Below, piece by piece: positions 1 to 64,000 of a stretch of 64,000 nucleotides of DNA. The translations under genes and the position numbers were made by a program. Below the pieces are notes generated by a model. It was not told the origin of the DNA, did no database searches, and saw only the letters and a list, made by a program, of their open reading frames with translations. Source of the stretch: Chamaesiphon minutus PCC 6605 (lineage in GTDB: Bacteria > Cyanobacteriota > Cyanobacteriia > Cyanobacteriales > Chamaesiphonaceae); contig NC_019697.1 of the NCBI RefSeq assembly GCF_000317145.1, positions 2,480,001-2,544,000 on the forward strand, in the 5' to 3' direction. The stretch's first letter is position 1. Each line of letters opens with the position of its first letter.

Positions 1-1052
1 TTTGCCGCATTTACGTCGCGATCGTTTCGAGATTTACATTTAGGGCAATCCCAATGACGAACATCCAATGGCATCTCAGATACTTTGTACAGACAATTAT
101 TGCAAGTCTTAGAGCTAGGGAAAAATCGGTCAACCTCAATATAGGTTTTCCCATCTTTCTCGGCTTTGTACTTGAGCATTGTTCCGAGCATCCCCCACCC
201 AGCATCGCTAATTGCTTTGGCTAGACAGTGGTTGCGTACCATACCTTTGACATTTAGATCTTCTACTGCAATAACTTGGTTTTCGTCTACTATCTTGCGG
301 GATAGTTTGTGCAGAAAATCTTCACGAACGCGCTTGATTTTAGAGTGGACTTTTGCCACTAATCTTCTGGCTTTATGTCTGGTGCTACTCCCCTTCTGTT
401 TACGACTGAGTTTTTGCTGTTTGCGCTTGAGATTTTTACTATGTTTCTTGAGGTGACGAGGGTTTTTATACTTACTGCCATCACTAGTTACACAGAAGTC
501 AATCAAGCCTACATCTACACCAATTGCCTTGCCGTCTGTATTAGTATCTACACTGGGAATGCCGTCATCAACCAAGATAGAAACAAAATATTTTCCATCT
601 GGGTTTTTAGATACGGTGACAGTCTTTACCGTGCCATCAAAAGTACGATGAATTTTACAATTCACTTCACCAATGATAGGTAGCTTGATAGACTTGTCGC
701 CGACTTTGACATTCTGAGGATAACTGACAGATTGCCGTCCATGCTTTGATTTGAAGCTAGGAAAACCAGCTTTTTTCTCAAAGAAGTTTTGATAAGCAAC
801 AGATAGGTTTAGAGCTACAACTTGCAAAGACTGCGAGTAAGCACCTTTCTTTAGCCAAGGATATTCTATCTTTAGCTGAGGCAACAGACCTTGGATCGCA
901 CCTCGACTTAGCCCCTTACCAGTAGCCTTGTATGTTTCCTGACAAAGATTTAGGCTGTAATTCCAGAACCAACGCGAACAACCAAAAGCACCAGCAAAAT
1001 ATTGCTGCTGTTCGGCTGTTGGGTATAGTCGGAATTTGTAAGCTTGGTACAT
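1..1052 (-). CDS. TnpB/OrfB-type transposase accessory protein, IS200/IS605 (IS1341-like), 3' end outside window
   Basis: Reading the minus strand leftwards from ATG 1052 (or ATG 1058) gives an open frame to base 1, about 350 codons, with no stop. It starts MYQAYKFRLYP, the usual OrfB N-terminus. It later shows IGVDVGLIDF (first RuvC-like Asp region) and AVEDLNVKGM (Glu motif). The C-terminal zinc ribbon is C-N-N-C followed by C-P-K-C, then NDRDVNAA, the third acidic motif. All catalytic motifs present in the window look intact. TnpB proteins are RNA-guided nucleases that help keep IS200/IS605 elements in place. No tnpA is visible on the right, so this looks like an OrfB-only element. The guide-RNA/right-end region would lie beyond base 1. 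Confidence 0.93.
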   Translation of the reverse strand, partial: MYQAYKFRLYPTAEQQQYFAGAFGCSRWFWNYSLNLCQETYKATGKGLSRGAIQGLLPQLKIEYPWLKKGAYSQSLQVVALNLSVAYQNFFEKKAGFPSFKSKHGRQSVSYPQNVKVGDKSIKLPIIGEVNCKIHRTFDGTVKTVTVSKNPDGKYFVSILVDDGIPSVDTNTDGKAIGVDVGLIDFCVTSDGSKYKNPRHLKKHSKNLKRKQQKLSRKQKGSSTRHKARRLVAKVHSKIKRVREDFLHKLSRKIVDENQVIAVEDLNVKGMVRNHCLAKAISDAGWGMLGTMLKYKAEKDGKTYIEVDRFFPSSKTCNNCLYKVSEMPLDVRHWDCPKCKSRNDRDVNAA

Positions 1053-1058
1053 TATCAT

Positions 1059-1287
1059 TAACTAAGGTTGCTGATAATATTGTAATGAATATACAAAGAA
1101 AAGGCAAGGAAGTTGCTCATCTCCTCATACCCGCTCTCCTTCTCGAAGCAGCGTCGCTTGTCGGGTTTGTCGAGCGGGCAATCGTCGCTTCGCTCGGCTT
1201 TCATCCCGACGCTCATCCGAAACGGATAGAGCGCGGGACTTCCCGCCTGTCCGTTAAATCGTTCGAGCGAAGCGATGTTGGAATGCC
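1059..1287. repeat. Upstream flank of the tnpB gene with short inverted repeats
   Basis: No gene seen. The stretch 1130-1265 is rich in small palindromes, for example GCGGGACTTCCCGC near 1231-1244, and in CGAAGC/GCTTCG alternations. It resembles the degenerate hairpin repeats found elsewhere in this window. It may include the left end of the IS1341-like element, but no boundary could be fixed. Confidence 0.4.
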
Positions 1288-1734
1288 TTAACTTGCCGCA
1301 GTGGGATCGTAGAGCACGACGTTTTCTTGCTCGTTAGGATCGTTACGTGCAACTAGGGCGCGAGCGGGTATGGTGGCACTGAGATTGAATGGTTGATGTG
1401 GTACTCCGGGTGGAATAAAAATAAAATCCCCAGCTTCATGGATAACCGATTGCTTCAGCCCTTCGCCATAGCGGGTTTCGACCCGACCTTCAATTAAATA
1501 AATTGCGGTTTCATAATCGCGATGAAAATGTGGCTCGGCGGAGCTAGCTGGAGGGATAACGACCAGATTCATCGAAATTCCCTGCGATCCTGCCGTGGTG
1601 GCGGAGATGCCTACAAAATATGGCAGACGTTGACGAGTCATCGTGTCAGTTTCGGGGCGGACGGTGACAATCTCGTTTGGCTGTGGATTTGCCATTTGGG
1701 ATGCGATTCGATCGACAATTGAGTTCTCTTCCAT
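1288..1734 (-). CDS. Single-domain cupin protein
   Basis: 148 aa. The cupin core holds PHFHRDYETAIYLIEG (metal-type His motif with H-x-H and Glu), then GDFIFIPPGVPHQPFN (second cupin motif with PxxxPH). The fold is a small beta-barrel that usually binds a metal ion or small ligand; the substrate is unknown. The start ATG is preceded by a strong AGGAGG about 11 nt upstream. A degraded relative of this gene sits at 42260-42673, with the same order of blocks (VRP, YFVGxSA, GRVE, GLKQS, VPHQP, ARNDP, YDPT). The gene therefore belongs to a small paralogous family in this genome. Neighbours do not suggest a pathway. Confidence 0.9.
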   Translation of the reverse strand: MEENSIVDRIASQMANPQPNEIVTVRPETDTMTRQRLPYFVGISATTAGSQGISMNLVVIPPASSAEPHFHRDYETAIYLIEGRVETRYGEGLKQSVIHEAGDFIFIPPGVPHQPFNLSATIPARALVARNDPNEQENVVLYDPTAAS

Positions 1735-1895
1735 AGTCGAGAAATACCTCCTGATTTCATAGGCTTGGGACTAGTCTACAACAGACTCTACTTAAATGTC
1801 CCTGCTAAATTTTTCGTGCTAGTCGCTCCCATCAGCGGCTAACATGTAATTGAGTGCAGAGCGATCGAAATATTTAGCAACTACTAGATTTACAT

Positions 1896-2453
1896 ATGAT
1901 GAACAAACAAAACATCTCTGCAAATATTAGCTTGTATGGGCGTTCGATCTGGCAGACGATCGCCTCGCGCCTGCGCCCAAAAAACGGCATTGAGGATATT
2001 CTCAACTATCGATATATATCCGATCGATTGGCAACTAGCGGACAACCTATCGTCCCAGAGTTTTCATATATTGCTCGTGCTGGTTATCGAACAGTTCTCA
2101 ATTTAGCTCCCCCAAATGCTGCAAACGCCATCCCAGAAGAAGAGAAGATCGTCACAGCATTGGGAATGAATTATCTAAATATTCCCGTCGTCTGGGACAA
2201 CCCGACTCATGAGGATTTCGATCGATTTTGTGATGTCTTGGCATCGCGATCGGAACGACCAATTTTTGTACACTGCGCCATGAATATGCGCGTATCTGCA
2301 TTTGTCTTTCTCTATCGTCACCTGATTTTAGGCATATCTCAAACAGAAGCTCGCAAGTCAATGGAAAGCGTTTGGCAACCAAACGAAGTCTGGCAAAATT
2401 TCATCGCCAGTGAGATTGCCGCTCATCAAAGTCGATCGATAATTGAGGATTGA
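1896..2453 (+). CDS. Protein tyrosine/dual-specificity phosphatase-like protein
   Basis: 185 aa. The phosphate-binding loop HCAMNMRVS (residues about 126-134) matches HCx5R of the PTP/DSP superfamily, with Cys127 as nucleophile and Arg132. Asp101 in VVWDNPTHEDF is a plausible general acid. The front part, RYISDRLATSGQP, is typical of the 'beta-lactamase hydrolase-like / sulfur transferase' phosphatase family. Two adjacent ATG codons (1896, 1899) can start it. It is probably a small cytosolic phosphatase, but the substrate cannot be told from sequence. It stands alone between divergent and co-directional single genes. Confidence 0.85.
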   Translation: MMNKQNISANISLYGRSIWQTIASRLRPKNGIEDILNYRYISDRLATSGQPIVPEFSYIARAGYRTVLNLAPPNAANAIPEEEKIVTALGMNYLNIPVVWDNPTHEDFDRFCDVLASRSERPIFVHCAMNMRVSAFVFLYRHLILGISQTEARKSMESVWQPNEVWQNFIASEIAAHQSRSIIED

Positions 2454-2591
2454 TAACTACCTCTTGCTGAAGGATAGGTAGCGGGCATAGTCTGCTTTAC
2501 AAATAATTGTAATTACGTACTTGTCAAAAATGAATATCGATCGATCGAATTAGTGAGACAGAAATCACTTTTCAAACAGTAAAATATAGAT

Positions 2592-3044
2592 ATGAAAATT
2601 GTCAATGTTACCCAAAATGATTTTAACGAGTGGCTAGACCTGGCGTTAAAACTTTGGCCGGATTATTCATCGATCGAAATGCAAGAGATTTTAACTGAAA
2701 TCTTGGATTCCGATCGCGAGACAGCATTTATCGTTCGGGACGATAATGGAAAAGCGATCGCGTTTATGAATCTTTCGCTGCGATATGAATACGTTCCAGA
2801 GGCAACACAGAGTCCTGTCGGCTATATTGAAGGCATCTATGTTAAAGATGAATACCGCGATCGAGGTGTGGGTAGGGCAATGGTTGAGTATGCCGAGCAA
2901 TGGGCATTGGCGCAGGGATGTATCGAACTTGCATCGGATGCCTTAGTTGAAAACACGGCAAGCCATGAGTTTCATACCAAGACTGGATTTAGAGAAGCCG
3001 AGCGAACTGTGTTCTTTATTAAATCGATCGCTACTTCTGCATAA
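2592..3044 (+). CDS. GNAT N-acetyltransferase, aminoglycoside 6'-N-acetyltransferase-like
   Basis: 150 aa, one GNAT domain. The acetyl-CoA-binding motif A is clear: IEGIYVKDEYRDRGVGRAMV (R-D-R-G-V-G-R). It is followed by ALAQGCIELASDA and the C-terminal HEFHTKTGFREAERTVFF. Together with the N-terminal WLDLALKLWPDYSS, this order is that of AAC(6')-I type enzymes, which acetylate the 6' amine of aminoglycosides. Chromosomal members often have other natural amine substrates. No promoter or partner gene is obvious. Confidence 0.88.
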   Translation: MKIVNVTQNDFNEWLDLALKLWPDYSSIEMQEILTEILDSDRETAFIVRDDNGKAIAFMNLSLRYEYVPEATQSPVGYIEGIYVKDEYRDRGVGRAMVEYAEQWALAQGCIELASDALVENTASHEFHTKTGFREAERTVFFIKSIATSA

Positions 3045-3207
3045 TTTTTGAACGTTGTAACTCTTAACACAAAACCACTGCCGAGCCAGTCTAGACTTGG
3101 TAAAATGCACAAATAGCAGATTCTTCACTGGAGATGCTGCGCCAAGCAGATGTCTGGGCTGTTGCCTGAATCGAGCGCGATCGAATTTAGTTATAAAACA
3201 AATTATT

Positions 3208-4284
3208 ATGGTAGATTCCCTTAAAAAACCATCATCATTCGATGAAATCAGACCGGGTGTCAAACGCCCCGCCAAAGAAACTCTCCTCACGCCTCGGTTC
3301 TATACCACCGACTTTGAAGAGATGGCGAAAATGGATCTCTCAGGCAATGAAGATGAGTTACGAGCGATTATTGAAGAATTTCGGGTTGATTATAACCGCA
3401 CCCATTTCGTCAGGGACGAAAGATTCGATCGCTCTTGGGACGATCTCCCCGCCGAAACTCGTCAGATCTTTATCGAGTTTCTCGAAAGCTCTTGCACTTC
3501 TGAATTTTCTGGGTTCCTGCTCTACAAAGAACTCAGTCGTAAGCTTAAGGACAAAAATCCCCTCCTCGCTGAAGGTTTTAACCTCCTATCGCGCGACGAA
3601 GCTCGTCATGCTGGCTTCCTGAATAAAGCGATGGCTGACTTTGGACTCTCGCTAGACTTGGGCTTTCTGACTCAAAATCATAATTACACCTTCTTTAAAC
3701 CCAAATTTATCTTCTACTCAGTCTACCTATCCGAGAAGATTGGGTACTGGCGATACATCAAAATTTTCCGTCACTTAGAAGCAAATCCCGAACATCGGAT
3801 CTACCCGATCTTCCATTTCTTCGATAACTGGTGCCAAGACGAGAACCGTCACGGTGACTTCTTCGATGCTCTGATGCGATCGCAACCCCAGCTCCTGAAT
3901 GATTTTAGAGCAAAACTCTGGTGTCGGTTCTTCCTGTTAGCTGTATTTGCGACGATGTATCTCCGCGATCGAGCAAGCAAATTCTACGGTATTTTGGGTA
4001 TGAATAGCCGCGACTTCGATATCGAAGTTATCCAAGAAACCAATAAAACTTCGGGACGTATATTCCCAATAATTTTGGATGTCGATCATCCCAAGTTCTT
4101 CCCACTTTTAGACAAGTGTGCCGCAGGCTATCTCAAAATATTAGCATCGGCAGAATCTCCCACTCCTACATTCTTGAAAAAGATTCAAAATCTCCCCACG
4201 ATCGCGTCGATGGGTTTCAACTTACTCCGCTTATATCTGATTAAACCGATCGATATGACCAAACAAGCTGGTATAGTTCACTAG
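3208..4284 (+). CDS. acsF: Mg-protoporphyrin IX monomethyl ester (oxidative) cyclase, aerobic
   Basis: 358 aa from ATG 3208; the open frame extends upstream to 3097, but the conserved N-terminus begins [13 protein letters not shown]. This di-iron oxygenase forms the isocyclic E ring of protochlorophyllide in chlorophyll synthesis. Iron ligands are visible as a Glu in [15 protein letters not shown] near residue 130 and DENRH near residue 215 (ExxH-type pairs). Length and sequence match the cyanobacterial AcsF/ChlA family. Cyanobacteria often carry a constitutive and a low-oxygen isoform; which one this is cannot be decided here, as no hemO or hemN lies next to it. A rho-independent terminator follows at 4320-4349. 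Confidence 0.97.
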
Positions 4285-4319
4285 GCATTTTGAATTAAAT
4301 TATAACTTCCGATGAGTTA

Positions 4320-4349
4320 ATGGTTCTGTCATAGACAGAACCATTTTTT
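4320..4349 (+). terminator. Rho-independent terminator of acsF
   Basis: Perfect 11-bp stem (ATGGTTCTGTC / GACAGAACCAT) with a 3-nt ATA loop, followed by six T residues. It lies 35 nt after the acsF stop codon. Confidence 0.9.
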
Positions 4350-4426
4350 CGATCTGTGTAACATTAGTTATAGTAGTAACTATTGGATAACAACCATGTG
4401 TAGATCGCGAACATTACACTCAACAG

Positions 4427-5278
4427 CTACTGAATTAATTGAAGTAAATCGTTGGATAGGGACTGAACTTTTTTAGTTCTTGGCGGTGGGGAGAATTTAA
4501 AAGTTTTGGTGCTGAGATTGGTGGTAGTCGTATGACTGCTAATTTTTTCGACTACTTTGATTTCTCCTTCCGCAGTATTGTTAATTAATTCAATTTGTTT
4601 GAGAATTCCGGTTTCTGGTTGAACGTATCCACTAAAACTAGATCCTTCGTCTTTATTGTCGAAGGTATATACATACAAATTTTGCCCCTCGACTTGACGC
4701 ATGTTGCCTTGTAAACTGGCGGTTTGGTCTGGTGGCAGCGATTTGACAGGATTGACACCAGCAGCGATCTCGGCGACGATCGATTTGCGACCGGATTCGG
4801 GCATACTGACAAAGAAAACTGTCGAAAGTCCGACTAATAGTGAATGAAATTGCGGTTTGAATTCTGCGAAAGTAGTTTGAGCGTATTGGCGTTTGTCGGG
4901 ACGATACATCCACACGTTTTTACCGTCACAAACGATCGAGTAGGTGATTTTTAAAGGAGATCCCGATCGAGATACCGTTAATTCCGATCGAAATTGTTCG
5001 CCAGTTTGGGCGATCGTTTTAACAGTGGCATTAATTTGAATGGGATTTGCTTTTGTCCCCTTGCGCTGTAGCGTCATCACGATCTGCGAGTCGGTTTGAG
5101 CGCGATTGCCTTGCCAAAAAACTCCCATCGCTTTACCCAATAATTTGAGATCTGGGGTCGTTGCTGTCGGTAGTGTTGATGGGGTGGCGGTTGGGGTTGA
5201 TGGTATTTGGGCGTGGACGTTGCCAGTCAAGCTTACGAGCATGGCAGCCATGACAATCTCGGACAAGAATTTGGACAT
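4427..5278 (-). CDS. Exported LolA-like / DUF2092-type protein
   Basis: 283 aa from ATG 5278 (MSKFLSEIVM); a TTG two codons earlier is less likely. A Sec signal peptide is clear: hydrophobic MAAMLVSLTG then VHAQ, with likely cleavage after Ala. A Pro/Thr-rich linker follows. The mature part has alternating beta-strand segments (QIVMTLQRKG, FRSELTVSRSG, CDGKNVWMYRPDKRQYAQ, QNLYVYTFDN, GYVQPETGILKQIEL). This resembles the LolA/LolB/LppX half-barrel fold used to carry lipids or lipoproteins across the periplasm. It is more likely a cyanobacterial LolA-fold paralogue than LolA itself. Confidence 0.7.
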   Translation of the reverse strand: MSKFLSEIVMAAMLVSLTGNVHAQIPSTPTATPSTLPTATTPDLKLLGKAMGVFWQGNRAQTDSQIVMTLQRKGTKANPIQINATVKTIAQTGEQFRSELTVSRSGSPLKITYSIVCDGKNVWMYRPDKRQYAQTTFAEFKPQFHSLLVGLSTVFFVSMPESGRKSIVAEIAAGVNPVKSLPPDQTASLQGNMRQVEGQNLYVYTFDNKDEGSSFSGYVQPETGILKQIELINNTAEGEIKVVEKISSHTTTTNLSTKTFKFSPPPRTKKVQSLSNDLLQLIQ

Positions 5279-5365
5279 ATTCAAAGAGAGCGGGGATCGG
5301 GGGATGAGATAATTTTTGGGTGAAGAAACAGAAAATCCTATCTCAAATTAACAACACCCGAAAGC

Positions 5366-6436
5366 TTAATTTTCCGCTCGTTTGGGGAATTTAGGCAGAT
5401 CGATTTTGGTGGCTTTGGCAACGGTGCCGCGATTGACGGTGGGTGCTGGCCAATTGGGAGATGATTCGGCAATTTTGAGGTCGTTGAAGGCAGTACTTTC
5501 TTTATCGCTGGTTTCTGTCGATAGCGATGTGTCAGCAGCTACGGGAGCTGGCGCAGGCTGGTAAAGATCGCGATAAGGATGTGTCTCTCTATCCTGGCGA
5601 ATTACTTCGCGCCAGCCTCCTGGTGAGGATGGTTGAGGTGGCGGCAGGATGGTGTTTTTGGCTCGGTTGGGAGCCGATGGCGTCCAGTCTGGCATCTCAA
5701 TTTGGGGAGCCGCTAGTGGTGCCGAGGGGGGTGCTGGGTCGATTTTAGCGGTGGAGATGTCTGTACGCTTAGGAGCCGATCGATCGGCAGTCGATTTGTA
5801 AGTGGCGATTTCGCCAGATAGTTCGCCGCTGAATGGGGTCGGATCGGTCGCATCTGACTGTGGGGGCGTCGCAGTGCTACCAGGTGTCGATTGGCTGGTG
5901 CCATTAGCTTGGAGCAGCTTCAGCCGCCGATGGAGTTCGATCGCGACGCGCTCGGTTTTGAGCAGTTTTTGCGATTGTAAATCGTATTGTTGCCGCAGTT
6001 CTTCATGTTCGGCTTCAATTTGAGGCACGATCGTTTGGACGATTTCTAGTTGCTGCGAGAGGGTTTCGATCAGCGTCTGTTGACGTTGGCCGATTTGGTG
6101 CGAAGTTTCTAGTTGTAAAAAGAGTGCGCTAACGCGATCGTGTGCGGTTCTCAGCTCATCTTGTTGTTGCAAGATGGTAATTTCGTGGCTCTGATTGGCT
6201 TCTTTGTGAGTATGTAATGTCTGCTTGGCAGATGCCAAAGCTTGTTCTAATCTGGCGATTTCTTCGACTAAATGGCGGTTGATTTGGCGGAGATTGCTGA
6301 CTACTGTCAACCAGTCGGTACGATCGGGTTGTGCTTCAACCGTGGTATAGATCGTCTCGATCGCTTGGTCTGTTTTGGCTCGACTATCGCCAGAATTCGC
6401 GCTACCGGGGTTGTGGGGCTGTTCTGCTGGGGTCAT
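5366..6436 (-). CDS. Coiled-coil protein with disordered Pro/Ser/Thr-rich C-terminal half
   Basis: 356 aa from ATG 6436 (MTPAEQPHNP); the longer frame reads into repeat DNA and is rejected. Residues about 45-190 are strongly heptad-like (LRQINRHLVEEIARLEQALA, LSQQLEIVQ, LLKTERVAIELHRRLKLLQ), so a long coiled coil is predicted. The rest is low-complexity and probably disordered, ending in a short basic tail (PKFPKRAEN). Conserved cyanobacterial proteins of this shape exist but have no assigned function. Its 5' leader consists of short C-rich tandem repeats (6448-6560). Confidence 0.75.
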   Translation of the reverse strand: MTPAEQPHNPGSANSGDSRAKTDQAIETIYTTVEAQPDRTDWLTVVSNLRQINRHLVEEIARLEQALASAKQTLHTHKEANQSHEITILQQQDELRTAHDRVSALFLQLETSHQIGQRQQTLIETLSQQLEIVQTIVPQIEAEHEELRQQYDLQSQKLLKTERVAIELHRRLKLLQANGTSQSTPGSTATPPQSDATDPTPFSGELSGEIATYKSTADRSAPKRTDISTAKIDPAPPSAPLAAPQIEMPDWTPSAPNRAKNTILPPPQPSSPGGWREVIRQDRETHPYRDLYQPAPAPVAADTSLSTETSDKESTAFNDLKIAESSPNWPAPTVNRGTVAKATKIDLPKFPKRAEN

Positions 6437-6447
6437 GGCAGGATGGA

Positions 6448-6560
6448 TGGGGGTGGAAAGACGGGGGGACAAGGGGGACAAGGGGGACAAGGGGACAAGG
6501 GGACGGGGGGGACTGGGGGACGGGGGGACTGGGAGACTGGGAGACTGGGAGACGGGGGGA
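6448..6560. repeat. G-rich short tandem repeats upstream of the coiled-coil gene
   Basis: Runs of a GGGGGACAA-type unit followed by GGGGGACT and GGGAGACT units. On the sense strand of the 5366-6436 gene they read as C-rich, right before its start codon. Confidence 0.9.
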
Positions 6561-6570
6561 GATAGAATTG

Positions 6571-6634
6571 TTCTTTTACCCTTTACCCTTTACCCTTTAC
6601 CCTTTTCCTTAAAGCCTAAAGCCTATCCCCTATT
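6571..6634. repeat. CCCTTTA / CCTAAAG short tandem repeats 3' of csaB
   Basis: Four tandem CCCTTTA-like units, then AAGCCTAAAGCCTA. Read in the direction of csaB (minus strand) this is a G-rich GGCTTTAGGC-type tail starting a few bases after the csaB stop codon. Confidence 0.85.
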
Positions 6635-6641
6635 TAACCTT

Positions 6642-7697
6642 TCAGTTGATGTTATTAATTGCCGCAGTCAATAAGTCTTTATGAGCGAGCGATTTTTGGG
6701 CGATATTTTGGAGAAAATCTTGGCTTTGAGCCGTTCCGGTTTGGAGATGTTGTTGCCAAGCTTGAGTAATTGTAACTGGATCTGTGGGGATATCGCCTAG
6801 TTCCCAGCCAGGGATATTAATTTCTGTCATTAGTTTACTAACTTTTGGATCGTAACTAATCGCCCAACATTTACATCCTTCTGCTGCTGCCATAATTAGA
6901 CTGTGCAAGCGCATCCCGATCGCCAGATCTACTCCTTGAAATAAACCTTTGAGTTGTTTGGGATCTGAGAGTGTTACTACTTGACTATTATCTGTCAGTT
7001 TGGCGCGAATCTGTTGGGCGATATCCATATCTGTAGTCGGTTGGAAGGGCACGAGTAAAATATGACTGCCAGTGGCGGCTTGTAAGTCCACCAAGGCTGT
7101 GGTGACGGTAGCTAAACGTTCGGCTGTGAGTTTGGGGTGCGATCGCAAGGTGACGGCGATTTTGGGGCTGGGGATGCTGGCAATTTCCGGCACTGGGGTG
7201 GCGGCAAGACTCCACACGGGATCGGGAGCGATGATGCACGAGAGTCCCCAACTTTCGAGCAAGGCGGCTGAGGCTGGATCTCTGACGCTCAGAGCCGTAC
7301 AGTTACCAAAGGCGCGTTTGGCAATCCAGCGAGTCAGGGGTTTATCTACAGGGCCGATGCCTTGTGCGATCGCGAGTGTTTGCAGTCCGAATTGTCGGGC
7401 TAATCCTATTAGCCCCCCATAATAGATCGAATTGCGCATACTTGTGGCATCTTGAATCAGACTGCCGCCACCCAAGATTAAAACTTGCGATTCTTTGAGC
7501 GCGCGGACTACCGAGCCACTATTCATCCGATCGTAACTTTTGACGCCATAATTTTTGGAAGTAGCGCGCGGCTCGGCAGACAATACTAGGGGTTTTACAT
7601 GTGGCGGTAACATCTCTAACATCGACACCAGCAATGCTTCGTCGCCACCGTTACCTTTGCCATAATAACCACACAGTACAGCCTGGATCTCAGTCAT
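6642..7697 (-). CDS. csaB: Polysaccharide pyruvyl transferase CsaB
   Basis: 351 aa. CsaB adds ketal-pyruvate to cell-wall polysaccharide; in Gram-positive bacteria this anchors S-layer homology domain proteins. Cyanobacteria keep an orthologue that is thought to serve SLH-domain outer-membrane proteins. Seen here: N-terminal CGYYGKGNGGDEALL, GGGSLIQDAT, AIAQGIGPV, VPFQPTTDMDIA and the C-terminal AIGMRLHSLIMAAAEG (conserved R-x-H-S of the family). Length and motif order fit CsaB. The ATG start has no overlapping upstream gene. Confidence 0.93.
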   Translation of the reverse strand: MTEIQAVLCGYYGKGNGGDEALLVSMLEMLPPHVKPLVLSAEPRATSKNYGVKSYDRMNSGSVVRALKESQVLILGGGSLIQDATSMRNSIYYGGLIGLARQFGLQTLAIAQGIGPVDKPLTRWIAKRAFGNCTALSVRDPASAALLESWGLSCIIAPDPVWSLAATPVPEIASIPSPKIAVTLRSHPKLTAERLATVTTALVDLQAATGSHILLVPFQPTTDMDIAQQIRAKLTDNSQVVTLSDPKQLKGLFQGVDLAIGMRLHSLIMAAAEGCKCWAISYDPKVSKLMTEINIPGWELGDIPTDPVTITQAWQQHLQTGTAQSQDFLQNIAQKSLAHKDLLTAAINNIN

Positions 7698-8001
7698 TTG
7701 GTCGTATACTCGATCGATACCTCACAGGATATTTTACATTGCTTCTTTACCAGCAGTATGCGAGCGATCGGTATAATATGTTTAACTGACCAACGAAAAT
7801 CGGTGTGAGTGAGAAATTCCAAATAATTGAAGTTTCGCCAGCAGATGTCTAAGCACCCAAATTACTGGGAACGAAGGAGAAGTTTTGGTTTAGACACGAT
7901 CGATTAGGTTTGTGCTTATCCAAAAAATCTCGATCGAATACAGCAGATGAGGATTGGTCTGAAAAAATTGCCGCCGAATTGTGTAGACTGATAAAACTTC
8001 C

Positions 8002-8040
8002 TGGTTCTACCGAACTTGCTATACAAGTTCGGTAGAACCA
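8002..8040. repeat. Perfect 17-bp hairpin at the edge of a long repeat
   Basis: Arms 8002-8018 and 8024-8040 are perfect reverse complements around a CTATA loop. There is no T-run, so it is unlikely to be a plain terminator. It stops at the base where homology to the 10.3-kb repeat copy starts. Confidence 0.85.
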
Positions 8041-8287
8041 TACTAGAATCGATCGCGCTCGGATCGATCGTAATTATTTAAATCGAGCGATCGCTATTTA
8101 TCACACTCGATCTTTTTATTCTATCGATCGAGTGTGATATTTGGACAGATCGTTATTTATGCACTCAATCGCGATCGATCCAAGCGATCGCGGCTGATGG
8201 TATTCTATCTTACTATTATATTCGATCGGTTAGTTATTTCCTGGTTGAGAGCGGAGGATTTGTAATTGCTCGATCGTGATGTTTGGA
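8041..8287. repeat. Long CGATCG-rich direct repeat, copy A
   Basis: About 250 bp nearly identical to 10322-10575. Shared landmarks are TACTAGAATCGATCGCG, CACTCGATCTTTTTATTCT, CAAGCGATCGCGGCTGATGG and GAGAGCGGAGGATTTGTAAT. No coding potential of its own. The rest of the 7698-8326 gap holds the hairpin at 8002-8040 and nothing else recognised. Confidence 0.88.
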
Positions 8288-8326
8288 CGATCGATCGCTT
8301 CAGCATGACTCGATCGATCTAATGAG

Positions 8327-8644
8327 CTAATGAGCATCCAACCAAGCCAACAGATCGCTCATTTGAGTGAAATCTAATAAATCCTCACCTAAAGATTCGA
8401 GTCGATCGATCGTTAGACTATTTACTCTCGATCGAATTTCAGTAGTAATATTCCCCAGCTTTCGCGTAAGCTGTTTTAGCACTAATATTTGTTCGCCATC
8501 AGCCTTAGCATCTTGATAAACTCGTGTCTGTTGCAACTCAATTCCTAACATCAGATCTACCTCATCCCTAGTTAAATTACCAAACTTGACAGGTTGAATC
8601 AACTTAGCAAGATCGACAGAAAGAGTGCGAAAGATCCAAAACAT
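8327..8644 (-). pseudogene. C-terminal remnant of an Rpn/PD-(D/E)XK family protein (DUF4351-like tail)
   Basis: 105 aa. The sequence corresponds only to the C-terminal half of cyanobacterial Rpn-family proteins (recombination-promoting nuclease / putative transposase). LTRDEVDLMLG is followed by LQQTRVYQDAKADGEQ, then the DUF4351-like helical tail LKQLTRKLGNITTEI and LDFTQMSDLLAWLDAH. The nuclease domain that normally precedes it is missing; the reading frame opens only at 8644. Downstream lies repeat copy A. It may still be translated, but it cannot be an active nuclease. Confidence 0.75.
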
Positions 8645-8753
8645 CTAATTACCGACTAAGTAGGTAGGCGCAATTTTTTGTAAAATAGATTTTGCCTGAA
8701 ACCTAGCTGGTGGGCAGTGCCCACCCTACGCGATATCTTGCTATTTTAAACAA

Positions 8754-9065
8754 ATGCTAGACAAAGAAAAGATAGTTAAAATAATTAACGAGATTGATAG
8801 TTTATTTATCGAAGATACTCGATATCCTATATTTTGGAATCAATTGACTCAGCTATTATCTGAAGATGAGCAGGAAACAATTGACTTTCTTGATTCTTGT
8901 AATGATGAGAATATTATAAATAATATTTCTTCTATTTTTGATAATATCTCTTCAAATCTTCAAAGCAATAAATTTATAAAATGTCTTAAACGGCTAGAAA
9001 TAAAATTTCCCAATTTATTACTATATCCTATGATTGAAGCTGCTGTATATAGTATGGAGACATAG
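8754..9065 (+). CDS. Small acidic all-helical protein of unknown function, first gene of an AT-rich pair
   Basis: 103 aa, rich in Ile, Asn, Asp and Glu (for example FLDSCNDENIINN), ending NLLLYPMIEAAVYSMET. No motif is recognised. Base composition is far more AT-rich than the neighbours and nearly free of CGATCG, which points to recent acquisition. It lies 30 bp upstream of the 270-aa gene in the same direction, so the two are probably co-transcribed. The size, acidity and pairing recall immunity or antitoxin proteins, but this is only inference. A GGTGGGCAGTGCCCACC palindrome sits about 35 bp upstream of the ATG. Confidence 0.65.
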   Translation: MLDKEKIVKIINEIDSLFIEDTRYPIFWNQLTQLLSEDEQETIDFLDSCNDENIINNISSIFDNISSNLQSNKFIKCLKRLEIKFPNLLLYPMIEAAVYSMET

Positions 9066-9095
9066 ACATATTTTTATTAGAGGCAAAGATTTCTA

Positions 9096-9908
9096 ATGGA
9101 TTCTACAACAAGCATATCTTATTCTAAAAATCACTGGCGTACAACACGTAGAGGCCGTACTATTGCTGATTGGTTATTTTTTCTGCCATATCCAAAAAGT
9201 GAAAAGGAAGTACAAAATATGCTCGATCTCTTTAAATCGATTGCAGCGATCGCAGAAGAACAAGATATTTGCTGCATTTCCACAACTGAAACTTATGGTT
9301 TATTGGAAGTAAAAAGTTATGTCGATTACATAGAAAAAGATTTTTTACGCAGCCAAAATATTTATGAACCACTAGATTCTAACGGGCTTCCTTGTATAGA
9401 ACCACCAGATTTTACGACAAAGCTAGCTTATTTTAACTCAAATAATGAGATTATAGAACAATATATTGGAAACATGGGAAGCCTAATAGCAGAAATTTAT
9501 GACATTGAAATCAATAAGGATTGTGCCGATCCAACTACTGCAATTACTCTTGATAGTTCTCCCAATCTTGAATTTGATAAAAAGAATCATAAGTTTACAG
9601 AAAATAAGGTAGTTGAAGTGAGAATAGAACTAACTACAGACATTTGGTTTCCCTGGATCGATGGTGCCATACACGCTTATCGTCCGCATGGTGAAGAAAC
9701 CTATTTGCAGCCTGTCAATCACCCAACTTTCGGCATGGTATATGACAACAGGGAGCTTGTAAGCTATCATACCCCTCGCCTCAATAAATTCCTATCTGAA
9801 TCTCATAAGATTGCCTCTTCCTACGGTGCAAAGTGGAAGCTTGATACAACACAGGGAGTTCCTTTGTATGCAAAAATGTGTAGCACTTTGGGCGTTAGAC
9901 TTGATTAA
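9096..9908 (+). CDS. Unknown 270-aa protein, second gene of an AT-rich pair
   Basis: 270 aa, not recognised. The N-terminus is basic (WRTTRRGRTIADW). The middle carries VVEVRIELTTDIWFPWIDGAIHAYRPHGEETYLQP, quoted here as two parts: VVEVRIELTTDIWFPW and IDGAIHAYRPHGEETYLQP. The end contains HPTFGMVYDN and YHTPRLNKFLSE. No signal peptide or membrane segment is seen. A GAGG-like ribosome site lies at about 9080. Composition is AT-rich and lacks HIP1 sites except one near 9247, unlike the flanks. With the upstream 103-aa gene it forms an isolated cassette between long direct repeats. An effector/immunity or toxin-antitoxin-like role is possible, but nothing in the sequence proves it. Confidence 0.65.
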   Translation: MDSTTSISYSKNHWRTTRRGRTIADWLFFLPYPKSEKEVQNMLDLFKSIAAIAEEQDICCISTTETYGLLEVKSYVDYIEKDFLRSQNIYEPLDSNGLPCIEPPDFTTKLAYFNSNNEIIEQYIGNMGSLIAEIYDIEINKDCADPTTAITLDSSPNLEFDKKNHKFTENKVVEVRIELTTDIWFPWIDGAIHAYRPHGEETYLQPVNHPTFGMVYDNRELVSYHTPRLNKFLSESHKIASSYGAKWKLDTTQGVPLYAKMCSTLGVRLD

Positions 9909-10945
9909 TTTTGCTCTATCTTTAAAACTCAACTACTCGGTACATCGGAATAATTAGATCGCTATTTATTGACTCGATTGCTGAAACTTTAGACTGATCG
10001 CATTAAGATCATCAGTGACAAGCAGATGCCCATAGACAAATTTGTGCGGAGCAATAACTCTGGCTTGTCTTCGCGATCTATTTTCCAGAATATTCACTCT
10101 CGCCGATCGACACTATCGATATTACTCGATATTTCTCAAAGTCTAACTCGATCGCGTAGCCTCCCATTTGGGTAATTGCTATGAGTTCGATTCGGCAAAG
10201 CCGACGCTACGCGAACGTAATTGTTGAAGTCGATCGATCGTCTCTAATCGATCGCGATTACCTTCGGTAGGCAAAGCCAACGAGTCAAGCAATCGGATTT
10301 ATTTTTATAGATATCGAGCTAATACTAGAATCGATCGCGATTGGATCGATCGTAATTATTTTACTCGATCGATGGCTAGTCAGATCGATCGCTATTTATC
10401 ACACTCGATCTTTTTATTCTATCGATCGAGCGTGATGTTTGGACAGATCGTTATTTATTCACTCAATCGCGATCGATCCAAGCGATCGCGGCTGATGGTA
10501 TTCGCTCTTACTATTATATTCGATCGGTTAGTTATTTCCTGGTTGAGAGCGGAGGATTTGTAATTGCTCGATCGTTTCTTTTGGAATATAAAACCCGATC
10601 GGCTTTAACTCGATCGTCAAAAGTTTGGAGCGATCGAGCAATGGTAATAATCGATCGCTAATGTTGAACGATTCGATCGCGTTGTAAAGTTAAATGCTTA
10701 TAATAACAATCGAGCGTAATTATTTAGAGCGATATCGATTTGGGAGACTCGATTACCTTGCACGCGGCTACGCCAACGATTTATGCTTTCGATCGATCGT
10801 TTTTGGATTCATTCGACCACCCTTGGGGGTGCGCTTGCGCGATCGAGCGTTAGAGTATCGATCGCTCGATCGGATTCGAGCGTGTTAAAATTTGCCATGC
10901 GCTCTCGAAGCTTGCGCGCCGCCTAGCGGCGGTCGGTTAGCTGTT
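9909..10945. other. Non-coding, CGATCG-saturated spacer
   Basis: 1.04 kb without a credible gene. It contains repeat copy B (10089-10575), two short dispersed repeats (GGCAAAGCCGACGCTACGCGAACG-like near 10194-10218, and GGTAGGCAAAGCCAACGAG near 10266), and a stretch at 10575-10900 with CGATCG roughly every 20-30 bp. A GCCGCCTAGCGGCGG palindrome at about 10919-10933 lies just past the stop codon of the 10946-11793 gene. Confidence 0.8.
10089..10575. repeat. Long CGATCG-rich direct repeat, copy B
   Basis: The left part, 10089-10451, is nearly identical to copy C (11979-12330). The right part, 10322-10575, is nearly identical to copy A. It therefore links the two other copies as a composite. 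Small indels and substitutions separate the copies. Confidence 0.88.
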
Positions 10946-11793
10946 TTATAATTGCGATTGTAGAGCTTGTAACTGCTCGGTATTTAATTCAGTCAGCTCG
11001 GCAATTGTTTCTAAAGGCATATTTTTACGCAGCATTCTCAAGGCAATCTCTTGTCGATCCTCCTGTTTGCCTTCTTGTTTTCCTTCCTGCTTGGCAGCTT
11101 GAATCTTTTCCAAATACAAAGGTGATAACTGCATAATTAAATCCCGATCCTCTGGTTGAATATTTGCCTGACTTTCTAACGTAACCTTTAAATTACCTAA
11201 TAACTCTAGCGTACTCTGACGATAAGGATGCCCCTGGGGTAGTTCGGTTACTTCCTCAATCGCTCGCCTTTGCACCCCTTCCTTACCTAATATTCTAAAC
11301 CACCGCGTCTTTGGTGTCCTGGGTAAGCGATGAATCACAATAATTCCCGTCTTCTGTGCCGATGGTAGCAAAAATATACACCCTCACCTCGTTCGGCATC
11401 TAAGTTAGCCCCCAGACTAATTAAAATGTTATCCGATAAAGTCGGTGTCAGAATCCACAGCATGGGTAATTCGTCATCCTTGGGTTCTGGTTGCTTCTTG
11501 CGCTTTTCCTCTCGATAGATCTTGGCATGTAAATCGTAGAGTTTAGACATACAAGCACGAATGTCGGGCACAGAAACCGAATTCCGAAATGGCTCGAAGA
11601 CAACTAGCGAAGTTACACATTGAGCCAGTAATCCCAAATCGGTACAATCGAGAGTTGTCACTAACGGAATGAAATAGACATCAACTTCCCTAACTTCAGC
11701 AGCAATTTTATAAGATGGCTCGACCTTACCAAAGGGTGAAAGCAAGTTTTCTAAAAAACTCTTAGCAAATTCATCATGGGGGAAGATCGTCAT
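10946..11793 (-). pseudogene. Rpn-like PD-(D/E)XK nuclease-family gene with a homopolymer frameshift
   Basis: Two overlapping frames (11793 leftwards to about 11370, then to 10946) together match the intact paralogue at 22765-23685 end to end. Conserved blocks: FPHDEFAK, VREVDVYFIP, VFEPFRNSV, RACMSKLYDLH, LWILTPTLS, KTGIIVIH, LMQLSPLYLEKIQ. The frame breaks in a five-A run (five T on the coding strand) at 11370-11374. A sixth T would restore GVYFLLPSAQKTGI. The E..VDVYF core suggests a PD-(D/E)XK-like nuclease fold; older annotations miscall this family 'flagellar assembly protein H' because of the EGKQEGKQE tail. It may be a pseudogene, a sequencing error, or slippage-expressed. Confidence 0.85.
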
Positions 11794-12678
11794 GCACAGC
11801 CATACCAAAATACTCTGACAGTATTACATATTCACCAGCAATTATCGTCGATCGCACAATAACTCTTAATCGATATTGCTCAATTGTGGCATGAGCTATC
11901 TTTTGTTAGATCTCACCACCGAACGACAACTTTGCCGCACTCAACATCAGGAAAACCCAATATAAATACGATTTGCCAAAATATTCGCTCTCGTCGATCG
12001 ATACTATCGATATTACTCGATATTTCTCAAAGTCTAACTCGATCGCGTAGCCTCCCCTTTGGAGAATTGCTATGAGTTCGATTCGGCAGAGCCGACGCTA
12101 CGCGAACGTAATTATTGAAGTCACTCGATCGTCTCTAATCGAGCGCGATTACCTTCGGTAGGCAAAGCCAACGAGTTAAGCGATCGGATTTATTTCTATA
12201 GATATCGAGCTAAAACTAGAATCGATCGAGATCGGATCGATCGTGATTCGATGGCTAGTCACATCGATCGCTATTTATCACACTCGATCTTTTTATTCTA
12301 TCGATCGAGTGTGATGTTTTGACAGATCGTTCGTCATAATCAATAGCTCGTCCAGTTACGATCTCAGAAATTCTTAGTTCCACAAGCTTTGAGGACTTCA
12401 CTCCTTAACGGGACAGTGCCATTCATCAAAGGTCAGGACTTTGGTAGAAGTATAGATCGTAAAGCGATCGGGCTATTATCCCATGTAGCGATATTTTCGA
12501 GCGTGACTCAGATCGATCGAAACTTTGTATCTGCATCATAACTCCCAACTTCCAACTCCGAACTTCTATCTATACAAAAGGCGATCGCTAGACCGATCGA
12601 CTTCGGCTAGTATATAGTTACTGAGATACTTCGACCATCGATCGGCATCCAATCCCTACAGCCTCAAACCCTCATCTG
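11794..12678. other. Non-coding spacer upstream of sbcD
   Basis: 0.88 kb. Holds repeat copy C (11979-12330). The remaining 12335-12678 has scattered CGATCG sites and no gene, RNA or clear promoter that I can support. Confidence 0.75.
11979..12330. repeat. Long CGATCG-rich direct repeat, copy C
   Basis: About 350 bp nearly identical to 10089-10451, in the same orientation. Copies B and C bracket the frameshifted Rpn-like gene. Confidence 0.88.
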
Positions 12679-14088
12679 ATGAAAATTCTACATCTATCGG
12701 ATATCCACATGGGCGGTGGTTTCGCCCATGGTAAGATCGACCCAGAAACGGGACTGAATACGCGATTCCAAGATTTTGTCAAATCCCTATCTACCGCGAT
12801 CGACAAAGCTCTAGCCGAACCAGTCGATCTGGTATTATTTGGTGGCGACGCCTTTCCAGATGCCACGCCCGCCCCTTATATCCAGCAAGCTTTTGCCTTA
12901 CAATTTTATCGGCTGGTAGATGCTAATATTCCTGCCGTGCTGCTGGTTGGCAATCACGATCAACATTCGCAGGGACAAGGTGGAGCCAGCTTGTCGATTT
13001 ATCGCTCGTTAGGCGTGCCAGGAACGATCGTCGGTGACTCGATCGATACGCATATAATTAATACTCGCAGTGGTGCGATCCAAATTTTGACATTGCCGTG
13101 GATCAATCGCTCCACCCTACTCACGCGCGAGATTGCCGAAAATCTCTCGATGTTGGAAGTTAACCAATTATTGCTCGATAGACTCCAGCCAGCTCTCGAA
13201 GGCGAAATTCGGAAATTAAATCCAGACATCCCCACCGTCGTATTAGCTCACCTAATGGCCGATAATGCCACCCTAGGAGCCGAAAAATTTTTAGCTGTCG
13301 GTAGAGGTTTTACGATTCCCCTGTCCTTTCTGACGCGTTCTTGCTTTGACTACGTGGCACTCGGACACGTCCATCGCCACCAAAATCTTAATAAAACCAA
13401 CGACCCCGCCGTCGTTTACCCCGGTAGTATCGAGCGGGTAGATTTTAGCGAGGAAAAGGAAGAAAAGGGCTATGTATTAGTCACGATTGAGCCGACTGTG
13501 CAACCCGCGAGCAAAAGTTTCGAGACTACATGGGAATTTTGCCCCCTACCCGTGCGGACATTTCGGACGATTAAAGTCGATGTTTCCAAAAGCGAACAAC
13601 CTCAAGCAGATATTTTAGCCGCGATCGCCAAGGTTGATATTACCGATGTCGTAGTACGATTGATTTATCAACTCAGTCCCGATCGAGTAGACCAAATTAG
13701 TAGTGCGGTAATTCACGAAGCTTTGAGTGCGGCTCATCACTATACAATTCAAGCCGAACTCGTCAGTCAATTGAGCCAGCCGCGATTGCCCGAACTCGGC
13801 TGTAGCGTTGGCGATCCGATGGTAGCACTCTCTACCTATCTCGACAATCGCCCGGATCTCAAAGACATTGCCACCGCCATGATTGCGGCTGCCAATGAGT
13901 TATTATCTGGAGACGATCTCGGCTCATTGCCAAGAGATAGTGTTTTACTAGACATCGAATCCTCTACAGACACCCCTACTCCCGAATCCTCGATCGAGAT
14001 ATCATCTGACTTAGAAACCACCGATAGCAACAAATCTATCCCCAAATCCAAGTCCAAAAAAGCTGACGGACAATTGACACTACTTTAG
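12679..14088 (+). CDS. sbcD: SbcD/Mre11-family DNA double-strand break repair exonuclease
   Basis: 469 aa. Calcineurin-like phosphoesterase motifs appear in order: LHLSDIHMG (D-x-H), FGGDAFPD (GDxxxD), LVGNHDQHS (GNHD), VLAHLMADN and ALGHVHRHQ (G-H-x-H). These coordinate two Mn ions in Mre11/SbcD nucleases, which process DNA ends and hairpins with the SMC-like SbcC. No sbcC follows; next is an aldo/keto reductase. The C-terminal 60 residues are Ser/Thr/Asp-rich and probably disordered, ending KKADGQLTLL. The stop codon is followed within a few bases by G-rich TTAGG-type repeats. Confidence 0.92.
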   Translation: MKILHLSDIHMGGGFAHGKIDPETGLNTRFQDFVKSLSTAIDKALAEPVDLVLFGGDAFPDATPAPYIQQAFALQFYRLVDANIPAVLLVGNHDQHSQGQGGASLSIYRSLGVPGTIVGDSIDTHIINTRSGAIQILTLPWINRSTLLTREIAENLSMLEVNQLLLDRLQPALEGEIRKLNPDIPTVVLAHLMADNATLGAEKFLAVGRGFTIPLSFLTRSCFDYVALGHVHRHQNLNKTNDPAVVYPGSIERVDFSEEKEEKGYVLVTIEPTVQPASKSFETTWEFCPLPVRTFRTIKVDVSKSEQPQADILAAIAKVDITDVVVRLIYQLSPDRVDQISSAVIHEALSAAHHYTIQAELVSQLSQPRLPELGCSVGDPMVALSTYLDNRPDLKDIATAMIAAANELLSGDDLGSLPRDSVLLDIESSTDTPTPESSIEISSDLETTDSNKSIPKSKSKKADGQLTLL

Positions 14089-14165
14089 GATTTAGGCGTT
14101 AGGTTTTAGGCGTTAGCAAAAAGGTTAATGTAAACTCAATCCAAAATCCAAAATCTAAAATCCTC
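14089..14165. repeat. TTAGGCG-type then AATCCAAA-type short repeats
   Basis: Directly after the sbcD stop: TTTAGGCGTTAGGTTTTAGGC-like units (G-rich on the sense strand). They change into AATCCAAAATCC units (C-rich on the sense strand) up to the ATG of the next gene. Confidence 0.85.
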
Positions 14166-15347
14166 ATGAAATACCGTCGTTTTGGCCGTACAGAGTTACA
14201 GATGCCCGTTTTTTCTTGTGGCGGAATGCGATATCAACATAAATGGCAAGATATTCCGCTAACTGAAGTTCCCGATGAAAATCAACGCAACCTAGAAGCG
14301 ACGATCCGTCGATCGTTAGAAGTCGGCATCAATCATATTGAAACGGCCAGATTTTATGGATCTTCGGAAGTTCAACTCGGTCAAATCTTACCTAAATTAA
14401 ACCGTCAAGATTTTATTTTCCAGACTAAAGTTGCTCCGGTTGCCAATCCGAAAGAATTTAGGAAAACTTTCGAGTTATCCTTATCTCGGCTCAATTTAGA
14501 GTATGTCGATTTGTTAGGTATTCATGGCCTGAATAATGAAGAACTAGCCGATTATACATTGCGAGATGGCGGCTGTTGGGAAGTAGCAAACCAACTGCGA
14601 TCGGAAGGTAAAGTTAGGTTTATTGGATTCTCGACACATGGTACTACCGACACGATCGTTCGGGCGATAGAGACTGATAAATTTGATTATGTCAACCTGC
14701 ATTGGTATTATATCAATCAAACTAATTGGGCGGCGATCGCAGCAGCAACTCGTCACGATTTAGGTGTATTTATTATCAGTCCGACTAATAAAGGTGGCTT
14801 GCTCAACCAGCCATCGGCAAAATTAGTCGAACTCTGTCAACCCTTAAGTCCGATCGTCTTTAACAATCTCTTTTGTCTGAGCCATCCTCAAATCCATACC
14901 CTCAGCGTGGGTGCTGCCAAACCCAGCGATTTTGACGAACAGCTCAAAACCTTACCACTTTTAGACCGCGCTGCCGAATTGCTGCCACCGATTATCGATC
15001 GCCTAGAACAGGCCGCAGCGAGTAAACTGGGTACAGAATGGGTACGCACCTGGAAACAAGGCTTGCCAGCCCCCGCAGACACCCCTGGGAATATTAATAT
15101 CCACACCATCCTCTGGCTGCGCAATTTAGCGATCGCCTATGACATGATCGAGTACGGCCAAATGCGCTACAACTTACTCGAAAATGGCGGACACTGGTTC
15201 CCTGGAGCCAAAGCCACCAACATCGACGCACTCGATTTTTCTACCTGTCTGGCTGCTAGTCCCCACGCCGCCAAAATCCCCGATCTATTAAAGGAAACCG
15301 ATTCACTGCTGGGTGGTATGGAAGTCAAACGATTGTCTCAATCCTAA
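14166..15347 (+). CDS. Aldo/keto reductase, long cyanobacterial type without the C-terminal Fe-S cysteines
   Basis: 393 aa. An AKR TIM barrel occupies the first 260 residues: GTGGMR-like SCGGMRYQHKW, HIETARFYGSSE (with catalytic Tyr), FQTKVAP (Lys), YVDLLGIHGLN (His) and VRFIGFSTHG. This gives the D/Y/K/H tetrad of NADPH-dependent carbonyl reductases. The extra C-terminal region (WLRNLAIAYDMIEYGQMRYN, GGHWFPG) matches the long AKR subfamily. That subfamily usually ends in a ferredoxin-like CxxCxxC...CP segment; here only one Cys (FSTCLAASPHAAKIP) remains, so the Fe-S cluster is probably absent. The substrate is unknown. Confidence 0.9.
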   Translation: MKYRRFGRTELQMPVFSCGGMRYQHKWQDIPLTEVPDENQRNLEATIRRSLEVGINHIETARFYGSSEVQLGQILPKLNRQDFIFQTKVAPVANPKEFRKTFELSLSRLNLEYVDLLGIHGLNNEELADYTLRDGGCWEVANQLRSEGKVRFIGFSTHGTTDTIVRAIETDKFDYVNLHWYYINQTNWAAIAAATRHDLGVFIISPTNKGGLLNQPSAKLVELCQPLSPIVFNNLFCLSHPQIHTLSVGAAKPSDFDEQLKTLPLLDRAAELLPPIIDRLEQAAASKLGTEWVRTWKQGLPAPADTPGNINIHTILWLRNLAIAYDMIEYGQMRYNLLENGGHWFPGAKATNIDALDFSTCLAASPHAAKIPDLLKETDSLLGGMEVKRLSQS

Positions 15348-15424
15348 ATTAACGAATGACGAATACCATTTTGGATTTCGCGACTCAAATCCACTACCTA
15401 CTATCCACTAAAACACTATTAACT

Positions 15425-16135
15425 TTATTTTGATGCAAGATGTGAGTTGATGCTCGATCGATTGCAATTGCAGTCGATTTGCTTCATCACTGCTGGAGCC
15501 AGAGCCGTCCATACTGGCGTATTGACATCGGCAATGCGTAATGCTTCGGCAGTCCAGGCATTGCAAGTTCTCAGTGCTGAATAAGTCCCTTTCGCATTGT
15601 AAAAACCGCTGTCAGAGTATAAGCCTTGACGTAAATAAGTGACTTTATTATCAACAGATCGATCGAAGCTATTATTAATAAATTGGGCGAGTTTTGCATA
15701 TTGAGATTCGCTCAAATTAACTTTGCGTATTTCAATATCGGATTCTGAATTTAACTTTGGTTGCACTCGACCCCAAACATGCATCACACTTGGGCCAGGG
15801 ATAAACAGCACATCAAAAATCGAGATCGGATCGAAAGCCGCATTCATAAAAAATTGTCGATCGCCCCAACCAAAACTTAGATATTCATACCGCTCTGCCG
15901 ATCGACCTAATTGTTCTAAGTTCAAATGCTGTTGCCAATCAAATACCCGATTGGTTACTGGCACCATAATTTCAGTATGAAAATTGTTAACATTGCTCAC
16001 ATAAATTGGAAAATTACAGTCTGATTGTTGTGAGTAAAACCATTTTGTAGGTGTAAAAGCACCAATTATTGCAACGGCCAAAAATCCTAAGCCAATCCGC
16101 ACTAAAAACCGCCCGATCTTTTTGTACTTTTTCAA
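15425..16135 (-). CDS. DUF2459 (TIGR02117-like) membrane-anchored protein
   Basis: 236 aa starting at TTG 16135; there is no in-frame ATG nearby. One N-terminal transmembrane segment (LVRIGLGFLAVAIIGAF) places the rest outside the cytoplasm. Conserved marks of the DUF2459 family: NNFHTEIMVPV, YLSFGWGDRQFF, and TYSALRTCNAWTAEALR near the C-terminus. The family occurs near urease or PHB genes in some bacteria and has no proven activity. The Cys/His/Asn arrangement is compatible with a papain-like (NlpC-type) fold, but that is inference. Confidence 0.82.
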   Translation of the reverse strand: MKKYKKIGRFLVRIGLGFLAVAIIGAFTPTKWFYSQQSDCNFPIYVSNVNNFHTEIMVPVTNRVFDWQQHLNLEQLGRSAERYEYLSFGWGDRQFFMNAAFDPISIFDVLFIPGPSVMHVWGRVQPKLNSESDIEIRKVNLSESQYAKLAQFINNSFDRSVDNKVTYLRQGLYSDSGFYNAKGTYSALRTCNAWTAEALRIADVNTPVWTALAPAVMKQIDCNCNRSSINSHLASK

Positions 16136-16540
16136 TGATGATTATCCTTAAGCAAGCGGTATCTTAGTTGTAACTTCACTTTTGACAAGATATTTTCCGC
16201 AAGTTCGAGTCCAATCGACTTATGACAGAGATGATGGTTGCAGACGAGGCAATTGAGTTTGCCACAGACAGCTTGATAACTCGGCAAGCAACTAGCAGAC
16301 AACTTTTGGAACGACTAATCGGGCGGTTTCTGGCGTTATGGCTGGCATACTTTAGCTCAGGAAAATACCCGAGTGCAGTAATGCCTACATGTCATCAGTT
16401 GTAAATTTTAGCTCGATCGAGTGTCGATTGAGTCGATTCTATACAGTAGAGGCTCGGTCAACGATCGATTCGTTACACTTTAGATGCGTAGATCGCAGCA
16501 CATAGTCAATAATAAAGTAGATCGATCGCTAATTAACTCG

Positions 16541-16843
16541 ATGCACGTACTCTCGATACCGACTTGGGTCATTCATATTTCTAGCGTCATTGAGTGGATG
16601 ACTGCCATCTGGCTGATTTGGCTGTATGCCGAAACTAGTGGTAATCTAGCTTGGCGGAGTCTTTCATTTGGGATGTTACCCGCACTGGTAAGTGCCATGT
16701 GTGCGTGTACTTGGCATTTCTTCGATAATACTCCCACGCTAGAGTGGTTGGTAACTCTACAAGCAGCGATGACGGTAGTAGGTAATGCGACGATGTGTCT
16801 GGCTGCTTGGCATATTAGTAAGCAGTCAGTAGTCAATAATTGA
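16541..16843 (+). CDS. DUF2499 membrane protein
   Basis: 100 aa from ATG 16541 (MHVLSIPTWV). DUF2499 family marks: VIHISSVIEWMTAIWLIW, LSFGMLPALVSAMCACTWHF and LEWLVTLQAAMTVVGNATMC. About three membrane spans. The family is confined to cyanobacteria and plastid-bearing eukaryotes. It is typically next to or fused with a DUF3593 gene, as here (16951-17259), which suggests a two-part membrane complex of unknown, probably photosynthesis-linked role. Confidence 0.9.
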   Translation: MHVLSIPTWVIHISSVIEWMTAIWLIWLYAETSGNLAWRSLSFGMLPALVSAMCACTWHFFDNTPTLEWLVTLQAAMTVVGNATMCLAAWHISKQSVVNN

Positions 16844-16950
16844 TAATTGATAGCTGGGTTGCTAGGCTAGGGTTTAAATCTCTAACTTAATAATAACTCA
16901 CCTTTTAGTTGAATAATTTAAGTCTCTATTATTTGCTGAATCTCAGATAT

Positions 16951-17259
16951 ATGTCATCGATAATTGCCTCAGTATTTTCTAAAGAATCATTATTTGCGCT
17001 CTCTTTATTTCCTTATTTAGGGTTTCTCTGGTTGATGACCAAAAGAGTCGAAACTCCCAAAACTGCTCTGATTGGTTTCTATCTAACTCTGGTATTTGTA
17101 GCAGTGACAATTCCCATAGGCGCATACGCTCAACTTACTTTACATAAATCGTTGGCAGATGTGGATCTATTACATGGTGGAGCTGAGTTCTTTTTGACGC
17201 TCTCTAATATCACGATCGCGATCGGTTTTAGTCAAGCATTAAAATCAGTTGATAGTTGA
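16951..17259 (+). CDS. DUF3593 membrane protein
   Basis: 102 aa from ATG 16951; an upstream TTG at 16909 would add a non-conserved stretch. Family marks: SKESLFALSLFPYLGFLWLM, ETPKTALIGFYLTLVFV and LHGGAEFFLTLSNITI. Three predicted membrane spans. Follows DUF2499 by 107 bp and is probably co-transcribed. Function unknown; conserved in oxygenic phototrophs. Confidence 0.9.
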   Translation: MSSIIASVFSKESLFALSLFPYLGFLWLMTKRVETPKTALIGFYLTLVFVAVTIPIGAYAQLTLHKSLADVDLLHGGAEFFLTLSNITIAIGFSQALKSVDS

Positions 17260-17282
17260 TAGTTGATAGTCGATAGTCGATC
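17243..17282. repeat. GTTGATA heptamer tandem repeat
   Basis: About four units of GTTGATA / GTCGATA overlapping the 3' end of the DUF3593 gene, including its TGA stop. It is followed by a TAGGGTGTGTTA...TAACGCACCACC dispersed repeat at 17287-17330. Confidence 0.85.
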
Positions 17283-17357
17283 GCTCGTAGGGTGTGTTAT
17301 CGTGTCCGTGCGTAACGCACCACCGCTATGCTCGATCGACAGTTAATCATTTAATTA

Positions 17358-17861
17358 ATGACAGATTTAAGTTTGAATAATAGCCTATGCGCGATCGGAT
17401 TGGGGAGTAATTTGGGAAATTCGAGAGCGACTTTAATTGGAGCGATCGAGCGATTGCAAATTCAGCCTCAGATCGAGCTAATCGCCGTTTCTAGCTGGTA
17501 TCAGACCGCCCCAATCGGCCCCCCTCAGCCAGATTATCTCAACGGTTGTGCGACCGTGAAGACTAGTCTGACGCCATTAGATTTATTGAGTATTTTACAA
17601 TCGATCGAGACTGATTTTGGGCGCGTGCGACAGGAAGTTTGGGGCGCGCGGACGTTAGATTTAGATCTGTTGCTGTATGACAATCTGATTATCGATCTCC
17701 CCACCTTGCAAATTCCCCACCCCCGAATGCTCGAACGCGCCTTCGTACTCATCCCGCTAGCCGAAATTGCCCCCGATTGGCACGAACCCAAATCGGGCGA
17801 CTCGATCGCCACCCTCTGCAACAAGTTAGAATGTGCGGGTGTTAAATTGCTACCAGAATAG
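17358..17861 (+). CDS. folK: 2-amino-4-hydroxy-6-hydroxymethyldihydropteridine pyrophosphokinase
   Basis: 167 aa. FolK transfers pyrophosphate from ATP to hydroxymethyl-dihydropterin in folate synthesis. Signatures: AIGLGSNLGNSRATL, SSWYQTAPIGPPQPDYLN, WGARTLDLDLLLYD (ATP/Mg-binding Asp pair) and IPHPRMLERAFVLIPLAEI. Full length for the family. A Nudix gene follows 73 bp later, after C-rich heptamer repeats; this folK-Nudix neighbourhood recurs in cyanobacteria. Confidence 0.96.
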   Translation: MTDLSLNNSLCAIGLGSNLGNSRATLIGAIERLQIQPQIELIAVSSWYQTAPIGPPQPDYLNGCATVKTSLTPLDLLSILQSIETDFGRVRQEVWGARTLDLDLLLYDNLIIDLPTLQIPHPRMLERAFVLIPLAEIAPDWHEPKSGDSIATLCNKLECAGVKLLPE

Positions 17862-17934
17862 CAAGCGATTGCAATATTGCATCAAGACTCCTTAATACCT
17901 AAAGCCTAAAGCCTAATCCCTAAAATTAAAACAC

Positions 17935-18489
17935 ATGCCATTAGGAAAAGAACCAGCCAAACTCATTCAAAATAAGCTACATTATCAAGGCCGTAAATTT
18001 ACATTTAGTGTCGATAAGATCGAACTACCGAATGGTGTCACTGGCGAATGGGAATGCATTCACCATCCCGGCGGCGCATTAGCAGTACCAATTACTGATG
18101 ACGGAAAATTAGTAGTAGTCAAACAATATCGCTACCCGACTCAAGGCAGAATTTTAGAATTCCCCGCCGGGACATTAGAAGTAGGCGAAGATGCCGCAAC
18201 GACAATCGCGCGCGAAATTGAAGAAGAAACGGGATATCGCGCCAGCAAATGGCACAATTTAGGTGAATTTTTTCTCGCGCCTGGTTATTGCGATGAAATT
18301 ATTTATGCTTATCTAGCGCAAGATTTAGAAAAATTAGCCGTCCAACCTGCGGGCGATGCCGATGAAGATATTAGTATCATGCTTATGACTCCTAGCGAAT
18401 TTGAAGCGGCGATTTATAGTGGCGAACCGATCGATGCTAAATCGATCGCTGCTTATTTTCTCGCCAAACCACTATTAAATTTAAGTTAG
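17935..18489 (+). CDS. Nudix hydrolase, ADP-ribose pyrophosphatase-like
   Basis: 184 aa. The complete Nudix box starts near residue 82 (GTLEVGEDAATTIAREIEEE, then TGY), with the REIEEE metal ligands. Upstream are VVVKQYRYPTQGRILEFPAG, typical of ADP-ribose pyrophosphatases (E-F-P-A-G), and FFLAPGYCDEIIYAYLAQ downstream. It likely hydrolyses ADP-ribose or related nucleoside diphosphate sugars. The ATG follows an AAAACAC leader without a clear Shine-Dalgarno. Confidence 0.92.
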   Translation: MPLGKEPAKLIQNKLHYQGRKFTFSVDKIELPNGVTGEWECIHHPGGALAVPITDDGKLVVVKQYRYPTQGRILEFPAGTLEVGEDAATTIAREIEEETGYRASKWHNLGEFFLAPGYCDEIIYAYLAQDLEKLAVQPAGDADEDISIMLMTPSEFEAAIYSGEPIDAKSIAAYFLAKPLLNLS

Positions 18490-18708
18490 TCAGGGCAAGT
18501 TTTCGCTCTACGCTCGGCTCTACTCGTCAAGAATGGTTAACTATCGTTGCACGCATAGGAGCGATCGTTTGATAATAGCAAGTGAGTAGTTAATTAGAAT
18601 CGACTCTGCTCACCTTGAAATTTTACCTTCTAGGCACACTAGGCATCAGCAGCAGTGTCGCTAGACAGCTTGCTACAGCAAACTTTTCGATCTTAGGCAT
18701 CCCCCTAA

Positions 18709-18753
18709 AACCTCAAGCCTCAAGCCTAATCCCTAATCCCTATCCCCTAACCT
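18709..18753. repeat. CCTCAAG / CCCTAAT short tandem repeats in a 5' leader
   Basis: C-rich units end 3 bp before the ATG of the 40-aa gene. Confidence 0.85.
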
Positions 18754-18756
18754 AAC

Positions 18757-18879
18757 ATGAGCGTTCAAATCATCTTACCAATCCTGACCATTCCCTTCAT
18801 TCTTGGTGCCCTATTCTTCGGTACCCGCAACGGCTTCTATGATTCCGACAAATATCATGGTAACGGCTCGGCTCACTAG
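18757..18879 (+). CDS. Small single-span membrane protein (40 aa)
   Basis: ATG 18757 to TAG 18877-18879. Hydrophobic N-terminal half (ILPILTIPFILGALFFG) forms one transmembrane helix. It is followed by the charged, Tyr/His/Gly-rich tail TRNGFYDSDKYHGNGSAH. The strong hydrophobic/polar split, absence of rare composition and repeat-bounded position make it a real gene. It looks like one of the tiny subunits of photosynthetic or NDH-1 membrane complexes, but I cannot match it securely to a named subunit. It lies 92 bp upstream of the MBL-fold gene. Confidence 0.75.
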   Translation: MSVQIILPILTIPFILGALFFGTRNGFYDSDKYHGNGSAH

Positions 18880-18971
18880 ATCTCGACCTACAGTTGGCGC
18901 ATCCGCGCTCGCTGTAGGTAATCGCTTCGGATCTTGACATAGCGGCGTCGGCTTTATTCTGGACTTTTCCC

Positions 18972-20588
18972 TTGTCTACCCTGTCCCATTCTGGTAATGA
19001 AGATCTAGTTTGCTTGCCCTATGGCGTCGGCCATAGTGATGAGGGCGTGTGTTTGCTCGTCAAAATGGGGCCGTATCGGATCTTACTCGATTGTGGCTTG
19101 AGAGACATTACGCCCCTGATCGGCGTCGATGGACAGCCGATTTGCGATTTAGTCATCTGTAGCCACGCTCACGCGGATCATGCTAGAGGCTTGCTAGATC
19201 TACATCGTGCTTTTCCTCAGTTACCAATTTATACCAGTGAAGTCACCAGCCATTTGCTACCGCTAAATTGGTTGGATGACAAAGCTGACGTCCCACATCT
19301 GAGCCAAGCTTTGCCCTGGCGACGCTCGATCGAGTTTGCAGATGGTTTATCGGCGGAACTATTTCCCGCCGGACATTTGCCCGGTGCGGCGGCAGTGTTA
19401 TTAACTTATACCGGATTTTATCAGTCCTATAGTATCTTCTACACGGGCGACTTTTTCTTATCCAATTCCCGCTTGGTAGAAGGTTTGCACCTAGACGCGA
19501 TTCGGAATCTCAACCCCGATGTCTTAATTATCGAGGGTAGTTATGGCACCGCGCGCCATCCCCATCGCCGCAAACAAGAAAATACCCTGATGGCACGGAT
19601 CGATCGGGCGATCGGCCAACAGCAATCGATTATACTACCAGTAACTCAGCTCGGTCTGGCACAAGAATTACTAATTCTCCTGCGCTCTCACCATCTATTT
19701 ACCGGACGCGATATCGATATTTGGGTAGATAGCACGATCGCCGCAGCTTATGATGCTTATTTACCACTGCTGGATCATTTTCCGCCGTCGGTGCAAAACT
19801 TTGCCCGTCATCAGTCCCTATTTTGGGATGAAAAAGTTCGCCCGCACGTCCGCCAGCTTACCCCAGAAACTTTACCAAATATCCATCAACGGCAGTGTAT
19901 TATCATCACCGAAAAATACACGGATCTCGATACTTATACCAAGGGACATCCCTTGCCTTGGCTGGTATTGTTGCCTTCCTCGCCACACGGGATGACAATA
20001 TACCCCCCCACAACTCCAGAAATGGCAGTTGAAACCTACCTGTTGAGCGAACACTCCGATGGAGCAGGTACCGCACAGCTCATCCATAATATCCGCCCCA
20101 AACATGTCATGTTCGTTCACGGTTCGGCTCCTTATTTAGCAGATCTGACAGGCTTAGAAGAGTTACAAAACCGCTATCATCTTCACTCCCCATCCGCCGG
20201 AACTTTAGTCTCGCTGCCGATTGGCGAAACATTCATCCAACCCGCACCGCCGACAGATCCCAATTACGAGGGCGAATTAATCGAACTAGAGCGCGAAATT
20301 AATATTACCCTACCAAATGCGATCGCCAGCGATCCCCGCTGGCACAATTTCGCCGATACCGGATCGATCGAAGCCAGATGGCAAGGCGAAGAAATCGTCC
20401 TCAGAGGCATTTCACCGCGAGAAATTCTCGCCCGACAGCAAGAACTAAATCTCGATCCTGGCACCCCCTGCTGCGGTAACTGTCGTTTTCAACGCGGCTC
20501 ACGCTGTTATAATAATCGATCGCCACTCCACAACTTTAAAGTCACCCCAGATGGCTTTTGTCCAGCATTTGAAGCAGGTAGAGGCTAG
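18972..20588 (+). CDS. MBL-fold (beta-CASP-like) hydrolase with a four-cysteine C-terminal tail
   Basis: 538 aa, probably starting at TTG 18972, as no ATG precedes the conserved block LVCLPYGVGHSDEGVCLLV. Metallo-beta-lactamase motifs: ICSHAHADHARG (HxHxDH), FPAGHLPGAAAV (His), FYTGDFFLSNSRLVEG (Asp) and MFVHGSAPYLADL. The inserted segment and C-terminal His resemble CPSF/RNase J-like beta-CASP enzymes, which cut RNA. A separate C-terminal module has CCGNCRFQRGSRCYN and a later Cys in DGFCPAF, a possible metal or Fe-S site. Cyanobacteria conserve such a protein; its substrate is not known. Confidence 0.82.
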   Translation: MSTLSHSGNEDLVCLPYGVGHSDEGVCLLVKMGPYRILLDCGLRDITPLIGVDGQPICDLVICSHAHADHARGLLDLHRAFPQLPIYTSEVTSHLLPLNWLDDKADVPHLSQALPWRRSIEFADGLSAELFPAGHLPGAAAVLLTYTGFYQSYSIFYTGDFFLSNSRLVEGLHLDAIRNLNPDVLIIEGSYGTARHPHRRKQENTLMARIDRAIGQQQSIILPVTQLGLAQELLILLRSHHLFTGRDIDIWVDSTIAAAYDAYLPLLDHFPPSVQNFARHQSLFWDEKVRPHVRQLTPETLPNIHQRQCIIITEKYTDLDTYTKGHPLPWLVLLPSSPHGMTIYPPTTPEMAVETYLLSEHSDGAGTAQLIHNIRPKHVMFVHGSAPYLADLTGLEELQNRYHLHSPSAGTLVSLPIGETFIQPAPPTDPNYEGELIELEREINITLPNAIASDPRWHNFADTGSIEARWQGEEIVLRGISPREILARQQELNLDPGTPCCGNCRFQRGSRCYNNRSPLHNFKVTPDGFCPAFEAGRG

Positions 20589-20716
20589 GTTTTAGGCTTT
20601 AGGCTTTAGGCTTTAGGCTTTAGGTTTTGGAGCTGCGTTTCAATCCGCAATCTGCAATCTGCAATCCAAAATCTCCTCCCCACTCCCCCACTCCCCACTC
20701 CCCCACTCCCCCACTC
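20589..20716. repeat. Tandem heptamers (TTTAGGC) changing to C-rich repeats before thiG
   Basis: Right after the MBL stop: five TTTAGGC units (G-rich sense). Then CAATCTG units, then CCCCACT units reaching the ATG of thiG (C-rich sense). Confidence 0.93.
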
Positions 20717-20718
20717 CC

Positions 20719-21513
20719 ATGGATCGACCCCTAATTATTGCAGGCAAAACCTTTAACTCGCGGCTGATGACGGGTACGGGCAAATATCGCAGCATCGAAC
20801 AGATGCAGCACAGTATTCTCGCCAGCGGTTGCGAGATTGTCACCGTCGCCGTGCGCAGAGTCCAAACCAAAGCCGCCGGACATGAAGGCTTGGCAGAAGC
20901 GATCGATTGGACTAAAATCTGGATGCTGCCCAATACCGCTGGCTGTCAGACTGCCGAAGATGCCGTGCGGGTAGCGAGATTGGGTCGAGAGATGGCCAAA
21001 TTATTGGGACAGGAAGATAATAACTTCGTCAAACTCGAAGTAATTCCTGACGGTAAATATCTCTTACCAGATCCGATCGGTACCCTCCAGGCAGCCGAAC
21101 AACTCGTCAAAGAAGGCTTCGCCGTACTCCCCTATATTAATGCCGATCCACTGCTTGCCAAGCGGCTAGAAGAAGCCGGATGTGCGACAGTTATGCCCTT
21201 GGGTTCCCCGATCGGATCGGGACAAGGGATTAGAAATCTCGCCAATATCCAAATCATCATCGAAAATGCCAAAGTCCCCGTTGTCGTCGATGCGGGCATC
21301 GGCACCCCCAGCGAAGCCGCCCAAGCCATGGAAATCGGCGCAGATGCCCTCTTAATCAATACCGCGATCGCCTGTGCCGAGAATGCTCCGCTGATGGCCG
21401 AAGCGATGGGTTTAGCAGCCGTTGCGGGACGGTTGGGATACCTGGCAGGGAGAATACCTGTTGCCAAAGTTGCGATCGCCAGTTCGCCGATGACAGGAAC
21501 AATAACCTCGTAG
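20719..21513 (+). CDS. thiG: Thiazole synthase
   Basis: 264 aa, stand-alone. ThiG makes the thiazole phosphate of thiamine from deoxyxylulose phosphate, the ThiS thiocarboxylate and dehydroglycine. Signatures: [78 protein letters not shown] and LINTAIACA. The catalytic lysine lies in the VKLEVIPD region. Some cyanobacteria fuse thiO to thiG; here it is not fused and thiS is not adjacent. No TPP riboswitch is seen in the short leader, which consists of repeats. Confidence 0.96.
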
Positions 21514-21543
21514 GTTGGGTAGAGCAAAGCGAAACCCAACATG
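21510..21543. repeat. Dispersed GTTGGGT...ACCCAAC hairpin repeat
   Basis: Inverted arms 21514-21520 and 21534-21540 overlap the thiG stop codon. This is a widespread cyanobacterial interspersed repeat. Confidence 0.75.
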
Positions 21544-21610
21544 CTCGCAGATCGATAATAAGATCGAACGGTCGCCGATGGAGTGGTTAAATAGTGCTTT
21601 AGAGTGCAGT

Positions 21611-22747
21611 CTATTTTAATCCAGCCAGCGACGCACCCGCAGCTTTGAGTAATTCGATTGCTTTGCCGTATCCTGCTAACGTTGCTAACATTAGTGCTGT
21701 ATTTCCTTCACTATCTTTGAGATCGAGATTAGCACCAGCTCTAATCAAAACTTTTAGGGCTGGGCGATAGTTATTATTGAACATTAACGCTGTTTTACCG
21801 TATTCTCCTTGAAGATCGATATTTGCGCCGCGATCGATTAATAACTGAATCGTGCGATCTCGATTTGCAATAATACTATTAACTGCGTGCATCAGCGCAG
21901 TCATCCCCACACCTAATCTTCCTTCTTCGTCACTTATAGCATCGCTCGTTAGATCGAGATTAGCACCAGCATCGATTAGCGTTTCAATAACGCTATCTCG
22001 CCCATAGTAAGCTGCAAACATCAGAGCTGTTTGACCTTTAGATCCGATCTCATCAATATTGATACCGCTGGCTATTGCTTGTCGAACTGCTGTCAAATCT
22101 CCCAACTTTGCATTTTCAATAAATTGCTCGATATCTTTTCTTTGTTCTCTTTCGACTTTCTTAATTTGTTGCTCTAACTCTGGCTGGCAATATTTATCTG
22201 CATATTCACGCGTTTCTCGATTGACTAAGGGATAGAGATAGTCATAAATATCTCGATTTCCGATCTCAGCCGCGATCGAGAGTGCGCCACCATAACTTAA
22301 ATTGACTTCCGCACCAGCTTCAACTAATAGCTTTACCATTGCTAAATTACCATATTTAGCCACGGTCATAATTATGCGCCGATCGTTTTCACCTTCTTGA
22401 TTGATATCAGCTCCAGCAGCTAATAATAGCTGAAAAATATCAATATCATTTTGTCTAGCGGCTAATTCTAGGCTGTTATAACTGATATCGCCAGCATCTG
22501 GAGAGGCTCCAGCATCGAGTAAGATCTTAACTAAATCGCTACGATTTTGTTCGATCGCGACCCCCAGTGCCCATCCCTCAATACACGCATCAAATCGATC
22601 GACATCGATACCTCGATCGATGAGATTCTGTACTGCATTGGCATCTCCACTTAAAACTGCCGCAACCAATGGAGTCTCAGATTCTGACGATTCGTAAGGA
22701 TCTTCGTACTCATCATCACGTTTGTAATCGATCGATTTATCAGCCAT
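21611..22747 (-). CDS. Ankyrin-repeat protein
   Basis: 378 aa. Ankyrin repeats are seen as LVAAVLSGDANAVQNLIDRG, LLDAGASPDAG, LLLAAGADINQEG, LLVEAGAEVNLS, QTALMFAAYYGRDSVIETLI, MTALMHAVNS and NTALMLATLAGYGKAIELLK. This is about nine repeats in two blocks, split by a charged helical segment (QQIKKVEREQRKDIEQFIEN). No signal peptide, so cytosolic. Ankyrin arrays bind proteins; the partner is unknown. It sits 17 bp downstream of the Rpn-like gene start-to-stop line in the same direction and may be co-transcribed with it. Confidence 0.93.
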   Translation of the reverse strand: MADKSIDYKRDDEYEDPYESSESETPLVAAVLSGDANAVQNLIDRGIDVDRFDACIEGWALGVAIEQNRSDLVKILLDAGASPDAGDISYNSLELAARQNDIDIFQLLLAAGADINQEGENDRRIIMTVAKYGNLAMVKLLVEAGAEVNLSYGGALSIAAEIGNRDIYDYLYPLVNRETREYADKYCQPELEQQIKKVEREQRKDIEQFIENAKLGDLTAVRQAIASGINIDEIGSKGQTALMFAAYYGRDSVIETLIDAGANLDLTSDAISDEEGRLGVGMTALMHAVNSIIANRDRTIQLLIDRGANIDLQGEYGKTALMFNNNYRPALKVLIRAGANLDLKDSEGNTALMLATLAGYGKAIELLKAAGASLAGLK

Positions 22748-22764
22748 CTACTCTATCTCTATTT

Positions 22765-23685
22765 TCACCCATTTAGATCTAACCAAGCTGTCAGATCGTT
22801 AACTGTGGTAAAGTCTAAAGCTGCATCATATAAAGTTTCTAGCTGCTCTAAAGATAATTCCATCACCCTTACTAATACCTCTGCGGAGACAGCACCTACT
22901 CGTTTCTTTAACAAGCGCAGCACGAAATCTTGCCGACCCTTAATTTCGCCTCTCTGTTCGCCTCTTTGTTCGCCAATTTGTTGCGCTTCCTGAATCTTTT
23001 CTAAATACAAAGGTGATAACTGCATAATTAACTCCTGCTCTTCTGGTTCGATAGTTTCTCTGGCTTCTAGGATAACTTTCAGATTACCCAGTAAATCTAA
23101 AGCATTATTTCGATAGGGATGCTCGGCTGGTAGTGCCGCTACTTCTCGAACGGCTCGTTCTTGCACTTTGCCCTTACCCAATAGTCTAACCCACAGAGTT
23201 GTTGGTGTCTGGGGTAGTTGATGAATAACGATGATGCCTGTCTTGAGAGTTGGACTCAGTAGATAGATACCTTCGTCCCACTTTTCTAGCTCTAATTTAG
23301 CACCGAGTCCTTCTAGAATTTGGGCGGATAGGGTGGGTGTTAAAATCCAGAGATTGGGTAAAAGATCGTCGCCTAGTTCTGGTTGGGATTGTCTTTTGGC
23401 ATCCCTGAGCAGGTAGCTATGCAAGTCGTATAGTTTGGACATGCAGGCGCGAATTTGCGGTACTTTGACGGAATTGCGAAAGGGTTCAAAGATGACGGTG
23501 GTTTTCGCGCATTCTGCGAGTATTCCTAATTCTTGGATGGGTGAAAGTTGGGGGTCGGGGATGAAATAGACATCGACTTCCCGGACTTCGCCACTAATTT
23601 TTAGAGAGGTTTGCACTTGACCTAAAGGCGATAGCAATGACTCTAGAAAATCTTTGGCGAATTGGTCGTGGGGAAATCGAGTCAT
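22765..23685 (-). CDS. Rpn-like PD-(D/E)XK nuclease-family protein
   Basis: 306 aa from ATG 23685 (MTRFPHDQFAK); the longer frame adds an unconserved tail. Intact paralogue of the frameshifted gene at 10946-11793. Nuclease-like core: GEVREVDVYFIPDP (E..VD) and VIFEPFRNSVKVPQIRAC. C-terminal part: LMQLSPLYLEKIQEAQQ, a Gly/Glu/Arg-rich repeat (GEQRGEQRGEIKG), then the helical tail VMELSLEQLETLYDAALD ending AWLDLNG. Such proteins are numerous in cyanobacteria and related to Rpn recombination-promoting nucleases; 'flagellar assembly protein H' is a misnomer. Located between ankyrin and ruvB genes. Confidence 0.8.
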   Translation of the reverse strand: MTRFPHDQFAKDFLESLLSPLGQVQTSLKISGEVREVDVYFIPDPQLSPIQELGILAECAKTTVIFEPFRNSVKVPQIRACMSKLYDLHSYLLRDAKRQSQPELGDDLLPNLWILTPTLSAQILEGLGAKLELEKWDEGIYLLSPTLKTGIIVIHQLPQTPTTLWVRLLGKGKVQERAVREVAALPAEHPYRNNALDLLGNLKVILEARETIEPEEQELIMQLSPLYLEKIQEAQQIGEQRGEQRGEIKGRQDFVLRLLKKRVGAVSAEVLVRVMELSLEQLETLYDAALDFTTVNDLTAWLDLNG

Positions 23686-23793
23686 AAAGCTGGGCAGATT
23701 GAGTTGAAGTCGGACTAATTTGGCTCTTTTAAATATTTGACGCTCGTATTCAACACAATCTTTGCATCGCATCCAAATGCGATCGAGATGTTC

Positions 23794-24936
23794 TCAATCT
23801 TCGAGCAAAGATAACTGCTCGCTGTTATCGTTTCCCCCTTTCAAACCCAAATGCTTCCGCGCTGCTGCTGTCACCACCCGTCCGCGTGGCGTGCGGTGGA
23901 GATAGCCAATTTGGAGTAGATAAGGTTCGTAGACTTCTTCGATCGTATGACTATCTTCGCCTGTAGATGCGGCTAGAGCTTCCAATCCTACGGGGCCACC
24001 ATTAAACTGCTCGGCCATCGTGGTGAGTAATAATCGATCGACCCAATCTAAGCCCAACGGATCGACATTATAAATCTCCATGGCGGCACTGGCGATCGCG
24101 CCATCAATTTCGGTGTGAGCTTTGACTTGAGCGTAATCGCGCACCCGTTTGAGCAAGCGATTGGCAATTCGTGGCGTACCGCGCGAGCGTCTGGCAATTT
24201 CTGCTGCACCTTCTTCAGTTACCACTGTCTGAAGGATATCTGCCGTGCGTTGGACGATGAGCGTTAGTTCGTCCACTTCATAAAAGCGTAACTTCTGCAC
24301 CAGTCCAAATCTGTCGCGCAGTGGCGATGTCAGCGAACCAACTTTGGTGGTCGCGCCGACGAGCGTAAATTTAGGTAGGGGAATACTCCGAATTTTGGCA
24401 GTATTACCTTTACCCACCGTAATATCTAACCGAAAATCTTCCATCGCAGGATAGAGAATTTCTTCCGTCATTCGGGGTAAGCGATGAATCTCGTCGATAA
24501 AGAGAATATCTCCCGGCTGCAATGCCATGAGAATCCCCACGATATCGCGCGGACGTTCTAAGGCTGGAGCTGCGGTAATCTTACAATTTACGCCCATTTC
24601 GGACGCGAGAATTAGGGACATGGTAGTTTTGCCCAGTCCTGGCGGCCCGTACAATAACAAGTGATCGAGCGATTCTTGACGGACTTTGGCTGCTTGGATG
24701 GCAATATCGAGAACGCCTTTGAGATCTTTTTGACCGATATATTCTTTGAGGCTACTAGGTCTGAGGCTTTCTTCCTGGATTTTTTCTTCAGGATTGGTAA
24801 TATCGGCTTGCAGGATCTCAGTGTCGGCAGCAGCTTGTTGGGTAGGGGTAGCAGTTGGTTTGGGAGTAGCGTTCTTCCTCTGCTTGGCTGGCTGTTCGGC
24901 ATCGGCGGCTGGCTGTTTGGAAGAGATAATTGCCAT
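23794..24936 (-). CDS. ruvB: Holliday junction branch migration helicase RuvB
   Basis: 380 aa. RuvB is the AAA+ motor that moves Holliday junctions with RuvA. Signatures: [30 protein letters not shown] (Walker A), [12 protein letters not shown] (Walker B), [20 protein letters not shown] (sensor 1 and arginine finger), [16 protein letters not shown] (sensor 2), and the C-terminal winged helix [20 protein letters not shown]. An extra Ala/Thr/Gln-rich N-terminal extension of about 55 residues is usual for cyanobacterial RuvB. Confidence 0.97.
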
Positions 24937-25258
24937 ATCAGATCGGAGATGAGCGATTTATCTTAATTATCTCAATTAATAGTCACACAATCCAGATTAC
25001 TTCATCTCTACGCCGGAGTCCCGATCGGGCAGGCATACTATTACCTATTGCTGTTGCTACAACACGAACAAACTGATACAGTCATGGTATTTCCCCGATC
25101 GACATGTTGGCTGACAACATCGGCTTGTCGATCGAGTATCGCATCGCAAGGCTAAAAACGTTAAGTATCGATTATCCGTAGGATAGGCTTTGCCAACGAA
25201 TGCTTGAGAGCGCAAGATTTTGAGCATCCGTCAACTTCAACCACAATGGTGAACCCCC
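24937..25258. other. Divergent spacer between ruvB and the coiled-coil gene
   Basis: 322 bp holding the promoters of both directions. A TGTTGGCTGACAACA palindrome is at about 25108-25122 and a GGCTTTGCCAACGAA dispersed repeat near 25187. No RNA gene recognised. Confidence 0.6.
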
Positions 25259-25828
25259 GTGAATAAAAATCAATCTACCAATATCTCGACACTCAAAGCC
25301 GAAGTCGCTCGGTTTCGGGAAGAACTCAATACTCGCGACAAACTCGTCCAGCAACTGTCTCAAGAGCTGTTTCGACTAGTCAAAGATAACACTCCATATG
25401 CGCCCAGACCAGAAGTAGCTGGCGATTATCGTGCGGAAGTGCGGTTGCTGCGCGAACAATTGCAAGGCGTCGAACAACAAGTTCACTTTTATCAAGAACA
25501 GCTCCAACGCAGGGATTTAGAGATCCAACAACTGCGTCAAACGATCCGCGAACTAACAGAACGCGGCCAAATGTTGGAGCAAGTGATTCGGGAGCTACCC
25601 AAGGTTTATACGCGCAAATTTGCCGAGCGGTTGGCACCGATTAAGAACAAGATTATGTCATTGCAGATCGAAAATCGCCAGCTTCAAGCTGAATTAGTCG
25701 CCGTCACAGATCGGATCGCCGCCAGAGGAATAAATCTCGACCCGTCGGTGCCCAATCTTAAGTTGGATTTACCCAATATCACTCTTCAGCAGTCACAGCA
25801 GCCATTGACAGTCCTCAGTCATGCCTAG
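25259..25828 (+). CDS. Coiled-coil protein, cyanobacterial conserved type
   Basis: 189 aa starting at GTG 25259; the ATG at 25246 closes after six codons. Nearly the whole of residues 5-150 is heptad-like (LKAEVARFREELN, VRLLREQLQGVEQQVHFYQE, LEIQQLRQTIRELTERGQML, LAPIKNKIMSLQIENRQLQA). No enzyme motif. Its last 8 bp overlap the next ORF, so the pair is translationally coupled and the products may act together. Homologues are known only as hypothetical cyanobacterial proteins. Confidence 0.78.
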   Translation: MNKNQSTNISTLKAEVARFREELNTRDKLVQQLSQELFRLVKDNTPYAPRPEVAGDYRAEVRLLREQLQGVEQQVHFYQEQLQRRDLEIQQLRQTIRELTERGQMLEQVIRELPKVYTRKFAERLAPIKNKIMSLQIENRQLQAELVAVTDRIAARGINLDPSVPNLKLDLPNITLQQSQQPLTVLSHA

Positions 25829-26432
25829 AACTGTGGTGATTCTGGATGAGACGCCAGATAGTCAAAGGTTGGGTGTAGCGATGTTGGGAGCCATCGGCGA
25901 ACTAGTTGATTCGGTGCAGTTTGTAGCTGTGGCGGAATTACCAGCAGTTGCCGATCCCAAGACGATTTATTGTCCGTTAACATTGGATGTCCCGCCGACT
26001 TTTGAATTTTGGGGTCGAGCGATCGGTAGATCTTGCCAAGAAATCGAGCGACTCCGCGACCTAGTCGCCACTACAACCGATGTCAAAGTCGGCGATGGAG
26101 GAAATCTGTGGTTGCCTGTAATTTGGACGGCTCAAGACCCAATTTATGGGGAGGTTATCGGTGGGATTGAAGAGGATCGAGATCGGCAACCGATACAGCG
26201 GTTTGGCGAACGATTGCTGACAGAACTGAGCGCGCCACCCGCCACTTATTTAGTGCAGTTCGATCGGGATCGAGCGGGGATGATATTCGATCGATTGTTT
26301 CCCTTTCCAGCGGTACCCGCGATAGGCAGTATCGGGCAGCAACTAGATCTATTCGCTTGTCATTGGCGGTGTATCACCCACCAATCGATCGTACTTGGAG
26401 ATGCAAATATGCGATCGATCGCCGACGAATAG
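25821..26432 (+). CDS. Unknown conserved protein, coupled to the coiled-coil gene
   Basis: 203 aa, ATG overlapping the previous stop. I do not recognise the family. Features: N-terminal TVVILDETPDSQRLGVAMLG, LPVIWTAQDPIYGEVIGG, ATYLVQFDRD and C-terminal FACHWRCITHQSIV with Cys/His pairs. No membrane segment. Its stop codon lies in an inverted repeat shared with the lnt stop (26430-26472). Confidence 0.7.
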   Translation: MPRTVVILDETPDSQRLGVAMLGAIGELVDSVQFVAVAELPAVADPKTIYCPLTLDVPPTFEFWGRAIGRSCQEIERLRDLVATTTDVKVGDGGNLWLPVIWTAQDPIYGEVIGGIEEDRDRQPIQRFGERLLTELSAPPATYLVQFDRDRAGMIFDRLFPFPAVPAIGSIGQQLDLFACHWRCITHQSIVLGDANMRSIADE

Positions 26433-26472
26433 TTGAGAGTTGGGCTAACACCAAAATTTCTGCTCTCAACTA
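26430..26472. terminator. Inverted repeat spanning two convergent stop codons
   Basis: Arms TAGTTGAGAG (26430-26439) and CTCTCAACTA (26463-26472). The TAG of the plus-strand gene and the TGA of lnt lie within the arms. Likely a bidirectional terminator or mRNA 3'-end hairpin. Confidence 0.6.
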
Positions 26473-28064
26473 TTTGAACTTTTTGCAGACGAAGTAGATT
26501 TGAAGAATAAGATCGATCCGATCGCGAATAATAGCGGTGTCAACCAGTTACCATACCGAACGTATAAAGTTTGGGTATTTTGACGATAAACTCGATGAGT
26601 GTGAGCGGCAAATTCATTGAGTTTAGAGATCCATTGGGTGCGTCCGTGCGGATCGATAACTGCCGAATAACCAGTATTGCTAGCACGCACCGTCCACCGA
26701 TCGGTTTCGATCGCTCGCATCAAATCTAGAGCGTGGTGTTGAGCTGGCATTCCCGCACCATAATGAGCATCATTAGAAGCGGTAATAATCAATTCTCCCG
26801 TCTGCGCTTGACGGCGAAAATGCTCTGGATAGGCCGAGTCATAACAGATGCCAAAAATAAAATTACCGAGCGGTGTATTGACGATCGGGGCAAATTTGCC
26901 AGCTAATAAATGAGCTTCCAAAGGCGAGATTGTATCGATAAGTTTGCCCAGATATTGCTCGAACGGAATATATTCACCTAATGGCACTAATTTCCACTTA
27001 TCATAACGACTGACGATCTGTCCCGCACCATCGATCGTTAAGATGCTATTCGTTATTTTATTACCCACTTCGCCAAATCCACCGAGGAAGGCAATAACTT
27101 TTTTATCTAAAATCGTGCGATAAAAAGGTGTATTTTGAATCTGACTTTCGCGATATGGAAAAGCAGTTTCTGGCGTAACAACTGCTGCTACTCCCTGCTC
27201 CGCCAGGTCTATATAACCTTTAGTATAATTTTCCATGGCGAGATCGTATCCAGAGCGATAATGTCTGACTTCATTACCGACATTCCCCTGAATGATGCCG
27301 ATCTTTATGGCAGATTCAGCTTGCTGCAATAATGGGCGAGCGGCTAAATTCGACCCGAACGAATGAAAAATAATAATAGATGCGATCGCCGTCCCAAAAT
27401 AAGGCCATGCCAATCGAAGTTTTCGATTCGATCGTTGGCAGAGCCTCTCGGCATGAGAATCGCGATTGATTATCAAACATCCTTCAGCAATTAAACCATT
27501 AATAAACACGATCGCGCCAGTAATAGTAGTCGGCCCCGATAATTGTCCCAGATGGAGAATGGCTAAATTATGCGGACTTTGAGTCATGGCGATTGGCGAC
27601 CACCATAAATCTGTCAGACTATATAATTCTTCCAATCCACACCATAAAGACGTCCCTAAAATTACACGCACAAAGGGATTTAGTTGCTGTTTTGAGGTAT
27701 AAATAAACCGCAAACCTAACGACCATAAAGTTACTAAACTCGCACCCCATAAAGTAATAAAAGTTAAGCAAAAAGTAGCAATTCCCAAGCTCGCCAAATA
27801 AGGAACCCCCATCCAAGTCATCGGATGGATGCCAAAGATCCAACTCAATGCCAACCCATAACAACCAACGCCCCAACCTAAGCCATAAACTAGCGATCCA
27901 TCGCGTTGGCACAGTAAGTACCACAATGGCGCAATAGCCACCCAAGCCAAATACCAAGCTTCAACAGGCGCAAATGTCATCCCCATCAAGACACCACTAC
28001 CTAGTACGATGCCGATCTTGAATAGCTGGCTCTGATTAATTCGATCGCGAAAGGGTAGTAGCAT
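26466..28064 (-). CDS. lnt: Apolipoprotein N-acyltransferase
   Basis: 532 aa from ATG 28064 (MLLPFRDR); the longer frame only reads repeat DNA. Lnt adds the third acyl chain to lipoproteins at the inner membrane. About six transmembrane segments in the first 240 residues (GVLMGMTFAPVEAWYLAWVA and others) precede a periplasmic nitrilase domain. The catalytic triad is visible: Glu about 299 (VVTPETAFPYRES), Lys about 357 (YDKWKLVPLGEYIPF) and Cys about 407 (FGICYDSAYPE). This fits the two lipoprotein methyltransferases encoded further right. The leader contains pyrimidine-rich CCCTCTA repeats. Confidence 0.95.
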   Translation of the reverse strand: MLLPFRDRINQSQLFKIGIVLGSGVLMGMTFAPVEAWYLAWVAIAPLWYLLCQRDGSLVYGLGWGVGCYGLALSWIFGIHPMTWMGVPYLASLGIATFCLTFITLWGASLVTLWSLGLRFIYTSKQQLNPFVRVILGTSLWCGLEELYSLTDLWWSPIAMTQSPHNLAILHLGQLSGPTTITGAIVFINGLIAEGCLIINRDSHAERLCQRSNRKLRLAWPYFGTAIASIIIFHSFGSNLAARPLLQQAESAIKIGIIQGNVGNEVRHYRSGYDLAMENYTKGYIDLAEQGVAAVVTPETAFPYRESQIQNTPFYRTILDKKVIAFLGGFGEVGNKITNSILTIDGAGQIVSRYDKWKLVPLGEYIPFEQYLGKLIDTISPLEAHLLAGKFAPIVNTPLGNFIFGICYDSAYPEHFRRQAQTGELIITASNDAHYGAGMPAQHHALDLMRAIETDRWTVRASNTGYSAVIDPHGRTQWISKLNEFAAHTHRVYRQNTQTLYVRYGNWLTPLLFAIGSILFFKSTSSAKSSNS

Positions 28065-28492
28065 TGAGAGGGTAGAGGGTAGAGGGTGGAGGGGAGCGGG
28101 GACACAGGTTAGCACCGATAACCTCATCCAGCAAATCTTGTAAATCCTGAAAATCCTGATGCCAAGAGTGGACGTAGGTTATCGGTGCTAACCTCATCCA
28201 GCAAATCTTGTAAATCCTTAAATCATGATAAAGCTATAGATTTCGATCGCAATTGCGATCGAGCTGCTGAGATTGTGAATGTTTCTATAGGTATTTTCCT
28301 ACCGATCGCCGCTCTGTGTCACAAAAATTAATGCCTCTGCGAGTCATCTCTCATAATCAGATCGGGGGTTCGATCGGGCGAATACCGGGCAAAATCGAGG
28401 CCGGACATGGTTTATTGCCTTGATCCACGACTCGATCGCTCATATAATGACTTTATATAAATAAACATTAAGTAAACACGTTCGTTAATATT
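28065..28492. other. Divergent spacer between lnt and the DUF3120 gene
   Basis: 428 bp. Contains GGGTAGA repeats next to lnt (28070-28092) and the duplicated block at 28106-28222. The rest (28223-28492) must hold the DUF3120 promoter; no convincing box or RNA was seen. Confidence 0.6.
28106..28222. repeat. Duplicated block with an inverted palindromic head
   Basis: A 17-bp imperfect palindrome GGTTAGCACCGATAACC (about 28108-28124) is followed by CTCATCCAGCAAATCTTG and TAAATCCT. The same tail recurs about 62 bp later behind the exact reverse complement of the 17-mer, GGTTATCGGTGCTAACC. Confidence 0.85.
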
Positions 28493-29182
28493 TTGCTTAA
28501 CTCCAGCTATAACTCCGGTGAGAATAAAGGTACGTGGCGATGGCAACTTCAGGGAACTTGGAGCATACTCGCAGCAGCAGCATTTTTGGTCTCCATTCCC
28601 GTCTTTATCGAAGCTCCGCTAGTGCGGCACTACCCAGTTCTGAGCGTTGTTCTCACCATCCCGTGGGTTTGTCTGGGCGCGATCTTGTTTCAACGTCCCA
28701 AAAGCCAAATTTGGGGGGATTTAATACTAGGATTTAGTTGGAGTTGGTTGGCTGGAGCGATTTACTGGGGCTGGTTTCGATGGGACCCAGCCATTCATTT
28801 ACCGATCGAATCGATCGGCGTACCGTTTGCAATCTGGGGATTGTGGAAAGGATTTGGTAAGATTGGCAATTTATTCTACCTCGGTTCTTTACTCGGAACG
28901 GCAATTACCGATCTATATTTTTATCAAGTCGGCCTGATCGACCATTGGCGACAACTGATGCAAGTAGAGCCGAGCCTAGCAATGCCCATTTTACAGCAAG
29001 CGATCGCCCAAGTTCGCACGCCTTGGGGTACCGCCTGGGCAGTGGTACTCGTGAATTTACTATTAGGTGTGGGTATAATACCTTTAGGAACAAAACAGTG
29101 GCATTGGTACGCTTTCAGTGGCGCAGTTTTAACCACCATCGTCGTTGATAGTTTGTTTCTGTGGATTGCCAGCTATGCCTAG
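28493..29182 (+). CDS. DUF3120 integral membrane protein
   Basis: 229 aa starting at TTG 28493; no in-frame ATG near. Conserved family segments: AAFLVSIPVFIEAPLVR, LILGFSWSWLAGAIYWGWFR, GNLFYLGSLLGTAITDLYFY and HWRQLMQVEPSLA. About six membrane spans. The family is cyanobacterial and uncharacterised. The FHA-cyclase gene follows 85 bp downstream on the same strand. Confidence 0.88.
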   Translation: MLNSSYNSGENKGTWRWQLQGTWSILAAAAFLVSIPVFIEAPLVRHYPVLSVVLTIPWVCLGAILFQRPKSQIWGDLILGFSWSWLAGAIYWGWFRWDPAIHLPIESIGVPFAIWGLWKGFGKIGNLFYLGSLLGTAITDLYFYQVGLIDHWRQLMQVEPSLAMPILQQAIAQVRTPWGTAWAVVLVNLLLGVGIIPLGTKQWHWYAFSGAVLTTIVVDSLFLWIASYA

Positions 29183-29267
29183 ATTATCGTCCCGATCGAT
29201 TTAGCGCAGCACGCAGTTCCTCAGCCATCAATCCATTACTAGTTCACCGTCATATCTATACCCAACC

Positions 29268-30305
29268 GTGAACCAGGGCATCTCACCTTATCTGATCCTT
29301 AACACTGACAACGGTCAACGCCAGCTATCATTAACTGATGGCAACTGCTGGACTGTCGGTCGGGGGGATGACAATCAATTTGTAGTCAAAGATCGTTGTA
29401 TTTCTCGCAACCATGCGATGATTCAATACACTGATGCTGGCGATCATTACCTGATCGATTTAGGTAGTAGTAACGGCACCTTTGTCAATGGTCGTAGAGT
29501 CAGTATCCCCGTCACCATCCACGATGGCGACACGATTACGTTCGGCCAAACTGAATTTGAATTTCACTATCCCAAAGCTGATGGTACGTTGGGAATGGAT
29601 GCCGAAGGCACTCTCGACGGGACTGTCACTTCTATTTTACATCTGCGGAAGCTGATGTCTGTGATGGTGGTCGATATGCGAAACTTTACGATCCTCACCC
29701 GCCAAACCAACGAAAACTTATTATCGGAAGTGATGAGTGCGTGGTTCCGCAATGCTGGCGCGATCATTCGCAATCGCGGGAGCTGGGTAGATAAATATAT
29801 CGGCGATGCCTTGATGGCGTTGTGGTTTCACAATGGGGAAACCGTCACCAAGCAAGAGATGATGAATATTCTCTTGGCATTAGACGATCTCAATCAGATG
29901 ACTAGAGAGTTGAGCCAGCAATATCCGTTACCTTTTGAATTGAAAATTGGCGCGGGGATTAATACGGGTCATGCCATGATCGGTAATGCTGGCAGTGGCG
30001 ACCAACCTGATTATACTGCGTTGGGCGATACCGTCAATGCAGCATTTCGGCTCGAAGCGATTACCAAAGATCTCAATGCAGAAATTGCCATTGGTGCTTC
30101 TACTTATCGTTACTTAGCACCGTTATTGGGCAAACATCGGGTGTTTAAAGAGTGTTCGGTAGATCTCAAAGGTTACGATGTTCCCGCGATCGTTCATGCT
30201 ACCAATTTTGGCCCCCTCAATGCCTTTTTGCAATTGGCTAATACTGGCGCAGCTACGCAGCTCGTGCAGCCACCGCAACAAACTAATATAATGCAGAAAA
30301 ATTAG
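29268..30305 (+). CDS. FHA-domain class III adenylate cyclase
   Basis: 345 aa from GTG 29268. The FHA domain (residues about 25-100) has WTVGRGDDNQFVVKD, CISRNHAMI and DLGSSNGTFVNGRRV, the phosphothreonine-binding loops. The class III cyclase domain (about 128-310) has the two metal Asp residues in VVDMRNFTIL and KYIGDALMALW. The base-selecting Lys is in VDKYIGD. DYTALGDTVNAAFRLEAITK has the second base-contacting residue and the transition-state Arg/Asn. All catalytic residues are present, so it should make cAMP. The FHA domain would couple it to Ser/Thr kinase signals. Soluble, no membrane segment. Confidence 0.95.
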   Translation: MNQGISPYLILNTDNGQRQLSLTDGNCWTVGRGDDNQFVVKDRCISRNHAMIQYTDAGDHYLIDLGSSNGTFVNGRRVSIPVTIHDGDTITFGQTEFEFHYPKADGTLGMDAEGTLDGTVTSILHLRKLMSVMVVDMRNFTILTRQTNENLLSEVMSAWFRNAGAIIRNRGSWVDKYIGDALMALWFHNGETVTKQEMMNILLALDDLNQMTRELSQQYPLPFELKIGAGINTGHAMIGNAGSGDQPDYTALGDTVNAAFRLEAITKDLNAEIAIGASTYRYLAPLLGKHRVFKECSVDLKGYDVPAIVHATNFGPLNAFLQLANTGAATQLVQPPQQTNIMQKN

Positions 30306-30421
30306 TACAGTCATCATTGGCAATTACTCGATCGGATACTAATTAAGCCTGTCAGAGTGGTAGATTAAATGGAGATTTGGGGCATTCGCGAATGTCTTAA
30401 TTGGAATAGCTAGCGTCAGCT

Positions 30422-33400
30422 TCACCGATCCAGTGGAGAATCGACTGCGCCTAATGCTTTCAATGTTGCCTTTTGTGCATCTGTAATACCTGTAACGCCA
30501 GCAATGTTCGTCCCTTCATAAGGTCGTGGCGAGCGCAGGATTTTGACGCATTCCCCTGTAGTAATATCCCAAATGCGAATGGTGGCATCGGCACTAGAAC
30601 TGGCTAGCAACTGCCGATCGGGGCTATTGGTGCCATGTTGGGGGATGAAAGCGACTGAGAATACCCCACTTTCGTGACCCTTTAATACTTGCAGACATTG
30701 ACCCGTGTGGAGATCCCAAAGTCGGATGGTACGATCGAAACTACCACTGGCTAGAAACCCTCCATCTGGACTGAAGGCTACAGACCAAACAAAGTGGCTA
30801 TGACCGAGTAAAGTTTGCAAACATGCACCTGTAGCTACGTCCCACAGCCCAACCGTGCGCTCGATACTACCACTAGCTAAAAGATCGCCGCTGGGACTAA
30901 ACGCGATCGAGCAAATCGATTGCCCTATCTGCCAAGTTCGCACGCAGGCACCTGTCTGAAGATCCCAAAAGTTAATCGTCCGATCGAAACCAGCACTAAC
31001 CAGGAGATCTGGGGAATTAAAGACGACAGACATCACCCAGTGCATGTGCCCTGTCAAAATCTGAAGGCATTCACCCGTTTGGGTACTCCAAATTCTAATC
31101 GTGTGGTCTGTACTCCCACTGGCAAGCATTCGACCGTCCGCACTGAAGGCAACCGACCAGACTTCGTTGGTGTGACCGGATAAATTGCGGTAACATCGAC
31201 CATCCTGGATGCTCCAAAGTTTAATCGTCGGCTCGGTACTGCCACCGCCACCAGCCAAGCATCTGCCATCTGGACTGACTGCGATGGCTCTAATTGCATC
31301 GGTATGACCTTTAAAGCTGGTAAATTTGCCAGTGTCGATTTGCCAAAGTCTCACGAGTCGATCGAAGTAGCCACCAGCCACAAATACGGGTGAATTAGCA
31401 AGATTGAGCGCGGGCGCGGGCACTAAAGCGATCGAAAACAAGGTATTTGAGTACCCCTGAATAACTTTGAGACACTGACCGGATTCTAGGCTCCAAAGTC
31501 GGATCGTCCGGTCTTCACTGCCGCTGGCAACGATCGGGCGATTGGGATCTAAAGCCATCGCCCAGATCCAATTCTCATGACCGATTAGTGTTTTGACCCG
31601 CTGCCCAGATTGGATATCCCACAACCGGATGGTACGATCTTTGCTGCCGCTGATGAGCATTCGACCGTCGTGACTAAAGGCGACCGATCGTAATTCATCA
31701 TTGTGTCCGACAAAAGTGTGCAAGCACTCACCAGTAGCTAGATCCCAGAGTTTGGCGGTAGTATCGTCGCTGCCGCTAGCTAGAAACTTGCCATCGGGAC
31801 TAAAAGCCACAGACCAAATCCAGCTTTGATGACCCGTCAGGGTTTGCCAGTAAGTAACATTGCGGCCATCTTGGATGTGCCAGAGTTGAATCGAGCAGTC
31901 GGCACCACCACTAGCAATAATGCGCCCGTCAGGACTAAATGTTACCGACTTAATGTCATGGGCGGGGTTGGCTTCATGCTGAAGACTAGTCACACACTGT
32001 CCGCTATTGACATCCCACAGTTTGACAGTGCAATCGTCGCTGCCGCTAGCCAAGATCGTACCATCTGGACTAAATGCTACTGAATAGACCCCCTGGGTAT
32101 GTTCGGTTAGCGTCTTTAGGCATTCACCAGTACTCAGATCCCAGAGTTTAACAGTGCAGTCAAAACTGCTGCTAGCCAACAGTTGACCGACGGGACTATA
32201 TGTAACCGCTTGCACCCAATTGGTATGACCTGTCAAGATCGACTGGAGTTGGTGAGTCCGCGTATCCCACAAGCGAATATCGCCGTTGAAATCTCCACAA
32301 GCCAGACAGTTGCCATCTGGACTAAAAGCTAGTGCGTGAATGGTGCCGAAGGTTTCGGTGAAGACTGACTTGGCCACATCGGTATTGGCAAAATTAATGT
32401 CGTGTAAATCCACATTCAGCAGATCGGCTTGCCAAATACACAAACCGGAAAAGTCATAGCCACTCAAGTCAGCCGCCAGATGATGGTAAAGGTTAATGAG
32501 ATTGCCGCCTGCATAACCGCAAGTGTCAGTAAATTCCGACCGCAATTTCACCAGTAATCGATCGAGTTGGTGTTTAATCTCTAGTTTCGATCGCCATTTA
32601 CCCATGAGTCGATCGATTAGCGGGGCTAAAATCATTCGGATTTGGCTCTCGCGAATATAATCTTTAGTCTGAGCCTGAATCAGCGTGTGGCTATTCAAGA
32701 TGCCTACATCTAAATTATTAATTTCCGCACATACCAGATCGATAAATTTAGCCGTGACATACTCCATTACAGCGGGTTGGAGGGTAAAGCATCCCGAACT
32801 TTTTTCAATCAGACTTTGCCGATCTAATGATTGTAATGCGCCTAATATTTGAGAACGAAAGCCGCTGGGGATGAAGTCTGCTAACAATTGCGCGATCGAT
32901 ACAGCTTCGCGACCGATCGCTAGCCAGTATAATACTTGCTGCTCGATCTGGGACAATCGATCGAAGTGCTGGCTTAATAAAGCCTCGATCTCATCGCCAA
33001 GAATTATGCCCTGTGCTAAAAACGCGCTTACACTACCGTCAAATAAATCCCGAATCGTGGTTGCCGCAATCTTAATCGCTAACGGGTTGCCGGAGTAAAA
33101 TTGCTGGAAGTGCTGCCAATCGATGGAATTGTCTGTATGACAATCATTGCTAGTCCCGATTGCGGCTACTTCGATCGCACCCAAACCATGTAAATCCAGC
33201 GTGCAAACTGCTGTAGATTCGCCTTCTAATGGCATTAAGGTACTGGGCTTTTCCCGACTAGTTAATAATAAACAACTCAGATGATGTTCGGTGGCAATCC
33301 GTCTGAGCAGTTCACTATAGCCAACATAACCCTCCCGATAGTTGCCATGCTGATGGCTAGCCGCCGAATTAGCTGGATGCTGGGCGAGAATTGATTCAAA

Positions 33401-34126
33401 ATTATCGAAAACGAGCAAACAGCGTGTAGAGCGCAGATATGCCATTAATTGGGAGATCTGAGCATCCACAGTATCCGCAGGTTCGGTCTGTTGTTGGCGG
33501 GAGAGAATCGCCATCAGTTGAAAGAGAATTTTATCTATAGGCGGGGCATTGCGAAGGGATTGCCAGATAATCCACTCGAAAGCTTGAGTCAAAGTGGCTA
33601 ACTTTTGAGTGAGTTTGGCAGCTAATGAGGTTTTACCCATGCCGCCCATTCCCACGATCGAAATCAGCCGACAAGACATCCCGATTCTATCGCCTTCACC
33701 ATTTACACCCAGCCACCATTCCAACTGCTGGAGTTCGGTTTCGCGGCCTCTGAAAGTAGAAACATCGATCCGATCGCCCCAATAGCAATCTCGATTTTCA
33801 TTCTGACTAACTGAGCTGACGGGATTCGACGGTTCGACAACTGCCGACATCGCTCGATCCACTAGTTCTGGCGCAATGTTGCTCCGGCGGCGCAGTACCG
33901 CTTGCAAATTATTTTTGGTGACGGGTTCGCCCAATACCTGAGTCAATTGTCGCCACAGTTCGTAGCCGACATCGCGGATATAGCCAGTATCATAGCCGAT
34001 CTGCTCTGCCATAACGGGATATGTGCGACCTTCCCAAGCGTGACGAAATACCTGCTCTTGAATATCTCGGAGACTCTGTTCTTGGAGCAGTCGATCGAGT
34101 AATGCTAATGCTTCATCTGCTGTCAT
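30422..34126 (-). CDS. Giant STAND NTPase (HTH-NB-ARC-14xWD40), copy 1
   Basis: 1234 aa from ATG 34126 ([14 protein letters not shown]); a TTG six bases earlier is disfavoured because the paralogue starts at the same Met. Order: an HTH-like N-terminal domain of the vMAP/STAND type (residues 1-85); an NB-ARC ATPase with [16 protein letters not shown] (P-loop, about 157), RCLLVFDNFES (Walker B), LLTSREKPS (sensor) and [13 protein letters not shown]; a helical arm; a short pentapeptide-like bridge ([16 protein letters not shown]); then 14 WD40 repeats, enough for two seven-bladed propellers. STAND proteins are ligand-triggered switches that oligomerise; relatives work in signalling, cell death or antiphage defence. 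No effector domain is fused. Confidence 0.94.
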   Translation of the reverse strand: MTADEALALLDRLLQEQSLRDIQEQVFRHAWEGRTYPVMAEQIGYDTGYIRDVGYELWRQLTQVLGEPVTKNNLQAVLRRRSNIAPELVDRAMSAVVEPSNPVSSVSQNENRDCYWGDRIDVSTFRGRETELQQLEWWLGVNGEGDRIGMSCRLISIVGMGGMGKTSLAAKLTQKLATLTQAFEWIIWQSLRNAPPIDKILFQLMAILSRQQQTEPADTVDAQISQLMAYLRSTRCLLVFDNFESILAQHPANSAASHQHGNYREGYVGYSELLRRIATEHHLSCLLLTSREKPSTLMPLEGESTAVCTLDLHGLGAIEVAAIGTSNDCHTDNSIDWQHFQQFYSGNPLAIKIAATTIRDLFDGSVSAFLAQGIILGDEIEALLSQHFDRLSQIEQQVLYWLAIGREAVSIAQLLADFIPSGFRSQILGALQSLDRQSLIEKSSGCFTLQPAVMEYVTAKFIDLVCAEINNLDVGILNSHTLIQAQTKDYIRESQIRMILAPLIDRLMGKWRSKLEIKHQLDRLLVKLRSEFTDTCGYAGGNLINLYHHLAADLSGYDFSGLCIWQADLLNVDLHDINFANTDVAKSVFTETFGTIHALAFSPDGNCLACGDFNGDIRLWDTRTHQLQSILTGHTNWVQAVTYSPVGQLLASSSFDCTVKLWDLSTGECLKTLTEHTQGVYSVAFSPDGTILASGSDDCTVKLWDVNSGQCVTSLQHEANPAHDIKSVTFSPDGRIIASGGADCSIQLWHIQDGRNVTYWQTLTGHQSWIWSVAFSPDGKFLASGSDDTTAKLWDLATGECLHTFVGHNDELRSVAFSHDGRMLISGSKDRTIRLWDIQSGQRVKTLIGHENWIWAMALDPNRPIVASGSEDRTIRLWSLESGQCLKVIQGYSNTLFSIALVPAPALNLANSPVFVAGGYFDRLVRLWQIDTGKFTSFKGHTDAIRAIAVSPDGRCLAGGGGSTEPTIKLWSIQDGRCYRNLSGHTNEVWSVAFSADGRMLASGSTDHTIRIWSTQTGECLQILTGHMHWVMSVVFNSPDLLVSAGFDRTINFWDLQTGACVRTWQIGQSICSIAFSPSGDLLASGSIERTVGLWDVATGACLQTLLGHSHFVWSVAFSPDGGFLASGSFDRTIRLWDLHTGQCLQVLKGHESGVFSVAFIPQHGTNSPDRQLLASSSADATIRIWDITTGECVKILRSPRPYEGTNIAGVTGITDAQKATLKALGAVDSPLDR

Positions 34127-34255
34127 TGGCAAAGAACCTGCCAGGATCTATCTTTATTCTAGTCAGAATAATTCGTAAATTACAATCGCAGATCCGATCT
34201 TTTCCGATCTTTTCTGGCTGTCAAACTATTTGTGGCAGCTTATTCTAAAAGACAT
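34127..34255 (-). promoter_or_regulatory. 5' region conserved between the two STAND genes
   Basis: Shares with 40016-40155 the blocks CTATCTTTATTCTAG, GATCCGATCTTTTCCGATC, TTTTCTGGCTGTCAAACTA and TATTCTAAAAGACATG, in the same order and spacing apart from an insertion. CCGATCTTTT occurs twice in each. Likely promoter/operator for coordinated expression, or simply recent duplication. Confidence 0.65.
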
Positions 34256-34509
34256 GTAACAGCTTCAACCCGTCTAGCGCACCAACTCACACTTCAATTC
34301 TCGATCGACAAATTTCACCCGTTGGCCGATCGAACCCATTTGAGATCTTTCGATCGCTAGCTTCTGCATTGACTAATATTTACAGTAGTACATTACCAAA
34401 CGGACAGCTTTGTCTGATGGTCTGTAGTCTCAATGAAGTTGCCTAACAACACCCATGCACACCGATCCGCCCTAAAAGATCGCCAAAAGTCAATCCCTGG
34501 AGCAAAATT
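34256..34509. other. Spacer before the cupin gene
   Basis: 254 bp with promoter of the cupin. It contains CCTAAAAGATCGCCA at about 34478-34492, a motif that recurs at 35085-35099 and, slightly changed, near 36268. No other feature seen. Confidence 0.55.
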
Positions 34510-34965
34510 ATGACACCTAAATTAACTCATACCAACCCCAAAATCCTTGCATCTGGCGAAGGTGAATCGCACCAATTGCTAACTCACACAGTAGTGTGGA
34601 AAATCACAACTGAAGATACCAACAGTCGTTATGCGATGTTTGAAATGACCGATACCGTTGGGGGTTCGGCACCCGCCCACAAACATCCTTGGGAAGAAAC
34701 GTTCTACATCCTGGAGGGCGAATTAGACATCCAAATCGGCGATCGTTACGAAACAATCGGTGCTGGCGCAGTTGCCCATTTTCCAGCCAATATGGTTCAC
34801 GCTTTTAAAATAGTTTCTCCCGTAGCGCGCGTGCTAATCGTCGTCTCACCTACTATTGCTGAAGCATTCTATCGAGAAGCTGGTGCCCGAATTACCAGTT
34901 TCCCACCCGATCCGATCGTCGTGCAAGAGCTGTGCGAGAAATATAATTTGCAACCTCAATCGTAA
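34510..34965 (+). CDS. Cupin-domain protein
   Basis: 151 aa. Cupin motif 1 is AHKHPWEETFYILEGELDI (HxH, Glu), motif 2 is GAVAHFPANMVHAFKI (His). The two His, Glu and third His needed for a metal site are present. GGAG lies about 10 nt before the ATG. It is not closely similar to the cupin at 1288-1734. It lies divergent to STAND copy 1 and upstream of two acetyltransferase genes. The ligand is unknown. Confidence 0.9.
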   Translation: MTPKLTHTNPKILASGEGESHQLLTHTVVWKITTEDTNSRYAMFEMTDTVGGSAPAHKHPWEETFYILEGELDIQIGDRYETIGAGAVAHFPANMVHAFKIVSPVARVLIVVSPTIAEAFYREAGARITSFPPDPIVVQELCEKYNLQPQS

Positions 34966-35171
34966 CTATTTGCCTAAAAAATGGGAGAAAAATTACGAGC
35001 TAAAATTTTCAAAAAGATCGCGTTAAAGTTATCGAAGTTTTAGCTCGATCGATCTGCTTAACAATGCTCATATACACCGATCGTCGTCCTAAAAGATCGC
35101 CAGCGGATTTTATAAAACCCATTTAAGATCTTTTTAGGAGGAATCGATCGATATTCGTGAGGATACTTTGT

Positions 35172-35648
35172 ATGTCCGAGTCCAGCATTGAAGTAACACT
35201 GCGCGAGATAGCTAAAGACAACTGGCGCGATATCGTCCGCTTAAAGGTAGCCCCGTACCAAGAGCAATTTGTAGCATCCAACGCCATGTCTATTGCAGAA
35301 GCACATTTTAATCCAGAGGTTGCTTGGTTCCGCGCAATCTACGCTGGTGATGTGCCAGTCGGTTTTTTGATGTTGGAAGACGACGTAGTTCGGCAAGAGT
35401 ACTTTCTTTGGCGTTTTATGATAGACGATCGATACCAAGGTCGTGGTTACGGGCGAAAGGCGTTAGAGTTGTTCTTCGCACACGTCAAGACGCGCCCTGG
35501 AGGGGATGTGGTCGAAACAAGTTGTGTGCCAACCACAGGTGGCCCCGGTTCGTTCTACGAAAAGATGGGTTTTGTCTATACCGGACAAGAAGAGGACGGC
35601 GAACTTGTGATGCGATGTGAATTGCGATCTAGAAAAGGAGTACGATGA
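35172..35648 (+). CDS. GNAT acetyltransferase, spermidine/diamine acetyltransferase-like
   Basis: 158 aa from ATG 35172 (GAGG 10 nt upstream); GTG 35157 is also possible, behind an AGGAGG. Motif A reads WRFMIDDRYQGRGYGRKALE (R-G-x-G-R). Other parts are VTLREIAKDNWRDIVRLKV at the N-terminus and SFYEKMGFVYTGQEEDGELV at the C-terminus. This pattern is that of the PaiA/BltD polyamine acetyltransferase group. Its stop overlaps the start of the next acetyltransferase gene (ATGA), so they are translated together. Confidence 0.9.
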   Translation: MSESSIEVTLREIAKDNWRDIVRLKVAPYQEQFVASNAMSIAEAHFNPEVAWFRAIYAGDVPVGFLMLEDDVVRQEYFLWRFMIDDRYQGRGYGRKALELFFAHVKTRPGGDVVETSCVPTTGGPGSFYEKMGFVYTGQEEDGELVMRCELRSRKGVR

Positions 35649-36112
35649 TGATTGAGATCCGGTTGTTTGAAGCACAGGATGCCGCACAAATAGCGCAACT
35701 GTTCCATGAAACAGTTCGTGAAATTAATGTCCACGATTACTCAAGCAAACAGGTTAGGGCGTGGGCACCTGATGATATCTACTTTAGAAACTGGGTAGAG
35801 GTGTGTTCGAGCCGATTTACCTATGTTGCTGACGATGAGGGTGCGATCGCTGGGTTTGGAGAGCTAGAACCAAATGGTCATATCGACTGCTTTTACTGCC
35901 ACAAAAACTATCAACGTTGCGGCGTAGGCAGACAAATCTATCGGGCAATTGAAGCCAAAGCAGTGGAGTTGTCAGTGAGCCGATTATTTACGGAGGCAAG
36001 CATTACTGCAAAGTCGTTTTTCCAGCGCATGGGTTTTTCAGTGGTTAAAGAGCAAGAGGTGACTCATCGGGGGGAAACATTCATCAACTACGCAATGGAA
36101 AAGCTCCTGTAG
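35645..36112 (+). CDS. GNAT acetyltransferase, YafP-like
   Basis: 155 aa. Motif A: HIDCFYCHKNYQRCGVGRQI (R-C-G-V-G-R), with N-terminal RLFEAQDAAQIAQLFHETVR and C-terminal FFQRMGFSVVKEQEV. The YafP-type family commonly has HDYSSKQVRAWAP, which is present. Coupled by a 4-bp overlap to the previous gene. The substrate is unknown. The gene sits between the two STAND genes and ends 177 bp from the 3' end of copy 2. Confidence 0.9.
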   Translation: MMIEIRLFEAQDAAQIAQLFHETVREINVHDYSSKQVRAWAPDDIYFRNWVEVCSSRFTYVADDEGAIAGFGELEPNGHIDCFYCHKNYQRCGVGRQIYRAIEAKAVELSVSRLFTEASITAKSFFQRMGFSVVKEQEVTHRGETFINYAMEKLL

Positions 36113-36288
36113 AATACAGCATCACAACCCCAATCTACGCCGAGCCAGGTTGTCTGTTAAGCGTTCGATGTTATGTGCTGCGGGCGATTGGGAACCTTAA
36201 ACAGAATTACGATCGATTGATTCCTTTAGCACGGATGTAACATAAACGTTTCTAGATGAAGATCGCCCTCAAAGATCGCCAATGGATT

Positions 36289-39200
36289 CTATAGGATCGC
36301 TCCTAAAGCTGTTAAATTCTCCTGCTGGGCAGCAGTCAATCCTTGGATGCCCCGAATATTCATCCCCTCATAGGGTCGAGGAGCGCGAAGGATTTTGACG
36401 CATTCACCCGTAGCGATATCCCAAATGCGAATGGTGGCATCAGCACTAGAACTAGCTAGCAACTTTCGAGCGGTGCCATGTTGAGGGATGAAAGCTACCG
36501 AGAATACTCCACTTTCGTGTCCCTCTAATACTTGCAGACATTCACCCGTATGGAGATCCCAAAGTCTGACGGTGCGATCGAAACTGCCGCTGGCTAGCAA
36601 TCGTCCATCTGGACTAAAAGCCACAGACATCACAATGTCCGTATGACCCCGCAAAACCTGGAAACATTCACCCGTAGCTATGCTCCAAAGTCCAATCGTG
36701 CGATCGCTACTACCACTAGCCAAAATATCGCCGCTGGGGCTAAACGCGATCGTGCAAATCCCTCTGCCCACCTGCCAAGTCCGCAGACATTCACCCGTGT
36801 GGATATTCCAAAAGTTAATCGTGCGATCGCCACTAGCACTAACCAGGATATCTGGCTGGAAGCCAAACGCTAATGACATCACCCAATGCGTGTGTCCTGT
36901 CAAAATCTGGAGGCACTCACCCGTTTGGGTACTCCAAAGTCTAATGGTGCGATCGGTACTGCCACTGGCAAGAATTCGACCGTCCGAACTGAAAGCCATC
37001 GAGCGGATTTCGTAGCTATGACCGGATAAATTTCTGAGGCACTGGCCATCCTGCACGCTCCAGAGTTTAATCTTCGGATCTCCATTGCTACCGCCACCAG
37101 CTAGGAATCGACCATCTGGACTCACTGCCACTGCTCTAATCGCGTCAGTGTGACCTCGAAAACTCCTATATTCACTATTTTGAATATTCCAAAGTCTGAG
37201 CATCTTATCGAAGTATCCGCCAGCGATTAATATGGGTGGGTTCGCAATATTTGGGTCGATCGATTCTGGTAAATGAAATGTCGGGACAAAGACGATCGCA
37301 AAGAGCGCATTTGAGTACCCCTGTAAAACCTTGAGACATTGACCAGTCTCTAGACTCCAAAATCTAATCATGCGGTCTTGGCCGCCGCTGGCAAAGAGCT
37401 GACGATTCAGATCGACGGCAATCGACCATAGCCCGTTCTCATGACCGATGAGCGTCTGCTCGCACTCTTGAGTTTGAATGTCCCAAATTTTGATGGTACG
37501 ATCCTTGCCACTGCTGATGAGCCTTCGACCATCGCGATCGAAGGCTACCGATTTCACTTCATTTTTGTGCCCTACTAAAGTTCCCAAACACTCACCAGTA
37601 TCGATCTCCCAGATTTTGACTGTAGTATCATCGCTGCCGCTGGCTAGAAACTTGCCATCTGGACTAAATACTACAGACCAAACCCAGCCTTGATGACCCG
37701 CCAGCATTTTCCAGTATTTTCCATGCCTACCGTTCTGGATTTGCCAGAGGTGAATAGTGCCCTTAGAACAGCCGCTGGCAATGGTGCGACCATCTACACA
37801 AAATGCAATACACTTGACATCTTGGGGTTCGATCCCATCTTCATACTGGAGGCTAGTCAGACACTCCCCACTGTTGACATCCCAAATTTTGATGGAGCCA
37901 TCATCGCTACCGCTTGCCAAGATTTTGCCATCTGGACTAAATGATACTGAGTATACCGCCTGGGTATGGTCGGTAAGTGTCTTCAAGCACTCACCAGTGT
38001 CTAAATCCCAGATTCTGACGGTGCCATCGAAACTGCCGCTTGCCAGTATGTGGCGATCCTCCGCTGAAGACGCTAGGCGAACAGGGGCGTAAGTCAGGGA
38101 ATGAACTAAACTGATGTGACCTTTCAAGATCGACTGAAGTTGATGAGTGTGCGTATCCCACAAGTAAATATCGCCGTTAAAACCACCACTAGCAAGATAG
38201 TTGCCATCTGGACTTAAAGCTAGTGAGTTAATGCTACCAAAGGTTTCAGTAAAAACTGACTTGGCTACATCGGTATCGGCAAAATTAATGTCATGTAAAT
38301 CGATTCCGAGCAGATAAGCTTGCCAAATACACAGACCAGAAAAATCGTGCCCACTCAAGTCAATTTGCAAGTGACGGTAGAGGTTAATTAGATTGCCCCC
38401 AGCATAGCCACTAGTCCCCGCAAATTCCGATCGCAGTTTCACTAATAATCGATCTAATTGATTTTTAATTTCTAGTTTCGATCGCAATTTACCCATCAGT
38501 CGATCGACCAGCGGCACTAAAATCATTCGCACTTGGCTTTCGCGTACATAGTCTTTGGTCTGAGCCTGAATCAGTGCATGACTATTGAAAATCACCACAT
38601 TAGATGTGGTAATTTCTTCGCAAATCTGCTCGATAAATATGTCAGTGACATACTCCATCACCACGGGTTGTAAAGTAAAGCAGCTCGAACTTTTTTCAAT
38701 CAGACTTTGACGATCTAACGATTGTAATGCGGCTAAAACTTGAGAGCGAAATCCGCTAGGAATGAAGTCTGCTAATAGTTGAGAAATCGAAATAGCTTCG
38801 CGCCCGATCGCTAGCCAGTACATTACCTGTCGCTCGATCTGGGACAATCGAGCGAATTGCTGTGCCAGTAAAGCCTCAATCCCATTGCAGAGAATTACCC
38901 CCTGTTCTAAAAACGTGCTCACGCTACCGTCAAATAAATCCCGAATTGTTGTCGCTGCAATTTTAATTGCTAACGGGTTGCCGGAGTAAGATTGCTGTAA
39001 CTGCTGCCAATCGCTGGCATCGGCTGTATGACAACCATTAGCAGTACCGTTGGCGTAGCCTGTCTGCAAGACAATCGCTTCCACTTCTCGATCGCTCAAA
39101 CCAAGTAAATCTAACGTGCAAACTGCTCCAGATTCCCCTTCTAAATGAATCAAAGTTCGGGGTTTTTCCCGACTGGTTAATAATAAACAACTAGCATGAT

Positions 39201-40002
39201 GTTCGGTCGCGATCCGGCGGAGGAGTTCGCTATAGCCAGCATAACCGTCACGATAACCGCCATCCGCGAGAATCGATTCAAAATTATCGAAGACAATTAG
39301 ACAGCGAGTAGTGCGTAAATATGCTATCAATTGCGAGATCTGAGCATCCACCGTATCCGCAGGTGCGGTTTGCTGTTGGTGAGAGACAAAGGCAATGAGC
39401 TGAAAGAGAATTTTATCCAGTGGTGGGGCATTACGTAAGGATTGCCAGACAATGCGCTCGAATTTGCGATCGGCTGCTAACTTTTGAGTGAGTTTAGCGG
39501 CTAATGATGTTTTGCCCATGCCACCCATACCGACGATCGAAATCAGCCGACAACGTGGCTCAAGGGGATTAACTTTAGAATTGTCATCCAGCCATCGTGC
39601 CAACTGCTGGAGTTCATTTTCGCGCCCAATGACGCTAGAAACATCGATCTGCTCGCCCCAATAGCAATCTCGATCTGGGGGCGAAGCTGAGCTGACGGGA
39701 TTCGACGGTTCGACAACTGCCGACACCGCTCGATCCACTAGTTCTGGTGCAATGTTGCTCCGGCGGCGTAGTACTGCTTGCAAATTATTTTTGGTGACGG
39801 GTTCGCCCAATACCTGAGTCAATTGTCGCCATAGTTCGTAGCCGACATCGCGGATGTATCCAGTGTCATAACCGATTAGCTCGGCCATTTTGGGGTAGGT
39901 GCAACCTTCCCAAGCGTGACGAAACACTTGCTCTTGAAGATCGCGGAGACTTTGAGCTTGAAGCAGTCGATCGAGTAATGCTAATGCTTCATCTGCTGTC
40001 AT
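36289..40002 (-). CDS. Giant STAND NTPase (HTH-NB-ARC-14xWD40), copy 2
   Basis: 1237 aa, same architecture and strand as copy 1 and closely similar throughout. N-terminal [21 protein letters not shown]-loop [16 protein letters not shown]; Walker [44 protein letters not shown]; bridge [16 protein letters not shown]; then 14 WD40 repeats ending [20 protein letters not shown]. The C-terminal tail ([17 protein letters not shown]) is shared with copy 1. Differences cluster in the '[16 protein letters not shown]' insertion and in repeats 3-4 and 8 of the propellers, as expected if ligand specificity diverged after duplication. No separate effector domain. Confidence 0.94.
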
Positions 40003-40015
40003 CGGCGAAGACCCT

Positions 40016-40155
40016 GCCAGAATCTATCTTTATTCTAGCCCCAATCTTTCAAAAATTACATGTAGAGATCCGATCTTTTCCGATCGCGAACAGCGGACTT
40101 TTACCGATCTTTTCTGGCTGTCAAACTAGCTGGGGGCGCATATTCTAAAAGACAT
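40016..40155 (-). promoter_or_regulatory. 5' region of STAND copy 2, conserved with copy 1
   Basis: Same blocks as 34127-34255, with about 20 bp inserted between the two CCGATCTTTT motifs (GCGAACAGCGGACTTTTA). Confidence 0.65.
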
Positions 40156-40231
40156 GGAGGAAGTTGATACCGACATCAACCCAACTGACAACTCACAGAT
40201 GACCCAGGAAAAAACCATCGTGCATTTACCA

Positions 40232-40993
40232 ATGAAAACTTTTATAGCGACGACGCTGACTGGCTTAATTTTGGCAACAGGATTTGGGACTTTTAATCCC
40301 GCGAGTGCCGTTATCGACTGCGATAAAACTCCCGACGCGCCGCTCTGTAGTGGCGAACCGAGACCAAGACCAAGACCAAAACCACAGCCCACAACCCCTA
40401 AGCCAGCTCCCGCCCCTACAAACTATCCAGCCGCGATCGCTTTCGTGCTCAAAAATTCCAATTTAATCGAACAAGCCATCGATAAGGTTTGGAATAACTT
40501 CGGTAAAGGGGTTGTCGCTCAAAAAATCAAAGACGAACTCAATGGTAAACGCGTCGGTACAGGAATGCGGATTAAGGATGTCAATGTCAACCTGAGAAAC
40601 ATTACAGTCAAAGAAGTCAAGCCTGGACCTGCTGCTAACCAAATTAGTGTCCGAGTAGTGATTCCTAACAATAACGAAGAATTTCACGTTTCGGTTCCAT
40701 TAATCCCCGATCCATCTTTTCGAGTATTTCATGACCTGACAATGAATTTGATTCTGACAATTGATAATTCTAGCGAACCGATTAAAGTCGCTCGGTTAAA
40801 CGTTCAAGTTAGCAATGCTGATGTGCGCGGGTCGAATTTAATTGGATCGGTTGTTAAAGCATTGGGTGACTTCTTTACAGGCGGAGATTTCAGCCGAGGA
40901 ATCGAGTCAAAAATCAACCAAGATATTCCGCTACTAAAACAATTGGGTGGAGTAATTAAATCGGCGATCGATAGTTTACCAATTCCTAAATAA
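40232..40993 (+). CDS. Secreted protein with Pro-rich linker and beta-rich domain
   Basis: 253 aa from ATG 40232 (MKTFIATTLTGLILATG), chosen because it opens a clear Sec signal peptide with likely cleavage at ASA-VI. Then come a short Cys pair segment (DCDKTPDAPLCSG), an Arg/Lys-Pro linker (RPRPRPKPQP), and a domain of alternating strands (MRIKDVNVNLRNITVKEV, QISVRVVIPNNNEEF, MNLILTIDNSSEPIKVARLN). The tail has amphipathic helices. The fold suggests a lipid- or membrane-associated BPI/LEA-like beta domain, but I do not recognise the family. Divergent from STAND copy 2. Confidence 0.75.
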   Translation: MKTFIATTLTGLILATGFGTFNPASAVIDCDKTPDAPLCSGEPRPRPRPKPQPTTPKPAPAPTNYPAAIAFVLKNSNLIEQAIDKVWNNFGKGVVAQKIKDELNGKRVGTGMRIKDVNVNLRNITVKEVKPGPAANQISVRVVIPNNNEEFHVSVPLIPDPSFRVFHDLTMNLILTIDNSSEPIKVARLNVQVSNADVRGSNLIGSVVKALGDFFTGGDFSRGIESKINQDIPLLKQLGGVIKSAIDSLPIPK

Positions 40994-41069
40994 TCGATCG
41001 AACGAATTAACAGTTCGCTGGCGGGGAGTTTTACCGTTGTGTCCCCTTGCTGCATCTCGAAGGAGAGCG

Positions 41070-41555
41070 ATGTCATCGATGCAGACAGCCCCAATTTCGA
41101 TTTCCAACTACCAAATAGTGTCGATGGTTGACGGTGTGAAGTTTTTATCGCTTCCTTCACTTTATTGCCACCAAAGGCAGGCTAAACCCTGCATCAGAGC
41201 GGTCAGAGGTGGCGATCGTCTTTTTTTAAATCCAGTCAGCTATTTCCACAAATCAACCAATCGTTATATCAGGAAAAAACTCATGTCACCCATACGTAAA
41301 AACAGCTCGATCTCTGATATCGAAACCGAATTAATCAATTGTCTGTTGAGATCGCCCACGATCGATTACCCCTGGAATCCTGCCGACCCCGATACCGCCG
41401 ACTACTACGCCAGATCGGATCGTCACTTTTGTTTGGAAAATCGATCGGATGCCGAACTCTACGTTGGCGTAGCCTCTCCTGTGGAGACTCGATCTCAATC
41501 TTTCTCAATTTGGCTGCAATCTTTGCGAATCGATTTTCACCCAAATCTTAACTAA
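41070..41555 (+). CDS. Uncertain small protein carrying an interspersed-repeat insertion
   Basis: Open frame from ATG 41070 (preceded by AAGGAG) to 41555, 161 aa; an internal ATG 41283 behind AGGAAAAAAC would give 90 aa and is the likelier start. The second half reads SDIETELINCLLRSPTIDY, then YVGVASPVETRS, which is encoded by a dispersed repeat (41461-41492) also found in the ferredoxin gene, then FSIWLQSLRIDF. No family recognised. It is possibly a decaying gene. Confidence 0.45.
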   Translation: MSSMQTAPISISNYQIVSMVDGVKFLSLPSLYCHQRQAKPCIRAVRGGDRLFLNPVSYFHKSTNRYIRKKLMSPIRKNSSISDIETELINCLLRSPTIDYPWNPADPDTADYYARSDRHFCLENRSDAELYVGVASPVETRSQSFSIWLQSLRIDFHPNLN

Positions 41556-41596
41556 CCATTCCCATTATTTCAAACACTTTGAGAGGTATCTCAGTC

Positions 41597-41973
41597 ATGA
41601 AAGCCAGCTCATTCATCAAACTCACCAACATTCTCGATCGCATCCAACTTCATTTTGATTCGTTGGCGCGTAGCCTCTGTCTTGACCCAAACCAATGGGT
41701 CGGGAACCTCCGCGTGATTTGGGTCGCTCCATCGGGAGAATCGATCTACCCAAGATCGGTATTCGCGGGATCGTTTTTACCCACACGCCTCGTCGGCCAA
41801 TAGTTACCGAACTAAAACCAGATGATGCGAATTTAACTCTTAGCGATCGCGGAAATACTTCGGATCGTAACTCTCAAAAATCTCAACTCGTTCGCGTAGC
41901 GTTCGCCTTGCGAAATCGACGGCACCGTTCGATTAATTGGCGGTGGCAATCTCGGTTAATACAGTGGCTTTAA
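41597..41973 (+). pseudogene. Probable frameshifted small gene
   Basis: ATG 41597 opens MKASSFIKLTNILDRIQLHF, closing at 41803. A second frame from about 41695 continues sensibly (GRSIGRIDLPKIGIRGIVFT, RRPIVTELKPDDANLTL) to 41973. A frame change near 41690-41700 would join the two. The region also has truncated GGCGTAGCC- and CGTTCGCGTAGCG-type repeats. No homology recognised. Confidence 0.4.
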
Positions 41974-42009
41974 TCGCATTCATTCACTATCTATCGACAA
42001 AAAATCACC

Positions 42010-42174
42010 ATGAAACTCACAATTGAAGAGCAAAAAAAAGCACGATCGAGTTCTGTTAGTTCGTTGGCAAAGCCGCTCCCGTCGAGAATCGATCGAAAAC
42101 CCAAAAATCCTCGCTTACTGGCACAATGGCAATCGATTGAGCGGAAACTGCATTGCCGATGGTTTTTAGGCTGA
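42010..42174 (+). CDS. Possible 54-aa basic microprotein
   Basis: ATG 42010 to TGA 42172-42174. Starts MKLTIEEQKKARSSS and ends AQWQSIERKLHCRWFLG. Basic, no signal or membrane segment. The ending W..(I)ER.LH.RW is reminiscent of the end of the preceding ORF (RSINWRWQSRLIQWL). Existence as a gene is uncertain. Confidence 0.35.
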   Translation: MKLTIEEQKKARSSSVSSLAKPLPSRIDRKPKNPRLLAQWQSIERKLHCRWFLG

Positions 42175-42259
42175 GTTCGTGCCGCAAAAGATGGGGTTTA
42201 ACTAATTTTGAAGGATGGTCTATTATGATGGAAAATACATAATTCAATTCCCCCAATCG

Positions 42260-42673
42260 ATGAACCGCGATCGATCGAACGGCTACCGAGTTAATTGTCG
42301 TTCGCCCCGATCCACGCCTGCTGACCGATCGACGATTATCCTATTTTGTCGGACTTTCGGCTAATACAGCAGGTGCCAAGGGAATAGCAATGGAACTGGT
42401 CATTATGCCGCCTGGTGCCATTGCCAAGCCCCATTTTCAACCAGAACATGAACTGTCCTCTATCTACTCAAGGGTCGGGTCGAGGTCTGTTATGGCAAGG
42501 GACTGAAGCAATCTCAAGTTTGCGAAGCCGGAGATTTTGTATTTACGCTGCCTGGAGTTCCCCATCAACCGCGCAATCTCAGCGATACAGAACCCGTTCA
42601 TATCGTAACGGCTCGCAACGATCCAGACGAAATAGAAAAGGTTGTGCCATACGATCCGACCTCAGACAGATAG
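42260..42673 (+). pseudogene. Frameshifted cupin, degraded paralogue of the 1288-1734 gene
   Basis: One frame gives ELIVVRPDPRLLTDRRLSYF, VGLSANTAGAKGIAMELV and PPGAIAKPHFQPEHE. Then near 42449-42453 a single lost A shifts the frame, and frame +1 continues YLLKGRVEVCYGKGLKQSQV, CEAGDFVFTLPGVPHQPRN and ARNDPDEIEKVVPYDPTS to the TAG at 42671. Both parts align with the intact cupin. A second loss near the start separates ATG 42260 from the reading frame. Clearly a pseudogene with two single-base deletions. Confidence 0.9.
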
Positions 42674-43479
42674 GACGGCTTTAGACCTGCAAACCTAGTT
42701 AACTAGAGGAAATCCGCTCGCGAACATGGATATAGAAATCGTTAATACCAGATTTTGGAATTAGCTCAGAGTAAAGTTTATAACCCCATTTTGCAGGTTT
42801 TTACAGTTATTATGTTTCAACGCCATAGTCGTTTGATAATGGGTAATCGAATCAAAAATGAAGATTTGAATGATATTAAGTTTGTTTAAATATAAGTTTA
42901 TATTAGGGGTACAAATAATTAGATCTAACTGAAAATATTGGTTTTATTTGATATGTCGAATTTCACAGCATCGAGATTAATTTTTTAATATTGTTATCAA
43001 CAGATCCAGCAAAATAGCATTATATACATCAAACTTAGATTAGTGTCAATGATTTATCGATTCGATCGTTGTGAAGTAGATCGAAATTTGTAATCTATAT
43101 CACAAGCCAGTATTTCTGCCGATCGATTGCCACAATATTATTTATTATTTTGTTTACAAATAACAACTAATCCAAACTGAATAGGGTACATTGAGAATAG
43201 CAATATAATAGATTATATCTAGAGTAACTATAGAGCGGACTGCGACTATGAGCGTTGCCGATCTGAGGCCCGCTCTGCCCCCATCCCCTGGCTGTTGCCT
43301 TGTCTTGTCTCATTTCCACGATCGAGAGTGGTGGCATTTATGCTCTAATCGCTCGGAGCAGAGGATCTGTGCATTAATTTATGCTTTTCAAACATCCTCT
43401 AATTGTTTGGTTGCCAAACATTAAGGTTAAGTAGCTATTAATTAATAATCGATCGATCTAATAAGATCGCCAAATATGT
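42674..43479. other. 806-bp AT-rich spacer
   Basis: No convincing gene. 42680-43200 is AT-rich with few HIP1 sites. A GAGACAAGACAAGGC repeat tail lies on the minus strand at about 43303-43317. A TGTTTGG-TTG-CCAAACA inverted repeat is at 43404-43420. A 57-codon ORF from ATG 43249 has no recognisable features. Confidence 0.6.
43404..43420. promoter_or_regulatory. TGTTTGG/CCAAACA inverted repeat upstream of the receiver-like gene
   Basis: Perfect 7-bp arms with a 3-bp centre, 60 bp before the ATG at 43480. Could be an operator; not assigned to any regulator. Confidence 0.35.
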
Positions 43480-44214
43480 ATGTCAAAAACTCCAGTGCTA
43501 TTAGTAGAATCAAGTCCAGCAGAGATAGCTAAAGTTAGATCTAATATAGACAATGAGTTTCAGGATTTAATTAAGACTATTAATAATTACCGAGAACTGC
43601 TAGAAGTAATTACTCAAGAGCCACCTCAATTAGTGATTTTAGGAATGTTTGATAAATTCAATTACTTTGAGATCGGCGCAGAACTGCACAAAATTCAGGA
43701 TAGTTTACAGATCGTACTGCTGTGCAAACAAGAAGTAGTTACTGATTCCTTTTGGCAAACTCTAAAAAATAATAATATTACCGCGATCTCAGTTAAAGAG
43801 TACGCTCGGTTGAATCAAATTCTTAAGACAGTAGAGCGACCGATCGACTTACCGAGCTTTACTGGAGAAACAATCCTGGTCATCTTACAAGAGATCGTTG
43901 CTATTAGTAATAACCATTTTGGTAAGCTAGCCCAAGGCAATTACTGGCAAAAATCACGCGCTCTAATTATCGATAAATATCCCTCAATCCGCTATTTTTC
44001 AGTCGATCACTTTGGCAAAATCGGTTGCGATCGAGATCTATTAGAACGGAAATTGACAGATGCAGATATTCAGGGTCTACGGCTCTGGGTGCAAAAATTT
44101 ATTGAAGAATGCGAACGTTCAAAGAGTAACTTTAGCGATATTTTGCATACTTCAAATATGTCGTTGCCAGCAACATATTTTTTAGGAGAGTTAACTTGTA
44201 GCCAGCTTCCGTAA
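43480..44214 (+). CDS. Degenerate response-regulator receiver with cyanobacterial C-terminal domain
   Basis: 244 aa. The N-terminal 120 residues follow the CheY pattern (VLLVESSPAEIAKVRSNI, PPQLVILGMFDKFNYFEIG, LQIVLLCKQ, ITAISVKEY). However, the phosphorylated Asp is replaced (LVILGMF) and the acidic pair is VES. It is therefore a pseudo-receiver that cannot be phosphorylated in the usual way. The C-terminal half (NNHFGKLAQGNYWQKSRA, IRYFSVDHFGKIGC, LRLWVQKFIEECERSKSNF) resembles a C-terminal domain common in cyanobacterial regulators. Probably a protein-interaction module in signalling. Confidence 0.72.
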   Translation: MSKTPVLLVESSPAEIAKVRSNIDNEFQDLIKTINNYRELLEVITQEPPQLVILGMFDKFNYFEIGAELHKIQDSLQIVLLCKQEVVTDSFWQTLKNNNITAISVKEYARLNQILKTVERPIDLPSFTGETILVILQEIVAISNNHFGKLAQGNYWQKSRALIIDKYPSIRYFSVDHFGKIGCDRDLLERKLTDADIQGLRLWVQKFIEECERSKSNFSDILHTSNMSLPATYFLGELTCSQLP

Positions 44215-44280
44215 AATCCACTTAAATTATTAATAACTGGCCGATCTTCCCTGGTGCTTGGCAAGATTAAAGTGCCAGAC

Positions 44281-44775
44281 CTACGATCGATCTCGGTAAC
44301 TTAGCACTTCGTCCGAACGCTCGGATACAGTGTCCCGTCTGTGTTTGCGCCCAAGCCAATTATCGATCGAAAACCAATTGAATCGACAAGTAGCCAGGAG
44401 CGCAAACAGTACGATGCCATAGATAAGTTGACTGGTGGCGATTTCCCATTTTTGAACCGATGTAACTCCCATCATCAGCATTATCATTAAAGCAGATGTG
44501 ACAATTAAAGCGATCCGAGTTGACAATCCTAAAATAATTAAAATCCCGACTACGAGTTCGATAATCGGCACGAGATAGGCATTGAGGCGCACCAGCGGTT
44601 CGGGAAAATAAGACCCTTGCAAAGTTTTGACTGTCTCTTCGACGAAACCGGGAATATTGCCGATTCTGGTGAAGCCATGATTGAAGAAATTGACACCAAT
44701 CAGCAATCTCAGTAGTAAATGTGCGACGGCTAAATCTCGTGGTTTGAGACTAATATCGGTTCTAGTATCGTGCAT
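44281..44775 (-). CDS. DoxX-family membrane protein
   Basis: 164 aa from ATG 44775; GGAGG lies 8 nt upstream, which decides the start over the TTG at 44790. Four membrane helices: LLLRLLIGVNFFNHGFTRIG, LVPIIELVVGILIILGLSTR, IALIVTSALMIMLMMGV and IYGIVLFALLATC. The DoxX/TQO family members are quinone-linked membrane proteins involved in redox homeostasis. Located 19 bp after the NDH-2 gene on the same strand, so the two probably form an operon around the quinone pool. Confidence 0.88.
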   Translation of the reverse strand: MHDTRTDISLKPRDLAVAHLLLRLLIGVNFFNHGFTRIGNIPGFVEETVKTLQGSYFPEPLVRLNAYLVPIIELVVGILIILGLSTRIALIVTSALMIMLMMGVTSVQKWEIATSQLIYGIVLFALLATCRFNWFSIDNWLGRKHRRDTVSERSDEVLSYRDRS

Positions 44776-44794
44776 ATTTAGATCCTCCAATTAA

Positions 44795-46120
44795 TTAAGA
44801 AAAATCTGCATTGTTTCCAGTCGCGCCTACAGGTAATTTCTGTTTTAAAATAGATTTATGCTGAAAATCCGTTCGAGGTTGCAGTGGCAAGATCGATCGA
44901 ACAACGCGATCGTTGCCTAAATAAGTTTGCAACCAAGTTAATAAAACCAACAAACGATTGCGAAATCCTGGTAAATAAACCAGATGAACGCCCAGCCAGA
45001 TTAACCAAGCAAGCAATCCCGTAAAAGTCCAGCCTTGAATATCGCCAACCCCCGATCGACACCCAATAATTGCCAATCTGCCTTTATTAAAATAACGAAA
45101 TGGTTGGGTTTGGCGATTTTGTAGTTGACTGGTAATATTGCGAGCGACGGTGACACCTTGTTGGAGTGCTTCTGGTGCCACGCCGCTCGAACCTTTACCA
45201 TCTCGATCGATATAAGCAACATCGCCAATGGCATACACATTATCGTACTCGATCGATTGTAAAGTCGGACGCACGCGCAATTTATTTTTTTGGCCTCTCG
45301 ACCAATCTTCGGATAATTCGGGCATCGTTGCTTCGACGCCTGCCGTCCAAATTGCTGTTTTGGTGGGAATAATTTGACGATCGTGGAGATAAACTGCTTC
45401 TGTGGTAATGCGAGCGACTTGAGTTGAGAACCGTATGTCTACTCCTAATTTATGCAGATATTTTTGAGTGTAAATTCCTAATTTTGGTGATAGTTCGCTG
45501 AGTAATCGATCGCCAGATTGTACCAAAATTAGTTTGACATGGTGCAAATTTAAAGTTGGATATTCATGTCGAATGCGACTGCGGAATAGTTCGACCAAAG
45601 CCCCAGATACTTCCGTTCCAGTGGCACCGCCGCCGATAATAACAAATGTGAGCAACTGTTCGCGGCGCAGGGGATCGGCTTCGATACTGGCAGCTTCCAA
45701 ACATTCCAGAAGTCGATCGCGCAGGGCAACTGCATCTGGCAAAGAGTTAACTGAAAAAGCATATTCCTTCGCGCCAGGAACGCCTAAATATTGCGACTTA
45801 CTACCTGTTGCTAATACCAAAAAATCGTAGTTAATTTCGATGCGATCGGTTGTAATAATTCGCGCGGATAGGTCAATTTTTTCGACTTCAGCCATTAGAA
45901 AATGACATCGACGAGAACGGCGAAGAATCGTGCGAACGGGATAAACGATCTGCTCTGGTTCTAGTTGGGCGGTCGCAACTTGATACAGCAAAGGCACGAA
46001 GGTGTGATAATTAACTCGATCGATGAGCAGGATCTCTTTCCCACAATGCGCCAATGACTGAGCGGCTTGCAATCCACCAAATCCAGCTCCCACGATCGCA
46101 ATAGGAAATTTTTGCATCAT
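44795..46120 (-). CDS. Type II NADH dehydrogenase (NDH-2)
   Basis: 441 aa. FAD-binding Rossmann motif IAIVGAGFGGLQAAQSL at the N-terminus; second Rossmann motif for NAD(P)H FVIIGGGATGTEVSGAL near residue 170; YDFLVLATGSKSQYLGVPG; IWTAGVEA; and VYAIGDVAYID. C-terminal GRLAIIGCRSGVGDIQGWTF and a hydrophobic stretch WLIWLGVHLVYLPGFRNRLL match the membrane-docking region of NDH-2. It oxidises NADH and passes electrons to quinone without pumping. Two tandem ATG codons at the start. Followed by doxX. Confidence 0.93.
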   Translation of the reverse strand: MMQKFPIAIVGAGFGGLQAAQSLAHCGKEILLIDRVNYHTFVPLLYQVATAQLEPEQIVYPVRTILRRSRRCHFLMAEVEKIDLSARIITTDRIEINYDFLVLATGSKSQYLGVPGAKEYAFSVNSLPDAVALRDRLLECLEAASIEADPLRREQLLTFVIIGGGATGTEVSGALVELFRSRIRHEYPTLNLHHVKLILVQSGDRLLSELSPKLGIYTQKYLHKLGVDIRFSTQVARITTEAVYLHDRQIIPTKTAIWTAGVEATMPELSEDWSRGQKNKLRVRPTLQSIEYDNVYAIGDVAYIDRDGKGSSGVAPEALQQGVTVARNITSQLQNRQTQPFRYFNKGRLAIIGCRSGVGDIQGWTFTGLLAWLIWLGVHLVYLPGFRNRLLVLLTWLQTYLGNDRVVRSILPLQPRTDFQHKSILKQKLPVGATGNNADFS

Positions 46121-46653
46121 TAAGCTGTCGAGTATTTAGATCGTGTATGAGATGTTTTGAAAGGGGGAGCGGGGAAACAGACGCGATCTGCTTATGGCGA
46201 TCGAGAATCATCCCTCGAATCAGCAACACCCCTCATCGCTGCTTCAGTTTTAATTGTCGATCGATTTTCCTTGTAGCGCAATTAAAAAGATTCCACAGAA
46301 TATCGATCGCTCTAAATAGCAGCAGAAATTAGCCGGAAGGGCGGGTTTGTTTGAGATCGAACGGTACGATCGAGATTCGGTTAGCAAAAAGCGGATGCGT
46401 TCTGGTCGGAAAACCCGATCGTGAAAACGCACTAGCGACGCAGCGATCCTTCCAAGTAGTGTGCGTCAGCGGCTCGCAGCCGGGAGGTTGTCTTGATGCA
46501 ATTGTATGGGCGGGAAACCCGCCCACATTGCATCGCTTCCTCCCGGATTATGCGGATGCGCTCCGGTCGGGTTTCCCGACCATGGAAGCGCAACCAAGCA
46601 GCGAGACAAGACAAGTACCCGCCCCTAAAGAGCCATTTCTATACCAGAATGTC
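46121..46653. repeat. Spacer filled with CCCGACC/GGTCGGG-type hairpin repeats
   Basis: 533 bp with no gene. At 46400-46620 several hairpins of GGGAAACCCGCCC, GTCGGGTTTCCCGACC and CAGCCGGGAGGTT type lie in a row. One ends in GAGACAAGACAAG, the same tail as the copies at 52340, 54829 and 56352. Confidence 0.8.
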
Positions 46654-47565
46654 CTACGGAAGAGGATTTCCGCCAGTGACCCCGTACACCTCGCCAGTCA
46701 CATAACTGGACTCTTGCGAAGCCAAGAGCACGTAAATCGGAGCTAGCTCGGCAGGTTGCCCCGGTCGTTTTAGTGGCAGTTTCGCGCCGAGGTTAGGAAT
46801 TTTTTCCGTTGGTTGACCACCGCTGATTTGTAGAGGCGTCCAAACTGGCCCTGGTGCCACTACATTGGCGCGGATACCTTTAGCTGCTACCTGCTTGGCC
46901 AGCGACTTGGTAAAAGCAACAATAGTAGACTTGGTGGATGCGTAATCGAGCAAGTTTGGTGAAGGCTGATATGCCTGAATGGATGACGTGTTGATAATTG
47001 TGGCTCCAGGCGGCAACAGGGGCACTGCTGCTTTGCAGATCCAGAACAAAGCATAAACATTTGTCTTAAAGGTCTGGTCGAACTGCTCTGTCGTCAGGTC
47101 TTCAATGTCTTCGACAGCCTGCTGTTTCCCGGCGACATTCACCAGGATATCGAGTCCGCCCAGAGCTTTATGTCCTTGCTCTACCAACGTTTTGCAAAAG
47201 CTTTCCTCGCTGATATCGCCAGGTAGCGTCACGGCTTTCTGTCCGGCAGCTTCGATTAGTTCGACTACTTCTTGAGCATCTTTTTCTTCGCTTTCTAAGT
47301 AGTTGAGCACGATATCTGCCCCTTCGCGAGCAAAGGCGATCGCGGTGGCACGTCCAATCCCCGAATCGGCTCCAGTGATTAGTGCTTTGCGTCCAGCTAA
47401 ACGGCCAAAGCCTTGATAACTTTCTTCACCATGGTCTGGCTTTGGCGACATTTCCTGCGCTAATCCTGGCTCTGACTGAGGCTGTTTGTCAAACTCTGGC
47501 TGCGGGTACTGCTCGAGCGGATCTTGCATGGCAAATTGGTTTTTGGTCGTAGCAACGTTAGTCAT
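46654..47565 (-). CDS. Short-chain dehydrogenase, long YghA-like subfamily
   Basis: 303 aa. An N-terminal extension of about 55 residues ([16 protein letters not shown]) is typical of the YghA/GsiB-like stress SDRs. The Rossmann fold has [20 protein letters not shown] (TGxxxGIG), ILVNVAGKQ (NAG), INTSSIQAY (Ser) and [11 protein letters not shown] (YxxxK), then the conserved [10 protein letters not shown] and [12 protein letters not shown]. All catalytic residues present; probably NAD(P)-dependent with an unknown carbonyl or alcohol substrate. C-rich CCCATTA repeats occupy its leader (47569-47610). Confidence 0.93.
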
Positions 47566-47706
47566 ATGTGAGGGGTAATGGGTAATGGGTAAGGAAAAAA
47601 CTGATTTGGTTGGGGTTGGATATATCGATCGGGTTTAAAACCTTTACCCACGACCCCATCCACACCAGAGCAATTTAACTAGCAACTTGGCGATCGATAA
47701 ACTGGG

Positions 47707-48216
47707 CTATTGCAAATCGACTTTGACATTTTCCGTCATATTTTCGCGCTCGCCAGTGGTAGTGGCTTGGACGAACCCGACGGCTTTGGCCAACCAAGTT
47801 GCGGGAGAATCCCAATACTCGCCTTTGGTGGTGGTGATTTTGAGCAGGGCGATATCGGGTTCGTCGAGTTCTTTGGGAAACCAGGCTTTGAGTTCTGGCT
47901 TCCAGAGTTCTTGAATTTTGGCGCGATCTGTTACCAGTTCGGCGGTGCCGCACAGCGAGACATAGCACTGCTTATCGGGAGCTGAGAAGCTGACATTGAC
48001 ATGATTATTGCGATCGACTTCGGTCACTTTATGGGAACTACCGTAGGTAAAAAACCACAGGTCGCCATTTGCTTCGACTTGGCCATTGACAGACATCGGA
48101 CGGCTCCGCAGGCAGCCATCGTCATCTAGGGTCGTCAACATACACAAGTCGATGTCTTTAATGAGGTCGCGGATTTTTTCGATGGATTGAGTCTGGTTTT
48201 CGGTTGCGTTTGCCAT
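47707..48216 (-). CDS. Pyridoxamine 5'-phosphate oxidase-like general stress protein
   Basis: 169 aa. Split-barrel flavin-binding fold: CMLTTLDDDGCLRSRPMSV, DLWFFTYGSSHKVTEVDRNN, HVNVSFSAPDKQCYVSLCG and AWFPKELDEPDIALLKIT. This is the general stress protein 26-like group, which binds FMN/FAD or F420-type cofactors; a true PNPOx function is unlikely. Fits the redox/stress neighbourhood. Confidence 0.88.
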   Translation of the reverse strand: MANATENQTQSIEKIRDLIKDIDLCMLTTLDDDGCLRSRPMSVNGQVEANGDLWFFTYGSSHKVTEVDRNNHVNVSFSAPDKQCYVSLCGTAELVTDRAKIQELWKPELKAWFPKELDEPDIALLKITTTKGEYWDSPATWLAKAVGFVQATTTGERENMTENVKVDLQ

Positions 48217-48357
48217 TGGGTTGATTCTTTAATTTGGATATGGTGGTTATGTGCGTGATTGTCAGCTTCGTTCGTCACCGTCTGGATTGCCCGTTGCTCC
48301 CATAACGAGAACGATCCGATTTGAATTTTCCATTGTTTGAGCTACTATGTAGAGTGA

Positions 48358-49032
48358 TTAATTTGCAATCCGATCGCCAGCACTGCCATCTGCAACCACC
48401 GTTGAGAGTATACTGGTAGGCGGTTTTGCAGGCACAGTCCAGAAGTAAATATTATGCGTCCGTCCGTTGACTTGCACTTGTGCGGTCTGTTCTGGCTTCC
48501 ATTCACCCATCCCAAAATCGTGAGAAACAATCCGCGTACCGGGTTTGAGTTGGCTGAGCAACTGCGGTCTGAGTTTGACATTGAGTTCGGGTAGCAAATA
48601 CAGCGTGACCACCGTAGCGTCGCTAAACTTGCTCTGAAACAAGTCTTGGTTGAGAAACCGCACTCGATCGCTCACGCCTGCTTGTTTGGCATTGGCATTG
48701 GCTTCTTTAATGCGTTGTGGGTTAATGTCAATGCCAGTAGCGCGAATGCCAAATTTTTGGGCAGCGGTGACGGGAATGCGCCCGTCGCCACTACCCAAGT
48801 CGTACAACACATCATTGCGATTGACTTTAGCGATCGCTAACATGCGATCGACTACTTCCGGCGGCGTGGGTACATAGACGACATCGGGCTGGCGTAATGG
48901 CTGAGATTGGGTAGTAGCCGCTGGGGTTTGGACTTGGGTAGACTCGTTAGCAACAGGAGTTTGGCTGCATCCCACGCTAATGAGACCGATCCCACATAGC
49001 AGCAAAGCGATCGGGTGTCGAACTGAAATCAT
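48358..49032 (-). CDS. Lipoprotein with SAM-dependent methyltransferase domain, copy 1
   Basis: 224 aa. The N-terminus is a lipoprotein signal (LLLCGIGLISVGC, lipobox with Cys about 22), then a Ser/Thr/Gln-rich linker and a class I methyltransferase core. Core motifs: DVLYDLGSGDGRIPVTAAQK (motif I), ATGIDINPQRIKEANANAK (acidic end of strand 2), RVRFLNQDLFQ, and VVTLYLLPELNVKLRPQLLS. The order matches cyanobacterial and proteobacterial 'SAM methyltransferase' lipoproteins. A paralogue is encoded at 51529-52179. The predicted location outside the cytoplasm is odd for a SAM enzyme. Confidence 0.87.
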   Translation of the reverse strand: MISVRHPIALLLCGIGLISVGCSQTPVANESTQVQTPAATTQSQPLRQPDVVYVPTPPEVVDRMLAIAKVNRNDVLYDLGSGDGRIPVTAAQKFGIRATGIDINPQRIKEANANAKQAGVSDRVRFLNQDLFQSKFSDATVVTLYLLPELNVKLRPQLLSQLKPGTRIVSHDFGMGEWKPEQTAQVQVNGRTHNIYFWTVPAKPPTSILSTVVADGSAGDRIAN

Positions 49033-49115
49033 CGATTTCTCCTAAAATTAACTTGCGGTCGAACTCGATCGGAATCATCTGCTGACTCTGAGCGCGAATC
49101 TAGGCTGTTGCCAGA

Positions 49116-49445
49116 TTAATTCAGTACTTCTACCTCTTTGTGAGTCTCAAATACACAATTCGATAGCGGGTGAGCGATGCAAATTAATACGTATCCCTGA
49201 GCGATTTGTTCTTCACTCAGAGCCGATCCTTCTGACTGGTCTACTTCACCTTCGTTGGCGTAGCCTCTCCCCTGGAGAATCGTCTTGACAGTGCATGTCG
49301 AGCAAATGCCTTGCCGACAGGAATATGGTAATTCCATACCTTGTTCCTCGGCAGTTTCGAGGATAGAGGTTGCATCTGGTACTTCAAAAGTTTTATCGAT
49401 GCCTTCGGCTTGGTTATATAGTCTGACCTGGTACGAACTTGCCAT
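49116..49445 (-). CDS. Plant-type [2Fe-2S] ferredoxin with an 11-codon repeat insertion
   Basis: 109 aa from ATG 49445 (MASSYQVRLYNQAEG). Cluster ligands: Cys43, Cys48, Cys51 in YSCRQGICSTC, and Cys91 in YVLICIAHP. Plant-type ferredoxins have 29 residues between the third and fourth Cys; here there are 39. The extra residues (TILQGRGYANE, residues 55-65) are encoded by 49251-49283, a copy of a dispersed repeat also present at 41461-41492. It is in frame and the rest of the protein is intact, so it may still bind the cluster. Alternatively it is a recently altered, poorly working isoform. Electron carrier for reductases. Confidence 0.93.
   Translation of the reverse strand: MASSYQVRLYNQAEGIDKTFEVPDATSILETAEEQGMELPYSCRQGICSTCTVKTILQGRGYANEGEVDQSEGSALSEEQIAQGYVLICIAHPLSNCVFETHKEVEVLN
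49251..49283. repeat. Interspersed GGCGTAGCCTCTCC...GGAGA repeat inside the ferredoxin gene
   Basis: About 30 bp shared with 41461-41492 (CGTTGGCGTAGCCTCTCC, then TGGAGA and TCG). Shorter relatives lie at 10148-10170, 12038-12060 and 41662-41682. Its CTCC...GGAG ends are complementary. Confidence 0.85.
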
Positions 49446-50074
49446 GCGATAAAGTCTCCAATTATGCGAGCAAAATCTAGAACGAGCAGAAATTTTCGAT
49501 CGACACTGCAATTGAGCGTTAAAAAATCCAGTTGCGATCGTTCTACTTTGCTGGAGATTTGCTAACTGGATATTGTTGCTATTATAAATATTTATACTGG
49601 TCTAATTACATCTATCGATCGAGGTATAGACATATTTGCGAAAAATAGATGCTAGTCTATGCAATCTATTTACATCGCTCTTGTTGTGGCGATCGACGTA
49701 GCAAGTTGCGTACATCTCTCTCTTTTGGATGATGCTCGATCGAGATTAGTACCTTAGTTTAGATTTTAGAGTATGATGGGTAACACGCGGATTTTGAGGG
49801 ATGTCGATCTCTTTAGATCTAACTCTCAGATTGGATCTCAGCTCGAAAGCTCTCCCGGTAGGTAGATGGAGCGATCGAGTATTACCTGCACATTTATTTT
49901 TTTATAAATAGAGCGAATTATTAGAGTGGTAGCAAAATATAAATTTCGCTGCCAATTTGCCACAACAATTAAAATTGTCATGTTCCCGACTTCTCGAAGA
50001 ATTTGGGGTGATGAATCTAGCTGAATCGTTTCCAAGTCGAAGTTCGCTATTAACTTAGCAAAAAAGGTAAAAAT
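49446..50074. other. Divergent spacer between ferredoxin and permease genes
   Basis: 629 bp, no gene, RNA or strong repeat recognised. It should contain both promoters. Confidence 0.6.
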
Positions 50075-51439
50075 GTGAGTATAATCGATCGCTCTCATCA
50101 ACTCGAAACCGCAGATGTTAATACGGCTGCACCTAGACCTTCGCTCAGATTGACAGACGCGATCGCGTTAATTGTCGGGCTAGTAATTGGTGCCGGAATC
50201 TTTGAGACTCCAGCTATAGTTGCTGCCAACACCAATAGTCAAAGTGCCGTTTTGCAAGCTTGGATACTCGGCGGAGTAATTTCAATTATCGGAGCATTAT
50301 GTTATGCCGAATTAGCGACTACATATCCCTATGTTGGTGGTAGTTACGATTACTTAAAACGCGCCTTCGGTCAATCAATTGCAATCTTGTTTGCGTGGGC
50401 GCGAATGAGTGTAATTCAGACTGGATCGATCGCGCTACTCGCATTTGTATGTGGAGATTATGCTTCCCAGTTATGGCGATTGGGCAGCTTTTCGTCATCG
50501 ATTTATGCTGCACTGGCGATCGCGCTGCTCACGGCTCTCAATCTGTTGGGCATCAAGCACAGTAAACGGTTGCAAAACTGGCTGACAATTACCACGATCT
50601 TGGGGTTGTTGGCTGTCATTATCATCGGTTTGACTGTAGCTCCAGCTCCAGCTCTAATGACGACTGCGCCTGCATCTAGCGAGCCTACCAAATCTTGGGG
50701 ATCGGCAATGGTGTTCGTGCTGTTGTCTTATGGTGGTTGGAACGAAGCTGCTTACATCGCGGCGGAGATTAAGAATTATCAGCGTAACATCGTGCGATCG
50801 CTCCTCTGGGGGATCGGCATTATTACCGCTTTATATGTGCTCATCAATCTAGCATATCTTAACGGATTGGGCTTGGCTGGAATGGCACAGTCCCAAGCGG
50901 TAGCCGCAGATTTGCTCAGGCGTGCGCTAGGCGAGCCAGGAGCCGTGCTAATTAGCCTGTTGGTGGTAGTTTGCACGCTCGACTCGATTAACGCCACCAT
51001 TTTTACGGGCGCGCGTACTACCTTTGCACTGGGTCAAGATGTGGCTGTATTCCGATTTTTGGGTGTCTGGCAAGATCGTCCGAATACGCCTGCTACCGCC
51101 TATTTACTCCAGGGGGCAATCTCCCTAGCTCTTGTCGGACTCGGCACCATCACCCGCGATGGGTTTAAAACGATGGTCGATTATACCGCGCCCATTTTCT
51201 GGTTTTTCTTTTTGCTTAGCAGCCTGTCGTTGTTGGTGCTGCGAGTGCGCGATCCCGATCGCATCCGACCGTTTCGGGTACCGCTATACCCGATTTTACC
51301 GCTCCTATTTTGTGCTGCTTGTGGCTATTTACTTTACTCTAGCTTAGTCTTTACCGGAACTGGAGCGATCGTCGGTGTCATCGTGGTGGCACTGGGCATT
51401 CCATTCGTCTACTGGCATCGCCAACAACAGATTCAATGA
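50075..51439 (+). CDS. APC-family amino acid permease
   Basis: 454 aa from GTG 50075. Twelve predicted membrane helices. Conserved APC start IALIVGLVIGAGIFETPAIV (helix 1 with the GAGIF-type unwound segment), CYAELATTYPYVGGSYDYLK (helix 2-3), FVLLSYGGWNEAAYIAAEIK (helix 6) and FTGARTTFALGQDVAVF. It is related to y+LAT/serine-threonine type exchangers. Likely proton- or exchange-driven amino acid transport at the cytoplasmic membrane; the substrate is not predictable. Confidence 0.93.
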   Translation: MSIIDRSHQLETADVNTAAPRPSLRLTDAIALIVGLVIGAGIFETPAIVAANTNSQSAVLQAWILGGVISIIGALCYAELATTYPYVGGSYDYLKRAFGQSIAILFAWARMSVIQTGSIALLAFVCGDYASQLWRLGSFSSSIYAALAIALLTALNLLGIKHSKRLQNWLTITTILGLLAVIIIGLTVAPAPALMTTAPASSEPTKSWGSAMVFVLLSYGGWNEAAYIAAEIKNYQRNIVRSLLWGIGIITALYVLINLAYLNGLGLAGMAQSQAVAADLLRRALGEPGAVLISLLVVVCTLDSINATIFTGARTTFALGQDVAVFRFLGVWQDRPNTPATAYLLQGAISLALVGLGTITRDGFKTMVDYTAPIFWFFFLLSSLSLLVLRVRDPDRIRPFRVPLYPILPLLFCAACGYLLYSSLVFTGTGAIVGVIVVALGIPFVYWHRQQQIQ

Positions 51440-51492
51440 GAGGGGAAAGGGTAAAGGGACATAATTTCATCAGCCTTTACCCCTTTCCCCTC
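51437..51492. repeat. Complementary G-rich/C-rich repeats between permease and methyltransferase
   Basis: GAGGGGAAAGGGTAAAGG at about 51437-51455 is complementary to CCTTTACCCCTTTCCCCTC at 51474-51492 with one bulge. The first overlaps the permease stop; the second lies in the leader of the next gene. Confidence 0.88.
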
Positions 51493-51528
51493 AATAAACA
51501 CATCAATACTAATAACGAGGAAAAGATC

Positions 51529-52179
51529 GTGAAACGACCCTATCTGTTCGAGCTATTAATTACCGGAGTCTGCATTGTCGGAGCGAGCATCACTGGCTGC
51601 ACGCAATCATCAATTATCGCAACCACAGAAATCGATCGAGCTGTGGCACAAACAGCTCCTACCGATGGCAATTCTCCCTCACCAGCGCAACCAGTTCAAA
51701 AAGATGTGCCTTATGTCCCCACGCCGACACCTGTTGTTAACGAAATGCTCCGAATTGCCAATGTCAATAAGAATGATGTGCTCTACGATCTTGGTAGTGG
51801 CGATGGTCGGATCGTGATAACCGCCGCCCAAAAATTTGGGACTCGTGGCGTCGGTATTGACATCGACCCTCAGCGGATTAAAGAGGCAAATCAAAATGCT
51901 CGCAAAGCTAGAGTAACCGATCGCGTTCAGTTCCGCCAGCAAAATTTATTTGAAACAGATTTTAGCAATGCTACGGTCGTGACGCTGTATCTGTTGCCAG
52001 AAATCAACTTGAAGCTCAGACCCAAATTGCTCAGCCAACTCAAGCCTGGAACGCGGATCGTCTCTCACGCTTTTGATATGGGTGACTGGAAGCCCCAAAA
52101 AGTCGTAAATGTCGGCGGTCAAACTATCTATTATTGGACGGTACCACGGAAAGCTACCGCCTTGCCAGTGAGAAGTTAG
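51529..52179 (+). CDS. Lipoprotein with SAM-dependent methyltransferase domain, copy 2
   Basis: 216 aa from GTG 51529, with GAGG 8 nt upstream; the longer frame runs through repeat DNA. Lipobox GASITGC near residue 22-23, a low-complexity linker, then a methyltransferase core nearly the same as copy 1 (DVLYDLGSGDGRIVITAAQK, VGIDIDPQRIKEANQNARK, VVTLYLLPEINLKLRPKLLS). The C-terminus is shorter than in copy 1. Both copies lack fused partners and sit 2.5 kb apart in opposite orientation, an inverted duplication around the ferredoxin and permease genes. Confidence 0.87.
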   Translation: MKRPYLFELLITGVCIVGASITGCTQSSIIATTEIDRAVAQTAPTDGNSPSPAQPVQKDVPYVPTPTPVVNEMLRIANVNKNDVLYDLGSGDGRIVITAAQKFGTRGVGIDIDPQRIKEANQNARKARVTDRVQFRQQNLFETDFSNATVVTLYLLPEINLKLRPKLLSQLKPGTRIVSHAFDMGDWKPQKVVNVGGQTIYYWTVPRKATALPVRS

Positions 52180-52184
52180 GTCTT

Positions 52185-52396
52185 AGAGGATGTCTGAAAA
52201 CTCAATTCCGTTAAGCTTAAACCCTAGAAAATCCCCCCTAGACCCCCTTAAAAAGGGGGGAACCAGACTCTTAGTCCCCCTTTTTAAGGGGGATTTAGCG
52301 GCGCATCGAACGGGAGGTTCCCTCCCGTTTGTGTGCGACAAGACAGGGGGATTTACCCACTGCAAACGAAGCAATTAGACTTTTCAGACATCCTCT
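52185..52396. mobile_element. MITE-like element with perfect 16-bp terminal inverted repeats
   Basis: Ends AGAGGATGTCTGAAAA (52185-52200) and its exact complement (52381-52396). Inside are an AAAATCCCCCCTAGACCCCC / CCCTTTTTAAGGGGGATTTA-type nested hairpin and a GGGAGGTTCCCTCCC hairpin with a GCGACAAGACAG tail. It is flanked on both sides by TTAGGTC-like direct repeats, a possible target duplication that is blurred by local repeats. Confidence 0.85.
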
Positions 52397-52473
52397 TAGG
52401 TCTTAGGTCTTAGAAGAACCTCTGCGTCGCGCATATTCTCTAAAACCTAAAGCCTAAAGCAACTTGGGCTGAT

Positions 52474-53226
52474 TTAAGAGAAACCAAGTGGTGCAGGTTG
52501 ACGATCGAGTAATGACATCAATAGATCGAGGCTGATGTCATTCAAATCGTGGATGATTAAATTGGCAGCAGCAAAATCTCGATCGGTATTACTAGCGTCA
52601 GGAGTACCGATCGTAATAATTCCGGCGGCTTTAGCTGCGGCGATGCCGACTGGTGTATCTTCGATGGCGATGGCTTCATTAGCGGCGATTTGGAGCTGTT
52701 TGAGGCAATAAATATAGGCGTCGGGAGCGGGTTTGGCGCGCTCGATCGACTCGATCGTGACGATGGTGGCAAATCTGTCAAATGGGAGTAAATCGGCTAA
52801 AGCGGTGCGTAATCCGTCGATATTTTCTAGAGTTGTCGCGGTACACAGTGCGAGGTGAATGCCGTTGTTAGCGCACAGTTCGATTGTTTCGGCTACGCCG
52901 GGACGCGGACGGAGGTGCAGATCTGCCAGCATGGCCATATACAGTCCGGTTTTGGCTTTGTGGAGGGCGGCAATCGTGCTGTCTGTAACGTTGATGCGGG
53001 CGAGATCGGCGTCGCGATAGGCGCGCATTCGTTGTGGATCGCTTTTAATTTTGAGCAGGTCGTTGTAGGTTTGAGCTGTCCAGTGCCAGTCGAGTCCAGC
53101 GGCTGCAAATGCTTCGTTGAATGCTTGTCGCTGAATGTCGGATGTTTCGGAGATTGGGCTGTTGGGGTAGTCTGGGTCTGTGTGGTGGAGGGGTGTGCCA
53201 AAAATAACTGCTTTGAGTTGGGGCAT
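52474..53226 (-). CDS. HAD-superfamily (CbbY/PGM-like) protein lacking the nucleophile motif
   Basis: 250 aa. Subclass IA HAD with cap domain: motif II LCTATTLENIDGLR, motif III SIERAKPAPDAYIY (Lys), motif IV AIEDTPVGIAAAKAAG. Motif I, normally DxDGTL, is missing its aspartates. The N-terminus reads MPQLKAVIFGTPLHHTD where the family has AVIFDVDGTL..T. The fit is best explained by loss of three codons (D-V-D). Without the nucleophile it should not act as a phosphatase or phosphomutase. The frame is otherwise intact and full length. Confidence 0.88.
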   Translation of the reverse strand: MPQLKAVIFGTPLHHTDPDYPNSPISETSDIQRQAFNEAFAAAGLDWHWTAQTYNDLLKIKSDPQRMRAYRDADLARINVTDSTIAALHKAKTGLYMAMLADLHLRPRPGVAETIELCANNGIHLALCTATTLENIDGLRTALADLLPFDRFATIVTIESIERAKPAPDAYIYCLKQLQIAANEAIAIEDTPVGIAAAKAAGIITIGTPDASNTDRDFAAANLIIHDLNDISLDLLMSLLDRQPAPLGFS

Positions 53227-53949
53227 GATTTCAGTCTGGTTCCCTGATGGTTTGACGATCTATAAGTTGTAGAGTGCGAATATTTCTGGTGTTAGAGAAC
53301 CCGGATCTGGGGGAGGCTTCCCCCAGACCCCCCGTTGAGGGGCGGGACGCCGCCCCTCAAACTCCCCTGCGTATGTAGGTTGTCTGTGCTAGTGTAGTCT
53401 GGGTCGCTCTTACTTAGTGGCTGCGGGGTAGGGGTTTGCTGGTGCTTGGTTGGGTGGGTTGGGCACGAAACCCTCCCCTGGACATAGCTTTTTAATGGCT
53501 TTTTAATGGCTTTTTAATGGCTTTCTATTAGTTTCGATCGCCTAGTTTTTCTGTCTTCTCCCTACCCTCTACCCTCTATCCTCTGCCTAAAACCTAAAAC
53601 CTAAAGCCTAAATCCTAAAGCCTTAAACCTAGAGCCTAAAGCCTAAATCCTAAAGTCTAAAGTCTAAAGTCTAAAGCCTTAAACCTAGAGCCTAAAGCCT
53701 AAAGCCTAAAGCCTAAAGCCTAAAGCCTAAAGCCTAAAGCCTGCCCTCTACTCTCTACCCTCTAAACCCTCAACAACACTGGCTCGGCGTCGATGCGAAA
53801 CGGTGACGCACAACAACCTGAAGGAAACCGCCAAAGCTCGCGTTGCTGAGGTGCTAAACCGTCAGGAAAAAACTGCGGGCGCGCTTCACTGAGGCAAGAT
53901 ATGAGGTTACCCTTTGTGGCGATCGCGGCAATTTTAGAAGCGAGTAATC
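53227..53949. repeat. 723-bp repeat-rich spacer
   Basis: Two perfect hairpins: 53306-53327 (TCTGGGGGA arms) and 53335-53360 (11-bp arms TTGAGGGGCGG). Then three copies of CTTTTTAATGG at 53487-53522. Then a long run of CCTAAAG / CCTAAAT heptamers at 53586-53742, interrupted by CCTTAAACCTAGAG. 53790-53945 holds no recognised feature. Confidence 0.9.
53586..53742. repeat. CCTAAAG heptamer tandem array
   Basis: About 20 units, with seven or more perfect consecutive CCTAAAG copies at the right end. Confidence 0.95.
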
Positions 53950-54768
53950 TTATTTACTAGCCGAACCTGGTTCGCTCATTTTGCTGTACAATTCGGCTTT
54001 AAGGGGATCTGGTAAGACCTTGCTGACGACGCCTGCAACCTTAGTTAACAGAGATTCTGCCAAAACACTATCCTTACCATCCATGAGTGCCTCGAAGCCC
54101 ATTCTGGCGACCTCTGCGGGGTCGTCCTTTTTCTCTTGTTCGCCAACTTTGGTACCGTCCAATCCGGCGCGATCGAAGAAGTTGGTGTCGGTAGCTCCGG
54201 GCATCAGTGCGGTAACGCTAACGCCGCTATCTTTGAGTTCGTTGCGGAGTGCCTGCGAGAAGGAGTGGACGAAGGATTTGGAGGCAGCGTAGACAGCCTG
54301 ATATGGCCCTGGCATTTGAGACGCGATCGAGGATGTAAATAGCACTCGTCCTTGGCGACGTGCGACCATATCGGGTACGACGCGTTTGGCGAGGTGGACG
54401 GTGGAAGCGATGTTGAGTTCGATAATGTTGAGTTCTTCTTGGAGGTCGGTTTCGATGAAGGCTCCACCGACGCCGATGCCAGCATTAATCGCGATCGCCT
54501 CGACGGGTTTCCCGGCAGCCTGAATCTGTTTATATAGAGTTTCGACGCCATCGTAGGTAGCTAGATCTGCTTGGACGGTTTCGACTTTAGCTCCTAGCTG
54601 CTCGAAGGCTTCAGCTACCGCTTCGATGCGCTCGCCAGTAGATGTGACGAGGAGATCGAAGCCGTTTTTGGCAAACTGTTTGGCAAGTTCGTAGCCGATG
54701 CCACTAGAGGCCCCCGTTACTACCGCCAGTGGTCGAGTCGAATCATCGGTTGCGGAATAATTGGTCAT
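53950..54768 (-). CDS. Short-chain dehydrogenase (DltE/oxidoreductase type)
   Basis: 272 aa from ATG 54768 (MTNYSATDDSTRP); the longer frame reads spacer. TGASSGIGYELAKQFAKNG (cofactor loop), LLVTSTGERI, IAINAGIGVGGAF (NAG), VLFTSSIAS (Ser) and YAASKSFVHSFSQAL (YxxxK). C-terminal TALMPGATDTNFFDRAG. Classical SDR with all catalytic residues; the substrate is unknown. One of three SDR genes in this neighbourhood. Confidence 0.92.
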   Translation of the reverse strand: MTNYSATDDSTRPLAVVTGASSGIGYELAKQFAKNGFDLLVTSTGERIEAVAEAFEQLGAKVETVQADLATYDGVETLYKQIQAAGKPVEAIAINAGIGVGGAFIETDLQEELNIIELNIASTVHLAKRVVPDMVARRQGRVLFTSSIASQMPGPYQAVYAASKSFVHSFSQALRNELKDSGVSVTALMPGATDTNFFDRAGLDGTKVGEQEKKDDPAEVARMGFEALMDGKDSVLAESLLTKVAGVVSKVLPDPLKAELYSKMSEPGSASK

Positions 54769-54796
54769 TTGGATTGTGGATTGTAGATTGCGGCTC

Positions 54797-54838
54797 TCGC
54801 TCGTCGGGTTTCCCGACGGTTTAGAGAGACAAGACAGT
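54797..54838. repeat. GTCGGGTTTCCCGAC hairpin with GACAAGACA tail
   Basis: Hairpin TCGTCGGGTTTCCCGACGG followed by AGAGACAAGACAG; member of the dispersed family noted at 46.5, 52.3 and 56.3 kb. Confidence 0.75.
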
Positions 54839-55063
54839 GGATTTCGGATTGGGCGAGAAAATCGTACTGATTTTCTATCGGTTATAAATGCCAAATACTT
54901 CGATCGACGATCGATATCGATCTCTATTATTTTTAGTTTGATAAAATTGCAGGAATTTTAGTTAGAAGTCGATCGCTAGATCTGTAAAACTCTCATTAAA
55001 AATGCCCAAGTCGTTAATAGTGCATAGCACCCACAACCTGGTACATTTTTAACTTAATAGCGA

Positions 55064-55429
55064 TTAGTTATTATCGATATTTTTTTCCAGTTCGTTTGCG
55101 CTGCGTTTGGCGACGTCGGGATACATCTGACCGAACTCTTTGACTGCATCTGCCGATTGTTCGCCAATGCGTTCGAGTCTTTCTCCAGGTTTACCTTTAA
55201 CTTCACGAGCCTGATCTTGCCATTCTTTAGTCGTTTTAGGACGTTGGGGATCTTCTTGATGTACCATCCGATCGAGTTTGTCGATCGTGGCTTTGCTTGC
55301 GCGATCTGGAGCGACATCAGTTGTTAATAAGATAAAACCGATCGCGACAACAGATAAAAACTGCTGCACTTGGATATTCTTAAACCAGTCACTAATTTTA
55401 ACGATTACTGCACCGATTGTGTCTAGCAT
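55064..55429 (-). CDS. Small membrane-anchored protein, DUF6658-like
   Basis: 121 aa. One N-terminal hydrophobic helix (FLSVVAIGFILLTTDVA), then a long charged helical part: KATIDKLDRMVHQEDPQRPK, TTKEWQDQAREVKGKPGERL, ERIGEQSADAVKEFGQMYPD. The core RPKTTxEW...GKPxERLxRIGxQSAxAVKEFGxxYPD is a conserved cyanobacterial stress-type motif, which I associate with the DUF6658 group. Probably bound to a membrane, facing the periplasm. Function unknown. Confidence 0.75.
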   Translation of the reverse strand: MLDTIGAVIVKISDWFKNIQVQQFLSVVAIGFILLTTDVAPDRASKATIDKLDRMVHQEDPQRPKTTKEWQDQAREVKGKPGERLERIGEQSADAVKEFGQMYPDVAKRSANELEKNIDNN

Positions 55430-55588
55430 ATTTAGCTCCTTTTTTGAAAGATTTTGATATCTCTTTTTAGTGATATCTGATTTATTACAACATTAAGATT
55501 AGCTACGATCGCGCTCAAAACTTCTCCCTCAAAGGACAGAGATCGGTTGATGTATTTCTCAATTCTCAATGCTCAATTCTCAATTAAA

Positions 55589-56104
55589 TTAAGTGCCGAT
55601 CGGTTCGCTATATCCCTGAATATTTTCTGGCTCAAACTGACGCAGAACGCGAGTCGCTCGATCGATGAGTTCGCCCGTACCTTTGACGATTACGAGATAT
55701 TTCCCTGCATTGAGGCGATTGCGATAGGGCAACGCATCGCCGCTCCCGATCGTCAAACCAGCCACCCCGCCAGAAAAATACGCACCTAAAGCACCAGCCC
55801 CAGCACCAAAAATCCCACCCAAAATGTGGTTGCCAATCGGCGGTAACGTGGAGAAAATCTCGATCCCTGTCAACCAATTAAAGGCGAAACCAGCAACAAA
55901 TCCAAAGCCGACCAGCCAGAATAATTCCCGTTTGATTTCTTTACTAGCTGCTACATTCGGATCGATAAGTCCAAATTCATCGGCACTTTGATATCCTTCA
56001 CCTAAAATATTGATGCCATCATTGGGTAAACCTTCTTTTTCTAAAGCAGAATAAGCAGCTTCAGCTTGCGATCGATCGGGCAAAACTGCGACGAGGTAGT
56101 TCAT
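55589..56104 (-). CDS. Gly-zipper membrane protein, general stress 17M / DUF1269-like
   Basis: 171 aa. N-terminal alpha/beta piece LVAVLPDRSQAEAAYSALEK is typical of the general stress protein 17M and heat-induced stress families. Then come two glycine-rich hydrophobic segments (LFWLVGFGFVAGFAFNWLTG; GGIFGAGAGALGAYFSGGVA) and a C-terminal beta piece LVIVKGTGELIDRATRVL. Likely inner-membrane stress protein. The leader holds CCCATTA tandem repeats. Confidence 0.8.
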   Translation of the reverse strand: MNYLVAVLPDRSQAEAAYSALEKEGLPNDGINILGEGYQSADEFGLIDPNVAASKEIKRELFWLVGFGFVAGFAFNWLTGIEIFSTLPPIGNHILGGIFGAGAGALGAYFSGGVAGLTIGSGDALPYRNRLNAGKYLVIVKGTGELIDRATRVLRQFEPENIQGYSEPIGT

Positions 56105-56464
56105 AAGGGTGGATGGGTAGATGGGTGGATGAGTAATGGGTAATGGGTAATGGGTAATGGGTGAAATTGGAACTGCGCTCCAAAACGATCGAGCCTCTAC
56201 CTTCTACCCTTTACCCTCTACCTTCTACCTAAAGCCTTGCTTGGTGAAACACATGCGGAGGAGCGGCTCGCTCCCGCCTTTGTCTCCCGACCATGGAAGC
56301 GAGACAGCGACGCATCGACCGGGAGGTTCCCTCCCGGTTGTGTGCGTCAAGACAAGACAGACCTCCGCGTGATTTCATCCGCAAAACCTAAAGCCCAAAG
56401 CCTAAAGCCTAAAGCCTAAAGCCTAAAGCCTAAAGCCTAAAGCCTAAAGCCTAAAACCTAAAGC
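56105..56464. repeat. Spacer of short tandem repeats and one hairpin repeat
   Basis: TAATGGG units at 56132-56162; CCCTTTAC/CCTCTAC units at 56205-56232; hairpin repeat with CGGGAGGTTCCCTCCCGG and GTCAAGACAAGACAG at 56256-56362; CCTAAAG heptamers (nine or more) at 56391-56464 touching the stop of the alcohol dehydrogenase. Confidence 0.92.
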
Positions 56465-57643
56465 CTAATTCAACGTCCCCGGCTTGAGCACGACCTTAAT
56501 ACAGCTATCCTTCTTATGTTTGAAGATTTCGTAGGCGTGGGGAGCTTGCTCTAGTGGCAGACTGTGAGTGATGATAAATGAGGGGTCGATATCGCCGTGC
56601 TGAACGCGATCGAGTAATGGTTGCAGATACTTATGAACGTGGGTCTGACCGGATTTCATCGTCAAGCCTTTATTCATAAACGCACCCATCGGGATTTTGT
56701 CAACAAAGCCAGTGTAACCACCAGGTACCGAGACGCTACCGCCTTTACGGACTGCCAAGATTGCCTGACGGAGCGCGGTGGGTCGATCGGTTTCCAGCTT
56801 GACTGATTGCATAACAGTATCGTAAAACCCTTCTAAACCCATGCCGTGGGCTTCCATCCCCACGGCATCCATTACCGAGTCAGGGCCGCGTCCGCCTGTC
56901 ATCTCTTTAAGGGCTTCGCCGACCTCTATCTCTTCATAGTTAAGGACTTCTGCGCCGCCATCCTTGGCCATCTGGAGACGTTCGGGGACGCGATCGATCG
57001 CAATGACACGTTCGGCACCGAGCATAAATGCACTCCGAATCCCAAATTGGCCGACTGGCCCACAACCCCACACTGCCACGGTGTCCCCTGGCTGAATATT
57101 GCAGTTTTCGGCTGCCATGTAGCCAGTAGGGAAGATATCGGTGAAAAATACGACCTTCTCATCGCTCAATCCGTCGGGAATCTTAAATAAACCTACGTCT
57201 GCAAAGGGCACGCGGGCGTATTCTGCTTGACCGCCAGCATATCCACCCAACAGGTGCGAGTAACCAAACAAACCTGCTGGAGAATGACCCATGACTTTTT
57301 CGGCCATCCAAGCATTCGGATTGGAGTTATCGCACAACGACCACAAATCCCGATTGCAGAAGAAACACGAGCCGCAGGAGATGGTAAACGGCACTACTAC
57401 TCGATCGCCAATTTTGACATTAGTAACTTTACTACCTAGCTCGACCACCTCGCCCATAAATTCATGGCCGAGAATATCCCCTTTTTGCATCGTGGGGTTG
57501 AAGCCGTTATACAAGTGCAGATCGGAACCACAAATCGCCGTCGTCGTGATTCTAATAATCGCATCGCGAGGGTTGAGAATTTTGGGATCTGGAACGTTGT
57601 CCACTTGTACTTTGGTCGTACCTTGCCAGCAAACTGCTTTCAT
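56465..57643 (-). CDS. Zinc-dependent alcohol dehydrogenase, formaldehyde-dehydrogenase-like
   Basis: 392 aa. MDR family with catalytic zinc ligands in [12 protein letters not shown] (Cys), [12 protein letters not shown] (His-Glu) and the structural zinc cysteines in [23 protein letters not shown]-binding motif [20 protein letters not shown]. The long insert [20 protein letters not shown] and [13 protein letters not shown]-like region fit the glutathione-independent formaldehyde dehydrogenase-like group. It could oxidise aldehydes or alcohols with NAD. Neighbouring stress genes suggest aldehyde detoxification (inference). Confidence 0.93.
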
Positions 57644-57739
57644 CGTTAATAGTCCTTGGTGGTGGGTGGAGTGTGGGGAGAGGGAGAGGGGGAGGGGGGG
57701 ACTGGAAAATAATAATTACGTCAGGGCTAGTGAAAAACT

Positions 57740-57775
57740 CCCCTCCTCGGAGGGGTGCCCGTAGGGCGGGGTGGG
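57740..57775. repeat. CCCCTCC/GGAGGGG hairpin repeat
   Basis: Arms 57740-57746 and 57749-57755, followed by TGCCCGTAGGGCGGGGTGGGT, quoted here as TGCCCGTAGGGCGGGG plus TGGGT. Common cyanobacterial dispersed repeat in the ADH leader region. Confidence 0.75.
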
Positions 57776-57813
57776 TAGATCTTCACTTCCCGCCAATAAA
57801 CCATCGATCGAAT

Positions 57814-58515
57814 CTACTTCTCGCGTCCTGAAGATTGGCCTTCGCTAATTGCCAGTTCGCCAGTCTCCATCAGCATCTTGAAACGGCGTAAATCGTCACC
57901 GATTTGTTGTTCGGGATTCTCGCCAAATACAGACGCGATCGCTGCTGTGAGTGCGCCGCCCGGTACGCTATACTCCAAGACGACTTTGACCTCAACGCCA
58001 CGTCCGGGAGGTGCGGGGGTAAACCGGACGAAACCAGAATTTTCGACATTTGCACCGGGGATAGATGCCCAGCTAATTAACCGATTGGGAGTATCGGTAA
58101 TAATATCGGCATCCCACTCAACGCTATTCCCCAAGGGTGCATTAGCGATCCAGTGCGATCGGGTTTCATTCAGGACAGTGACCGATTTGAGGTGCTTCAT
58201 GAATGTGGGCAAGTTCTCGAAGTTATGCCAGTACTGATATAGCTCCTCGATCGATTTATTCTGAATCGTCACTGTCTTTTCGACCCGCAACCCTTTATCG
58301 ATCCCAGTTGCTTCGGTGACTTTCTCCTGCAAACTTTTATCTGATGTGGCACCGTGATAGGCTAATGTGCCACCCGCAACCGCCATCAGCGCGCCACGTA
58401 ACGATCGCTGGCTCAAACCCGCCAACACCATCGCACCGCCTGTAATTAACGTCCCCCAACGCTCGGTATCACTAATCGGAGGGGTAGACTTATCGCTAGA
58501 TTTTTGAATTTCCAT
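57814..58515 (-). CDS. DUF2892-like membrane domain fused to SRPBCC (polyketide cyclase/dehydrase) domain
   Basis: 233 aa. The first 65 residues contain two short glycine-rich membrane helices (WGTLITGGAMVLAGLSQRSL, GALMAVAGGTLAYHGA), as in DUF2892. The rest is an SRPBCC/START-like fold: VEKTVTIQNKSIEELYQYWH, FENLPTFMKHLKSVTVL, VEWDADIITDTPNRLISWAS, VKVVLEYSVPGG and LRRFKMLMETGE. Such fusions are common stress-type proteins of proteobacteria and cyanobacteria; the SRPBCC pocket would bind a hydrophobic ligand at the membrane. Confidence 0.88.
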   Translation of the reverse strand: MEIQKSSDKSTPPISDTERWGTLITGGAMVLAGLSQRSLRGALMAVAGGTLAYHGATSDKSLQEKVTEATGIDKGLRVEKTVTIQNKSIEELYQYWHNFENLPTFMKHLKSVTVLNETRSHWIANAPLGNSVEWDADIITDTPNRLISWASIPGANVENSGFVRFTPAPPGRGVEVKVVLEYSVPGGALTAAIASVFGENPEQQIGDDLRRFKMLMETGELAISEGQSSGREK

Positions 58516-58738
58516 ATAAATTAGGTGTTAGGTTTTAGGCTTTAGGCTTTAGGTCTTCTAGAATTTAGGGGTTTAGAGGTTTAGAGTTTAGGTTTTAGGT
58601 GTCTAGGTTGAGATATTTCTTAGGGCGCATGATGTGTTTGAGCTTGCTATGCCTTTAGCTACACGATTAATGCCGCAATCTAAGCTCGAATCTCTAGTTC
58701 CTAAAGCCTAAAACCTAAAGCCTAAAGTCTATTCCCTC
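58516..58738. repeat. Short tandem repeats between SRPBCC and SDR genes
   Basis: TTTAGGC / GTTTAGA units at 58525-58612 (next to the SRPBCC start) and CCTAAAG units at 58700-58728 (next to the SDR stop), in opposite orientation. Confidence 0.9.
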
Positions 58739-59749
58739 TTATTCCATGTCTTTCAACAAATTGGCTGCGATGAGAGCTACTGCACCCAAACCTGCTGCCG
58801 TAGTCCATTTAGCTGCCGGATGGATATCGAACCAATCCAAGAAACTGGGAATAATCTTGTCGGAGAAATCACCAGTTACGGTGTCGTAACCTTCGATCGG
58901 TTCAAACAGGTTATTGGGGTCGTCGGTGGCTTTAATCGTATCGGTACGCTGTCCGGGAATTGCGATCGCGCCAACTAAGGTATCGACTAAATCTGGCGCG
59001 AACTTTTGCAAGAAATCGACCGCCCGTCCGACATCGCCAACAATCATGTCGCGGGTGGGATGTTCGGCAACGTGCAGAATTGCTTCAGCAACCAGGCTGG
59101 GTTGGTAATAAGGTGGGACTCCCGTCGGTTTGACACCCAGTTTCGTCCGCGCCTTGTTATAAAACGGGGTATTAATGACTGAGGGCATTACGTTGGTAAT
59201 GCTAATCGGCACGCCCTCGTGTCTGAGTTCGGCCCGCAACCCATCGAGAAAGCCTTCCAGACCGTGTTTGGAGGCAGAATAAGAAGTTTGCAGCGGCATC
59301 GATCGACGTGCTTCTACCGAGGATACAGCTACAAATGCGCCTCTTCCCGTTTGTCTGAGCAGGGGTAGTGCCACCTTTGCCGCATAGACTGGCCCCATCA
59401 GATTGACATCAATAACGCGTTTGAATTCTTCCATCGTGACTTGCTCGAATGGCGAAATCACCGCAGTTGCGGCTGCATGTACCCACGTATCCAATCGCCC
59501 AAAGCGTTCGATAGTCGCATCCGCAATCTTCTGGACTTGGGCATAGTCGGCTACATCGGCAGGAACCGCGATCGCTTCGGCTCCAAATTGGCCGATTTCC
59601 TTGACTAATGACGCCAATCCTGACTCACTGCGAGCCGAAACCACTAGTTTGGCTCCACGTTTGGCAAGTTGAAGAGCGGTTTCGCGACCGATGCCACTGG
59701 AAGCCCCAACCACAGCAACAACTTGTTGTTCGATCGGTTTTAGTTTCAT
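58739..59749 (-). CDS. Short-chain dehydrogenase with C-terminal membrane tail
   Basis: 336 aa. N-terminal SDR: VAVVGASSGIGRETALQLAK, WVHAAATAVISP (replacing NAG), AFVAVSSVEARRSMP (Ser), YSASKHGLEGFLDGLRAEL (YxxxK). Residues 200-330 extend beyond a normal SDR and end in KWTTAAGLGAVALIAANLLK, a possible membrane anchor. This long SDR type recurs in stress gene sets next to SRPBCC and zinc-ADH genes, as here. Substrate unknown. Confidence 0.9.
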   Translation of the reverse strand: MKLKPIEQQVVAVVGASSGIGRETALQLAKRGAKLVVSARSESGLASLVKEIGQFGAEAIAVPADVADYAQVQKIADATIERFGRLDTWVHAAATAVISPFEQVTMEEFKRVIDVNLMGPVYAAKVALPLLRQTGRGAFVAVSSVEARRSMPLQTSYSASKHGLEGFLDGLRAELRHEGVPISITNVMPSVINTPFYNKARTKLGVKPTGVPPYYQPSLVAEAILHVAEHPTRDMIVGDVGRAVDFLQKFAPDLVDTLVGAIAIPGQRTDTIKATDDPNNLFEPIEGYDTVTGDFSDKIIPSFLDWFDIHPAAKWTTAAGLGAVALIAANLLKDME

Positions 59750-59932
59750 TGCAGTTAGATTATTGAGACTTCAGTATGCTAACAAGGCCCATCCTAAGTT
59801 TCTTCTCTCTCAAGAGGGAGATCGCTGGTATCTCTTTAGAGAGATTGAAATAATAAGCATATTTGTTATCACTATGTTTACGCGGCAAAATGGTCGCCGA
59901 ATCATTTTGCAAACCAAGTGGAGATAGAAAAT

Positions 59933-60673
59933 ATGGGAGCGAATAGCCCCGATTTGGGTAACCAAGCATTAAGTAAAGTTGTAGAAATCGGCATTACTAG
60001 TCAGTTGGATGTAGTCGAAGAAATAGATGTCGATTTACGTACCAATCCTGGTAATCTCGTTCGAGGAAAAGTAGATTCGATCGAGATTTCTGGCAAGGGC
60101 TTAGTTGTCAAGCAAGACCTGCGCATGGAAACAATTCAAATAAATACCAACCAAGTATCGATCGATCCGCTTAGTGCTCTGTTTGGTAATATCGAACTCA
60201 CCCACCCCACCGATGCTGAAGCCCGCATCGTTTTGACCGAAACCGATATCAATCGCGCTTTTAGCTCTGATTATATGTACGGTAAGTTACATGGTTTGAA
60301 AATGGATGTAGACGGGCAACCAGTGACGATCGATATTCAAGAAGCAAATTTAGCTCTGCCTGGTGAAAATAAATTTGCGATCGCAGCAACTTTTTTGATG
60401 AGAGAGTCAAATGAAGTCAAAAAAATGTCGGCTACTGCTATTCCGCTAATTCATGATGATGGAAATCAAATTTCATTAGAAATTCTGGCTGCTGAAGGCG
60501 AAGGTTTAACACTTAAACTAGTCATGGTAATTTTCGAGCAACTTACCGCTTTACTAGATTTACGCAACTTTAACATTCCAGGTGTATCACTCAAATTGCG
60601 TCAACTAGAAGCTCAAGCAGGCAGATTGGTAATTCATGCCAACAGTCAAATCGAAAAAATGCCCTCGATGTAG
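59933..60673 (+). CDS. DUF2993 (LmeA-like) lipid-binding domain protein
   Basis: 246 aa from ATG 59933, with GGAG 8 nt upstream; a GTG at 59918 is an alternative. DUF2993 pattern: LGNQALSKVVEIGITSQLDV, EIDVDLRTNPGNLVRGKVDS, VSIDPLSALFGNIELTHPTD and ARIVLTETDINRAFSSDYM. The family has a BPI-like beta-rich fold that binds phospholipids at membranes. No signal peptide, so it is probably cytosolic, facing the inner or thylakoid membranes. Divergent from the SDR gene. Confidence 0.87.
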   Translation: MGANSPDLGNQALSKVVEIGITSQLDVVEEIDVDLRTNPGNLVRGKVDSIEISGKGLVVKQDLRMETIQINTNQVSIDPLSALFGNIELTHPTDAEARIVLTETDINRAFSSDYMYGKLHGLKMDVDGQPVTIDIQEANLALPGENKFAIAATFLMRESNEVKKMSATAIPLIHDDGNQISLEILAAEGEGLTLKLVMVIFEQLTALLDLRNFNIPGVSLKLRQLEAQAGRLVIHANSQIEKMPSM

Positions 60674-60797
60674 AGAGAAGGCAGAAGGCAGAAGAGTAAA
60701 ACACATGACAATTAATTCACTCTGCACTAGCTATTAGTTACTACTAGAGTTGCCGAGCACACAATCCAAAATCCAAAATCCAAAATCCACAATTACT
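60674..60797. repeat. Purine-rich then AATCCAAA repeats between DUF2993 and DUF2231
   Basis: GAAGGCA units at 60676-60695 just after the stop. ATCCAAA units (three) at 60764-60788 just before the ATG at 60798. Confidence 0.85.
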
Positions 60798-61325
60798 ATG
60801 ACTCAAACTCCTACTCCTAGCGTTCCTCCATTTATCGAAAGTGACGAACGCGAGTTTCTCGATAGCGGTATACCCAGTACTGTCGCGATCGCCAAACATC
60901 CCCTCCACCCCCTGATCGTGACATTTCCGATCGCTTTCCTTACGGGTGCAGCCGGAGCCGATGTTGGCTATTGGCTTACTGGCGATAACTTCTGGGCGCG
61001 GGCGGCAATCTGGCTGATCGGTGCGGGCTTTATTTCTGGACTGGTAGCAGCTTTAACTGGAATGCTCGATTTCTTACGGATCGATCGCGTCAAAAAGCAC
61101 AGCGCAGGCTGGATTCACATGGTTGGTAATGTCACAGCCCTGGCGTTGACATTAGTCAACTGGTACATCCGCTGGGATAATGTCGAAGGTGCCATCTTCC
61201 CCGCAGGTATCATTATTTCGATCGTCGTTGCCTCTTTGTTGGGCATCACTGGCTGGTTTGGAGCCGAACTGATCTATCGTCACAAAATTTCGGTCATCGG
61301 TGCTAGTCCTCGTCAAGAACCCTAA
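60798..61325 (+). CDS. DUF2231 membrane protein
   Basis: 175 aa from ATG 60798 (MTQTPTPSVP); the upstream open frame is repeat DNA. Four membrane helices: HPLHPLIVTFPIAFLTGAAG, IWLIGAGFISGLVAALTGML, MVGNVTALALTLVNWYI and IIISIVVASLLGITGWFGAE. The HPLHPxIVxFPIA motif and the central H-x-x-x-N helices fit DUF2231. Possible heme- or redox-linked membrane protein (family inference). Followed by a terminator. Confidence 0.9.
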   Translation: MTQTPTPSVPPFIESDEREFLDSGIPSTVAIAKHPLHPLIVTFPIAFLTGAAGADVGYWLTGDNFWARAAIWLIGAGFISGLVAALTGMLDFLRIDRVKKHSAGWIHMVGNVTALALTLVNWYIRWDNVEGAIFPAGIIISIVVASLLGITGWFGAELIYRHKISVIGASPRQEP

Positions 61326-61350
61326 TTAAAAATACTGCATCAGACAGATC

Positions 61351-61376
61351 CCCGACTTCTTAGAGAAGTCGGGTTT
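61351..61376 (+). terminator. Rho-independent terminator-like hairpin after DUF2231
   Basis: Stem CCCGACTTCT / AGAAGTCGGG (10 bp), loop TAG, then TTT. It also matches a common dispersed repeat. Confidence 0.7.
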
Positions 61377-61392
61377 CTAATCGCATTAGCAA

Positions 61393-61857
61393 ATGAGAAA
61401 ATTTGATTACACACTCGATTTTAAAGCGATCGATTTTCGACAACATCCCGAACTTTATCGCGTCGGTAAAGGCGAGCAAGGTGTCTTACTCGTAGAGCCT
61501 TATAAAAGCGAAATTTTACCCTACTGGAGATTTAAAACACCAGATATTGCTTGCAAATCTGCCAGCGAAATTTACACCCTGTTTCTTAATTATAAAGAGC
61601 GGGGAGATTTTGTAGGGATGGATATGGCACGGAAGTTTTTACAAATGGGTTACACTCGATCGCGACGCTACGCCAATCACAAATCGGGACGTAAATACGC
61701 CAAAGAATCTAAAACAATTCTGCCGTATATAGAAGATCCCGTTAAAGCGGAATCTGCCAAAATCTTCTACGAAATCTGGCAACAAGCCAAGACAGATCCA
61801 GAATATATCCTGATGCTCGATCGACACGAACGCCAATACACAGAAGAGAATGTCTGA
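61393..61857 (+). CDS. DUF4385 protein
   Basis: 154 aa. DUF4385 marks: YTLDFKAIDFRQHPELYRVG, KGEQGVLLVEPYKSEILPYW, RFKTPDIACKSASEIYTLFL, FVGMDMARKFLQMGYTRSRR and YANHKSGRKY. Full family core; function unknown. Its last codons and TGA stop lie inside the left end of a MITE-like element (61843-62031), so the original C-terminus was probably altered by the insertion. Confidence 0.9.
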   Translation: MRKFDYTLDFKAIDFRQHPELYRVGKGEQGVLLVEPYKSEILPYWRFKTPDIACKSASEIYTLFLNYKERGDFVGMDMARKFLQMGYTRSRRYANHKSGRKYAKESKTILPYIEDPVKAESAKIFYEIWQQAKTDPEYILMLDRHERQYTEENV

Positions 61858-62031
61858 AAAGGTTTTTTGTACTCGATCGTAGATCTAAATTCCCTTTTTT
61901 AAGGGGGATAGGGCGGTTTCTAGGGTTTGCGACTATTCAGATATCGGTGTTGCTGAATTTAGGTAAGATCTACCTTTGAGATAAACCCTGAAATTTAAGA
62001 TATCAATTCCGCAACACCCAGATATCCTCTA
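61843..62031. mobile_element. Second MITE-like element, related ends to the 52185-52396 element
   Basis: The left end AGAGAATGTCTGAAAA differs from the 52185 element by one base. The right end CAGATATCCTCT is the complement of AGAGGATATCTG. A GATATCGGTGTTGCTGAATT (61940-61959) / AATTCCGCAACACCCAGATA (62005-62024) inverted repeat sits at the right. Confidence 0.75.
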
Positions 62032-62562
62032 AGATTCCAATAGCTCGATCGCTTCTTCACACCAAGCTAACCATTCAGTCTCGATTCTGATACCCTGACG
62101 TAAGGTTATATATTGATAACGCCCGACATCGCTAAACTGCGATCGATCTGGAAAATATCGATCGGCGATCGATTGATATGTCTGTAATGTTGCTAAATGT
62201 TGACTCCGATGATGTTTTAATTCTGACACGATCGTCTGTGGAGAAACGATCGTGCCTGCAAATATTTTCACTAGTAAGTCGTCTTTAATCGGACTGACAG
62301 TACTTGGTGTCTCGATCCACAATCGCAATGATTCCTCACCTTTTTCAGTTAGGGTATAGATCTTTTTGTCTGGGCGATGCTCTTGCTCGATTAATTGTGC
62401 CTCGATTTGGCTTTGTTCTTCTAGTTTGGTAAGTTCGCGGTAGATCTGTTGGTGAGTGGCATTCCAGAAAAAACCGACAGATCCATCGAATCTTTTGGCT
62501 AGATCGTAGCCACTGCAAGCACGATCGTTTAGTGCTGCCAAAATTGCATGAGATAAAGCCAT
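62029..62562 (-). CDS. PadR-family transcriptional regulator
   Basis: 177 aa. N-terminal winged helix MALSHAILAALNDRACSGYD, LAKRFDGSVGFFWNATHQQI, YRELTKLEEQS and KKIYTLTEKGEESLRLWI. This is the PadR/Vinculin-type pattern (G-Y-D/E...Q-Q-I-Y-R...L). The C-terminal coiled dimerisation domain is present (HRSQHLATLQTYQSIADRYF). Divergent from the DUF4188 gene, which it probably controls through the palindrome at 62886-62932. Its stop TAG overlaps the right end of a MITE-like element. Confidence 0.93.
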   Translation of the reverse strand: MALSHAILAALNDRACSGYDLAKRFDGSVGFFWNATHQQIYRELTKLEEQSQIEAQLIEQEHRPDKKIYTLTEKGEESLRLWIETPSTVSPIKDDLLVKIFAGTIVSPQTIVSELKHHRSQHLATLQTYQSIADRYFPDRSQFSDVGRYQYITLRQGIRIETEWLAWCEEAIELLES

Positions 62563-62708
62563 GGGAATAGGGGATATAGGGAATAGGGAATAGGGAAAAG
62601 AGGATAGGAGTTTAAATTACGGTTGCGATCGAGTCTATCTCCAGATCTCATTCGCTCGAAAGCGTTGCTGGCAAAGGCGATCGGCGATCTGAGGTACTCG
62701 ATTGGTTT

Positions 62709-62862
62709 CAATACGGTTCGGTTAAAAACCAATCGTGAGTTAGTTGCTCCGGTTTAGGTTGAAATCCCCCTAAATCCCCCTTAAAAAGGGGGACTTTTAA
62801 AGCCCCCTTTTTAAGGGGGTTGGGGGATTCAGATCTCAAGCGAAGCTAACCGAACCGTATTG
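62709..62862. mobile_element. MITE-like element with 16-bp inverted ends
   Basis: CAATACGGTTCGGTTA at 62709-62724 and its exact complement at 62847-62862. The interior holds nested AAATCCCCCTTAAAAAGGGGG-type hairpins (62765-62832). ATTGGTTT flanks both sides, possibly part of the ends. Confidence 0.82.
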
Positions 62863-62885
62863 CGATTGGTTTTATCTTGGTAAAT

Positions 62886-62932
62886 TAGTTGCATATTCAA
62901 TAAAGTTGATATATGATTTTGATATGCAACTA
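62886..62932. promoter_or_regulatory. Candidate PadR operator
   Basis: Perfect 11-bp inverted repeat TAGTTGCATAT (62886-62896) / ATATGCAACTA (62922-62932), with a further GTTGATATATGATTTTGATA core between. Located in the divergent region between padR and its likely target. Confidence 0.6.
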
Positions 62933-63061
62933 GTTTAATACATGCGAGCGAAATTGGGCAATTGGCGACCTGAGTTGCCTTGACTTAGTGTCGCAATATC
63001 TCGATCGATACTGCTGCTGCATGTTTGTAAAGCCACAGAATGAAAGCAAGAGAATGAGCAT

Positions 63062-63565
63062 ATGTCAAAAGTAGTTCCTGGTAGATTTAGTGCCCAGATC
63101 GATGAATCTTTCGTCGTTTTTTTAATTGGAATGCGTGTAAATAACATTTGGGCTGTCAATAAATGGCTGCCTACCGCCCAAGCAATGGGGCCGATGTTAA
63201 ATGTCCTACATCAATATCCAGAAAAAGGTTTTTTGGGACAAGAGTCATTTTTCCGCTTGTTCCCGATAACAACCGTGATGATTACTTACTGGAAATCATT
63301 CGAGCATTTAGAATATTTTGCCCGTAATGCTGACGATCCGCACTTGCAACCGTGGCGAGAATTCAATCGATCGATCGGTAATGATGGCAGCGTCGGGATT
63401 TGGCACGAAACCTATTTAGTCCCAGCAGGACAGTCAGAATCTATTTACGCGAATATGCCCATATTTGGTTTGGCAGCCGCAACTACACACATGCCTGCGG
63501 TTGGTAAAAAAGAAACTGCCCGTCGGCGATTGGGCGGCAATAATACACCTGCTGTTCCTAACTAA
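63062..63565 (+). CDS. DUF4188 protein (monooxygenase-like fold)
   Basis: 167 aa. DUF4188 marks: VPGRFSAQIDESFVVFLIGM, RVNNIWAVNKWLP, MLNVLHQYPEKGFLGQESFF, VMITYWKSFEHLEYFARNAD and VGIWHETYLVPAGQSESIYA. The family resembles small ferredoxin-like (dimeric alpha-beta) monooxygenases, related to heme or aldoxime-type enzymes, but activity is unproven. PadR-controlled phenolic or xenobiotic response is a reasonable guess from context. Confidence 0.9.
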   Translation: MSKVVPGRFSAQIDESFVVFLIGMRVNNIWAVNKWLPTAQAMGPMLNVLHQYPEKGFLGQESFFRLFPITTVMITYWKSFEHLEYFARNADDPHLQPWREFNRSIGNDGSVGIWHETYLVPAGQSESIYANMPIFGLAAATTHMPAVGKKETARRRLGGNNTPAVPN

Positions 63566-63637
63566 TCGAGTCAATTTTGGTAATTATTTTCAAATATCTT
63601 GCACCAATACAGAAACATTAGTATTTAGTGGAGATCC

Positions 63638-63702
63638 GAGGGTACCCACAAGGGGCACCCCTACACAATCGATCTGTAGGGGTGCCCCTTGTGGGTACCC
63701 TC
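63638..63702. repeat. Perfect 28-bp inverted repeat
   Basis: Arms 63638-63665 and 63675-63702 are exact complements around a 9-nt CAATCGATC loop; each arm contains GGTACCC and GGGGCACCCC. A GCGC-poor hairpin of this kind is a common cyanobacterial dispersed repeat. It may act as terminator for the DUF4188 and the oxidoreductase genes, which converge here. Confidence 0.93.
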
Positions 63703-63748
63703 CGATTGTGGCAGTACTAGTATTTAGGCATTAGGACGAGATCTGGGA

Positions 63749-64000
63749 TTACAAGCTATCGATAACCACCGTGCGGCGGGTTTCGGCGGCGATCCGAGCA
63801 GCATCGGCGACGCGAAGTGTAGCGAGACTGGCCGCAGGCGTGACGTAATTTGGTTTACCATCGATGAGATAGTCGAGCACTATTTCTAGATCTTTAGCAA
63901 ATAAGCCTTTGCGCGCGCCAAGATCTAGCGGGGTAGAAGTTCCGTCCTGAATGAATACCCCTTCGTCGCCATCGAATATTAGCGCGCCTTTGTCGCCATG
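63749..64000 (-). CDS. Gfo/Idh/MocA-family oxidoreductase, C-terminal part (5' end outside window)
   Basis: 83 codons plus TAA on the minus strand, open to the window edge. Reads HGDKGALIFDGDEGVFIQDG ... KGLFAKDLEIVLDYLIDGKP ... ASLATLRVADAARIAAETRR, TVVIDSL. The ending (LRVA(D/E)AAR.SAET.(R/Q)TV) is that of Gfo/Idh/MocA NAD(P)-dependent sugar/inositol dehydrogenases. The cofactor domain is outside the window. Confidence 0.85.
   Translation of the reverse strand, partial: HGDKGALIFDGDEGVFIQDGTSTPLDLGARKGLFAKDLEIVLDYLIDGKPNYVTPAASLATLRVADAARIAAETRRTVVIDSL

Follow-up and report, generated by a model that had tools for sequence, protein, structure and literature searches.

The window analysed here, 64,000 nucleotides of the Chamaesiphon minutus PCC 6605 chromosome (positions 2480001-2544000 of 6284095 bp, in a whole genome of 6.76 Mb), contains a gene for a plant-type [2Fe-2S] ferredoxin of 109 residues (Table 1). 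The Fer2 domain is present (Pfam PF00111, E 1.2e-17), the score with TIGR02008 (fdx_plant) is 108.2 bits against a cut-off of 81.15, and the four cluster cysteines, C43, C48, C51 and C89, are invariant among 30 ferredoxin sequences. Within the gene is a copy of a dispersed repeat, further copies of which are found elsewhere in the window.

Table 1. The ferredoxin gene and the repeat copies of the window (window coordinates)
Feature	Position	Strand	Particulars
Plant-type [2Fe-2S] ferredoxin gene, 109 aa	49116..49445	-	ATG at 49445, stop 49116-49118
24-bp SDR5-like element in the ferredoxin gene	49255..49278	+	between CG (49253-49254) and ATCG (49279-49282)
Second copy, with target flanks	41462..41491	+	right end CTCG; C. 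polymorphus empty site CGATCG
24-bp copy in 1237-aa WD40-repeat ORF (36292-40002, -)	39048..39077	+	strict match; Pfam
24-bp copy	41889..41918	+	strict match; occupied in paralogous stretch L006
24-bp copy, in frame, in apolipoprotein N-acyltransferase gene (26469-28127, -)	27433..27462	+	strict match; Pfam
24-bp copy	25169..25198	-	strict match; C. polymorphus empty site CAATCG
24-bp copy in a duplicated stretch	12079..12108	-	strict match
24-bp copy in the other copy of that stretch (partner of 12079)	10188..10217	-	strict match

With its target flanks the element in the ferredoxin gene occupies 49253-49282 of the plus strand and, in the minus-strand reading of the gene, its 24 bp are in frame and supply eight residues, LQGRGYAN, as residues 57-64. 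(An alignment with the congener C. polymorphus draws the same 24 bp one base to the left, 49254-49277.) The initial annotation had proposed that a dispersed repeat lies in frame in a ferredoxin here, and in this it was right, the motif GGCGTAGCCTCTCCNNNGGAGA having, at up to three mismatches, 208 matches genome-wide against 2 for a reversed control. Its measurements were too generous: 33 bp encoding 11 residues, TILQGRGYANE, had been taken as added, but T, I and E beside the insert are ancestral positions, C. polymorphus reading K-T-I-E-G there, and the spacing between the third and fourth cysteines, C51 and C89, is 37 residues and not 39. The spacing of 29 that it gave as usual is that seen in C. 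polymorphus.

In a DNA alignment the 24 columns of the insert are missing in all nine homologues, and there is no other gap except at the C-terminal end. The proposed comparison with relatives thus came out as anticipated, though for 24 bp, and the clean empty sites bear out the claim that a repeat entered coding DNA without breaking the frame. Protein identity is 64-86% for eight of the nine and 56% for the ninth (from Nostoc sp. NMS7, where the fifth codon is TAG), and two are congeners, C. polymorphus CCALA 037 (G003, L061), in which the ferredoxin flanks join gap-free at the insert site, and the MAG Chamaesiphon GL140 (G002, L066). At the corresponding place in 29 other ferredoxins, 24 are without insertion, one has three extra residues slightly further on, and four (L084-L087, from four species of one genus) have a 7-residue insertion, LPENTYP and variants, in the same loop but with DNA unlike the repeat. 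As these four are only 45-48% identical, they indicate a site that tolerates insertions and do not refute the Chamaesiphon case; what the annotation had named as a refuting case, close homologues in many genera with the same longer loop and unrelated DNA, was not found among the 29.

The annotation's second copy, placed at 41461-41492 in an unrelated ORF, exists as a motif (Table 1), but the 172-aa ORF that holds it may not be a gene, since it is without a Pfam match; the DNA around this copy has a second copy elsewhere in the genome (L006). For the copy in the WD40-repeat ORF, homologous places in C. polymorphus are empty (CGATCG, CGATTG, CGATCT) and one further place is occupied, and for that in the apolipoprotein N-acyltransferase gene a degenerate element is at the same place in C. 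polymorphus. The two copies of the duplicated stretch are about 90% identical, and beside the element at 12079 is a degenerate element on the opposite strand (12040-12069).

Genome-wide, 30 copies retrieved by the core motif continue on the left as CGTT in 29 cases and on the right as ATCG in 26. A strict 30-mer, CGTTSGCNNAGCSTN11AATCG, has 163 copies in the genome at hand against 0 for its control, and is present in 107 of 291 genomes searched (own included), the control being 0 in every row. Copy numbers are 15 to 163 in the genus Chamaesiphon, all nine genomes of which have it, and 33 to 103 in four genomes of genus g39; in most of the remaining genomes copies are few or absent. Between CG and ATCG the element consists of two hairpins, SGC-NNA-GCS and TNNNN-NNN-NNNNA. 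In the variable stem, on whose pairing the search pattern made no demand, 193 of 204 cells are paired among 51 strict copies (shuffle mean 119, maximum 133), and the covariation score for 28 distinct copies is 0.406 versus 0.097 when shuffled and at most 0.113 when slid. Both hairpins are kept by compensatory change. A shorter form with the same target has 41 strict matches genome-wide, 31 of them of 22 bp and eight of 23 bp; the stem of the 22-bp copies is mostly TACC...GGTA (e.g. G000:C1:260981-261008).

Both flanks were matched in the C. polymorphus sequence examined for 15 of the 88 own elements with usable flanks: 12 of these sites are empty there, the difference being exactly 24 bp (11 are independent, one pair being a duplicated stretch), two are occupied in both species and one is unclear. 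Conversely, five of 31 C. polymorphus elements matched both flanks in own sequence examined, two sites being empty (24 bp) and three having 24 bp between the flanks. There are in all 13 independent comparisons of an empty with an occupied site; every one of them is at a C[G/A]ATCG-like site and shows a difference of 24 bp, neither more nor less. Left out of the 13 are L028:1497 (gap of -8), L114:111 (a 3-mismatch match, gap of 11) and, for the 39048 copy, both a place whose flanks are 48 bp apart (occupied, with a second element adjoining) and an own paralogous place with a gap of -2. Synteny with C. polymorphus is poor in three own 20-kb regions, L180, L236 and L237, which for that reason contributed little to the empty sites.

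The empty sites read CGATCG, CAATCG or forms one to a few bases off (two of the 13 read CGCTCG), the split being between CG and ATCG, and insertion is clean: nothing at the site is visibly duplicated or lost. Bases outside the target core vary among the 30 copies, and the full HIP1 octamer is not required. The second base is G at seven of the 13 empty sites and A at six, the latter being the ferredoxin, 25169 and, in L179, positions 797, 6146, 8417 and 10023; at position 6146, A is read at the closer places and G at those further off. Use of targets in proportion to their number would lead one to expect about 13% of the A type (P 0.004), so that either CGATCG and CAATCG are both targets or the second base mutates unusually fast. 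Conceivably, each of the two shares six bases of homology with the ends of the element. With empty and occupied sites available in two congeners, one can read directly where and in which frame so small a mobile element inserts and what it targets.

Small dispersed repeats (SDRs) are in general 21-27 nt in size, and one of them, SDR5 (small dispersed repeat 5) of Nostoc and relatives, reportedly uses the full octamer GCGATCGC exclusively as its target. In the abstract of Elhai et al. from 2008, SDR5 is said to have secondary structure with compensatory changes. The element here, 24 bp in all 13 independent comparisons, is alike in size and, with covarying hairpins, in being structured; it differs in that the full octamer is not its target, the outer bases being variable, in having CAATCG as well as CGATCG among its empty sites, and in that about half of its 24-bp copies are in frame inside ORFs. 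In PMC4390886, SDR5 is described as inserting between bases 3 and 4 of HIP1 (between GCG and ATCGC), and TCGATCGA as the dominant octamer of Chamaesiphon minutus. The split between CG and ATCG is that same place in the HIP1 core, and an element so small, dispersed and precise in its insertion matches SDR5, beside which it is set by target, size and hairpins. The kind of element is, then, already known and the ferredoxin is a new instance of it. Within the literature searched, neither the ferredoxin insertion nor a contrast of size classes was found described, the original SDR paper, which may describe copies inside genes, being outside that search. To our knowledge, the mechanism of such tiny repeats is unsolved.

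Palindromic repeats inside protein-coding genes are also known from Rickettsia, as the Rickettsia palindromic elements, which are longer than the element here and are found in other organisms. A further distinction is that, according to PMC3733652, these end in CGTC. Another comparison is with the GTAG-tagged REPs and REPINs, with their RAYT transposases and with some REPs intragenic, as described in PMC3733652 and PMC3116915. The element here is also a short hairpin, has a GTAG-like tag in about half of its copies and is present in a genome with RAYT genes. Yet the GTAG tag of REPs is unpaired and at an end, and here GTAG, where present (49 of 106 24-bp copies), is partly within the small hairpin and not terminal. 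REPs are, besides, mainly extragenic, and the present element is target-specific.

Location with respect to ORFs deserves attention in its own right. A copy was counted as inside when at least 15 aa from the ends of an ORF of at least 150 aa, such ORFs being mechanical and not annotated genes. To be among the 106 24-bp copies considered, a copy had to be flanked by 1000 bp to left and right in the sequence examined. The set is not a random draw from the 163, since some of its loci had been chosen through the exact ferredoxin-type core and some of its regions for their density. Of the 106, 53 are inside ORFs, to be compared with 352 of 612 CGATCG sites (P 0.17) and with 1764 of 2812 random positions, below which they fall (P 0.01); depletion is little or moderate. 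In ORFs of that length are 0 of 31 22-bp copies, 2 of 8 23-bp copies and 0 of 3 25-bp copies, the 0 of 31 being biased because a 22-bp insert itself breaks any ORF; the common 22-bp copy has stops in three of six frames. With ORFs of 100 aa, four of the 31 22-bp copies and three of the eight 23-bp copies are inside, which goes against a simple size-class reading. When the flanks are joined, an ORF is present at 8 of 31 22-bp places versus 54 of 106 24-bp places (P 0.015), and all eight of the former are broken by the element, so some broken genes may be where the 22-bp form sits. In the one phase in which GTAG would be read as TAG, the tag is something other than GTAG in all seven in-ORF copies (a chance of 0.013 with random tags), and one reading phase is in excess (17 versus 10.2 expected, P 0.02).

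A tentative generalization, to which we lean a little less than to its contrary, is that the 24-bp class is a protein-compatible mobile element. Eight codons with mostly stop-free frames would let it spread in genes almost as freely as in spacers and leave recurrent peptides (VGVASPxENR, DSPxERLRQR, ILxGRGYAN) in dozens of proteins, its 22-bp sister with the same target being mostly outside intact genes, and what defines the target might be homology to the ends of the element itself, six bases in total (C before AATCG, or CG before ATCG). The existence of two size classes with one target is a natural experiment in the tolerance of proteins to short random insertions.

Many of the ORFs concerned are recognizable. 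Among 20 scanned (19 element-bearing ORFs and the ferredoxin), 17 have a Pfam match, and the matches include apolipoprotein N-acyltransferase, rhodopsin, lipoate ligase, an EgtD-like methyltransferase, RecJ, P450, PurT and CobK. Four of the enzymes were compared with solved structures. In two of them, EgtD and PurT, a single gap of 8 residues coincides exactly with the element; P450 has eight extra residues that the aligner splits 4+4, and the RecJ alignment breaks into two pieces with the element in between. The cost of such an insertion could be measured in the ferredoxin, EgtD and PurT. A separate observation is a bacteriorhodopsin-like gene (L002:1337-2320) whose C-terminal tail contains two in-frame elements.

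For the ferredoxin itself, the structure predicted with the insert keeps the ferredoxin fold (TM 0.81/0.91 and rmsd 1.5 with 1rfk_B), at a confidence that is modest since the underlying alignment had 17 sequences. Modelling of the loop had been put forward as a check, and the loop is the less secure part of the model: ten residues have pLDDT below 50, seven of them being 58-64 in the insert, the sole stretch of at least three such residues, and the mean pLDDT is 76.9 with the loop versus 81.8 for the C. polymorphus protein without it. Between the two species dN is 0.066 and dS 0.36, values that span both lineages and do not isolate the time after insertion, and lineage-specific replacements number seven versus five; these figures show no apparent sudden release of constraint. 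Other ferredoxin matches exist in the genome, including one of 54% identity at a distance of 16 kb (2545150-2545437), so redundancy may help. The insert, with its added loop modelled at low confidence, is probably tolerated.

The initial annotation had left the choice between a new isoform and tolerance; the divergence values favor tolerance and nothing shows a new isoform. That the insertion alters function, by way of a new isoform or altered partners, and was selected for it, is improbable. In plant-type ferredoxins the loop adjoins the region that contacts partner proteins, and an independent 7-residue insertion at the same place in another genus would fit with such a role. The sequence of the peptide, however, follows from the repeat, and other ORFs contain it too; the in-ORF rate of 24-bp copies is near that of random CGATCG sites, as expected without selection for function. 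The reverse history, an ancestral longer loop that relatives have since lost, was considered and rejected; it is opposed by the nine homologues lacking the insert and the 24 ferredoxins without insertion there, as well as by the insert being a dispersed-repeat copy with target flanks, and its probability is negligible.

Taken as a whole, the reading that we consider very probable is that a 24-bp element of the SDR5 kind inserted after the split from C. polymorphus at a HIP1-like target with the frame kept, its spread presumably being by single-stranded DNA of the HUH type and its loop presumably nearly neutral. In the Chamaesiphon lineage the element entered an accessory ferredoxin at a C[G/A]ATCG-like site overlapping codons K-T-I-E-G, the frame being kept because 24 bp are eight codons and the strand and phase used are stop-free. 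It presumably spreads as a folded single strand with two small hairpins, and its joining into HIP1-like sites would most likely be the work of a Y1/HUH transposase of RAYT type acting in trans. The added loop would be exposed and nearly neutral, with the ferredoxin predicted still to fold and bind its cluster. As to the transposase, the genome has five Y1-transposase matches, and of four tested, two score above the cut-off as REP-associated tyrosine transposases. Around the five Y1 loci the 22-bp form (at up to three mismatches) is matched more densely, 6 in 16.6 kb versus 8 in 144 kb (P 0.0004), an enrichment that concerns that form and whose hits are not independent, because three of the six surround one gene.

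Whether the source is instead a GTAG-type REP, moved by RAYT transposases and unrelated in origin to SDR5, has to be weighed with the same data, and we consider it rather unlikely. About half of the copies do have GTAG, then two bases, then a hairpin with a 3-base loop, and RAYT genes are present with 22-bp relatives near some. The other half of the copies differ in the tag, and with GTAG limited to 49 of 106, strict recognition by RAYT is less credible; moreover, half of the 24-bp copies are inside ORFs, the target is that stated for SDR5, and the clear RAYT genes are adjoined by another GTAG repeat, GTAGGGTGGGCANTGCCCACC, which flanks one of them on either side (L184) and is found downstream of the second (L185). 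A different alternative concerns the route only: spread through an RNA copy, which Elhai et al. reportedly proposed, in place of a DNA transposase. Small size, covarying hairpins and clean insertion are consistent with it and fit a DNA route equally; it is unlikely to be the route used here, and the Y1/HUH transposase has somewhat better odds.

Of the ferredoxin subfamily, a second copy in the genome (L082, G000:C1:1264700-1266900, minus strand) is a chimera in which an N-terminal Fer2 part (residues 14-56) is joined to a BON domain and the fourth cluster cysteine is absent. A close relative of the ferredoxin is present at four places in Pseudanabaena biceps (L062-L065), distributed over three records that are titled plasmids.
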